From Candidatus Coprenecus merdigallinarum (GTDB lineage Bacteria; Bacteroidota; Bacteroidia; Bacteroidales; UBA932): DNA of 33,710 bases. The translations under genes and the position numbers were made by a program. The DNA lies in assembly GCA_018712545.1 (NCBI GenBank), contig DVGV01000010.1, positions 1 through 33,710 of the forward strand, written 5' to 3'. The notes below the pieces were generated by a model. It searched no databases. It saw only the letters and a program-made list of their open reading frames with translations, and had not been told where the DNA came from. The first letter of the stretch is position 1; the number at the start of each line of letters is the position of its first letter. Shown in pieces: positions 1 to 33,710 of this stretch.

Positions 1-246
1 GATGCGGACCTTGGCCATGACGGGGATGCTGACTGCGTTCTGGATGCCGCGGATCATCTTCGGGTCGCTCATGCGGGATACTCCGCCGGCGGCACGGATG
101 TCCGCGGGGATCCGCTCGAGAGCCATTACTGCGGCAGCACCCGCCTGTTCTGCGATTTTGGCCTGCTCGGGAGTGGTGACGTCCATGATGACGCCGCCTT
201 TGAGCATCTGGGCCAGGTTCTTGTTCAACTCATATCTGTCGTTCAT
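1..246 (-). CDS. pdxS: Pyridoxal 5'-phosphate synthase subunit PdxS (5' part only)
   Basis: PdxS makes pyridoxal 5'-phosphate from ribose 5-phosphate, glyceraldehyde 3-phosphate and ammonia supplied by the PdxT glutaminase, in the cytosol. The first 82 codons are present and the gene runs off the left edge. The N-terminus reads [18 protein letters not shown], followed by the highly conserved stretches [27 protein letters not shown] and SRMSDPKMI, which are typical of PdxS. The substrate-binding Asp of the VIMDV segment is present (about residue 22). The start is the ATG at 244-246; the open frame reaches the edge without a stop. A TAnnTTTG box lies about 85 bases upstream. pdxT would be expected nearby outside the window, but this cannot be checked. 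Confidence 0.96.
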
Positions 247-331
247 AATACCTTGGTAATTTTAGTTAATGATAGTGTTTTGTAATTATTAAAAATAATA
301 ATGCTAAGGTGGAAATTTAAAAGTCATTCTC

Positions 332-339
332 CAAATTTA
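332..339 (-). promoter_or_regulatory. Candidate -7 box for pdxS
   Basis: On the minus strand the bases read TAAATTTG, a match to the Bacteroidetes -7 consensus TAnnTTTG. It would place transcription start about 80 bases ahead of the pdxS ATG. No clear TTTG -33 element is seen at 19-21 bases further upstream, so the call is tentative. Confidence 0.35.
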
Positions 340-419
340 AATTCGACGTAAAGCTGGGTTGGTAACGGTAGGTAGGGACGCGGCGTGGAATTGTAAATAA
401 TTGAAATACAGTAAAATAA

Positions 420-477
420 AAATACAACGAGTGCTTTTGGGAGATTTCCGAGCGGCCCAAAGATACTCGTTGTATTT
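420..477 (-). terminator. Long stem-loop, possible terminator of the PAS gene
   Basis: AAATACAACGAGT (420-432) is perfectly complementary to ACTCGTTGTATTT (465-477). A second short stem (CTTTTGGG near 434-441 with CCCAAAG at 456-462, one bulged base) sits inside it. On the minus strand the structure is followed by a T-rich run, and it lies about 160 bases beyond the stop of the PAS gene, so it could end that transcript. It could instead be a regulatory structure between that gene and pdxS. Confidence 0.45.
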
Positions 478-634
478 GCAAGACTTTGTGTGTGAATAGT
501 TTATGGTAAGGCGGTGCTCCCGTACTTACGGTTGGTAATCGAAAGACGGTATGAGCGGGTCGCCTAGCGGCCGCGAGCCGTTCATGACAGCCGTCGGAGC
601 TATGCCCGAGGGTCGTGTGCGGGTGTGTCGCTGC

Positions 635-997
635 CTACCCGCGGTCGTAGTGGGGCATCTCTTCGGGGATGACGATGGACAGCTCGATGATGCCGGCTAT
701 TGTCCTGCCGGAGGGGCCGTCCTGTGCATCGCGGGCGGTGTCGCCGGTCTCTTTGTACCACGGTGTCTGGTGGATGAGCTTGCGCTGGCCTTTCTTGCTG
801 ATGGTGTAAGAGTTCGTGACGCCTTCGGAGAGGATGCGGGCGATGATGCCCCGCGAGCGGTCATTGTGGCAGCCGAGCATGCACTTGCCCCGCATGTCGC
901 CGTTCACTGCCACCGACCTCTCATTCTGGTACACGATCACGCACTCCGTATCGCAGACCGTCACCGCACATTCCACATATTTGAAAAAATCTTCCAT
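635..997 (-). CDS. Small single-domain PAS protein
   Basis: A 120-residue soluble protein that is essentially one PAS-like domain. Features seen: the opening AVTVCDTECVIVYQNE resembles the first strands of a PAS fold (internal cue 'vtvcDtegviVyqNe'); then GKCMLGCHND, NSYTISKKGQRKLIHQTPWY, and a terminal strand GIIELSIVIPEEMPHY. Short stand-alone proteins of this shape, annotated only as PAS-domain proteins, are common in Bacteroidales (family recollection). There is no signal peptide, membrane segment, kinase or DNA-binding domain, so an output partner would have to be separate. Four cysteines are present, so a bound cofactor is possible but not shown. The ATG at 995-997 is preceded by an A-rich stretch (AAAAAGAT). 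Its role is unknown. Confidence 0.8.
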   Translation of the reverse strand: MEDFFKYVECAVTVCDTECVIVYQNERSVAVNGDMRGKCMLGCHNDRSRGIIARILSEGVTNSYTISKKGQRKLIHQTPWYKETGDTARDAQDGPSGRTIAGIIELSIVIPEEMPHYDRG

Positions 998-1044
998 ATC
1001 TTTTTGATTGAATAACTCATTGTTTCATTGCTTACAAGCGATTT

Positions 1045-1223
1045 TCACGTTGCTTTTTAGTTGTGGCGTATCAATGTGACTGTCAGTTGGATGCGGTTTT
1101 GAGGCATATTTACGTGGAGCAAATAATCCGTGTTTTGCCGCAAATCTCGTGTATTTAAAAAGTTTTCGTTTGGGTAAATCTTTGACAGCGAGCCGGTTGG
1201 TGTATAACTAAAAAGCAACGTGA
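1045..1223. repeat. 179-bp segment bounded by perfect 18-bp inverted repeats
   Basis: TCACGTTGCTTTTTAGTT at 1045-1062 is the exact reverse complement of 1206-1223. The enclosed sequence is AT-rich and has no credible ORF. The size and perfect termini fit a MITE-like element or a large hairpin between two leftward genes. No flanking target-site duplication was evident. It also lies just downstream of the DPP IV stop and could influence that transcript's 3' end. Confidence 0.6.
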
Positions 1224-1250
1224 GAATAGGGGCGTTTTGGTTACAGGTGG

Positions 1251-3494
1251 TTACAGGTGCTCTTCCCAGAATTTGAACATGGACTGATACAGATGATAAG
1301 TAGTATTCTCCCGCTCCGAGATGCCGTGGGTGCGCATCGGATAGGAAAGCTGGTAGAACATCTTGTTCTGGCGGATGAGCTCGTTGACCAGCATCTCGCA
1401 GCACTGGTAGTGGACGTTGTCATCACCTGTGCCGTGAATCAGCAGCAGGTCGCCCTTAAGCCCTCCGGCGAAGTTGATGGCCGAGCCGTCATGGTAGCTC
1501 TGCGGATTGAGCGAGGGGATTCCGGAGTACCTTTCCTGATAGATGGTGTCGTACAGATAGAGGGAATACACTCCTGCCACTGCGATACCTGTGGAGTAGA
1601 TAGAGGGGTACTTGAACATCAGGTGAGCCGTGGACGAGCCGCCGCCGCTCCAGCCCCAGATGCCGATACGGGCGGGGTCCATGAAGCTGTAGGTCTGCAG
1701 GAGCCGGGTGACTGCCGCGGCGTGGTCGGCGATGGGCAGGATGCCGATCTTGCCGTGTACGCATTTGCGCCACTCATGTCCTCTCGGTGTAGCCGTACCG
1801 CGGGGATCGACGCTCATCACGACATATCCCTGCTGGGCGAGGAACCGGCTCCAGAGGTCGCCTCCGCCCCAGGAGTTCTGCACGGTGGACTGCCAGGGCT
1901 CTCCGTAGATGTAGAAGATGACCGGATATTTCTGTGAAGGGTCGAAGCCGGCGGGCTTGATCATCCAGCCGTCGAGTACCACCTCGCCGATATCCACGCG
2001 AAAGAATTCCTTGGGGTTGAGCTCCAGGGCGGCGAACTTGGCGGCCAGTTCATGGTTGTCCTCCAGTACGCGGACTGTCTTGTGCCTGGGCAGGGTGACT
2101 ATCTCGTAGACGGTAGGGGTCTCGCTGTTGCTGAAGGTGTGCATGGCATACTTGGCGTCCGGCGAGATGTTGTAGTAGTGGTGTCCGGCGGGGGCGTCTG
2201 CGGGGGTCAGGCGCTCTGGCTCCCCCTTGCCGTCCAGGCGGCTGCGGTAGAGGTAGCGGTCTATGGGACTGTCGGGGGTACCGATGTAGTAGACCCAGCC
2301 GCCCTCGGTGTCTATGCGTACGATGCTCTCGTAGTCGAAGTCCCCGTTGGTGATCAGGGTCATCCCGCTGCCGTCGCGGGATACGCGGTAGAGATGTCTC
2401 CAGCCGTCTCTTTCGCTGGTCCAGGTGAAATACTTGCCGTTCTCGAGCCATACGATGTCGTCATGCACGTCGAGGAAGGCCCCGTCGGTCTCGGTGAGCA
2501 CGGGGGTGAGCTCCATCGTGCGGATATTGCCGTAGAAGACCCAGTCTGTGTTCTGGGCGCGGTTGAGCCTTTGGATCATCACCTCGTCCGAGCCGGGTAC
2601 GAACTCCATGCGGGCCAGGTAGTGCTCTCTCGGGTCGCCCTCGAACTCGAACCAGCGGGTTGCGGGCTCCGCTGCATCCACGTCCACTACACCGATGCGG
2701 GCAGCTGAGTTGGTGGTGCCGGCCTTGGGATAGGGCAGGGGAATGACGGTGGAGTAGATTGAGTCGATGTTGTCTATCATGTAGAATGTGCCTGTGCCGC
2801 GGGTGTCGAACTGCCAGTAGGCTATGCTCCGGCTGTCAGGACTCCAGCGCCAGCCGTCCTGCTGGTGCAGCTCCTCCTCGTAGACCCAGTCGAACTGGCC
2901 GTTGATGATCTCGTCGTTGCCGTCGGAGGTCAGCTGGCGGACGTTGCCGTCGGCGAGGCTCTCTACGTAGAGGTTGTTCTTATACACGTAGGCGATCTTC
3001 GTTCCGTCGGGAGAGAACTTGGCGAACTGCATCCAGCAGGGCTCGAAACTCAGGAGGCCGAGCTGGCGGAGCTCACCCGAAGCGGGGGTGTAGAGCCAGT
3101 AGTTGCCTCTCTTGGCCGTCCTCCACACGCGCTGCGCGTCAGTGTAGATCATCAGCTGCGAGCCGTCGGGCGACCAGGTGTAGCCGTTGACGGTCAGGGG
3201 ACGGTCCCATCCTTCGGGGATGAGGTCCGACGCTGCTACTGTGATTTTCTTTTCCCCGGTCCTGATGTCATTGAGGACTATGTTCTGTCCTCCGGTGGCC
3301 TCATCCCTCTCGATGGTGAGGAAGGAATGGCCGTCTTCAGCCCAGCGGAAGGCGCTGACACCCTTTGCGGAGTATTCGTAATTCTTGTATATGTCCTCGA
3401 GGGTCAGCTTCGTGTTCTGGGCTGACGCGGGAAGAGAGACTGCGGCGGTCATGAAGAGGGCCGCGGCAGTGGAAAGGATGGTGGAATGTCTCAT
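1251..3494 (-). CDS. Dipeptidyl peptidase IV-type serine peptidase (family S9B)
   Basis: Exported prolyl oligopeptidase-family enzyme that removes N-terminal X-Pro/X-Ala dipeptides from peptides. The 747 residues are the usual length for the family. A signal peptide is visible (residues 1-25, ending ASAQ). The beta-propeller domain fills about residues 30-480 and includes WVYEEEL near 203-209, the double-Glu motif that in DPP IV holds the substrate amino terminus. The alpha/beta-hydrolase domain follows, with nucleophile motif GWSGGGS (Ser616), Asp691/692 in HGTGDDNVHYQ and His723 in THGIS. The nucleophile elbow is GWSGGG rather than the more common GWSYGG. It lies 19 bases downstream of the isoaspartyl peptidase gene on the same strand, so the two are probably cotranscribed. 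Location is inferred to be periplasm or outer surface. Confidence 0.95.
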   Translation of the reverse strand: MRHSTILSTAAALFMTAAVSLPASAQNTKLTLEDIYKNYEYSAKGVSAFRWAEDGHSFLTIERDEATGGQNIVLNDIRTGEKKITVAASDLIPEGWDRPLTVNGYTWSPDGSQLMIYTDAQRVWRTAKRGNYWLYTPASGELRQLGLLSFEPCWMQFAKFSPDGTKIAYVYKNNLYVESLADGNVRQLTSDGNDEIINGQFDWVYEEELHQQDGWRWSPDSRSIAYWQFDTRGTGTFYMIDNIDSIYSTVIPLPYPKAGTTNSAARIGVVDVDAAEPATRWFEFEGDPREHYLARMEFVPGSDEVMIQRLNRAQNTDWVFYGNIRTMELTPVLTETDGAFLDVHDDIVWLENGKYFTWTSERDGWRHLYRVSRDGSGMTLITNGDFDYESIVRIDTEGGWVYYIGTPDSPIDRYLYRSRLDGKGEPERLTPADAPAGHHYYNISPDAKYAMHTFSNSETPTVYEIVTLPRHKTVRVLEDNHELAAKFAALELNPKEFFRVDIGEVVLDGWMIKPAGFDPSQKYPVIFYIYGEPWQSTVQNSWGGGDLWSRFLAQQGYVVMSVDPRGTATPRGHEWRKCVHGKIGILPIADHAAAVTRLLQTYSFMDPARIGIWGWSGGGSSTAHLMFKYPSIYSTGIAVAGVYSLYLYDTIYQERYSGIPSLNPQSYHDGSAINFAGGLKGDLLLIHGTGDDNVHYQCCEMLVNELIRQNKMFYQLSYPMRTHGISERENTTYHLYQSMFKFWEEHL

Positions 3495-3513
3495 CTCGGG
3501 AAAATATTAAATA

Positions 3514-4530
3514 TTACTGTTTTTCAATCATCCTGTCGGAGATGCCGTAGGCCTCGACGATCCTGCCGGAGCCTTTCTCCTTGTACAGGTATCCGCGGTA
3601 CATGCCGCTGCAGTTGAATGGCATGGCGATGTTGCCGTGACGGTCTACGGCGATGAGGCCTCCGTTGCCCTCCTCGCGGTTCAGCTCATTGAAAATGATG
3701 TGGTGGGCAGCGTCCTCTATGCTCTCGCCCAGGAACTTGCAGCGGGCGTTGAGGTTGAATGCCACGGAGTGGCGGATGAAGTACTCGCCGTGTCCGGTAC
3801 AGGAGACGGCCACTCCCTCATTGTCCGCGTAGGTGCCTGCTCCGATGACGGGAGCATCCCCGATGCGGCCCCATTTCTTGCCGAACATGCCGCCGGTGCT
3901 GGTGCCTGCGGTCAGATTGCCCTCAGAGTCGAGGACCACGCAGCCCACCGTGCCGTTCTTCTTGGACTTGGCCTGGAACTCCTTGACCCATTTCATGGTC
4001 TTCGGGGTGGCAAAGTAGGAGTTGTCCTCCACCGTCTCAAGGCCCTGCTCCTGGGCGAAACGGTCCGCGCCGGTGCCGCTGAGCATCACATGGGGGGAGG
4101 CGGTCTTTACGGCGTATGCGGCGTCAATGGGGTGCTTAACGTGGCGCACTCCCGCCACCGCTCCGGCACTGAGGTCCCTGCCTTCCATGATGGCGGCGTC
4201 CAGCTCGAAGTAGCCCTCTGCGGAGATGGTCGCTCCGACTCCGGCATTGAACAGAGGATTGCTCTCGAAGTAGCGGATGACAGCCCTTACCGCTTCTGTG
4301 CCGTCGCCTCCGCCGTCAAGTACCTCCCTGCCTATGTTGAGGGCTGTGTCGAGGGCTGCATAGTAGCGTCCGGCGATGTCGGGGTCGTCGGCCTGGTCCC
4401 CCATCTCGCCGGCACCTCCGTGGACGACGATGACGTATTCCCTTTCAGATTCCGGTGCTGCGGTGCTTCCGCATCCTGCCGCCAGAAGTGCCGCGGCGGG
4501 GAGCAGCATGAGTAAGAAAAATTTTTTCAT
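3514..4530 (-). CDS. Isoaspartyl peptidase/L-asparaginase, lipoprotein (Ntn hydrolase, family T2)
   Basis: Cleaves isoaspartyl dipeptides and asparagine; proteins of this family are activated by self-cleavage before a Thr that becomes the nucleophile. Evidence seen: N-terminal lipoprotein signal with lipobox LAAGC (Cys20), the family opening VVHGGAG (about 36-41), FNAGVGA, and the cleavage site GTVGCV with Thr194 as predicted nucleophile, followed by TAGTSTGG and the GRIGDAPVIGAGTYAD segment. The 338-residue length fits. The lipid anchor implies the periplasm or outer membrane. It is the first gene of a two-gene leftward unit with the DPP IV gene. Divergent from pepP, with an 88-base shared promoter region. 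Confidence 0.94.
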   Translation of the reverse strand: MKKFFLLMLLPAAALLAAGCGSTAAPESEREYVIVVHGGAGEMGDQADDPDIAGRYYAALDTALNIGREVLDGGGDGTEAVRAVIRYFESNPLFNAGVGATISAEGYFELDAAIMEGRDLSAGAVAGVRHVKHPIDAAYAVKTASPHVMLSGTGADRFAQEQGLETVEDNSYFATPKTMKWVKEFQAKSKKNGTVGCVVLDSEGNLTAGTSTGGMFGKKWGRIGDAPVIGAGTYADNEGVAVSCTGHGEYFIRHSVAFNLNARCKFLGESIEDAAHHIIFNELNREEGNGGLIAVDRHGNIAMPFNCSGMYRGYLYKEKGSGRIVEAYGISDRMIEKQ

Positions 4531-4559
4531 GGTCTTGTTCTAAATGTGCTGTATGACTG

Positions 4560-4567
4560 CAAATGTA
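4560..4567 (-). promoter_or_regulatory. Candidate -7 box for the isoaspartyl peptidase/DPP IV unit
   Basis: Minus-strand TACATTTG matches TAnnTTTG and lies about 30 bases upstream of the ATG. No good -33 element is seen at the standard distance. Confidence 0.4.
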
Positions 4568-4579
4568 GATAAAATTTTG

Positions 4580-4587
4580 TATCTTTA
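4580..4587 (+). promoter_or_regulatory. Candidate -7 box for pepP and the hydrogenase-sensor genes
   Basis: TATCTTTA is a one-mismatch form of TAnnTTTG in the divergent region, about 30 bases upstream of the chosen pepP start. No clear -33 element is visible. Confidence 0.35.
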
Positions 4588-4618
4588 CCACCTGATACAA
4601 CCTATAAAACCTAATGCC

Positions 4619-6016
4619 ATGTTTTCAAGAGAGACCTACATCGAAAGAAGGGCGAGGCTCGTGGCTGATATGAAATACCACGGCGAGTCCGGACTCCTTC
4701 TCTTTCTCGGCAACGATGAGGCCGGGATGAATTATGCAGACAACACATACCCATATCGCCAGGACTCCACATTCCTGTATTTCTTCGGTCTGGATTGCGC
4801 CGGACTGTCCGCGATAGTGGATATAGACGAGGGAGTATCCACGGTGTTCGGCGACGAGCTGACGGTTGACGACATCGTGTGGACGGGCAGCCGGCCCACT
4901 CTCCGCCAGCAGTGCGACAAGGCCGGAGTGGACCGCACCGAGCCGGTGGATAAGCTCAAGGACAGGGTCCAGAGGGCCATGAACAAAGGCCGTATGGTAC
5001 ATTTCCTGCCGCCATACAGACCAGAGCACGCGCTCAAGATATTCAGCCTGCTGGGACTTCCTGTGCAGGTCCAGACCGAGAATGTCTCGATTCCGTTCGT
5101 CAAGGCGGTGGTGAACATGCGCAACCACAAGTCTCCTGAGGAGATTGACCATATCGAGGAGGCGGTGGATATCTCCGTAGAGATGCATCAGGCCATGATG
5201 CGGATGGTACGTCCGGGCATATCGGAGGCGGAAGTGGCCTCGGCGGTGACCGAGATTGCCTTGAGGAAGGGAGCCGGCCTGTCATTCCCGGTCATAGCCA
5301 CTGTGAACGGCCAGACGCTGCATAACCATTACCACGGCAACATCCTCCGGGAAGGCGACCTCTTCCTGCTCGATGCCGGTGCCGAGAACGGCATGCACTA
5401 TGCCGGTGATCTATCATCCACCGCTCCTGTCAGCAGACGTTTCACGGATCAGCAGAAGATGATATACGATATGGCGCTGCACGCCCATACCGTCGCAGTG
5501 GATGCTCTGAGACCCGGTATTGCCTTCCGTGAGATTCATCTCAAGGTGGCCGAGACCATCGCCGCTGACCTCAAGAGCATCGGTCTGGTGACCGGAGATC
5601 CGGCCGAGGTGGCGCATGAGGGAGCCTACGCCATGTTCTTCCCCTGCGGTCTGGGCCATATGATGGGACTGGATGTACACGACATGGAGAACCTGGGCGA
5701 GGTATGGGTAGGATACGACGGTCATCCCAAGAGCGCTACCTTCGGTTTCAAGTCCCTGCGCCTGGCCCGTCCCCTGGAGCCCGGCTTCGTACTCACCATC
5801 GAGCCCGGTATCTATTTCATTCCCGAGCTGATAGACCTGTGGAGGAACCAGGGCAAGTTCAAGAATTTCCTCAATTATGACGAGATAGAGAAGTTCAAGG
5901 GCTTCGGCGGCCTGCGCAACGAGGAGGACTACCTCATCACTCCCGACGGCAAGCGCCGGCTCGGACATCTCTACAAGCCCATGACTGCCGACGAGGTGGA
6001 GGCAATGAAACAGTAA
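4619..6016 (+). CDS. pepP: Xaa-Pro aminopeptidase (family M24B)
   Basis: Cytosolic metallopeptidase removing the N-terminal residue from X-Pro peptides. The start is set at the ATG at 4619 (MFSRETYIERRA), giving 465 residues; the frame is open back to 4544, but that leader is unlike the family and overlaps the promoter region. An aminopeptidase P N-terminal domain (creatinase-like, about 1-170) is followed by the pita-bread catalytic domain. Metal ligands are visible: the two Asp in LLDAGAENGMHYAGD, His in GHMMGLDVHD, Glu in TIEPGIYF and Glu in GLRNEEDYL. The next gene starts 19 bases after the stop, so it may be cotranscribed with the hydrogenase-sensor set, although no functional link is obvious. 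Confidence 0.95.
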   Translation: MFSRETYIERRARLVADMKYHGESGLLLFLGNDEAGMNYADNTYPYRQDSTFLYFFGLDCAGLSAIVDIDEGVSTVFGDELTVDDIVWTGSRPTLRQQCDKAGVDRTEPVDKLKDRVQRAMNKGRMVHFLPPYRPEHALKIFSLLGLPVQVQTENVSIPFVKAVVNMRNHKSPEEIDHIEEAVDISVEMHQAMMRMVRPGISEAEVASAVTEIALRKGAGLSFPVIATVNGQTLHNHYHGNILREGDLFLLDAGAENGMHYAGDLSSTAPVSRRFTDQQKMIYDMALHAHTVAVDALRPGIAFREIHLKVAETIAADLKSIGLVTGDPAEVAHEGAYAMFFPCGLGHMMGLDVHDMENLGEVWVGYDGHPKSATFGFKSLRLARPLEPGFVLTIEPGIYFIPELIDLWRNQGKFKNFLNYDEIEKFKGFGGLRNEEDYLITPDGKRRLGHLYKPMTADEVEAMKQ

Positions 6017-6035
6017 TCCACTATAACACAGGACA

Positions 6036-6314
6036 ATGATAGTTAAAATCTGCATAGGAAGCTCCTGCCACCTCAAAGGCTCCTACGACGTGGTCGAGGG
6101 CATGAAGGAAATGCTCCGCAAGTACGACGTGGAGGAGCTCATCGAACTTCAGGCCAGTTTCTGCTTCGGACAGTGCGCCGACGGAGTCGTAATGAGGGCC
6201 GAGGAGGCTCTCGACGGCTCCGCGGACGTGTTCGTCCGGGGAGTCAATAAGGACAATATCGAGGAAAAGTTCCTCACGGAAGTGTATTCCAGGCTCGGCC
6301 TGCCCCAGCCGTAA
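6036..6314 (+). CDS. Thioredoxin-like [2Fe-2S] protein (NuoE/HndA C-terminal-domain type)
   Basis: A 92-residue cytosolic protein with four cysteines in the pattern of thioredoxin-like [2Fe-2S] domains: CIGSSC (Cys6 and Cys11) and CFGQC (Cys43 and Cys47). This is the C-terminal half of NuoE/HndA subunits standing alone, without the N-terminal helical part. It probably carries electrons, or serves as a redox partner, for the hydrogenase-like protein encoded 30 bases downstream. The ending GVNKDNIEEKF also fits the family. Its tight position between pepP and the hydrogenase-like gene supports cotranscription. It is a pairing often seen with PAS-type [FeFe] hydrogenases (general family knowledge, not checked here). 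Confidence 0.87.
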   Translation: MIVKICIGSSCHLKGSYDVVEGMKEMLRKYDVEELIELQASFCFGQCADGVVMRAEEALDGSADVFVRGVNKDNIEEKFLTEVYSRLGLPQP

Positions 6315-6344
6315 CCCGGGGCCCGCTACAGACAATCCAGACTT

Positions 6345-8105
6345 ATGAAAGAATATCTCGAATTTAAGAAAGCCCGGTGCAAGGACTGCTACAAATGTCT
6401 CAGGGAATGCCCGGTGAAAGCCATTGAGGTCAAGAACCATCAGGCTCAGATCATCAAGGAACGGTGTATCCTCTGCGGACGCTGTACCGTAGTCTGCCCT
6501 CAGAATGCCAAGATCGTCCACAGCGAGAAGGAGGAGGTGGACGCCCTCCTGCTTTCTGGGGACAATGTGGTGGCGAGCATTGCCCCGTCCTTCATATCCT
6601 CCTTCCGTCTTCAGAGCTTCGCCCAGATGGAGGCAGTGCTGCTCAAGCTCGGCTTCGCCTTTGCCGAGGAGACGGCCGTCGGAGCCAATGCCGTGACGAA
6701 GGAGTACGCCAGGTGCATTGCCACAGGAGAGTATAAGAATTTCATCACCTCCGCCTGTCCGGCCCTCTGCCGCCTCATCCAGGAGTACCATCCCGATGCC
6801 CTGAAGTACCTCGCACCGGTGGATTCCCCGATGATTGCCCATGCCAAGATGCTGAGGCAGAGGTTCCCCGGCTGCAAGGTTATTTTCATAGGACCCTGCA
6901 TTGCCAAGAAGCGGGAGGCCCGTGAGAGCGGACTGATAGCCGGAGTGCTGACCTTCGAGGACCTGCGCCGGCTGATGGTCGAGAGGGGACTTACCTTCCC
7001 CCTGCCTGATGCTGTGGCCCTGGAGGGGGAGAAATACGGCTGCACCGGTATCTCAGGAGATGCTCCTGCCAACCGCAGCAAGTCCTATCCGGTCCGCCGG
7101 GGCATCATTCATGCGTTCGAGGCGCGTCCCCAGGGATACGACTATGTGGCAGTGGACGGTCCGCTGAACTGCGTCAATACGCTGGAGAATATCGAAAAGG
7201 TAAGCGGGGTGTTCTTCGAGATGAATATGTGTGAGAATGCCTGTGTCAGCGGTCCTTGCAGTCTGATAGGTGACGGTGAGGGAGTGAGGGCTACGGTCGA
7301 TGTGAAACGGTATGTGCGGCATGAGTGCGAGGTGCTGCGGCCTGAGAAGGAGGGCGACCGCGAATACACCGTGGATATTTCCGCGGCATATCCCAGGATC
7401 GAGAACAGGAGCCTGATACCTGCCCCGGAGCAGATAGAGGAGATACTCCGCCGCACCGGCAAGTTCAAGCCCGAGGACGAACTCAACTGCGGCTCCTGCG
7501 GTTACCCTACCTGCCGCGAGAAGGCCTGGGCCGTGTTCAACGGCTATGCCGACATAGACATCTGCCTGCCCTACATGCGCGAGAGGGCCGAGTCCATGTC
7601 CTACGAGATCATTCACAACAGTCCCGAGGGCATCGTCGTCCTGGACAGCGACATGAATGTGGTGGACATCAATGCCAAGGCCCGCGAGCTCCTGGGCATC
7701 ACCACCGTCAATGTCAAGGGTCTGCCGGCCGTCGACTTCTTCAATCCCACCGAGTTCCTCATCGCCCAGAACTCCGGAAAGCAGTACGTGCGCAAGAAGA
7801 TGTACGTCTCCGAGACCCGGAGGCATATCGACCTGTCCATCAGCATCCTCAAGAGCAACCACGCCCTCTTCGGCATCCTCAAGGACATCACCGACGAGGT
7901 GCAGTACAGCGAGAAACTGGGCAAGATGCGCATGGAGACCCTGGCCACCACCGACGACGTGATCAAGAAGCAGATGCGCGTGGCCCAGGAGATCGCCTCG
8001 CTGCTGGGTGAGACCACGGCCGAGACCAAGGTGGCCCTGCTCAAGCTCAAGAAGACCCTCATGCAGGAAGAGGAGGAGAGGGGAAAGTCCGAGGGAAAAG
8101 CCTAA
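6345..8105 (+). CDS. Sensory-type [FeFe]-hydrogenase-like protein with Fe-S and PAS domains (HydS-like, group C)
   Basis: A 586-residue cytosolic protein. Domains in order: two [4Fe-4S] clusters (Cys12/15/18/22 and Cys41/44/47/51); H-cluster domain about 70-330; a four-Cys Fe-S domain about 375-410 (NCGSCGYPTC, Cys382/385/390 and Cys407); PAS domain about 418-520; and a C-terminal helical segment likely to form a coiled coil. H-cluster motifs are present but altered: L1 TSACPA (Cys138 kept, while the preceding proton-relay Cys is Ala137), L2 GPCIAKKRE (Cys185) and L3 EMNMCENAC (Cys296 and Cys300). All four ligands to the H-cluster are therefore retained. The Cys-to-Ala change and the PAS tail fit sensory rather than catalytic enzymes. 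The SpoIIE-type phosphatase gene 18 bases downstream suggests the phosphatase-linked subgroup. H-cluster assembly would need HydE, HydF and HydG, which are not in this window. Confidence 0.92.
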   Translation: MKEYLEFKKARCKDCYKCLRECPVKAIEVKNHQAQIIKERCILCGRCTVVCPQNAKIVHSEKEEVDALLLSGDNVVASIAPSFISSFRLQSFAQMEAVLLKLGFAFAEETAVGANAVTKEYARCIATGEYKNFITSACPALCRLIQEYHPDALKYLAPVDSPMIAHAKMLRQRFPGCKVIFIGPCIAKKREARESGLIAGVLTFEDLRRLMVERGLTFPLPDAVALEGEKYGCTGISGDAPANRSKSYPVRRGIIHAFEARPQGYDYVAVDGPLNCVNTLENIEKVSGVFFEMNMCENACVSGPCSLIGDGEGVRATVDVKRYVRHECEVLRPEKEGDREYTVDISAAYPRIENRSLIPAPEQIEEILRRTGKFKPEDELNCGSCGYPTCREKAWAVFNGYADIDICLPYMRERAESMSYEIIHNSPEGIVVLDSDMNVVDINAKARELLGITTVNVKGLPAVDFFNPTEFLIAQNSGKQYVRKKMYVSETRRHIDLSISILKSNHALFGILKDITDEVQYSEKLGKMRMETLATTDDVIKKQMRVAQEIASLLGETTAETKVALLKLKKTLMQEEEERGKSEGKA

Positions 8106-8123
8106 TGCTCAGGAGGGACGCTT

Positions 8124-9287
8124 ATGAAGGAACTGTTTATAGAATACGGATACGTCTCCCTGAACAAGTACGGGGAGGAGCTCTGCGGGGACAATGTCGA
8201 ATGGGTGACCGTCGACGGCTACACCACCCTCGTGCTGGCCGACGGGCTGGGCAGCGGGGTGAAGGCCAACATCCTTTCCACTCTGTCCTCGAAGATACTC
8301 TGTACGATGGTCTCCAACAACATCCCCATCGAGGACTGCATCGAGACCATGATCCAGACCCTGCCGGTGTGCAAGGTGCGCGGGGTGGCCTATTCGACCT
8401 TCTCGGTCATACACGTGGATGCTTTCGGCAGGGGATATCTCTTCGAGTTCGACAATCCTCAGGCGATATATTATCACGACGGCCGCTGCATCGACTTCGA
8501 CCGCAAGCCCCTGGAGGTGCTGGGCAAGAAGGTCTACCATTCGGAACTGTCGCTGTGCGACGGGGATGTGGTGATGGTCATGTCCGACGGCACGATACAC
8601 GCCGGTATCGGGCGGGTGCTCAATTTCGGCTGGGACCGCCGCGAGATCATGGAGCATCTGGACCGCAATATCCAGCCGGAGATGTCCGCCCGCTGCGTGG
8701 CCTGGCTACTGGCCGCCGCCTGCAACGACCTGTACATGGACAAGCCCGGCGACGATACCACCGTGGCCGCGCTGAAGATGCGTGAGGCCCTGCACGTCAA
8801 TCTCATGGTAGGCCCTCCGGTCAATAAGGAGAACGACGACTACTACGTGGGCAAGTTCATGGAGGGCGACAGCAAGAAGGTGGTCTGCGGAGGCACCAGC
8901 TCCCAGATCGTGGCCCGCTACCTGGGCAAGAAGGTGACTACGAGTCTTGACTTTCCGGATAAGGACATTCCGCCCATCGGGCACATCGACGGCATCGACC
9001 TTACGACCGAGGGCGTGATTACCCTGCGCCGCCTCCTCGAGCTGACCGAGAAGTATATCTCGCCCAATGACCTCACTCCAAAGATGTTCACAAAGCAGGA
9101 CGGAGCCTCGCTCCTGGCAGAGATGCTGTTGGAGAAGGCAACCCACATCACCTTCTTCGTAGGTCAGGGAGTAAACAAGGCCCACGAGGGTCTGCCCATA
9201 GATACTACATTGAAACTCAAATTAATAGAACGCCTTGCCGCTAACCTCAAGGCTATCGGCAAGGTCGTCGAGATTCATTACGCCTGA
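8124..9287 (+). CDS. SpoIIE-type PP2C phosphatase with an extra C-terminal domain
   Basis: Predicted metal-dependent Ser/Thr protein phosphatase, 387 residues, cytosolic. The SpoIIE/PP2C core is about residues 1-220, with metal-binding Asp motifs CGDN (Asp23), LADGLGSG (Asp40), MSDGTIHAG (Asp155) and GDDTTVAAL (Asp210/211). Residues about 221-387 form a second region that I do not recognise; it includes VVCGGTSSQIVARYLG and ends VEIHYA. It follows the hydrogenase-like gene by 18 bases, so the phosphatase is the likely output of that sensor. SpoIIE-type enzymes usually act on STAS-domain anti-anti-sigma proteins; no STAS protein or anti-sigma kinase is in the window, so the substrate is unknown. 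Confidence 0.9.
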   Translation: MKELFIEYGYVSLNKYGEELCGDNVEWVTVDGYTTLVLADGLGSGVKANILSTLSSKILCTMVSNNIPIEDCIETMIQTLPVCKVRGVAYSTFSVIHVDAFGRGYLFEFDNPQAIYYHDGRCIDFDRKPLEVLGKKVYHSELSLCDGDVVMVMSDGTIHAGIGRVLNFGWDRREIMEHLDRNIQPEMSARCVAWLLAAACNDLYMDKPGDDTTVAALKMREALHVNLMVGPPVNKENDDYYVGKFMEGDSKKVVCGGTSSQIVARYLGKKVTTSLDFPDKDIPPIGHIDGIDLTTEGVITLRRLLELTEKYISPNDLTPKMFTKQDGASLLAEMLLEKATHITFFVGQGVNKAHEGLPIDTTLKLKLIERLAANLKAIGKVVEIHYA

Positions 9288-9347
9288 CAGTCCGGCCGGC
9301 TGTGTCGGGCTTGCGGTTTCTGCTTCTGGGCTGTTTTTCTCCGGATG

Positions 9348-9986
9348 TCAGATGGAGGCCGGGTCTGGAGTTATGGTGGTGTCGTTAAGCTGTGTGACGA
9401 CTACTGATTTACGATTGAAAATACCGGCCTGACTTTCATATCCTACATTGAAGGTTGCTGTGCGGCTTTCTTCATTGTTAGGATTTTCCCATTCCTGGAC
9501 GTATACAGTGGTGCCTTTCCATCCACTTGGTCCTCCTGTCGGAGAGAAAGAGAGCCAGTCAGTATCATTTTCTATCCACCAGTCGGTATCTGTATCTATG
9601 TTTATAATATAGGAGCCTCCCTGAGAAGGACTTTGTATATTATAGATGCTGAGATATAGGTGATTAATATGGCGGGTGACGTAATCCACTTCAGGTACTG
9701 AAATGTTGTCATCGTTGATCTGGCCTATGAGGACCTATACGGTGTCGGTACCGTCTGTGAAGTAGACACAGGCCAGGCGTACGTTCTTGCTGTCCTCATT
9801 GGCCCATGCGTCTGTGCCCACGGTTACTGTCGCGTTACTTGTGCCGGACTCGGGTGTTACGGTCAGCCATTCGGCGCAGTAGAGTGCCTTCCACGGTTTC
9901 CCCGAAGTCAGGTTGATATCGTAGGTGTCTCCGCTGCCGTCAGAATCATTTTCTTCATAGTGCTTGATATTGTGCTTAATATTCAA
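9348..9986 (-). pseudogene. Decayed BACON-domain protein fragment
   Basis: Two open stretches in the same minus-strand frame (9735-9986 and 9348-9689) are separated only by an in-frame TAG at 9735-9737; the frame continues through it as VLIGQINDDNISVPEV and then the second stretch. Each piece resembles a BACON immunoglobulin-like domain: AEWLTVTPESGTSNATVTVG and later WLSFSPTGGPSG, with a final VVVTQLND strand. There is no ATG, signal peptide or lipobox; the frame starts at a TTG just after a TAA, so the 5' end is lost. Intact relatives are usually surface glycan-utilisation or adhesion proteins. Base composition is more AT-rich than the neighbouring genes. It is most likely a pseudogene with one nonsense change and a 5' truncation. 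A sequencing error would explain the stop but not the missing start. Confidence 0.75.
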
Positions 9987-10116
9987 AATCGCGCAAGGTT
10001 ACTCAATCTTGCGGAAACAGCAACAAAACAGTAACAACAAAGAAAATGTTAAATGATTATCCGCAAACTTACCCCTTACGCTTCATTGCATTGACTGGTA
10101 TCCTTTAATCATTTTT

Positions 10117-10288
10117 AACGAATTTACTTCGGCGTGCATTCCGTTTTTCAACCACCTGAAAATCAGTAGCCTGCAAAAACAGTTGCACATTTGCTGGTTT
10201 TTAAAAGAGGGCAAATGTGCAGCATGCCTCATAACAATCTGATTTACAAGGCTGTTTCCCTCCATGCGCACCCCGAAGTAAATTCGTT
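10117..10288. repeat. 172-bp nested inverted-repeat element
   Basis: Outer arms of 16 bases, AACGAATTTACTTCGG (10117-10132) and its exact reverse complement (10273-10288). Inside them AAATCAG (10160-10166) pairs with CTGATTT (10239-10245), and the core GCACATTTGC (10185-10194) pairs with GCAAATGTGC (10211-10220). The pairs are properly nested, so the whole segment can fold as one long interrupted hairpin. It contains no gene. It is similar in size to the element at 1045-1223 but different in sequence. Confidence 0.65.
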
Positions 10289-10899
10289 GAGAAAAGGCCC
10301 TTACAGTAGCTCACCTTGTGTTACAGACACGACTCACAGTAACTCAACCCGTCCCGCTTTCCGAAGGTGCTGCGGACCTAGATTTTCTCGGGCAAATAAC
10401 TATTTTATTAATGCGATGAGAGCCAGAGCGGTAGGTTTTGTGCCCTCTGCCGTAAGCCATTTGAGACGCTTTATGGCGGGCCTGGGTAATCGCAAAACGC
10501 AGATACTTAGTGATTTGCCTGTCTGGCTATCAGCCCTACATTATTTCGTTGAGAAAGGGACTGGCTGAAGACCTGCCGCAGTGTCCGGCAGCCACTCAAC
10601 TTTCTTCAGAGGCGACAGCATTTGCTGCATTTGGAGCTGTTGTGGATGGATGCGTCCTTCCAACAGAACCTTTGCTGCGGTCCTCTGGCGACATGGCTTT
10701 TCCGTCCCTGTGCCTCAGCGGCAGTGATTCCCGCGATTTGCAGCCGTTGCGACATGGATTTTTTCTGTTCCCTCTCTGCGTGCCTTCTGGACGGCATAGC
10801 ACTTCTGTTCACTTGCCACAACGGTAGCGAAAGCCGTGATTCGGTGCCGTTACGTAATCGCGTTAGACCCCTTCCCCTCATTCCACATTTTCCTTGCCT

Positions 10900-11031
10900 C
10901 ACCTTCGGAAGGTGTGCAGAAGCGGCCTGCTTCGAGAGTGCTCTGTATCCGTGTTTTTCCTGTTGCCGCACCTTTCTCACCTTCGGAAGGTGTGCAGAAT
11001 TCCCGTGTTTTCGCCTCACCGTCGGAAGGTG
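10900..11031. repeat. Diverged copies of the CACCTTCGGAAGGTG modular repeat
   Basis: Palindromic CACCTTCGGAAGGTG occurs at 10900 and 10978, and once with a T-to-G change at 11017. The spacings are 78 and 39 bases, exactly the module lengths found at 21605-21892. The connecting sequences are recognisably related (a shared CTGTAnCCGnGTTTTnCC core and TGTGCAG after the palindrome). This is therefore the same repeat family in an older state. Confidence 0.7.
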
Positions 11032-11187
11032 CGTGTAGACGGCCGTAGAACAAAGATGATAGATTTTAGACAGCGATGTTCGCGAAAGTGAAGTCAGGAA
11101 AACAGATGCGCGGCACTTGCCTACAGTCCGTAAGATGCACACCTTATGTAAACTGCTGTGAAATAGTAAGATGTATAAAATTGGGCC

Positions 11188-11221
11188 GAACAGACTGCGA
11201 GGCGGAACAGACTGTGAGGTG
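11188..11221. repeat. Two tandem 17-base units
   Basis: GAACAGACTGCGAGGCG is followed directly by GAACAGACTGTGAGGTG, differing at two positions. No function is apparent. Confidence 0.5.
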
Positions 11222-11320
11222 ATGGTTGACGGATTCCGGTCTGATTCGCGAAGTGCGGTGTCTGTCGTGAGGTCGATTAATCAGGTTGATCAGGTTGCCT
11301 TAACCATGAATCATACTGTC

Positions 11321-12028
11321 TTACTTCGGGAATAATTCGGAGAGGGTGGAGGTGTAGAGGTTGCCGTAGCTGTCTGAGTTGTAGACGGTGACGTGGGAGC
11401 CGGGGGTGTGGTTGTAGAGCTGGTAGTAGAGGTCGGCCATGGTCCAGTCGGTGCGCTCGGAGACAGCCTGGCGGAAGGCGGCGGAGATGCGGTCGGAGAG
11501 GTAGACGTTCAGGTCGGGGTCGAAGTTCTCGGCCTTGGATGTCTCGTTGGGGTTGGCGGCGGTGTAGAGCAGGGCTCCGGGGATGCCCTCGCAGGCTTCG
11601 GCCACGCTGTCGGCGAAGCACGCTTCTATCAGGCACAGCAGCTTGCGGTATTTTCCGCCTGAGTGCATGCCCTCGACCACTGCCCGGAACCATGCCGGAT
11701 CCTGCCAGTGGTCTCCGTATATCAGATAGCCTGGGCTGCCGTGCCCGCACCAGTACAGCCGCACATTGTCCGTGGAGTCCGAGTCCAGCTCCCGCGTGAG
11801 TATCTCCAGCAGTCTGTCCGGTGTCAGTGAGGAGAGACTGTAGTCCACCCCGATATCCTCTCCGTATAGGTTAGGCCCGTCGGCAGAGGTGCGGACGTTG
11901 CCGGGAAAGAGGTTCTCGCTGTGATATGCCAGGTTGTTCTCGAGGACGAGGGTGATGTCCTTGTCCGTGTAGCCCATGTCGAGGAGTATGCGGTACAGGT
12001 CCATTACGGCTGTCCATCCGCAGGACAA
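11321..12028 (-). CDS. C13 family (legumain-like) cysteine peptidase domain, lacking its own proper start
   Basis: About 235 residues matching the caspase-like C13 fold. Visible features: CGW.AVMDLYRILLDMGY followed by ITLVLENN (second strand), the NLYGEDIGVDY segment, catalytic His in YWCGHGSPG and catalytic Cys in LIEACFADS, then LLYTAANPNETS. The nominal first codon is TTG and no signal peptide precedes it. The first strand of the domain seems to be missing from this frame; a plausible one (RIDRAVVL) lies just upstream in the frame of the BMP-like lipoprotein, one base out of phase. The peptidase is therefore probably the C-terminal half of a BMP-C13 fusion broken by a +1 shift, or it is translated by coupling from the overlapping gene. 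As an isolated protein it would lack an export signal. The next in-frame ATG, at 12002-12004, would shorten the fold further. Confidence 0.8.
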   Translation of the reverse strand: MSCGWTAVMDLYRILLDMGYTDKDITLVLENNLAYHSENLFPGNVRTSADGPNLYGEDIGVDYSLSSLTPDRLLEILTRELDSDSTDNVRLYWCGHGSPGYLIYGDHWQDPAWFRAVVEGMHSGGKYRKLLCLIEACFADSVAEACEGIPGALLYTAANPNETSKAENFDPDLNVYLSDRISAAFRQAVSERTDWTMADLYYQLYNHTPGSHVTVYNSDSYGNLYTSTLSELFPK

Positions 12029-12857
12029 CGGCGCGGTCGATGCGCTTGATCATCGAGCAGCACATATTGTCGGGGGCCAGGTCGGACTGGTCCATGTCCA
12101 TGCCCACTACCATCCACGGACCGTTGTAGTCGCGCATGTATCTGTACATTCCCAGGGCAGTGCCTCCGGCGTAGGGGAAGAAGAAGTCGTAGCGGGCGGT
12201 CAGGTCCGGGCACATCCGGTACAGGCTGTCGGCCATGTAGAATCCGCTGTATCCGTCCGAAAGCTCGATGACGTCCACGCTGTCCGGATGTTCCGCATCG
12301 GCACCCAGGCAGAATGCCTCAGCCGCTGCCAGTGACTGAGGGTCGGAGAGGGTGGCGGCGATGACAGCGGGCGTGCGGTCCAGGGAGTCGGCCACGCATC
12401 CGGCCAGATAAGCGGCGGACATGGCTACTATCCCTATGGTATGCACCGGCAGGTCGTCGGCGAAATATTCCAGCATCATGATGTCCTTGCCCTCGGGCAG
12501 CGGAAATGCTCCGTCACTCATCAGTTCCCTTACCGTAACCTCGTAGTCGGAGGCTCCAAGGACGAAGAGGCTGCGGGTGCCTTCGGCCTGCGGTTCGCTG
12601 AGCCATTGTTTTACTGTGGGATAGATTTCCTCTGCGCTTCCGGGGCGGTAGTAGTACAGTCCGAAGTCGTACCGGTTGGCAGCTGCTGATATGCCGCCGA
12701 AGATGATGTCATTGTACCCCATGTCCCCTAAGCCTCCGGGAGAGATGGCCCAGTGCACCGTGACATCGTCCCGCACGGGATTGTCCGGTCCGGTCTTGGT
12801 ACAGCCGGTCAGGATGGTCAGCAGGATGGCCGGGATTATGTATTTGATTGAGCGCAT
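11871..12857 (-). CDS. BMP-family (PnrA-like) substrate-binding lipoprotein
   Basis: Lipoprotein related to basic-membrane-protein/nucleoside-binding ABC receptors. A signal peptide with lipobox LTGC (Cys19) is followed by family landmarks: GGLGDMGYNDIIFGGI (N-terminal ligand loop), LFVLGASDYEVT, GIVAMSAAYLAGCVADSL, YAGGTALGMYRYMRD and WMVVGMDMDQ, then CCSMIKRIDRAVV, which corresponds to the family's C-terminal 'SmlKRvDvAV' helix. Family homology ends near residue 282 (about base 12010). The remaining 50 or so codons (to 11871) are read out of phase through the C13 peptidase region and have a Pro/Arg/His-rich shadow composition, so they are unlikely to be genuine. No ABC ATPase or permease is nearby. 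This suggests the domain senses or binds a ligand for the fused or coupled peptidase rather than serving transport. Confidence 0.85.
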   Translation of the reverse strand: MRSIKYIIPAILLTILTGCTKTGPDNPVRDDVTVHWAISPGGLGDMGYNDIIFGGISAAANRYDFGLYYYRPGSAEEIYPTVKQWLSEPQAEGTRSLFVLGASDYEVTVRELMSDGAFPLPEGKDIMMLEYFADDLPVHTIGIVAMSAAYLAGCVADSLDRTPAVIAATLSDPQSLAAAEAFCLGADAEHPDSVDVIELSDGYSGFYMADSLYRMCPDLTARYDFFFPYAGGTALGMYRYMRDYNGPWMVVGMDMDQSDLAPDNMCCSMIKRIDRAVVLRMDSRNGPVPHTPRHGLHGQGHHPRPREQPGISQREPLSRQRPHLCRRA

Positions 12858-13058
12858 TTCTGAATGCAGAAATAAGAAAATTCATGAAAAGGCGGTAACG
12901 GTAAGTGCTGAAGCGGGTACATTCTGTAAACGCTCACTGATCAGTTATTTAGCAAAAGCAGGCGTTCTTCGCGGCCATGACGGAAGGGACTAAAAGAACT
13001 CGGCGTGTAAGCTTAGCTTTGATTGTCAGTTAGTTGTGAAAATGAAGTGCGTATCTGC

Positions 13059-13955
13059 TTACGGTTCCTTTGCCTCGGGAAAATATAGGGCGAGGCGGCG
13101 GGCCTGCGCTTCCGGGAGAATCTTGCTGTCGAGGATGGTCCGGAAGGTGAATTCCGCTTCGGGAAGGGTGCGGCGGAGGCGGTCAATGCCCTTGGCGGCG
13201 TAGGGGCCTATGTATGGGTGGGCGGCGAGGGAGTCCAGGGGCATGGAGTAGAGGTCGAGGGGACGGAGGGACTCCGGGGCGATGTAGAGCCGGTCGGCCA
13301 GTCGCCGGAGGCGGGCGGTGTCCATGCCGCGGATGTCCAGCAGCTGGGAGATGTCGGCGTAGAAGCCCAGGCGCTCGCGGTAGGCCAGGATCTGGCGGGC
13401 GTAGTAGGGGCCGATGCCGGGGAGGGCGTCCAGGGCGGCGCTGTCGGCGGAGTTGAGCTCGACGCGGTCCCAGCTCCAGCCGTCGTGGGAATATGAGCGG
13501 GTGGGACTGTAGCTGTTCCTGCTGTTCCGGGCGCTGTCGCTGCCCTGGATGCTGTCGGTGTGCGTGGAGATGCCGGCGGCGGATGCCGGGGTGGAGGCGG
13601 GCACGGTGGAGAATGTCCGTTCTGACAGATGGTTGTCTGAGGTGCCGCCTGTCTGTGCTGCAGTTTCGGAAGACGACCGGCTGCCGGAACGGGACGGAGG
13701 ACCCTGGGCGGACGAACCGTCCCGGGCGGAAAGACCTTCCTGACCCGGAGTATTGTCCTGGATATTGTCCTGAGAGGCCTGCAGCTCTTCCTGCCGCTGC
13801 CCCTCCCGCATTGCCCTGCGGCTGTCTATCAGATATTTGCCGAAGAATACCGCCTGCGCCGCAAGTATCAGGCAGACCAGCACGACGACCCCGTTGGAGA
13901 AGAGTCTCTGTCCCTTACTCTTCTTCCTGCTCCTGCTGTCCATGTCTTCCCACAT
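13059..13955 (-). CDS. Membrane-anchored helix-hairpin-helix protein (ComEA-like)
   Basis: A 298-residue protein with one N-terminal membrane segment (about residues 22-43, VVVLVCLILAAQAVFFGKYL). A low-complexity Ser/Gln/Gly linker follows (about 50-160). The C-terminal part carries helix-hairpin-helix DNA-binding motifs: VELNSADSAALDALPGIGPY with ARQILAYRE, LLDIRGMDTARLRRL, and a third near PYIGPYAAKGIDRLRR. This is the ComEA-type arrangement, so a role in DNA binding at the cell surface or periplasm is plausible. The start is the ATG at 13953-13955, preceded by AAGGA; the frame is open further to a TTG at 13970. It overlaps the end of rsmI by 41 bases, so the two are translationally linked. 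Natural-competence function is an inference. Confidence 0.85.
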   Translation of the reverse strand: MWEDMDSRSRKKSKGQRLFSNGVVVLVCLILAAQAVFFGKYLIDSRRAMREGQRQEELQASQDNIQDNTPGQEGLSARDGSSAQGPPSRSGSRSSSETAAQTGGTSDNHLSERTFSTVPASTPASAAGISTHTDSIQGSDSARNSRNSYSPTRSYSHDGWSWDRVELNSADSAALDALPGIGPYYARQILAYRERLGFYADISQLLDIRGMDTARLRRLADRLYIAPESLRPLDLYSMPLDSLAAHPYIGPYAAKGIDRLRRTLPEAEFTFRTILDSKILPEAQARRLALYFPEAKEP

Positions 13956-14628
13956 AGTCCTTCCCTTCAACGATCAGTACTATCTCGCCCTTGGGCGGGT
14001 TGTCGGTGTACCACGAGGCCAGCTCCGGGAGGGTACCGCGGCGGGTCTCCTCGTGCATCTTGCTGATCTCGCGTGAGACGGAGGCTTTCCGTTCCGCCCC
14101 GAAGTATCCGCACATCTGCGTAAGAGTCTTGACCAGGCGGTAGGGCGACTCGTAGAAGACCATCGTACGGCCCTCGGAAGCGAGCTGGGTCAGCCGGGTC
14201 TGGCGGCCCTTCTTTACCGGCAGGAAGCCCTCGAATACGAACCGGTCCAGCGGCAGTCCCGAGTCGACCAGGGCGGGTACGAAGGCTGTGGCCCCGGGCA
14301 GGGTGATGACCTCGATGCCTTCCTCGGCGCATGCCCGGGCGAGCATGAATCCGGGGTCGGAGATGCCCGGCGTGCCTGCGTCCGAGACCAGCGCGATGTC
14401 CATCCCGGAGAGTATCTTCTCGCAGACAGGACGTACCCGTGCGTGTTCGTTGAACTTGTGGTGGGCCTCGGTCGGCTTGGTGATGCCGTAGTGCTTGAGC
14501 AGCACCGAGGTGGTGCGGGTGTCCTCGGCCAGGATCAGGTCGACCTGCTTGAGAACCTCTACCGCCCTGAAAGTCATGTCCTCGAGATTGCCCACGGGGG
14601 TGGGCACGATGTAAAGCTTGCCTGCCAT
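13915..14628 (-). CDS. rsmI: 16S rRNA 2'-O-ribose C1402 methyltransferase RsmI
   Basis: SAM-dependent tetrapyrrole-methylase-fold enzyme that methylates C1402 of 16S rRNA in the decoding centre. The start at the ATG 14626-14628 gives 237 residues and the classic N-terminus [19 protein letters not shown]. Further family motifs are [20 protein letters not shown] and [18 protein letters not shown], then [10 protein letters not shown] and FYESPYRL. The frame is open further upstream, but that stretch overlaps tdk and matches nothing. A well-spaced promoter (TTTG, 21 bases, TACTTTTG) lies within the start of the divergent tdk gene. Confidence 0.96.
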
Positions 14629-14651
14629 GGTAGTAAGTAGCGATAAAATGT

Positions 14652-14659
14652 TAATTTTG
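14652..14659 (+). promoter_or_regulatory. Candidate -7 box for tdk
   Basis: TAATTTTG matches TAnnTTTG, 60 bases upstream of the tdk ATG. No good -33 element is seen; the upstream side falls in the start of rsmI. Confidence 0.4.
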
Positions 14660-14706
14660 CAGTCCGGATGCCGGGACGTGAGCATCCGTATCAAATTCTC
14701 AAAGGA

Positions 14707-14739
14707 CAAAAGTAAGAAAATGTTTTCAGAATACGCAAA
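14707..14739 (-). promoter_or_regulatory. Promoter of rsmI
   Basis: On the minus strand a -33 TTTG (14739-14736) and a -7 TACTTTTG (14714-14707) are separated by 21 bases, a full match to the Bacteroidetes sigma consensus. It overlaps the first codons of tdk, so the two divergent transcripts overlap at their 5' ends. Confidence 0.6.
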
Positions 14740-15292
14740 AAAACCGGGCTGGATCGAAGTCATCTGCGGCTCGATGTTCTCGGGCAAGACCGAGGAGCTG
14801 ATCCGCAGGCTCAAGCGGGCCAAGTTCGCCAACCAGCGGGTGGAGATATTCAAGCCCGGAATAGATACGCGCTACTCCGCGGAGGAGGTGGTCTCGCACG
14901 ACGCCACCGCCATCATGTCGACTCCGGTCGAGTCCTCGGCCAGCATCCTGCTGCTGTCGGGGGACGTGGACGTGGTGGGCATAGACGAGGCCCAGTTCTT
15001 CGACGACGGGATAGTGGACGTGTGCCGGCAGCTGGCCTCGTCCGGAATCAGGGTGATAGCCGCCGGACTGGACATGGACTATCTCGGCAAGCCTTTCGGC
15101 CCTATGCCCGCCCTGATGGCCGTAGCAGAGTATGTGGACAAGGTGCATGCCATCTGCGTGCGCTGCGGCGACCCGGCCCTGCACTCCCACCGCCTGAGCG
15201 CCAGCGACCGGTTGGTGGAGCTCGGAGAGAAGGACATCTACGAGCCTCTCTGCCGCCACTGTTTCAATAAATGCATGGAGAATTCAGACTAA
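14720..15292 (+). CDS. tdk: Thymidine kinase
   Basis: Type II thymidine kinase that phosphorylates thymidine to dTMP in the salvage pathway. The start at the ATG 14720 (MFSEYAKK) gives 190 residues, the usual size, with an A-rich Shine-Dalgarno region (AAGGACAAAAG) before it. Motifs: P-loop GSMFSGKT (about 17-24), Walker B-like [10 protein letters not shown] with the catalytic Glu, the lasso region near [12 protein letters not shown], and four zinc cysteines in CVRC (about 146-149) and CRHC (about 178-181). The upstream-extended frame is a by-product of overlap with the divergent rsmI start. Confidence 0.96.
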
Positions 15293-15317
15293 CTCTGTTT
15301 TAATTCCGAATTTTCAT

Positions 15318-15325
15318 TATTTTTG
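15318..15325 (+). promoter_or_regulatory. Candidate -7 box for the CNNM-TapB-ABC unit
   Basis: TATTTTTG matches TAnnTTTG, about 25 bases upstream of the ATG at 15351. The expected -33 region has only a weak TGTTT, so the promoter is incomplete by consensus. Confidence 0.5.
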
Positions 15326-15350
15326 CATCCGTGACTACTCATACATTTGA

Positions 15351-16667
15351 ATGGAAATATTTATAATACTTCTACTTATTCTACTCAACGGCCTCTTCTC
15401 CATGAGTGAGGTCGCTCTCATAAGCGCTAGAAAATCAAGTCTTACCGCAGATGCCAAAAAGGGCAGCCGGACAGCCAAAAACGTGCTCGGCCTGACGGAG
15501 AAGCCCAACAAGTTCCTCTCCACCGTCCAGATAGGCATCACCCTCATCGGTATCCTCACCGGTCTCTATTCCGGAGACTCGATAGCATACAAGTTCTCGG
15601 ACATCCTCGAGGGCTGGGGGCTCACTGAGAGCGTGGCCCAGCCTGTAGCCCAGGTGACCATCGTCATCGTCGTGACCTACCTGACCATAGTCCTCGGCGA
15701 GCTGGTGCCCAAGCGTCTGGGCATGGGTTCTCCCGAGAACATCGCCAAGGTAGTGTCCGGCCCGATGCTGGTCCTCTCCTGGATCGCCACCCCTTTTGTG
15801 TGGATTCTGGACAAGAGCACATCGCTCTTCACCAAGGCCTTCCACGTGGAGGAGAAGGAGTCGAAGGTGACTGAGGAGGAGATCAAGTCGATGGTGGCCG
15901 AGGGCAAGGAGGACGGCGAGGTGCAGGATGTGGAGCAGGACATCGTGGAGAGAGTGTTCTCCCTGGGTGACAGGAGCATCGAGTCGATAATGACCAGCCG
16001 CAACGAGATCATCTGGATAGACAGGGAGATGACCCGCGAGGAGATCAACACCCTCGTCCAGGAGCACCTCTTCGAGGTCTATCCCGTGGGTGACGGCAGT
16101 CTCGACGAGATAGTCGGGGTGGTCTACCTCAAGGACCTCTTCGGCAAGCTGGACAAGGACAAATTCTCCCTCGACGACATCATCCGCCCCGTGCAGTACT
16201 TCCACGAGTACACCGATGTATATAAGGTACTCGAGCAGATGAAGAAGGCCCACGTAACCTACGGTCTGGTCTGCGACGAGTTCGGAGTATGCCAGGGCAT
16301 AGTGACCTACAAGGATATCCTGGAGGGTCTGGTAGGCTCAATCGACGACGAGGAGGACGAGCCGGATATCATCGAGCGCAAGAGCGGCGGCTGGCTGGTG
16401 GACGGTCAGTGCCCCTTCTACGACTTTCTGGCCCACTTCGACATGGAGGATCTGGCGGCTGACAACGACTACAACACCGTCGGCGGTCTGATTCTCGAGA
16501 TGCTCGAGCACATCCCCCAGTCCGGCGAGTATGTGGACTGGAACGGTTTCCGCCTCGAGGTGGTGGACATGGACGGCCCGAGGATAGACAAGGTGCTGGT
16601 CAACAAGCTTCAGCCCGCTCCCGAGGATGAGGCCCGGGACGAAGAGAAGGAAAAGGATAAAGACTAA
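15351..16667 (+). CDS. CNNM/CorC-type membrane protein with DUF21, CBS pair and CorC_HlyC domains
   Basis: A 438-residue inner-membrane protein of the hemolysin-C/CorC group, members of which are linked to Mg2+ or other cation efflux. The N-terminal DUF21 domain (about 1-190) has hydrophobic segments at 1-19, 58-75, 98-118 and 135-153, with the conserved FSMSEVALISARKS at the first segment and LGELVPKRLG near 115-124. A CBS-domain pair follows (about 205-330, including IMTSRNEIIWI and the second CBS near 265-325), and then a CorC_HlyC domain (about 340-425). It is the first gene of a probable four-gene unit with the secreted TapB protein and the ABC exporter. Confidence 0.93.
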   Translation: MEIFIILLLILLNGLFSMSEVALISARKSSLTADAKKGSRTAKNVLGLTEKPNKFLSTVQIGITLIGILTGLYSGDSIAYKFSDILEGWGLTESVAQPVAQVTIVIVVTYLTIVLGELVPKRLGMGSPENIAKVVSGPMLVLSWIATPFVWILDKSTSLFTKAFHVEEKESKVTEEEIKSMVAEGKEDGEVQDVEQDIVERVFSLGDRSIESIMTSRNEIIWIDREMTREEINTLVQEHLFEVYPVGDGSLDEIVGVVYLKDLFGKLDKDKFSLDDIIRPVQYFHEYTDVYKVLEQMKKAHVTYGLVCDEFGVCQGIVTYKDILEGLVGSIDDEEDEPDIIERKSGGWLVDGQCPFYDFLAHFDMEDLAADNDYNTVGGLILEMLEHIPQSGEYVDWNGFRLEVVDMDGPRIDKVLVNKLQPAPEDEARDEEKEKDKD

Positions 16668-16687
16668 CGGTAAAAGCATAACGGACA

Positions 16688-17395
16688 ATGAAAAAAGGAA
16701 CCATTACAATGTTCGCAGCAATGTCCGCCGCAGCCCTTGCGCTGTCCGGCGGATATTCTGTTTCTGCACAGGACTACGACAAGTCGGGGTACTGCCCCAT
16801 CACCAAGGGCATGACCCTGGAATACGTCAATTATGACGCCGACGGAGCCCGTACCGGCTCTTTTATATTGAAGGTATCTGCAGTCGAGGGCACTCTCTTG
16901 AAGGGTACTGTGACATTCGACCAGTATTTCTACGATGCCGACGGCAAGCCATTTTTCGATGACAATGGCGGCAATCTCCCCATGGAGGTCACCGTCGGAG
17001 GTCCTGAAGGCACCGTCTCCCGCATGAGCGACGTTGGCAAGGTGATGAAGGTCCAGGACATCATGTCCAAGGGCGATGCCAGCAGCGTCCCCGCCGGCAT
17101 GAAGGTCGGAACCACGATTCCGGACGGATGCATCAAGGTGAAAATAGGCAAGATATCCGCAACCCTCTCCACTCAGAACCGTCAGGTGACGGAGCAGAAG
17201 AGCATCACAGTCCCTGCCGGGACATTCGACTGCTTCCTGATAAAGGAGGAGCAGGTGACCAAGACGGTGATGTCCAAGACCGAGCGCATAGAGACCTGGT
17301 ACGCGGCCGGCATCGGCTGCATCAGGCAGGCGGTATATGACCGCAAGGGCCGTCTGGACCACACCCAGGAGCTGGTATCCATCAAGTTCGAATAG
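16688..17395 (+). CDS. Secreted TapB-family protein of unknown function
   Basis: A 235-residue exported protein with a signal peptide (about 1-27, ending VSAQ). The mature part is predicted beta-rich. It starts with the CPITKGMTLEYVNYDADG strand pair, carries a VPAGTFDCFLIKEE motif near the C-terminal third, and ends with ETWYAAGIGCIRQAVYD. The combination of an N-terminal 'G..ley..yd..G' and a late 'vpaGtFdc..i' is typical of DUF3108/TapB-type proteins in Bacteroidota (recalled, not searched). It sits 20 bases after the CNNM gene and 15 before the ABC ATPase gene, so it is probably cotranscribed. A role in the cell envelope is likely but unproven. Confidence 0.8.
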   Translation: MKKGTITMFAAMSAAALALSGGYSVSAQDYDKSGYCPITKGMTLEYVNYDADGARTGSFILKVSAVEGTLLKGTVTFDQYFYDADGKPFFDDNGGNLPMEVTVGGPEGTVSRMSDVGKVMKVQDIMSKGDASSVPAGMKVGTTIPDGCIKVKIGKISATLSTQNRQVTEQKSITVPAGTFDCFLIKEEQVTKTVMSKTERIETWYAAGIGCIRQAVYDRKGRLDHTQELVSIKFE

Positions 17396-17410
17396 TATTT
17401 TCAAGACAAT

Positions 17411-18334
17411 ATGAACACGATAACCTGTAGGGACATAGTCAAGGTGTTCGGCACGTACACCGCCCTGAACCATGTCTCGATAGAAGTCCCCAAGGGGACT
17501 ATCTTCGGTCTGCTCGGCCCCAACGGTGCCGGCAAGACCACCCTCATCCGCATTATGAACCAGATCACGGTGCCCAATTCCGGTATCGTGCTCTTTAACG
17601 GCAACCCTGTCGTCCCTGACGACGTCTACCGCATCGGCTACCTCCCCGAGGAGAGGGGCCTCTACAAGAAGATGAAGGTAGGGGAGCAGGCCATGTATCT
17701 GGCCCGTCTCAAGGGACTCAGCCGCCAGCAGGCCATGACCGAACTCAAGAAATGGTTCGTGAAGTTCGGCATCGAGAGCTGGTGGAACAAGAAGGTGGAG
17801 GAACTCTCCAAGGGTATGGCCCAGAAGGTGCAGTTCATCACTACCGTCCTCCACAGACCCGAGCTGCTGATTCTTGACGAGCCTTTCTCCGGCTTTGACC
17901 CGGTCAACGCCCAGCTTATCCGCGACGAGATCCTGCGCATGAGGGACGAGGGCACGACGGTCATCCTCTCGACCCACAACATGGCTTCGGTGGAGGAACT
18001 CTGTGACAATATTGCCCTGATCAACAAGTCCAACCTCGTGGTTACCGGCGGTGTGGAGCAGATCCGCCGCGAGCACGGCCGCAACCAGGTGGAGGTGCTC
18101 TACCGTCCTTCGGAGGCTTCAGTGGAACTGTCCGGCTCACAGGTGCTCTCCCTCGCCTTCGATGTGGAGCACAAGGACATCCGCAGGGCCGTCTACGACG
18201 TGGCCAAGGGTACGCCTTCGGCTCAGATACTCTCGGAACTGGCCGGCAGCGGCATCGACGTGGTGTCCTACCGCGAGCTGATACCGAGCATGAACGATAT
18301 TTTCATCCAATTAGTAAAAGGGGAGGGCAAGTAA
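17411..18334 (+). CDS. ABC transporter ATP-binding protein (NatA-like exporter)
   Basis: A 307-residue cytosolic ATPase that powers the permease encoded one base downstream. Walker A GPNGAGKTT (about 36-44), signature LSKGM (132-136, a variant of LSGGQ), Walker B LLILDEP (152-158) with the D-loop and the switch His in STHN. Residues after about 225 form the C-terminal extension typical of NatA/CcmA-type ABC-2 exporters. Substrate is unknown; Na+ efflux (NatAB) is only one option for this family. Confidence 0.93.
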   Translation: MNTITCRDIVKVFGTYTALNHVSIEVPKGTIFGLLGPNGAGKTTLIRIMNQITVPNSGIVLFNGNPVVPDDVYRIGYLPEERGLYKKMKVGEQAMYLARLKGLSRQQAMTELKKWFVKFGIESWWNKKVEELSKGMAQKVQFITTVLHRPELLILDEPFSGFDPVNAQLIRDEILRMRDEGTTVILSTHNMASVEELCDNIALINKSNLVVTGGVEQIRREHGRNQVEVLYRPSEASVELSGSQVLSLAFDVEHKDIRRAVYDVAKGTPSAQILSELAGSGIDVVSYRELIPSMNDIFIQLVKGEGK

Positions 18335-18335
18335 T

Positions 18336-19688
18336 ATGGACTTCAAGAAGATACAACTCGTACTGGGACGTGAGTTCTCTATCCGCGTCAAGAAAAAATC
18401 ATTCATAATCACCACTATCGTCACGCCTATCCTGTTCGCGGCCCTGATGATCGTGCCCTCGCTGATAATGATGGCCGACTGGGACAAGGAAGTGAACAAG
18501 GTGATGGTGGTCGATGACTCCGGTGTCGTGGCCCAGGCCCTCGAGAGCGGGGCGACGATAGAGTATATTCTCCCCGACAACACTGACCTCGAGTTCATCA
18601 AGAACCATCTCGACAGCCTCGGAGTCTACGCCGTGATGTATGTCTCCCCTCTGGACACAGCCAACAACGTGACAGTGGACGCCTACGCCGCCAAGCAGAT
18701 CAACGCCAAGGTGAGCGATGCGATAAAGGATGACGTAAACAGCATCATCGAGCGCTACAAGCTCCAGCAGTACAATATCGAGAACTTCGACCAGATACAG
18801 GCGGACCTCAGCCACGAGGTGGACCTGAACACCTACATCGTCAGCGAGGACGGCGAGGACCGTGAGTCGATACTCGGCATCAACATGGCCATCTCCTTCA
18901 TCATGGGCTTCGTCATCTACATGTTCGTGACGATGTTCGGCAACATGGTCATGACCAGCGTCATCAACGAGAAATCCAACAGGATAGTCGAGGTCATCGT
19001 CTCCTCCGTCAAGCCCTTCGACCTGATGATAGGCAAGATCCTCGGCGTGGCGAGCGTGGCCCTCACCCAGTTCTTCATCTGGGTGATACTGACCCTGGCC
19101 ATAGTCTTCGGCTTCCAGCTCGCCATGGGCCCCGAACTGATGGGTGACCCCGAGGCCATGGAGCAGATGACCCAGATGGCCGGCATGGGTACCGAGCAGA
19201 TAACCGAGATGGCCCAGGCCTCCGACAGCGAGATGGCACAGGTATTCTCGGCCATCAAGGAGGTCAACTTCGGCCTCATCATCGGCTGCTTCCTGATTTA
19301 CTTCGTGCTCGGCTACCTGCTGTACGCCTCCCTCTTCGCAGCTATCGGTTCCGCAGTGGACAACGAGGCCGACACCCAGCAGCTCGTCCTGCCCGTGACC
19401 ATTCCCCTCATCATCGGTCTGCTGCTCATGCTCCAGGCCTTCCAGAACCCCGACAGCCAGCTGGCCTTCTGGGGCTCCATGATTCCCTTCACCTCCCCGA
19501 TGGTGATGCTCGCCCGCGTACCCTTCGAGGGCTGCGTCCAGACCTGGGAGCTGCTGCTGTCCATCGGGCTGCTGCTGATTACCTTCCTGATAGCTGTGTT
19601 CTTCTCCGGAAAGGTCTACCGTATCGGTATTCTGATGCACGGTACGAAGTACTCCTGGAAGGACATCTGGAAATGGTTAAAATACTGA
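18336..19688 (+). CDS. ABC-2 type transporter permease (NatB-like)
   Basis: A 450-residue inner-membrane permease. Hydrophobic segment near residues 25-48, then a large extracytoplasmic domain (about 50-180), then a cluster of five or six membrane segments in the C-terminal half (near 183-205, 230-262, 307-330, 345-365, 380-400 and 405-430). This is the ABC2_membrane_3 layout. An unusual Met-rich loop (about 268-305, with repeated Q-M-A-G-M and E-M-A-Q patterns) lies between segments. It starts one base after the ATPase stop, so the pair is translationally coupled. Its transcript probably ends in the palindromic element that begins three bases beyond its stop. Confidence 0.92.
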   Translation: MDFKKIQLVLGREFSIRVKKKSFIITTIVTPILFAALMIVPSLIMMADWDKEVNKVMVVDDSGVVAQALESGATIEYILPDNTDLEFIKNHLDSLGVYAVMYVSPLDTANNVTVDAYAAKQINAKVSDAIKDDVNSIIERYKLQQYNIENFDQIQADLSHEVDLNTYIVSEDGEDRESILGINMAISFIMGFVIYMFVTMFGNMVMTSVINEKSNRIVEVIVSSVKPFDLMIGKILGVASVALTQFFIWVILTLAIVFGFQLAMGPELMGDPEAMEQMTQMAGMGTEQITEMAQASDSEMAQVFSAIKEVNFGLIIGCFLIYFVLGYLLYASLFAAIGSAVDNEADTQQLVLPVTIPLIIGLLLMLQAFQNPDSQLAFWGSMIPFTSPMVMLARVPFEGCVQTWELLLSIGLLLITFLIAVFFSGKVYRIGILMHGTKYSWKDIWKWLKY

Positions 19689-19691
19689 TTC

Positions 19692-19810
19692 GGCGCGTCA
19701 TAGCGGGCAAACTGCGGCGTTGTCTTCGGCGGACGGCTCAGTCATTTACGTCAAGTAAACTCCTTCACCGTCCTCCTCGACGCCTTGCATTTTACCCACT
19801 CTGACGCACC
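19692..19810. repeat. 119-bp imperfect palindromic element
   Basis: A 45-base left arm (19692-19736, beginning GGCGCGTCA) is imperfectly complementary to a 43-base right arm (19768-19810, ending TGACGCACC). The loop between them holds a further short hairpin, TTTAC-GTCAA-GTAAA (19745-19759). It starts three bases after the ABC permease stop. It resembles a REP/MITE-type intergenic element and may act as a transcription terminator or 3' RNA stabiliser. Confidence 0.65.
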
Positions 19811-19895
19811 TCTGATGATGCTTTATTTAATTTGTGATGGTTTGCCTCTCTCCGGTATTTTCCGTTTTGGGATTAACTTTTGGAATGACGGCGTG

Positions 19896-19929
19896 TTTGA
19901 CATTGTTTAAGAATTAGAATTTAATTTTT
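19896..19929 (+). promoter_or_regulatory. Candidate promoter of the 5'-nucleotidase pair
   Basis: TTTG (19896-19899) and TAATTTTT (19922-19929, one mismatch to TAnnTTTG) are separated by 22 bases, slightly longer than the usual 19-21. The gene starts 12 bases after the -7 box, which would make a very short leader. Confidence 0.3.
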
Positions 19930-19941
19930 ACGATTTTTACG

Positions 19942-20697
19942 ATGAAGGATTGTAAGTTTTTATTTGTGGTTCCTGTGCTGCTTTTGGCGGGACAGCTGCT
20001 GAGTGCTCAGAACTTTGAGTACAAGTGGCAGAGGGTACACATGGACTCGACCTATGAGAGTTCGACGGTGTATCCGGTGGACAGCATCGTAGCGGAGCAT
20101 GAGGAGCAGATGGGCCCTCTGATGAAGGTGGTCATCTACTCCAGTGCTGAGATAGAGGAGGCCCAGCCCGAGAGCGCCCTGACCAACCTGGTGGCCGACA
20201 TGCTGATACACGCCGCGCAGCCTTATATCGACAACGATTATCCCACCATGTCCCTGACCAACATGGGCGGCATCCGCAGCAACTTCCCCAAGGGCGCGGT
20301 CCGCGTCTACGACATCTATTCCACCCTTCCGTTCAACAACTCGGTCGTAGTGGCCGTGATGAAGGGCAAGGATGTGCGGGAGATACTCGAGAACTTCGCT
20401 GAGCGTGAGCGCTTCGAGGCCCTCGGCGGAGTGCGTATACTGGTTGAGGACAAGGAGATAGAGAACTGCCTGATAGGAGGGCAGCCCTTGGAGGAGGACG
20501 GCCTGTATAACCTTGTGACCATCGATTTCCTGCTCGACGGCGGCGACCGCTTCCACATCGGCAGCGAGGCCGTCTCCATCAAGCGCACCGGCATAGTGAT
20601 GCGGGACGCTGCAGTGGCCTATCTGGAGGAACTCTCCGAATCCGGAGTGGTGCTGGAGAACAAGACGGACGGACGCGTAATCATTGACGAGGACTAA
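19942..20697 (+). CDS. 5'-nucleotidase C-terminal domain protein (exported)
   Basis: The substrate-binding half of a UshA-type 5'-nucleotidase as a separate 251-residue exported protein. The signal peptide covers about 1-22 (ending LLSAQ). Recognisable C-domain motifs are NLVADMLIHAA, LTNMGGIRSNFPKG and TLPFNNSVVVAVMKGKDV, and YNLVTIDFLLDGGDRF near residue 195, which in UshA contains the aromatic nucleotide-stacking residues. The metallophosphatase half is the next gene, six bases downstream. The domain order is thus reversed relative to the fused enzyme. The two products would need to associate for a UshA-like activity, or may act separately. Confidence 0.9.
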   Translation: MKDCKFLFVVPVLLLAGQLLSAQNFEYKWQRVHMDSTYESSTVYPVDSIVAEHEEQMGPLMKVVIYSSAEIEEAQPESALTNLVADMLIHAAQPYIDNDYPTMSLTNMGGIRSNFPKGAVRVYDIYSTLPFNNSVVVAVMKGKDVREILENFAERERFEALGGVRILVEDKEIENCLIGGQPLEEDGLYNLVTIDFLLDGGDRFHIGSEAVSIKRTGIVMRDAAVAYLEELSESGVVLENKTDGRVIIDED

Positions 20698-20703
20698 AAT
20701 CAG

Positions 20704-21561
20704 ATGACTCAAGTTATGAAAATGATGAACAATATCATATCCGTGGCGGCCGCCCTTCTGCTCTTCGCTGCCGCACCCGCTCTCACTGCCCAGGATCTGG
20801 TGATCCTGCATACCAATGACACTCATTCCCAGATAGAGGAGGTCCGCACCGGCAAGGGCGCCGGCACAGGAGGAGTACACCGCCGCGCCGAGTATTTCCA
20901 GCAGGTGCTTTCCCAGTACGGCAAGGACCACGTGCTGATAGTCGATGCCGGGGACTACAACCAGGGCACACCGTACTTTACGGTCTTTGGCGGAGACCTC
21001 GAGATGGAGGTGATGAACGCCCTTGGCTATGAGGTCGTGGCCATCGGCAACCACGAGTACGACAACGGAGTGGACGAGCTTGCCCGCCGTCTGTCCAAGG
21101 CAGAGTTCCAGACTGTCTGCGCCAACTACGATTTCTCCGGAACGGCTTTGGAGGGTCTGGTTAAGCCTTACGTCATCGTGGAGAAGGCAGGTAAGAAGAT
21201 AGGCATCTTCGGCCTGACTGTCCCTCTCCGGACCTTGGTCGCCAGGCAGAATCTGAAGGGTATCGTCTATATGGACGCTTTCGCCTCCGCTGACAAATGG
21301 GCCGACTACCTCAAGAATGTGGAGAAGTGCGACCTGGTCATCGCCCTGACCCACCTCGGTTACTCCGGCTATCCGGACCAGGCCAACGACGTCGCCCTTG
21401 CCAAGGACTCCGAGAACATCGACATCATCATCGGCGGCCACAGCCACACCTTCCTCAAGACCGACCGCGTCTACAAGAACCGCGTCGGCCGTGACGTCGT
21501 AGTCGTCCAGGCCGGAGCCCAGGGAGAATGGGTCGGTCGCTTCGACATCGACTTCAAGTAG
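20704..21561 (+). CDS. Metallophosphatase (catalytic half of a 5'-nucleotidase, exported)
   Basis: A 285-residue calcineurin-like metallophosphoesterase with a signal peptide (about 5-30, ending LTAQ). All dimetal motifs of the UshA N-domain are visible: HTNDTHSQ, VDAGDYNQGT, AIGNHEYDNG, ALTHLGY and IGGHSHT. The protein ends at about the point where the linker to the C-domain begins in UshA, so it is a stand-alone catalytic domain rather than a truncation. It starts six bases after its partner gene. The start at 20704 is kept; an in-frame ATG at 20716 would give a tighter signal peptide. Repeats begin about 45 bases past the stop. Confidence 0.93.
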   Translation: MTQVMKMMNNIISVAAALLLFAAAPALTAQDLVILHTNDTHSQIEEVRTGKGAGTGGVHRRAEYFQQVLSQYGKDHVLIVDAGDYNQGTPYFTVFGGDLEMEVMNALGYEVVAIGNHEYDNGVDELARRLSKAEFQTVCANYDFSGTALEGLVKPYVIVEKAGKKIGIFGLTVPLRTLVARQNLKGIVYMDAFASADKWADYLKNVEKCDLVIALTHLGYSGYPDQANDVALAKDSENIDIIIGGHSHTFLKTDRVYKNRVGRDVVVVQAGAQGEWVGRFDIDFK

Positions 21562-22064
21562 CTGTCAGCCATCAAGTAGCCGTCCTCCTTCTCCCGGCCT
21601 TTCCCACCTTCGGAAGGTGTGCAGTTTTTCCGCGAAATCGTCCCACCTTCTGAAGGTGAGTATTCTCGCCATGTCCGCCACAGCGTCTGTAGCCGCGTTT
21701 TCCTTCCGCTCCGGCCTTTCGCACCTTCGGAAGGTGTGCAGTTTTCCCGCGAAATCGTCCCACCTTCGGAAGGTGAGTATTCTCGCCATGTCCGCCACAG
21801 CGTCTGTAGCCGCGTTTTCCTTCCGTTCCGGCCTTTCCCACCTTCGGAAGGTGTGCAGTTTTTCCGCGAAATCGTCCCACCTTCGGAAGGTGAGTTCGTT
21901 AAGGTGCCGGGAGAAGTGGTCTTTTGCCACTACCTTCTGGATTTCGTTATAAGCCGACAGGCTTAAGTGCAGCATTCCACCCCTTCGGAAGGAGTGAGCG
22001 GGCCTTTTCAGGAGCAGTGCCTGTTGTAGGCATTGTGGAGCCGTTCTCTTTGTGGTGAGGCCAA
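21562..22064. other. Intergenic region between the metallophosphatase and Fic genes
   Basis: About 500 bases occupied mainly by the 117-bp repeats. The remainder (21893-22064) contains one degenerate palindrome copy and no credible gene. A transcript end for both convergent flanking genes is expected here; the palindromes could supply it. Confidence 0.65.
21605..21892. repeat. Tandem 117-bp repeats carrying six CACCTTCGGAAGGTG palindromes
   Basis: The palindrome (arms CACCTTC/GAAGGTG around one base) starts at 21605, 21644, 21722, 21761, 21839 and 21878, so spacings alternate 39 and 78 bases. This gives two complete 117-base units and part of a third, differing from each other at about four positions. 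After odd copies the text is TGTGCAG, and after even copies AGTATTCTCGCC. One copy has T for G in the centre (21651). A degenerate copy (CCTTCGGAAGG) is near 21982. Because 39 and 117 are multiples of three, several frames stay open through it on both strands, but none looks like a gene. Confidence 0.85.
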
Positions 22065-22964
22065 TTAATACTTGATCCGGAAGTAGTCCAGTACCGATTT
22101 GTAGTTGTCCTGTGCTGACAGACATGTGTCAGTCAAGTACCCTGGAACGTGTGGCCATTCCCTGAGACCGCGGTAGTAGAACATCTTCAGGTCATCCGTG
22201 ATGATGAACGGTACGATTCCGTAATTGAGGCACTCTTTGAACATGATAAGCCGTCCTACGCGTCCATTGCCGTCCTGAAACGGATGTATGGACTCGAAGC
22301 GTTGATGGAAGTCGAGTATGTCCTCAAATTTAATGTCGCGCTTTGCCTTATACTCTTTTAGCAATGAACGTATAGCCGCTCCGACTTTTTGGGGAGCAAC
22401 TGTCTCCATCCCTCCGACCTCATTCGGCAGACGCTTATATTCACCGACGGCAAACCATGAATTTGGAGCATCGGAAGTACCTGATTTCAACAGTCGGTGC
22501 AACAGTTTGATCATGCTCTCAGAGAGAGGCTCGCAGGCATGGTCAATGATGAAGTCGATGCATCGGAAGTGGTTGGTAGTCCCGATTATATCATCAACAT
22601 TGATCGCTCCGTCGGTAATGCCGATGGTGTTTGTCTCGAAGATGTACCGCGTCTGCTCTTTCGTAAGGCGGCTGCCTTCTATGTGGTTGGAGTTATAGGT
22701 CAGGTCTATCTGAGTTCTGTGGTAGATGCTGCCTTTGATTTTCCCGTTTTTCTGTTCGCGTAAAGCATTCAGGAGCGGGGAAATCCTCTTTCGGGCATTC
22801 TTTCTGGATGGCAACGGTGCCTCTGTCGGAATATTCCATGTCTTTCCGACTAAATATGCTCCGGGCAGTTTACCCTGAACGCAATAATTACGTACTGTCC
22901 GTTCTGCAATTCCGTGGGACGCGGCGTATTCTTTTACTGAGATGAAATCCATATCAATCGGCAT
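22065..22964 (-). CDS. Fic-domain protein with N-terminal helix-turn-helix
   Basis: Predicted AMP-transferase (Fic/DOC fold) of 299 residues. The active-site motif HPFQDGNGRVGR (227-238) fits HPFxxGNGRxxR with catalytic His227. An inhibitory motif S-N-H-I-E-G (92-97, form [S/T]xxxE[G/N]) precedes the Fic core, so it belongs to the self-inhibited class II type. Residues about 5-50 read as a short excisionase/MerR-like helix-turn-helix (ISVKEYAASHGIAERTVRNY, then GKLPGAYLVGKTWNIP). This adds possible DNA binding. A perfect 26-base palindrome lies over its promoter, so autoregulation is plausible. The gene is visibly more AT-rich than its neighbours and flanked by repeats, suggesting horizontal acquisition. 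No antitoxin gene is adjacent. An alternative start is the ATG four codons downstream. Confidence 0.92.
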   Translation of the reverse strand: MPIDMDFISVKEYAASHGIAERTVRNYCVQGKLPGAYLVGKTWNIPTEAPLPSRKNARKRISPLLNALREQKNGKIKGSIYHRTQIDLTYNSNHIEGSRLTKEQTRYIFETNTIGITDGAINVDDIIGTTNHFRCIDFIIDHACEPLSESMIKLLHRLLKSGTSDAPNSWFAVGEYKRLPNEVGGMETVAPQKVGAAIRSLLKEYKAKRDIKFEDILDFHQRFESIHPFQDGNGRVGRLIMFKECLNYGIVPFIITDDLKMFYYRGLREWPHVPGYLTDTCLSAQDNYKSVLDYFRIKY

Positions 22965-22983
22965 AGAAACATTTATAACTGGA

Positions 22984-22991
22984 CAAATATA
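22984..22991 (-). promoter_or_regulatory. -7 box of the Fic gene
   Basis: Minus-strand TATATTTG is a perfect TAnnTTTG. A TTG (23016-23014) 22 bases upstream can serve as -33 and lies inside the palindrome. Transcription would start only about a dozen bases before the ATG. Confidence 0.65.
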
Positions 22992-22995
22992 GTAA

Positions 22996-23021
22996 TTTTC
23001 TTGCCGATATCGGCAAGAAAA
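22996..23021. promoter_or_regulatory. Perfect 26-base palindrome, candidate operator of the HTH-Fic gene
   Basis: Each half reads TTTTCTTGCCGAT, with the dyad axis between 23008 and 23009 and no mismatch. It covers the -33 region of the Fic promoter and ends four bases from the -7 box, a classic position for a repressor site. The candidate binder is the HTH of the Fic protein itself. Confidence 0.65.
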
Positions 23022-23063
23022 AACGGAAGGAGTGAGATGTTCAAAGCCGCTACTTGAAAGTGG

Positions 23064-24743
23064 CTACTTTGAACCCTTACTGTCCTTAGCGGGCTTGCCG
23101 GAAGTCTTGGACCCGTCGTAGAGGTAGCGCTTGATCTTGTGGGTGGCGGTCTTCTCGAACTCTTCTTCCTGGGGGTCTATCTCACTGATGCGTGAGAATT
23201 TGCTGACTTTCTGATTGACGTAGTCGAGGACTTCTTTCTTGAGGTTTTCGAGTTTCTCCTGTGTAGTGCGCTTGAGTTCGTCGGTCGACTCGAGGAAGGC
23301 CTTGAGCTTCTCGGAGTCGAAGTGGACGAGGGCAGTCAGGCGGCCTTTGCTGGAGGTTACGACAGATTCGGCGACCATCTCGTGGCTGTTGATGACGCTC
23401 TCGACTTCCTCGGGGTAGATGTTCTCGCCGCTGGGGCCGATGATGGTGGTGGAGGAGCGTCCCTTGATGTAGAGCCAGCCGTCTCGGTCGAGGCGGCCCA
23501 GGTCGCGGGTCTTGAACCAGCCGTCCTCGGTAAACGCTGCGGCTGTGGCCTCGGGGTTCTTGAAATAGCCGCGGGTGACATTGTCTCCCTTGACTGCAAT
23601 CTCGCCGACTCCGGTCCTCGGGTCCTTGTCCAGCAGCCTGAGAGTCACGCCCTTGACTACCGGACCGGTGGAACCGAGCCGTACCATGTCGGGGGTGGCG
23701 GCGGCGATGAGGGGCGAGGTCTCGGTGAGGCCGTAGCCTATGGCGTAGGGGAAGCGGGCCTCCAGCAGGAAGCGCTCCACCTCCGGGTCGAGCCTTGCGC
23801 CGCCTATGCCGAAGAAGCGGATGCGGCCGCCGAATTTCTCGAAGAGCTGCTTCCCGGCCTTGCGGTGCATCATTTTCCTCAGGGGCGGTATCCTGTGCAT
23901 GAATCGGAGCAGGGGTGTGGCGGTGAGCTTGGGCAGCACGGCGCTGCGGTATACCTTTTCTATAATAAGGGGTACGGACAATATCGTGGTGGGGCGCACC
24001 TTGGCAAGGGCGCTCATCAGGATCGAGGGGGTGGGGGCTTTCTCGATGTAGTTTACGCTGGCTCCGGCCTGCATCGGGAGTAGCAGGCACATGCTGCACT
24101 CGAGGGTGTGGGACAGGGGCAGCAGGGACAGCCACACGTCCCAGTCGAAGCTCGGGCGGACGTCCTCGGTGGACCAGAGGTTGGCGCAGAGGTTGCGGTG
24201 GCTGAGCATCACGCCCTTGGAGCTGCCGGTGGTGCCGGAGGTGTAGATTATGGCGGCCAGGTCGTCGGGCTGTATCTCCTCTTCGGAGGGCAGGGGGGCG
24301 GGCTCGGAGTCTATAGGCTCTCCCTTGATTATGGAAAAATCGTCGAGGCAGATGATCACGTCGAGGCGGTCGACGGCCTTCTGCAGGACCTTGTACTGGA
24401 GTTTGCGGGAGACGAAGAGGGCTTTGGCCTCGGAATGTTTGAGGATGTGCTTGATCTCGCTTTCGGAAAAATCGGGCAGCATCGGGACGCTGATGCCTCC
24501 GAAGGCGGCGGTGGCGAAGTAGGCTACGCCCCAGTTGGGCATGTTCTGGGAGAGCAGTCCCACGAGGGAGCCGCGGCCGATGCCGTAGCGGGCCAGGAGC
24601 TCCGCGATTTCGCGGGCCTTGGCGTGAAATTCCCCGTAGGTGTAGCCCGGCCCGTCTATGAAGTGCAGGAAGGGCTTGTCCTGATAGTGTGTAAAGGCGA
24701 ATTCGAGCAGCGCCCGAAGCGACCGCTGATGTACGTTGTCCAT
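23064..24743 (-). CDS. AMP-forming long-chain acyl-CoA ligase
   Basis: Activates fatty acids to acyl-CoA via acyl-AMP; 559 residues, in the family range. Motifs: P-loop IIYTSGTTGSSKGVMLSH (about 165-182), FFGIGGARLDPE, GYGLTETSPLI (A5), then DGWFKTRDLGRLDRDGWLYIKGR (A7-A8 region) with TIIGPSGENIYPEEVE, and the C-terminal Lys motif KTATHKIKRY, where Gly of the common KTATGKIKR is His. The protein ends with a Lys/Ser-rich tail (about 545-559). It is third in a leftward unit after parE and the acyltransferase, with a 12-base gap. Together with the acyltransferase it suggests use of exogenous or recycled fatty acids for phospholipid synthesis. Confidence 0.93.
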   Translation of the reverse strand: MDNVHQRSLRALLEFAFTHYQDKPFLHFIDGPGYTYGEFHAKAREIAELLARYGIGRGSLVGLLSQNMPNWGVAYFATAAFGGISVPMLPDFSESEIKHILKHSEAKALFVSRKLQYKVLQKAVDRLDVIICLDDFSIIKGEPIDSEPAPLPSEEEIQPDDLAAIIYTSGTTGSSKGVMLSHRNLCANLWSTEDVRPSFDWDVWLSLLPLSHTLECSMCLLLPMQAGASVNYIEKAPTPSILMSALAKVRPTTILSVPLIIEKVYRSAVLPKLTATPLLRFMHRIPPLRKMMHRKAGKQLFEKFGGRIRFFGIGGARLDPEVERFLLEARFPYAIGYGLTETSPLIAAATPDMVRLGSTGPVVKGVTLRLLDKDPRTGVGEIAVKGDNVTRGYFKNPEATAAAFTEDGWFKTRDLGRLDRDGWLYIKGRSSTTIIGPSGENIYPEEVESVINSHEMVAESVVTSSKGRLTALVHFDSEKLKAFLESTDELKRTTQEKLENLKKEVLDYVNQKVSKFSRISEIDPQEEEFEKTATHKIKRYLYDGSKTSGKPAKDSKGSK

Positions 24744-24755
24744 GATGCTGTGATG

Positions 24756-25334
24756 TTAGTCCAGGTCGTCCCCGGTAGTGAATTTTTCAGGAAACTTTCC
24801 TACCACACCTTTATCTTTGTACCACTGTCTTATGCGTTTGAGGTCGGCGTCCACGTCGTCGGTGATGTGGAACTCTTCCTTGGCGCCGACGGTCTTGGTG
24901 CCCCAGTCGAAATAGCCGAGGAAGACCGGTACGCCGGTGGCCTTGGCTATCAGGTGGAAACCGCCCTTCCACCGCTTCACGGGCCGGCGCGTGCCCTCGG
25001 GGGCGATGGCCAGCTGGAAGTATTCGTCCTTCCCGAACTCCTCTATCATCTGACGGACCAGGTGCGCTCCGCCGCCGGTGGTGCGGTCCACGGGGATGCC
25101 GCCGAGATGCCGCAGGATGGGACCCAGGGGCCATTTGAAGAAGCCCTTCTTGATCATCACCTTGGCATTGCCCCCGACGGAGCGGTAGTAGAGCCAGGAG
25201 ATGACAAAGTCCCAGATGGAGGTGTGTGGAGCTCCGAGTATGATGCACTTGGGGGCGGGGATGGCCTCGTCCATTCCTCTCCAACCCATCATGCTGAGTA
25301 TGCGCTTGGCGGTCTTGGGACTGATGATTCTCAT
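24756..25334 (-). CDS. PlsC-type glycerophospholipid acyltransferase
   Basis: A 192-residue acyltransferase of the 1-acyl-glycerol-3-phosphate type. The acyltransferase blocks are visible: block I HTSIWD (His37...Asp42), block II-like GIPVDRTTGGG, block III IAPEGTRRPVKRWKGGF and block IV VPVFLGYFDWGTK. It lacks obvious membrane segments beyond a short hydrophobic patch, as in other short bacterial members. It lies one base from the parE stop and 12 bases from the acyl-CoA ligase gene, so the three are one transcription unit. Substrate specificity (lysophosphatidate or another lysolipid) cannot be told from the sequence. Confidence 0.88.
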   Translation of the reverse strand: MRIISPKTAKRILSMMGWRGMDEAIPAPKCIILGAPHTSIWDFVISWLYYRSVGGNAKVMIKKGFFKWPLGPILRHLGGIPVDRTTGGGAHLVRQMIEEFGKDEYFQLAIAPEGTRRPVKRWKGGFHLIAKATGVPVFLGYFDWGTKTVGAKEEFHITDDVDADLKRIRQWYKDKGVVGKFPEKFTTGDDLD

Positions 25335-25335
25335 G

Positions 25336-27183
25336 TTATACGATCTCCAGGATTAGGTCGGAACGGAGGTTCTGACGGATGAATGACTGACGGTCCATGG
25401 TGTTCTTGCCCATGTAGAACTGGAGCAGGGGAGGGATGCTGTCGTCCGGGTCGAGACGGACCGGGTCGAGGCGCATCTCCTCGCCGATGAAGTCCTTGAA
25501 CTCCTCGGGGGATATCTCGCCGAGGCCTTTGAAGCGGGTGATCTCGTGGCCCGCTCCGAGTTCCTTCATCGCGGCGGCCTTCTCCTCCTCGTTGTAGCAG
25601 TAGATGCTGCGCTTCTTGTTGCGCACGCGGAAGAGCGGGGTCTGCAGGATGTAGACGTGGCCCTGGCGGATGAGGTCGGGGTAGTACTTCAGGAAGAAGC
25701 TGACCATCAGCAGGCGGATGTGCATGCCGTCCACGTCGGCATCGGTGGCGATGATTATCTTGTTGTAGCGCAGGTTGTCCATGTCCTCCTCGACGTTGAG
25801 GGCGGCCTTGAGCAGGAGCATCTCCTCGTTCTCGCGGACCTCCTTCTCGCTCTTCTGTACGCAGTTGAGGGGCTTGCCGCGGAGGCTGAACACGGCCTGG
25901 GTGTTCACGTCGCGGATCTTGGTGATGGAGCCGCTGGCGGAGTCTCCCTCGGTGATGAATATCGAGGACTGCTCGGCCAGGGGATTGCGGGAGTCGGTAT
26001 AGTGTACGCGGCAGTCGCGCAGCTTCTTGTTGCAGAGGCTGGCTTTCTTGACTTTCTCCTTGATGTTCTTCTGGATGCCGGAGATGGCCTTGCGCTCCTT
26101 CTCGGAGGCCTGGATCTTCTTGAGCATGATGGAGGCCGTCTCGGGATGCTTGTGCAGGTAGTTGTCCAGCTCCTCCTCCACGAAGTCTCCGATGAAGGAG
26201 CGGAGCGAGAGGCCCGGACGCACGTCCTTGGAGCTGAGCTTGGTCTTGGTCTGGTTGCCGAAGCCGGGCTCGTTGACGCGGATGCTGATGGCCCCGACTA
26301 TCGACTGACGGATGTCGGCCGGCTCGAAGTCCTTCTTGAAATGCTCCTTGACGGTCTTGGCCACGGCCTCGCGGAAGGCGGCGAGATGGGTGCCGCCCTG
26401 GGTGGTGTTCTGACCGTTGACGAAGGAGGCAATGTTCTCTCCGTTGCTGTCCCCGTGGGTGATGACGCACTCGATGTCCTCGCCCTTGAGATGGATGGGC
26501 GGGTAGAGCGGCTCGGCGACCATGGTCTCGTTGACCAGGTCCAGGAGGCCGTTCTGGGAGTGGTATGTGGTGCCGTTGAGGCGGAGGGTCAGACCGGTGT
26601 TGAGGTAGGCGTAGTTGCGCACCATGGTCTGGATGAACTCCATGTTGTAGGAGTAGTTGTGGAAGACCTCGTCGTCGGCGATGAAGCTGACGAGGGTGCC
26701 GTTCTTCTCGGAGGAGCCTTCCCCGCTCTCGTCCTTTTCCAGTATACCTTTGGAATAGGTGGCGCTCCGCCATCTGCCGTCCCTCCATGCCGTCACCTGG
26801 AAATATACTGATGTGGCGTTGACCGCCTTTATACCTATGCCGTTGAGTCCTACGCTCTTCTTGAATACCCCGCTGTCGAACTTGCCGCCGGTCATCAGCT
26901 TGCTTGAGGCGTCGATCAGCTTCTCGAGGGGGATGCCGCGGCCGAAGTCGCGCACCGTCACCTGACGGCCCTCTACGGTGATGATAATCTCCTTGCCGAA
27001 GCCGGAGGCGTATTCGTCTATAGAGTTGTCTATCACTTCCTTGACCAGCACATACAGGCCGTCGTCAGGCATCGATCCGTCACCGGTGCTGCCTATGTAC
27101 ATGCCCGGGCGGGTGCGGATGTGGGTGTACCAGTCGAGGGTCTCTATCGCACTTTCATCGTAATTTCTTAATTCTTCGCTCAT
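25336..27183 (-). CDS. parE: DNA topoisomerase IV subunit B (ParE)
   Basis: ATPase subunit of the type IIA topoisomerase that separates daughter chromosomes, paired with ParC. The start at the ATG 27181-27183 (MSEELRNYDESAIETLDW) gives 615 residues. The GHKL ATPase domain carries RPGMYIGSTG, EVIDNSIDEY and DFGRGIP, then GLNGIGIKAVNA. The Toprim region carries EGDSASGSI (about 410), ATDADVDGMHIR (about 480) and FKGLGEIS. The 'QTK' loop is seen in GNQTKTKL. The ending is that of ParE/GyrB. parC is not in the window. It is the first gene of the leftward unit with the acyltransferase and acyl-CoA ligase. Confidence 0.95.
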   Translation of the reverse strand: MSEELRNYDESAIETLDWYTHIRTRPGMYIGSTGDGSMPDDGLYVLVKEVIDNSIDEYASGFGKEIIITVEGRQVTVRDFGRGIPLEKLIDASSKLMTGGKFDSGVFKKSVGLNGIGIKAVNATSVYFQVTAWRDGRWRSATYSKGILEKDESGEGSSEKNGTLVSFIADDEVFHNYSYNMEFIQTMVRNYAYLNTGLTLRLNGTTYHSQNGLLDLVNETMVAEPLYPPIHLKGEDIECVITHGDSNGENIASFVNGQNTTQGGTHLAAFREAVAKTVKEHFKKDFEPADIRQSIVGAISIRVNEPGFGNQTKTKLSSKDVRPGLSLRSFIGDFVEEELDNYLHKHPETASIMLKKIQASEKERKAISGIQKNIKEKVKKASLCNKKLRDCRVHYTDSRNPLAEQSSIFITEGDSASGSITKIRDVNTQAVFSLRGKPLNCVQKSEKEVRENEEMLLLKAALNVEEDMDNLRYNKIIIATDADVDGMHIRLLMVSFFLKYYPDLIRQGHVYILQTPLFRVRNKKRSIYCYNEEEKAAAMKELGAGHEITRFKGLGEISPEEFKDFIGEEMRLDPVRLDPDDSIPPLLQFYMGKNTMDRQSFIRQNLRSDLILEIV

Positions 27184-27213
27184 TATACAGTGAGCCCTTT
27201 TTAGGCTGAAATG

Positions 27214-27221
27214 CAAATTTA
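27214..27221 (-). promoter_or_regulatory. Candidate -7 box for parE
   Basis: Minus-strand TAAATTTG matches TAnnTTTG, about 31 bases upstream of the parE ATG. No -33 match at the standard spacing was found. Confidence 0.4.
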
Positions 27222-27265
27222 TGAAGATTTTCTCGAAGAGTGGCTTCGAGGGGGGAAAAAAATGC

Positions 27266-27273
27266 TACTTTTG
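27266..27273 (+). promoter_or_regulatory. Candidate -7 box for the outer-membrane protein/PCMD/radical SAM unit
   Basis: TACTTTTG matches TAnnTTTG, about 28 bases upstream of the ATG at 27301. The -33 region shows no clear TTTG. Confidence 0.45.
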
Positions 27274-27300
27274 CGGAATAATGTACTAAAGCCAATTCAG

Positions 27301-28092
27301 ATGAGATTCGGATTGAAAACAGCGGTGTGCAGCCTTGTTCTGCTTGCGGCCGCTTTCCAGAACGGGTTCTGTACCCGCAAGTTTGACCGGGGGCTGGGAT
27401 TCAAGGACGCCCCGGTGTTCATGCCCAAGGGGCAGCTGATGTTCGGAGGCACCATATCCTATCAGGACTATAAGTTCTACGACTACAAGTTCCTCATCCT
27501 GGATGATATGAACATCAACGCGTATACTCTTTCGGCCACACCTTATATATATTATTCGTTCGCCAAGAACATGGCGGTGGGCGTGAAGTTCTCATATCAG
27601 AGGACACTTGGACGGGTAGACGAGACAGACTTCTCCCTCTCTCCTGACCTTACTTTCGGTGTCTCGAACTACTATATGCTTCAGCACACCTACTACGGCT
27701 CGTTGTCCTACCGTTACTATATCCCGCTCGGACGCAGCAAGGTATTCGGCCTCTTCAGCGACATATCCCTGAACTTCGGGGCCGGACAGGGCAAGACTCT
27801 GAGCGGTACAGGGGACAATATCACCGGGACCTATCAGGATATCCTGGATGTGGGCATCGACGTGATACCAGGAGTGGCAGTGTTCATTACCAACGAGATG
27901 TGTGTGGAGGCATCGGTGGGTATCCTCGGTCTGGAGTGGAAGCGCATATCCCAGACCACCAATCAGGTCTATGAGGGCAGCTATGAGACGGCCAAGGCCA
28001 ATTTCAAGCTCAACCTGCTGTCAATCAACATAGGTGTCAATTTTGTGATTCCGGTGGGCAAGGACAAGCCTGCTTCCGGGTCTTCTAAATAA
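27301..28092 (+). CDS. Outer-membrane beta-barrel-like protein
   Basis: A 263-residue exported protein, predicted beta-barrel. The start is the ATG at 27301 (MRFGLKTAVCSLVLLAAAF), which begins the signal peptide; the open frame goes back to 27211 but that leader overlaps the promoter. The mature sequence has many alternating aromatic strands (TISYQDYKFYDYKF, YGSLSYRYYIPLG, LLSINIGVNFVIPVG near the end), as in small outer-membrane proteins of Bacteroidota. A cleavage site is probably after NGF-C or so. It is the first gene of a three-gene unit; the next gene's ATG overlaps its stop by one base (TAATG). Function is unknown. Confidence 0.8.
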   Translation: MRFGLKTAVCSLVLLAAAFQNGFCTRKFDRGLGFKDAPVFMPKGQLMFGGTISYQDYKFYDYKFLILDDMNINAYTLSATPYIYYSFAKNMAVGVKFSYQRTLGRVDETDFSLSPDLTFGVSNYYMLQHTYYGSLSYRYYIPLGRSKVFGLFSDISLNFGAGQGKTLSGTGDNITGTYQDILDVGIDVIPGVAVFITNEMCVEASVGILGLEWKRISQTTNQVYEGSYETAKANFKLNLLSINIGVNFVIPVGKDKPASGSSK

Positions 28093-29459
28093 TGCCGGAA
28101 ATGTACAGGAAAATATCAGTAATATCAGTTACCTGCCTGCTGCTTGTCATGGCGGCGGGCTGCATCAAGAACGACATACCGTATCCCCGCAGGCTCGGTA
28201 AGATTACTGCATTCGAGGTCCAGGGCCAGATAGGGAAAGCTGTCGTAGACAGTGTCGCCAGGACAGTCTCTGTGGATGTGGCCGATACTGTGGACCTTGC
28301 CCTGGTCCGTCTGGTCCGCTTCGAGGTTTCGGACGGAACGGCGGTCAGCCCCTCGCCGGACTCTTTGGCGGTGCTGGACCTGACGGAGCCTTTTGAGTTT
28401 GTGCTCTCTACGTATCCGGGCCAGAACTATCTTTGGACGGTAACGGCAGAATATGCCGAGGAACAGGCTCCTGGAGTGGACGCATGGGCGACGGTGGCCT
28501 ATGTCAAGGATGTGCTGCCGTCTGTCCAGGGCACACCAGGTATCAGATGGCGCAAGGCGGATTCGGATCAGTGGCAGGAGACGACGGATCTGAAGCTCAG
28601 CGGAGACAGTGCTTCGGTTGTCCTGAGGGGACTGACGCCGGCAACTGCATATGTCTACAGAATGTATGCCGCGGATAAGGAGGGACCGGAAGTAAGTTTC
28701 ACGACCGAGGAGGCGAGGCAGATGCCGAATATGAGCTTCGATGAGTGGAATATTACGGGCGGAATAGTGTATCCCAATGCTGATCAGGGAGAAAATGCAT
28801 GGTGGGACTCCGGTAACACCGGTGCGCGTCTGGGAGGCAAGGTCCCTACTTCTCAGGAAACGGAATTCCTGGCAGTGCCCGGCGAGGGCAAGAGCGCTGT
28901 GCGCATGGAGACTGTCAATGCCATAATCGCAATGGCTGGAGGCAATATCTTCTCAGGCAGCTTCGGCAGCATACAGGGACTCGGGGCCGAGGTCTTCTTC
29001 GGACGGCCTTTCGATACCCGTCCGCTGAGACTGACCGGATACTACAGCTATGAGCCTCAGGTGATAAATAATGTCAAAGCACCTCAGAACGTGCCTCTAC
29101 CGTTTGACGCATCGACCATCATGGGGCGGATGGACCGCTGCTGTATTTTCGTCTATGTGACCGACTGGGACGGTCCGTTCCGGGTCAATACGACAGAGCA
29201 CGTCTATCTGGATGTCAACGATCCCCATGTGATAGGCTATGGCCAGCTGGTGGACAGCGTAGGTACTGGCGGAGAATACCGTCAGTTTACAGTCGATATC
29301 AAATACCGCAGTCACCGCAAGCCGACCTACTGTGCTGTAGTGGCAGTTGCGAGCCAGTACGCCGATTTCTTTACCGGCGGTATCGGCAGCCTTATGTATG
29401 CGGACGAGTTCGCGTTTGAGTACGACGGCGAAGCGGTATGGGAGGAGGGTTACCGGTAG
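28092..29459 (+). CDS. PCMD-domain surface lipoprotein
   Basis: A 455-residue lipoprotein with lipobox MAAGC (Cys24). Regions: an N-terminal beta domain resembling DUF5018-like strands (about 35-125, ITAFEVQGQIGKAVVD...), a fibronectin-like segment (about 130-210, with SVVLRGLTPATAYVYRM), and a C-terminal PCMD (putative carbohydrate metabolism) domain (about 215-455) beginning MPNMSFDEWNITGGIVYPN and ending FAFEYDG. PCMD domains are typical of Bacteroidales surface proteins linked to glycan use (family knowledge). Its start codon overlaps the stop of the previous gene, and the radical SAM gene overlaps its end by 22 bases, so all three are translationally coupled. The lipid anchor and context suggest a cell-surface location. 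Confidence 0.88.
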   Translation: MPEMYRKISVISVTCLLLVMAAGCIKNDIPYPRRLGKITAFEVQGQIGKAVVDSVARTVSVDVADTVDLALVRLVRFEVSDGTAVSPSPDSLAVLDLTEPFEFVLSTYPGQNYLWTVTAEYAEEQAPGVDAWATVAYVKDVLPSVQGTPGIRWRKADSDQWQETTDLKLSGDSASVVLRGLTPATAYVYRMYAADKEGPEVSFTTEEARQMPNMSFDEWNITGGIVYPNADQGENAWWDSGNTGARLGGKVPTSQETEFLAVPGEGKSAVRMETVNAIIAMAGGNIFSGSFGSIQGLGAEVFFGRPFDTRPLRLTGYYSYEPQVINNVKAPQNVPLPFDASTIMGRMDRCCIFVYVTDWDGPFRVNTTEHVYLDVNDPHVIGYGQLVDSVGTGGEYRQFTVDIKYRSHRKPTYCAVVAVASQYADFFTGGIGSLMYADEFAFEYDGEAVWEEGYR

Positions 29460-30688
29460 GGAAGGGCACCATATCCCTCTCCGAGGCCTCCCGCTTCGGA
29501 CGCAATACGGCATTCAGCTTGATGCTCAAGCCGGTAGGCTCCAGGTGCAACCTGCGCTGCGGATATTGCTACTATCTGGACAAATCCTCGATATACGGCG
29601 GGCGTGAGCCCGTGATGAGCCCCGTCCTGCTGGAGCGGTGTATCAGGGATTTCTGCGAATCCTGCGATCTGCCCGAGCTGACGGTCGAATGGCACGGTGG
29701 CGAACCTCTGCTGGCCGGCATGGATTTCTTCCGCAGCGCCCTGGCATTTGAAAGGAAATATTCCAAAGGCCGTCCGGTGCACAACACCCTCCAGACCAAT
29801 GGAACCTTGATAAATGCCGAGTGGGCCTCATTTTTCCATGACAATAATTTTCTTATCGGCCTTTCCCTGGACGGGCCGGAGGACATTCACGACCGTTTCC
29901 GGCATACTGTCTCCGGCGGAGGGACGTTCCGCTCCGTGATGCACGGGCTGGAGGCTCTGCACCGTGGAAGGGTTGAATTCAATACCCTCACGACCATCAG
30001 CAAGGCGGGGGAGGGCCGTGGAGCGGACGTCTATCGTTTTCTGAAATCCGTCGGCTCCCGCTATATGCAGATGATGCCCGTCTACGAGCATCTGACCGCA
30101 CCGTCCTCCTCTGAGTCCGTGTCTTCGGGGCATATCGCGCCTCCGTCCGACACAGGTTCCGTCCTGGCCCCGTGGTCGGTGGAGCCGGAGGCATTCGGCC
30201 GTTATCTCTGCGATGTCTTCGATGTGTGGGTAAGGGGGGATGCGGGGCAATATTTTGTCCTGACCTTCGATGCGGCCCTTTCCTCCTGGTGCGGGGTGCA
30301 GCCCGGTATCTGTACGTTCTGCGAGAGCTGCGGCGGCAACCTGACGGTAGAGCACAACGGGGACATTTACCCCTGTGACCATTTTGTATATCCGCAGTGG
30401 AGGCTCGGCAATATACAGGATATCTCCCTGAGGGAGGCGGCGACTTCGGCTGAGCTGACCCGTTTCGGACTGGCAAAGCGCACCGACCTTCCGTCCAAGT
30501 GTCTCCGCTGTCCATGGCTGCGCGCCTGCCGCGGCGGCTGCCAGAAGCACCGCTTTGTCTCCGACTCGTCCGTTGAACTGCCTCTATGCCCCGGCTACAG
30601 CATTTTCTATGAGCACATAGCTCCTGCCATGGATAAAATGAAAGCCCTGCTCGAGGCGGGCAGGGCTCCATCTGAAATAGTTCTGTAG
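29438..30688 (+). CDS. Radical SAM/SPASM enzyme of anaerobic sulfatase-maturase type
   Basis: Oxygen-sensitive enzyme of the anSME group, which in known cases converts Cys or Ser of sulfatases to formylglycine. The 416-residue protein has the radical SAM motif CNLRCGYC (Cys37, Cys41, Cys44), preceded by FSLMLKPVGSRC as in known anSMEs. The SAM-binding and strand motifs LTVEWHGGEPLL, TNGTLI and IGLSLDGP follow. The C-terminal SPASM region supplies two auxiliary [4Fe-4S] clusters: CTFCESCGG, GDIYPCDHFV and CLRCPWLRACRGGC, then LCPGY. A Ser/Pro-rich insert (about 222-248) is unusual. The start ATG at 29438 lies within the end of the PCMD gene (22-base overlap). No sulfatase gene is in the window, so its substrate may be elsewhere or may be the coupled lipoprotein (inference). 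Confidence 0.88.
   Translation: MGGGLPVGKGTISLSEASRFGRNTAFSLMLKPVGSRCNLRCGYCYYLDKSSIYGGREPVMSPVLLERCIRDFCESCDLPELTVEWHGGEPLLAGMDFFRSALAFERKYSKGRPVHNTLQTNGTLINAEWASFFHDNNFLIGLSLDGPEDIHDRFRHTVSGGGTFRSVMHGLEALHRGRVEFNTLTTISKAGEGRGADVYRFLKSVGSRYMQMMPVYEHLTAPSSSESVSSGHIAPPSDTGSVLAPWSVEPEAFGRYLCDVFDVWVRGDAGQYFVLTFDAALSSWCGVQPGICTFCESCGGNLTVEHNGDIYPCDHFVYPQWRLGNIQDISLREAATSAELTRFGLAKRTDLPSKCLRCPWLRACRGGCQKHRFVSDSSVELPLCPGYSIFYEHIAPAMDKMKALLEAGRAPSEIVL
30635..30667 (-). terminator. Intrinsic terminator of the 601-residue lipoprotein gene, inside the radical SAM ORF
   Basis: AGCCCTGC (30643-30650) pairs perfectly with GCAGGGCT (30660-30667). On the minus strand the stem is followed by TTTCATTTTATCC. 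It lies about 30 bases past the stop of the leftward gene and within the last codons of the convergent radical SAM gene. Confidence 0.5.
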
Positions 30689-30698
30689 TGTATTCCTG

Positions 30699-32504
30699 TT
30701 ATTCGCAGATGATGGCGACATTGTCTACTACCATGATGCTGCCTGAGGCTGCGCGGTACTGGTTGCCTTCCTTGCTGGCGGCGAAGATTACTGCCAGTTT
30801 GTAGGTCTTGGAAGGATCGTATTCCCTGGTGTATTCGAGGTCGAAATAGAACTGGGTGAAATCTTCCAGTCCGGCTGTCTCGAAGCTGCCTGTGGCGCAG
30901 ATGCTCTCAGAGGAATAGATGTTCGAGCCGTCGAGGGTCTCGCTCCCGTCGCTCACCTCGTAGAGCACGGCGTTGACTGTTCCGAGGTCCTGATGGTCGA
31001 TGATGCTGCCGTTCTCATCGTAGAAGTCCTCGCCGGGGGTGTACTTGAGCCAGCCGGTGACAGCCAGGGGCTTGTCCTCGAAGAGGATGCCGAACTGGGT
31101 GGTGGACATGGGATTCATCATTGCCGCCATGGCGTTGAATGTGCCGAGGAAGATGGTTCCCGAGGTCACTGCGGGGATTGTCTGTCCCATCATGTTTCCG
31201 TAGGAGGTATATACGGACTCGATAATGGCGCCCTTGCCTTCCACTCCTTCATCAGTGGGACGGACGGGGTACTCACCTTTGTATGAGGGGTGCCCGAACA
31301 GGGGGCCCATGTTTTTGATCAGGGCTACGGCGTCGTTGCAGGTGGCCCAGCCTTCGGGATTGAAAACATCGGAATACATATCTCCTTCCACCCAGTTCTC
31401 GAAATCATAGAAATAGGCGGCCCTGCCGTGTACCGATACGGTGTATTCGTTTACAGTGCCGTCTTCTGCGATCACTGTGTAGGTGACGGACTTGCCGTTG
31501 GACAGGTCAATGGGAGTCCCGGATGCGGGAGATATTGCGGCACCTGCGGATATCTCTATGGTGGGGACAAGAGCCGTGAGGTCGCCTCCGTCCTGCACTG
31601 TTACGGATACAGTGCGGTTTTCCTGATCGAGGGACGAGCTGTATACCGCAGCGTTGGCGGGATCTGAGCTGTCGAAGGTGAAGGATGTGATCAGGGCTTC
31701 GCTGCTCTCGTTTCCAGTGAGCTTCGTGCCGTCAAAGGTCACGACGACAGGAGTGCCCATGAAGTCGATGTTGATGCTGATGGAGATGGTGTTCCCCGAG
31801 AAATATCCTTCGACGGTGATGTGCTGCTCTCCTATCTCGTTGAGTGTGAGGTCCTGCTCTCCGGAGAAGGTGTAGTCGTACTCAGGAACGTCTGAGAGTG
31901 AGAGAGGGCAGCAGTCCACCCGGATGGTGCCCAGCTCTATGCCTTCGAAAGAGAAGTCCTCGAGCGTGAGGCTTATGGACTTGCCGTCTACATTGGCTAC
32001 AGTGATGTTCTTGGGGATGTCCGAGCCTACGGGCACACCTCCGAGCAGGATGTCGAGATGGCCTTTGTATTCGCCGGCCAGCTGCTCGTCAACGGGAAAT
32101 TCAGGCTCTTCGGGCTGGACGGGCTCGTCCTTGGACGCAGATGCCGTGTATGTCGTTGTAGTGACTTTGTCCTGTGCCGTGACGGTGTAGGTCACCGGTC
32201 CCTTGGAGAAATCCACTGCAGTCCCTGACGCAGGCGATACTGTGGCGTCCTCGGAGACAGAGACTGTGGGGATGAGAGCCGCGAGCTGAGCGTCGGAAGC
32301 ATCGGAACTTACCGTGAATGTGATGCTGTTGCCCTGGATGACGGGCTGTGAGGTGACGATGCTGTTGGCCTCGACCGATGTGTCGAAGGTAAATGCCGTA
32401 ATCTCAGCTTCGGCGGAGAGCTCTTCGGCGGGCTTGCAGGAGGCAAGGCCGAGGACGGTGGCTGTCATGAGAAACAGCAGTTTTAGTACAATTTGTTTTT
32501 TCAT
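30699..32504 (-). CDS. Multidomain lipoprotein: DUF5018-like, calycin-like and PCMD domains
   Basis: A 601-residue surface-type lipoprotein with lipobox LASC (Cys23). The order of domains is: a DUF5018-like Ig module (about 33-125, ITAFTFDTS...TVTAQDKVTTTTYTA); a calycin-like domain (about 140-268, from AGEYKGHLDILLGG to VTFDGTKL); a second DUF5018-like module (about 275-365, ALITSFTFDSS...EDGTVNEYTVSV); and a C-terminal PCMD domain (about 368-600, from YFYDFENWV). The N-terminal 110 residues are nearly identical to those of the next lipoprotein to the right. It is convergent with the radical SAM gene, ten bases between their stops. Glycan binding is the usual proposal for such proteins but is not shown. 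Confidence 0.87.
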   Translation of the reverse strand: MKKQIVLKLLFLMTATVLGLASCKPAEELSAEAEITAFTFDTSVEANSIVTSQPVIQGNSITFTVSSDASDAQLAALIPTVSVSEDATVSPASGTAVDFSKGPVTYTVTAQDKVTTTTYTASASKDEPVQPEEPEFPVDEQLAGEYKGHLDILLGGVPVGSDIPKNITVANVDGKSISLTLEDFSFEGIELGTIRVDCCPLSLSDVPEYDYTFSGEQDLTLNEIGEQHITVEGYFSGNTISISINIDFMGTPVVVTFDGTKLTGNESSEALITSFTFDSSDPANAAVYSSSLDQENRTVSVTVQDGGDLTALVPTIEISAGAAISPASGTPIDLSNGKSVTYTVIAEDGTVNEYTVSVHGRAAYFYDFENWVEGDMYSDVFNPEGWATCNDAVALIKNMGPLFGHPSYKGEYPVRPTDEGVEGKGAIIESVYTSYGNMMGQTIPAVTSGTIFLGTFNAMAAMMNPMSTTQFGILFEDKPLAVTGWLKYTPGEDFYDENGSIIDHQDLGTVNAVLYEVSDGSETLDGSNIYSSESICATGSFETAGLEDFTQFYFDLEYTREYDPSKTYKLAVIFAASKEGNQYRAASGSIMVVDNVAIICE

Positions 32505-32588
32505 GATACTGAAAAATAATTAATAATTAAATAATTACACTGGGCTTTCAGGCCCGGTGGCAGGGGTTTTGATGATTTGAAAAACGCG

Positions 32589-32596
32589 CAAATATA
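32589..32596 (-). promoter_or_regulatory. -7 box of the 601-residue lipoprotein gene
   Basis: Minus-strand TATATTTG is a perfect TAnnTTTG, 85 bases upstream of the ATG. It lies just beyond the terminator of the preceding gene, so this gene is probably transcribed on its own. A -33 element is not obvious. Confidence 0.5.
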
Positions 32597-32640
32597 GGAA
32601 TTTTCTCTCCCGTAGAGATATTCCGTCGTGTTATGATGAC

Positions 32641-32671
32641 GAAAAAGCCCCGCCGGAGAACCGGCAGGGCT
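32641..32671 (-). terminator. Intrinsic terminator of the 251-residue lipoprotein gene
   Basis: Arms AGCCCCGCCGG (32646-32656) and CCGGCAGGGCT (32661-32671) form an 11-base-pair stem around AGAA, with one G-U pair on the minus strand. A T-run (32642-32646 on the minus strand) follows it. It lies 27 bases past the stop codon. Confidence 0.85.
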
Positions 32672-32697
32672 GACTGAACTTGCAGGCATACAGCAGC

Positions 32698-33453
32698 TTA
32701 TTCTGCAGCTTTGGTCCCTTCGAATTCAACGCCCAGCTCGCCCATTGTGCTTGCGATGCTGAAGTCAAGAATGAGCATATCGCCCTTGAGTGTGCCTTCC
32801 ACCTTGACGGGGCTGTCTCCGATAGGAAGGGTGAGGTTCTGCTCTCCGGTGATTGAGTAAGTACCGTCTGTCTCTGACAATGAGGCGCTCATGACGATGT
32901 CGCCGATCTCAATGGTCATGCCGAATGCGGTGACTGACACGTCGTTCATGGCGATATCCACAGTCTCGTCAGAAGTCTTGGAGAGGATGATGTCCTGTTC
33001 CTGGTCGGTGACGATGGGCATGATCTGGATGACGTCTATCGTCCCGTTATAAGTGCCGGATACAAGGTCGGCGGGAGCATCGAGTTCTGCGGCAGCTGTG
33101 TATGTCGCTGTGGTTACTCCGTCCTGTGCCGTAACGGTGTAGGTTACCGGTCCCTTGGAGAAATCCACTGCAGATCCTGACGCAGGCGATACTGTGGCGC
33201 CCTCGGAGACAGTGACTGTGGGAACGAGAGCCGCGAGCTGGGCTTCGGAAGCATCGAAGCTTACCGTGAAGGTGATGCTGTTGCCCTGGATGGAGGGCTG
33301 TGAGGTGACGATGCTGTTGGCTCCGACCGACGTGTCGAAGGTAAATGCCGTGATCCCGGCTTCGGAAGAGAGCTCCTCGGCGGGCTTGCAGGATACCGCT
33401 CCTATGAGCGCGAGCATTGCTGTGAGAATGCTGTAGAAAGAAATCCTTTTCAT
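32698..33453 (-). CDS. Lipoprotein with DUF5018-like and calycin-like domains
   Basis: A 251-residue lipoprotein (lipobox AVSC, Cys22). The N-terminal Ig-like module (about 32-125, GITAFTFDTS...TAQDGVTTATYTA) is almost identical to that of the next gene. The C-terminal part (about 130-250) resembles the calycin-like domain of its neighbour (SGTYNGTIDV...ILDFSIASTMGELGVEFEG), but the PCMD domain is absent. It has its own promoter (33485-33515) and terminator (32641-32671), so it is a monocistronic unit. Probably a surface protein; ligand unknown. Confidence 0.85.
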   Translation of the reverse strand: MKRISFYSILTAMLALIGAVSCKPAEELSSEAGITAFTFDTSVGANSIVTSQPSIQGNSITFTVSFDASEAQLAALVPTVTVSEGATVSPASGSAVDFSKGPVTYTVTAQDGVTTATYTAAAELDAPADLVSGTYNGTIDVIQIMPIVTDQEQDIILSKTSDETVDIAMNDVSVTAFGMTIEIGDIVMSASLSETDGTYSITGEQNLTLPIGDSPVKVEGTLKGDMLILDFSIASTMGELGVEFEGTKAAE

Positions 33454-33484
33454 CTGTGCAAAAATTTTTTATTGACTTTGACGG

Positions 33485-33515
33485 CAAAAATATTTTAAAT
33501 GCCGTTTTCATGCAA
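33485..33515 (-). promoter_or_regulatory. Promoter of the 251-residue lipoprotein gene
   Basis: Minus-strand TTG (33515-33513) and TATTTTTG (33492-33485) are spaced by 20 bases, fitting the Bacteroidetes consensus, 32 bases upstream of the ATG. Confidence 0.6.
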
Positions 33516-33530
33516 TTTAAACTTTTCCGT

Positions 33531-33549
33531 ATTCTTCAAATTGAAGAAT
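33531..33549. promoter_or_regulatory. 19-base palindrome upstream of the lipoprotein promoter
   Basis: ATTCTTCAA and TTGAAGAAT flank a single central A with no mismatch. It sits about 15 bases upstream of the -33 element, a position suited to an activator site. The responsible regulator is unknown. Confidence 0.4.
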
Positions 33550-33693
33550 CATGAAGAAAACCATGTGCCCGAAGGGCGCATACTAATGAATGACGAAAAT
33601 GAGAAGGCGCTGTCACGGTAAGCTGCCTAAGGGTATTTTGCAGATAACCATTAAATCTTTTTTAAGTATTGAAGTATTTTGCAGGACTTTTAT

Positions 33694-33701
33694 TACTTTT
33701 G
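33694..33701 (+). promoter_or_regulatory. Possible promoter firing off the right edge
   Basis: TACTTTTG matches TAnnTTTG, with a TTG (33669-33671) 22 bases upstream. Any gene it serves would start beyond the window. Confidence 0.3.
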
Positions 33702-33710
33702 TAGATTAAA

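Follow-up and report, generated by a model that had tools for sequence, protein, structure and literature searches.

A probable stand-alone HfsABC module coupling a PAS-containing [FeFe]-hydrogenase homologue to a SpoIIE-type phosphatase in a gut Bacteroidales genome

The closest described system is the hfsABCD operon of Thermoanaerobacterium saccharolyticum and T. thermosaccharolyticum, in which HfsB carries the PAS domain, HfsC is reported as a homologue of serine phosphatases, and HfsD is a hydrogenase (PMC11837493). Thermoanaerobacterium strains that have lost HfsA or HfsB make ethanol at a higher yield, but only with HfsC and HfsD present (PMC5707799), which fits restraint of the phosphatase by the sensor. 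HydDB places group C [FeFe]-hydrogenase homologues (HydS) whose gene adjoins one for a Ser/Thr phosphatase in class C3 ('phosphatase-linked, putative'), with a proposed role that agrees with the one considered here (PMC5037454); the available text of that description mentions no coupling mechanism, tail, second phosphatase domain or H-cluster-poor relatives. The sensory role of group C is termed putative in the literature, and in group D the C-terminal cluster, which would be the obvious relay, is reported not to be reduced by H2. Control of a PPM phosphatase by a PAS domain and a helical segment is known from RsbP and RsbU, which combine PAS or RsbT input, a helical linker and a PPM domain (PMC12143880).

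Here, a trio of adjacent genes was analysed in a 33,710-nt stretch of DNA (the window) from a Candidatus Coprenecus-type gut Bacteroidales genome that is 87% complete. The features are collected in Table 1. The gaps of 30 and 18 bases given in the earlier note were confirmed on the ORF coordinates. The trio encodes a thioredoxin-like [2Fe-2S] protein, a PAS-containing HydS of group C and a SpoIIE-type phosphatase, and it belongs to a catalogued kind, namely HydDB class C3 or the hfsABC part of the known hfsABCD operon. The genes stand in the order hfsA-hfsB-hfsC (names borrowed from PMC11837493), with the PF07228 protein as the adjacent Ser/Thr phosphatase of class C3; the likeness to the Thermoanaerobacterium hfs proteins rests on published descriptions and gene order, not on alignment. 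HfsA is described, in the available text, as aligning poorly to any known protein and as partly matching hydrogenase large subunits in structure (PMC11837493), whereas the first gene of the trio encodes a thioredoxin-like [2Fe-2S] protein. The order of sensor and phosphatase is the same, but no catalytic hfsD was found among the ORFs of the window after position 9287. I put at roughly 0.7 the probability that the trio is a stand-alone HfsABC (class C3) signalling module, in which an H-cluster/redox-sensing HydS sets the phosphatase via its C-terminal tail.

Table 1. Genes and protein segments of the trio and its upstream neighbour, in window coordinates
Feature	Coordinates	Strand	Basis
Xaa-Pro aminopeptidase-type peptidase gene	4544..6016	+	PF00557, PF05195; 19 bases upstream of the trio
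HfsA-position thioredoxin-fold [2Fe-2S] protein, 92 aa	6036..6314	+	PF01257; ligands Cys6, Cys11, Cys43, Cys47
HydS / HfsB-like group C [FeFe]-hydrogenase homologue with PAS, 586 aa	6345..8105	+	Pfam, residues, tree
HydS N-terminal double [4Fe-4S] ferredoxin domain, 8 Cys	6366..6512	+	PF13237/PF00037
HydS H-domain (Fe_hyd_lg_C), H-cluster Cys138, 185, 296, 300 and Ala137	6564..7256	+	PF02906
HydS C-terminal [4Fe-4S] motif Cx2Cx4Cx16C, Cys382, 385, 390, 407	7482..7571	+	PF04060
HydS PAS domain	7605..7919	+	PF00989, TIGR00229
HydS C-terminal tail, core residues 540-572, proposed phosphatase-coupling element	7932..8069	+	Conservation, profile, co-occurrence
HfsC-like SpoIIE-type (PPM) serine phosphatase, 387 aa	8124..9287	+	PF07228; conserved Asp; profile matches
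PPM catalytic domain (Pfam match)	8214..8780	+	Pfam; predicted structure without helix before first strand
Rossmann-like C-terminal domain of phosphatase	8787..9284	+	No Pfam match above cut-off; conserved in family

The domains of HydS were borne out by HMM searches (PF02906, E 2.6e-37; PF04060, E 5e-10; several Fer4 models), including the PAS domain (PF00989, E 1.9e-7; TIGR00229, 28.7 bits). The four H-cluster cysteines and Ala137 are as the earlier note had stated, and its extra Fe-S domain has the motif C382-x2-C385-x4-C390-x16-C407, a form described in PMC8163306. This gives HydS the layout of group C, with ferredoxin clusters at the N-terminus, a C-terminal cluster of the Cx2Cx4Cx16C type and a PAS domain. 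The same motif and accessory clusters have been described for TmHydS of Thermotoga maritima (group C), which also has Ala at the proton-relay position, and for TamHydS of T. mathranii (group D), which lacks the PAS domain that the window protein has. The eight N-terminal ferredoxin cysteines are kept in 87/87 phosphatase-linked HydS, and the second of them is changed in 8 rows of a wider Bacteroidales survey (n=58 HydS). The earlier note had set Ala137 against the proton-relay Cys of catalytic enzymes. As a mark of a sensor this residue was rejected, since Cys is more frequent than Ala at that position in the phosphatase-linked HydS (47 of the 87, with Ala in 35).

In a tree of 65 sequences and 270 columns, in which gene context and NCBIfam, and not HydDB reference sequences, defined the groups, HydS is separate from groups A, B and D. 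It belongs to a clade of group C that holds 31 HydS_C and 5 histidine kinase (HK)-fused HydS (bootstrap 98). This agrees with the proposal of the earlier note. Groups D and B have bootstraps of 100 and 98, and the 12 group A rows do not form a single clade under the rooting used. The same genome has a group B hydrogenase at G000:C12 (TIGR04105, 510 bits), which was considered as a relocated hfsD. The tree groups it with L041_B and L205_B and outside the HfsD rows, which makes such a relocation improbable. It could nonetheless act as a functional partner.

Is the trio more than a chance neighbourhood? Among 80 public loci, 76 have sufficient DNA upstream of the phosphatase gene; HydS lies beside the phosphatase in 76/76 and the thioredoxin-like gene is present in 75/76, which argues against chance adjacency. 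With the longest ORF taken, the end of HydS falls between -571 and +152 bases relative to the start of the phosphatase gene, and neighbour-gene labels in the locus surveys are best BLAST hits, weak where the match is short. In 59 of 73 loci, an hfsD-type hydrogenase gene follows within about 2.3 kb on the downstream side; like the window, L050 and L051 have none within 2.3 kb. The trio is kept within and beyond the genus, as the earlier note would predict, and HydS is missing from 3 of 18 same-genus genomes. The peptidase gene upstream was matched at 8 of 9 same-genus loci (no match at L036). It is regarded as context outside the module, possibly co-transcribed with the trio.

Of the eight HydS segments compared, none is as well conserved as the tail of roughly 45 residues, whose mean conservation is 0.81; the H-domain reaches 0.54 and the PAS domain 0.47. 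Its profile, which includes the window tail among its rows, matches the window HydS at E 1.1e-23. The tail was found in 136/136 HydS_C, some of which were used to build the profile, and the same profile detected it in 0/3 HK-fused HydS, 0/6 group D-like HydS and 0/100 catalytic hydrogenases. The tail or the phosphatase family occurs in 102 of 295 Bacteroidales genomes; both occur in 100 of these, and their copy numbers are equal in 98. Since 110 of the 119 tails in the Bacteroidales genomes lie directly upstream of a phosphatase gene, this co-occurrence is in part a restatement of gene linkage. Pairs without linkage are rare (G091, G181, G274, and G113, G216 and G305 of one genus). No nearby tail protein was seen for 3 of 63 phosphatases (L206, L214 and L243), and their genomes (G113, G091 and G181) carry tails elsewhere. 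At L204 and L249, the phosphatase gene is preceded by a gene for a PAS-PAS-tail protein that lacks the hydrogenase domain. Thus, of the interpretation in the earlier note, the pairing of sensor and phosphatase is upheld by gene order and by the near-perfect co-occurrence of tail and phosphatase, while the diagnostic value of the missing proton-relay Cys is lost. None of the outcomes that the earlier note named as refuting turned up, with HydF as the maturase searched for. Judged from these sequence patterns, the tail is the likely physical link from sensor to phosphatase. A resemblance between the tail and the RsbU-type phosphatase helix 'A-x-x-VQ-x-x-LLP' was considered; the register differs, and therefore homology is not claimed. 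Searches of the open-access literature, not worded for the tail itself, turned up no report of it, nor of H-cluster-less phosphatase-linked HydS or PAS-PAS-tail proteins.

The phosphatase assignment was confirmed by a match to SpoIIE (PF07228, E 5.1e-12) over residues 31-219 and by profile matches to 5mqh and to SpoIIE (3t91/5ucg). Asp23, 40, 155, 210 and 211 are kept in 88/88 sequences; in the PPM/SpoIIE family, aspartates of the active site bind metal. The last 168 residues form a second domain, which is absent from the description in the earlier note and has no Pfam match above cut-off. The predicted structure opens with a strand (residues 5-13) and has no N-terminal linker helix; therefore HydS may supply the helix in trans, as a 'split RsbP'. 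RsbP has sensor, linker and phosphatase in one chain, whereas here a hydrogenase homologue serves as the sensor and bears the tail, and the phosphatase is a separate chain. In the first protein of the trio, the 2Fe-2S_thioredx domain (PF01257) was found at E 1.8e-5 and 25.1 bits, barely above the Pfam cut-off of 24.8, and its four ligand cysteines are kept in 90/90 aligned sequences.

Taken as a signalling module, the trio might work as follows. H2, or redox poise arriving via the HydS clusters and the [2Fe-2S] partner, would alter the PAS and tail region. The conserved tail, probably helical, would dock on the phosphatase, which has no regulatory helix of its own at the N-terminus, and would set its activity in one direction or the other, as RsbP supposedly does within a single chain. 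The tail would be expected to lie against phosphatase helices 45-64 and 69-79, which are the PPM switch helices judging by their position. The target that the phosphatase may then dephosphorylate on Ser/Thr would in turn adjust fermentative H2 metabolism.

Whether HydS reads H2 bears directly on this scheme. It may instead read general redox state, fed by its accessory clusters and its thioredoxin-like partner, with the H-domain retained as a scaffold or electron gate. In the Bacteroidales survey, the H-cluster Cys set is incomplete in 17 of 58 HydS (12 with a single swap at the third Cys, 1 with two lost and 4 with all four lost), yet the C-terminal [4Fe-4S] cysteines are kept in 58/58, as they are in the 87/87 phosphatase-linked HydS. 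The protein at each of L204 and L249 combines two PAS domains and lacks the hydrogenase part. HydF above cut-off was not found in two HydS-bearing relatives, G003 (86% complete) and G037 (98% complete); the HydS of G037 (L191) has an intact H-cluster Cys set, which weakens H2 sensing at least in G037. However, the window HydS and 86/87 HydS of the first set keep all four H-cluster cysteines, and the maturase HydF, for which the earlier note proposed a search, is present in the genome (430 bits vs a cut-off of 325.55). The three H-cluster-poor rows in the tree (L043, L200 and L202) lie in its other branch, away from the window protein. For the window protein, a purely redox reading is thus rather doubtful. 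It is far less credible that HydS and the [2Fe-2S] protein form a catalytic hydrogenase, as an electron transfer complex with the phosphatase as a mere neighbour. Such an activity would suit the intact H-cluster residues, and the HydABC operon of the same genome also includes a [2Fe-2S] thioredoxin-like protein, but the PAS-tail architecture, the group C placement and the tail-phosphatase co-occurrence all speak against it, and the characterised sensory HydS enzymes are described as slow (PMC10055695, PMC8924675).

What is the target of the phosphatase? STAS proteins are established targets of SpoIIE-type phosphatases (PMC11418112), and the earlier note envisaged a partner-switch output through STAS and anti-sigma proteins, while correctly stating that no STAS target adjoins the trio. 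A search of the 87%-complete genome with PF01740 alone found a sole STAS protein, at G000:C62 (L167:7375-7677), with a Ser-Ser-Gly-Leu motif. A classical switch on this protein, and hence on a sigma factor or similar target, is unlikely, since its gene is on a different contig from the trio and directly follows that of a 777-aa SpoIIE-HATPase_c_2 fusion, likely its own phosphatase and kinase. The proposed partner-switch output is not supported by this search. A third SpoIIE phosphatase of the genome is encoded at C19. Another candidate is the HydABC operon (G000:C84), which encodes an RsbW-like kinase (L009:16835-17272) beside DRTGG proteins (L009:17247-17603 and 15115-15453) and a second, group D-like HydS of 457 aa. 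HydS_C and the group D-like HydS are jointly present or jointly absent in 18/18 same-genus relatives (kinship uncorrected). HydS_D is absent from 36 of 101 genomes with the phosphatase and from 15 of 34 others. The HydS_D-RsbW-DRTGG set lies near the hfs cluster only at L073 and L074 among the 80 loci; a count within 12 kb gave 9 of 65 genomes. A further case at L066 was discarded; by reading, the ORF encodes a ferredoxin-bearing activase-like protein, and its HydS_D match covers just 52 residues. That the RsbW-like and DRTGG set holds the target of the trio phosphatase is a possibility that I offer tentatively.

For the question of how the 'sensory' [FeFe]-hydrogenases of group C relay their signal, the module provides a small two-protein test case. 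What is new relative to the known class is the HydS tail, the split-RsbP idea, the H-cluster-poor relatives and the RsbW-like/DRTGG candidate counterpart. The tail is a concrete predicted interface, nature supplies controls in the PAS-PAS-tail swaps and the H-cluster-less relatives, and the DRTGG/RsbW-like genes put a name to a candidate target. Defining the output would also have practical value, because deletion of hfsB alters the ethanol yield of Thermoanaerobacterium and H2 production shapes gut fermentation. Speculatively, and with doubt outweighing confidence, class C3 may be a split phosphatase switch, in which the tail lets exchangeable sensors drive one phosphatase family in trans, opposing an RsbW-like kinase on DRTGG proteins without STAS and setting H2 metabolism in gut and environmental Bacteroidales and Clostridia. 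If this is true, hydrogenase-PAS, H-cluster-less pseudo-hydrogenase-PAS and PAS-PAS proteins would be interchangeable sensors, and the H2 sensor would be one input among several.

The three genes lie exactly where the earlier note had placed them, and Pfam supports the family given to each, the [2Fe-2S] protein marginally (25.1 bits; cut-off 24.8); its four cysteine ligands are kept in all 90 aligned sequences. Since the top NCBIfam match of HydS, the PAS-bearing [FeFe]-hydrogenase homologue, to a group B1 model, scores 159 bits where the cut-off is 450, a tree was required for group placement. In an H-domain tree (65 sequences, 270 columns; groups labelled by gene context and NCBIfam matches, without HydDB reference sequences), the window HydS is part of a clade made up of 31 phosphatase-linked and five histidine-kinase-fused HydS (bootstrap 98). 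As a sensory reading would have it, this clade is apart from catalytic group A, whose 12 rows are not a single clade under the rooting used, from group B (98) and from group D-like HydS (HydS_D; 100). The observation stands, and its reading stands in kind; the kind itself was already known. HydDB describes group C3 as "Phosphatase-linked (putative)", with H2 sensing possibly via Ser/Thr phosphatases (PMC5037454). In hfsABCD of Thermoanaerobacterium, HfsB is described as a PAS-bearing [FeFe]-hydrogenase, HfsC as serine-phosphatase-like and HfsD as a hydrogenase (PMC11837493), whereas the window trio is not followed by an HfsD-type hydrogenase.

Features of the module and of related loci
Feature	Location	Remark
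[2Fe-2S] thioredoxin-like gene	6036-6314, +	window
HydS	6345-8105, +	window
SpoIIE-type phosphatase	8124-9287, +	window
Rossmann-like domain	8787-9284	C-terminal part of the phosphatase
Two overlapping ORFs	11321-12857, minus	window; different frames
PAS-PAS-tail protein	L204:4967-5893	directly before phosphatase
PAS-PAS-tail protein	L249:4549-5475	directly before phosphatase
HydS without all four H-cluster Cys	L043:1728-3674	beside phosphatase
HydS without all four H-cluster Cys	L209:7048-8964	beside phosphatase
HydS without all four H-cluster Cys	L200:7294-9171	beside phosphatase
HydS without all four H-cluster Cys	L245:4082-5935	beside phosphatase
HydS without two H-cluster Cys	L207:6955-8820	beside phosphatase
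SpoIIE-HATPase fusion (777 aa), then STAS protein (100 aa)	L167:5026-7677	own genome, contig C62
HydABC operon with DRTGG, RsbW-like, HydS_D, PHP and HATPase genes before it	L009:9268-17603	own genome, contig C84

How widely is the trio conserved? The window is contig C71 of a 2.2-Mb genome (88 contigs, 87% complete). The conservation in relatives on which the earlier reading depended was found: DNA of all three genes matched in all nine same-genus loci examined, representing eight distinct genomes (L046 and L051 share one), and upstream peptidase DNA in eight of the nine; the HydS search was positive in 15 of 18 same-genus relatives. Among public phosphatase loci, the best 80 of at least 565 stretches encoding relatives were analysed. 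HydS is present upstream in all 76 of these with enough upstream DNA for scoring, and the thioredoxin-like gene in 75. On the downstream side, 59 of 73 loci have an hfsD-type group B hydrogenase (by best BLAST label) whose start is no more than about 2.3 kb away. This hydrogenase is absent there in the window, L050 and L051. Because the window and L051 sit in the tree beside L052 and L208, whose loci carry this hydrogenase, its loss is the simpler reading. With the phosphatase of Candidatus Coprenecus pullistercoris (L051), that of the window shares 94% identity. In the best 80 loci, the next relatives are from Bacteroidales and Bacteroidetes MAGs (66-73%), a Treponema (67%), and Clostridia and Firmicutes MAGs (nearest 60-71%, remainder 43-54%); six other Bacteroidales phosphatases have merely 30-33% identity. 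This taxonomic patchwork suggests that the module may have been transferred horizontally.

Elsewhere the genome encodes HydABC, a group B hydrogenase, HydS_D and HydF (430 bits), the one maturation protein searched. In two relatives that carry HydS, G003 (86% complete) and G037 (98%), no HydF reaches the cut-off; the HydS of G037 (L191) has intact H-cluster cysteines. In L040, L042 and L043 the trio is divergent from a NuoE-HydB-HydA operon that closes with genes for a histidine-kinase-fused HydS, response-regulator-type proteins and a Rex-like protein (labels from Pfam for three L042 proteins, from BLAST for the others). The two overlapping ORFs in the window, a PnrA/Bmp-like lipoprotein and a C13-family peptidase, are possibly one frameshifted gene or two overlapping genes.

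The missing proton-relay cysteine (Ala137), noted earlier, did not hold up as a mark of a sensor. Of 87 HydS linked to a phosphatase (the window's own, nine from relatives' genomes and 77 from the 80 loci), 47 have Cys and 35 have Ala at position 137, so a missing cysteine does not define a sensor; for sensory enzymes, 17% Cys and about 43% Ala are reported there (PMC10055695). The accessory-cluster cysteines (eight N-terminal, four C-terminal) are invariant in the 87, and 86 have the full H-cluster set. Mean conservation over 84 rows (three same-genus rows dropped) is 0.81 in residues 540-572, the core of the C-terminal tail, 0.74 in the C-terminal Fe-S motif, 0.67 in the N-terminal ferredoxin part, 0.54 in the H-domain and 0.47 in PAS.

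A non-random survey covered 60 stretches around phosphatases (from 119 places), taken in handle order, and six earlier loci. HydS adjoins 57 of the 63 phosphatases having more than 2.2 kb upstream. Of the six others, L196 has HydS farther along in the same direction; L206, L214 and L243 have neither HydS nor a tail protein nearby, their genomes carrying tails elsewhere. At L204 and L249 the place is taken by PAS-PAS-tail proteins without any hydrogenase or Fe-S match, the L204 locus being divergent from a DRTGG-RsbW-HydS_D operon. All four H-cluster cysteines are present in 41 of 58 surveyed HydS (window included); the third is replaced in 12 (7 Asn, 3 Asp, 2 His), two are lost in one and all four in four. 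The last span two families (L043 and L209 from one genus of one; L200 and L245 from two genera of the other), and HydF is present in G041, the source of L043. The five HydS that lost two or four H-cluster cysteines still have the tail; the C-terminal [4Fe-4S] cysteines are kept in all 58, these five included, and the second N-terminal cysteine is Ser or Asn in eight. From the HydS without H-cluster ligands and the PAS-PAS-tail proteins, the sensing and coupling parts look separable. Where these ligands are gone, an H-cluster readout of H2 is improbable; in the window HydS such a readout can still be envisaged.

A tail profile (47 positions, 21 rows) and a phosphatase profile were both applied to 295 Bacteroidales genomes. 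The two have hits in 101 genomes apiece and share 100 of them (G158 has only the tail, G200 only the phosphatase); copy numbers are equal in 98 of 102. Since most pairs adjoin (110 of 119 tails lie less than 1 kb upstream of a phosphatase on the same strand, at a median distance of 26 bases), this co-occurrence is partly gene linkage. In G091, G181, G274 and three genomes of one genus (G113, G216, G305), however, at least one tail gene and one phosphatase gene are on separate contigs. In the fetched loci the profile matches all 136 group C HydS, some of which built it, and none of three histidine-kinase-fused HydS, six group D-like HydS and 100 catalytic hydrogenases. In RsbU, a helical linker preceding the PPM domain is reported to control the phosphatase, and likewise in RsbP from genetic data and prediction (PMC12143880). 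Because the predicted structure of the window phosphatase (pLDDT 88) instead opens directly with a strand (residues 5-13), it is proposed that the HydS tail would stand in, in trans, for this linker.

At L034, DNA identity to window positions ~7900-9284 rises from ~78% to ~93% near the tail start and stays high through the phosphatase, as may be seen after recombination of tail and phosphatase. The phosphatase's Rossmann-like domain, matching no Pfam family, has family-wide invariant GPP, GG, EG, N-x-AH and two Lys, and may bind a ligand.

What does the phosphatase act on? The genome has three SpoIIE domains (the third on C19), one PF01740 STAS protein and two HATPase_c_2 proteins over the cut-off. 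The STAS and RsbW-type proteins for which the earlier note suggested a search do exist, the former beside a SpoIIE-HATPase fusion of its own. As the STAS gene directly follows this SpoIIE and HATPase_c_2 protein, the C62 set looks, by gene order, like a self-contained compact partner switch. The second HATPase_c_2 protein, presumably with RsbW-type ATP-site motifs, is the RsbW-like gene of the C84 operon: DRTGG, RsbW-like, HydS_D, DRTGG, PHP, then HATPase, thioredoxin-like (132 aa, labelled by reading the sequence), HydB, HydA and HydC. An SDL-x-SDV stretch is invariant in 11 of 11 aligned DRTGG proteins. This RsbW-like/DRTGG set is a candidate target of the trio phosphatase, tentatively and with the odds against it. 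In the 295 genomes, phosphatase and HydS_D occur together in 65, phosphatase alone in 36, HydS_D alone in 20 and neither in 174 (Fisher odds ratio 15.7, p 6e-22, ignoring kinship and shared lifestyle); they are within 12 kb in nine of the 65. HydS_C and HydS_D are both present or both absent in all 18 same-genus relatives. Against this target, 34 phosphatase genomes were chosen from among the 80 loci and 15 of them lack HydS_D at E <= 1e-30 (completeness not given).

In Thermoanaerobacterium saccharolyticum, deletion of hfsA or hfsB is reported to raise ethanol yield, an effect needing hfsC and hfsD (PMC5707799); by analogy, this would fit a sensor that restrains the phosphatase. Every functional step of the module is inferred. 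To the known kind are added a testable coupling element, evidence of an exchangeable sensor part, and a candidate target.
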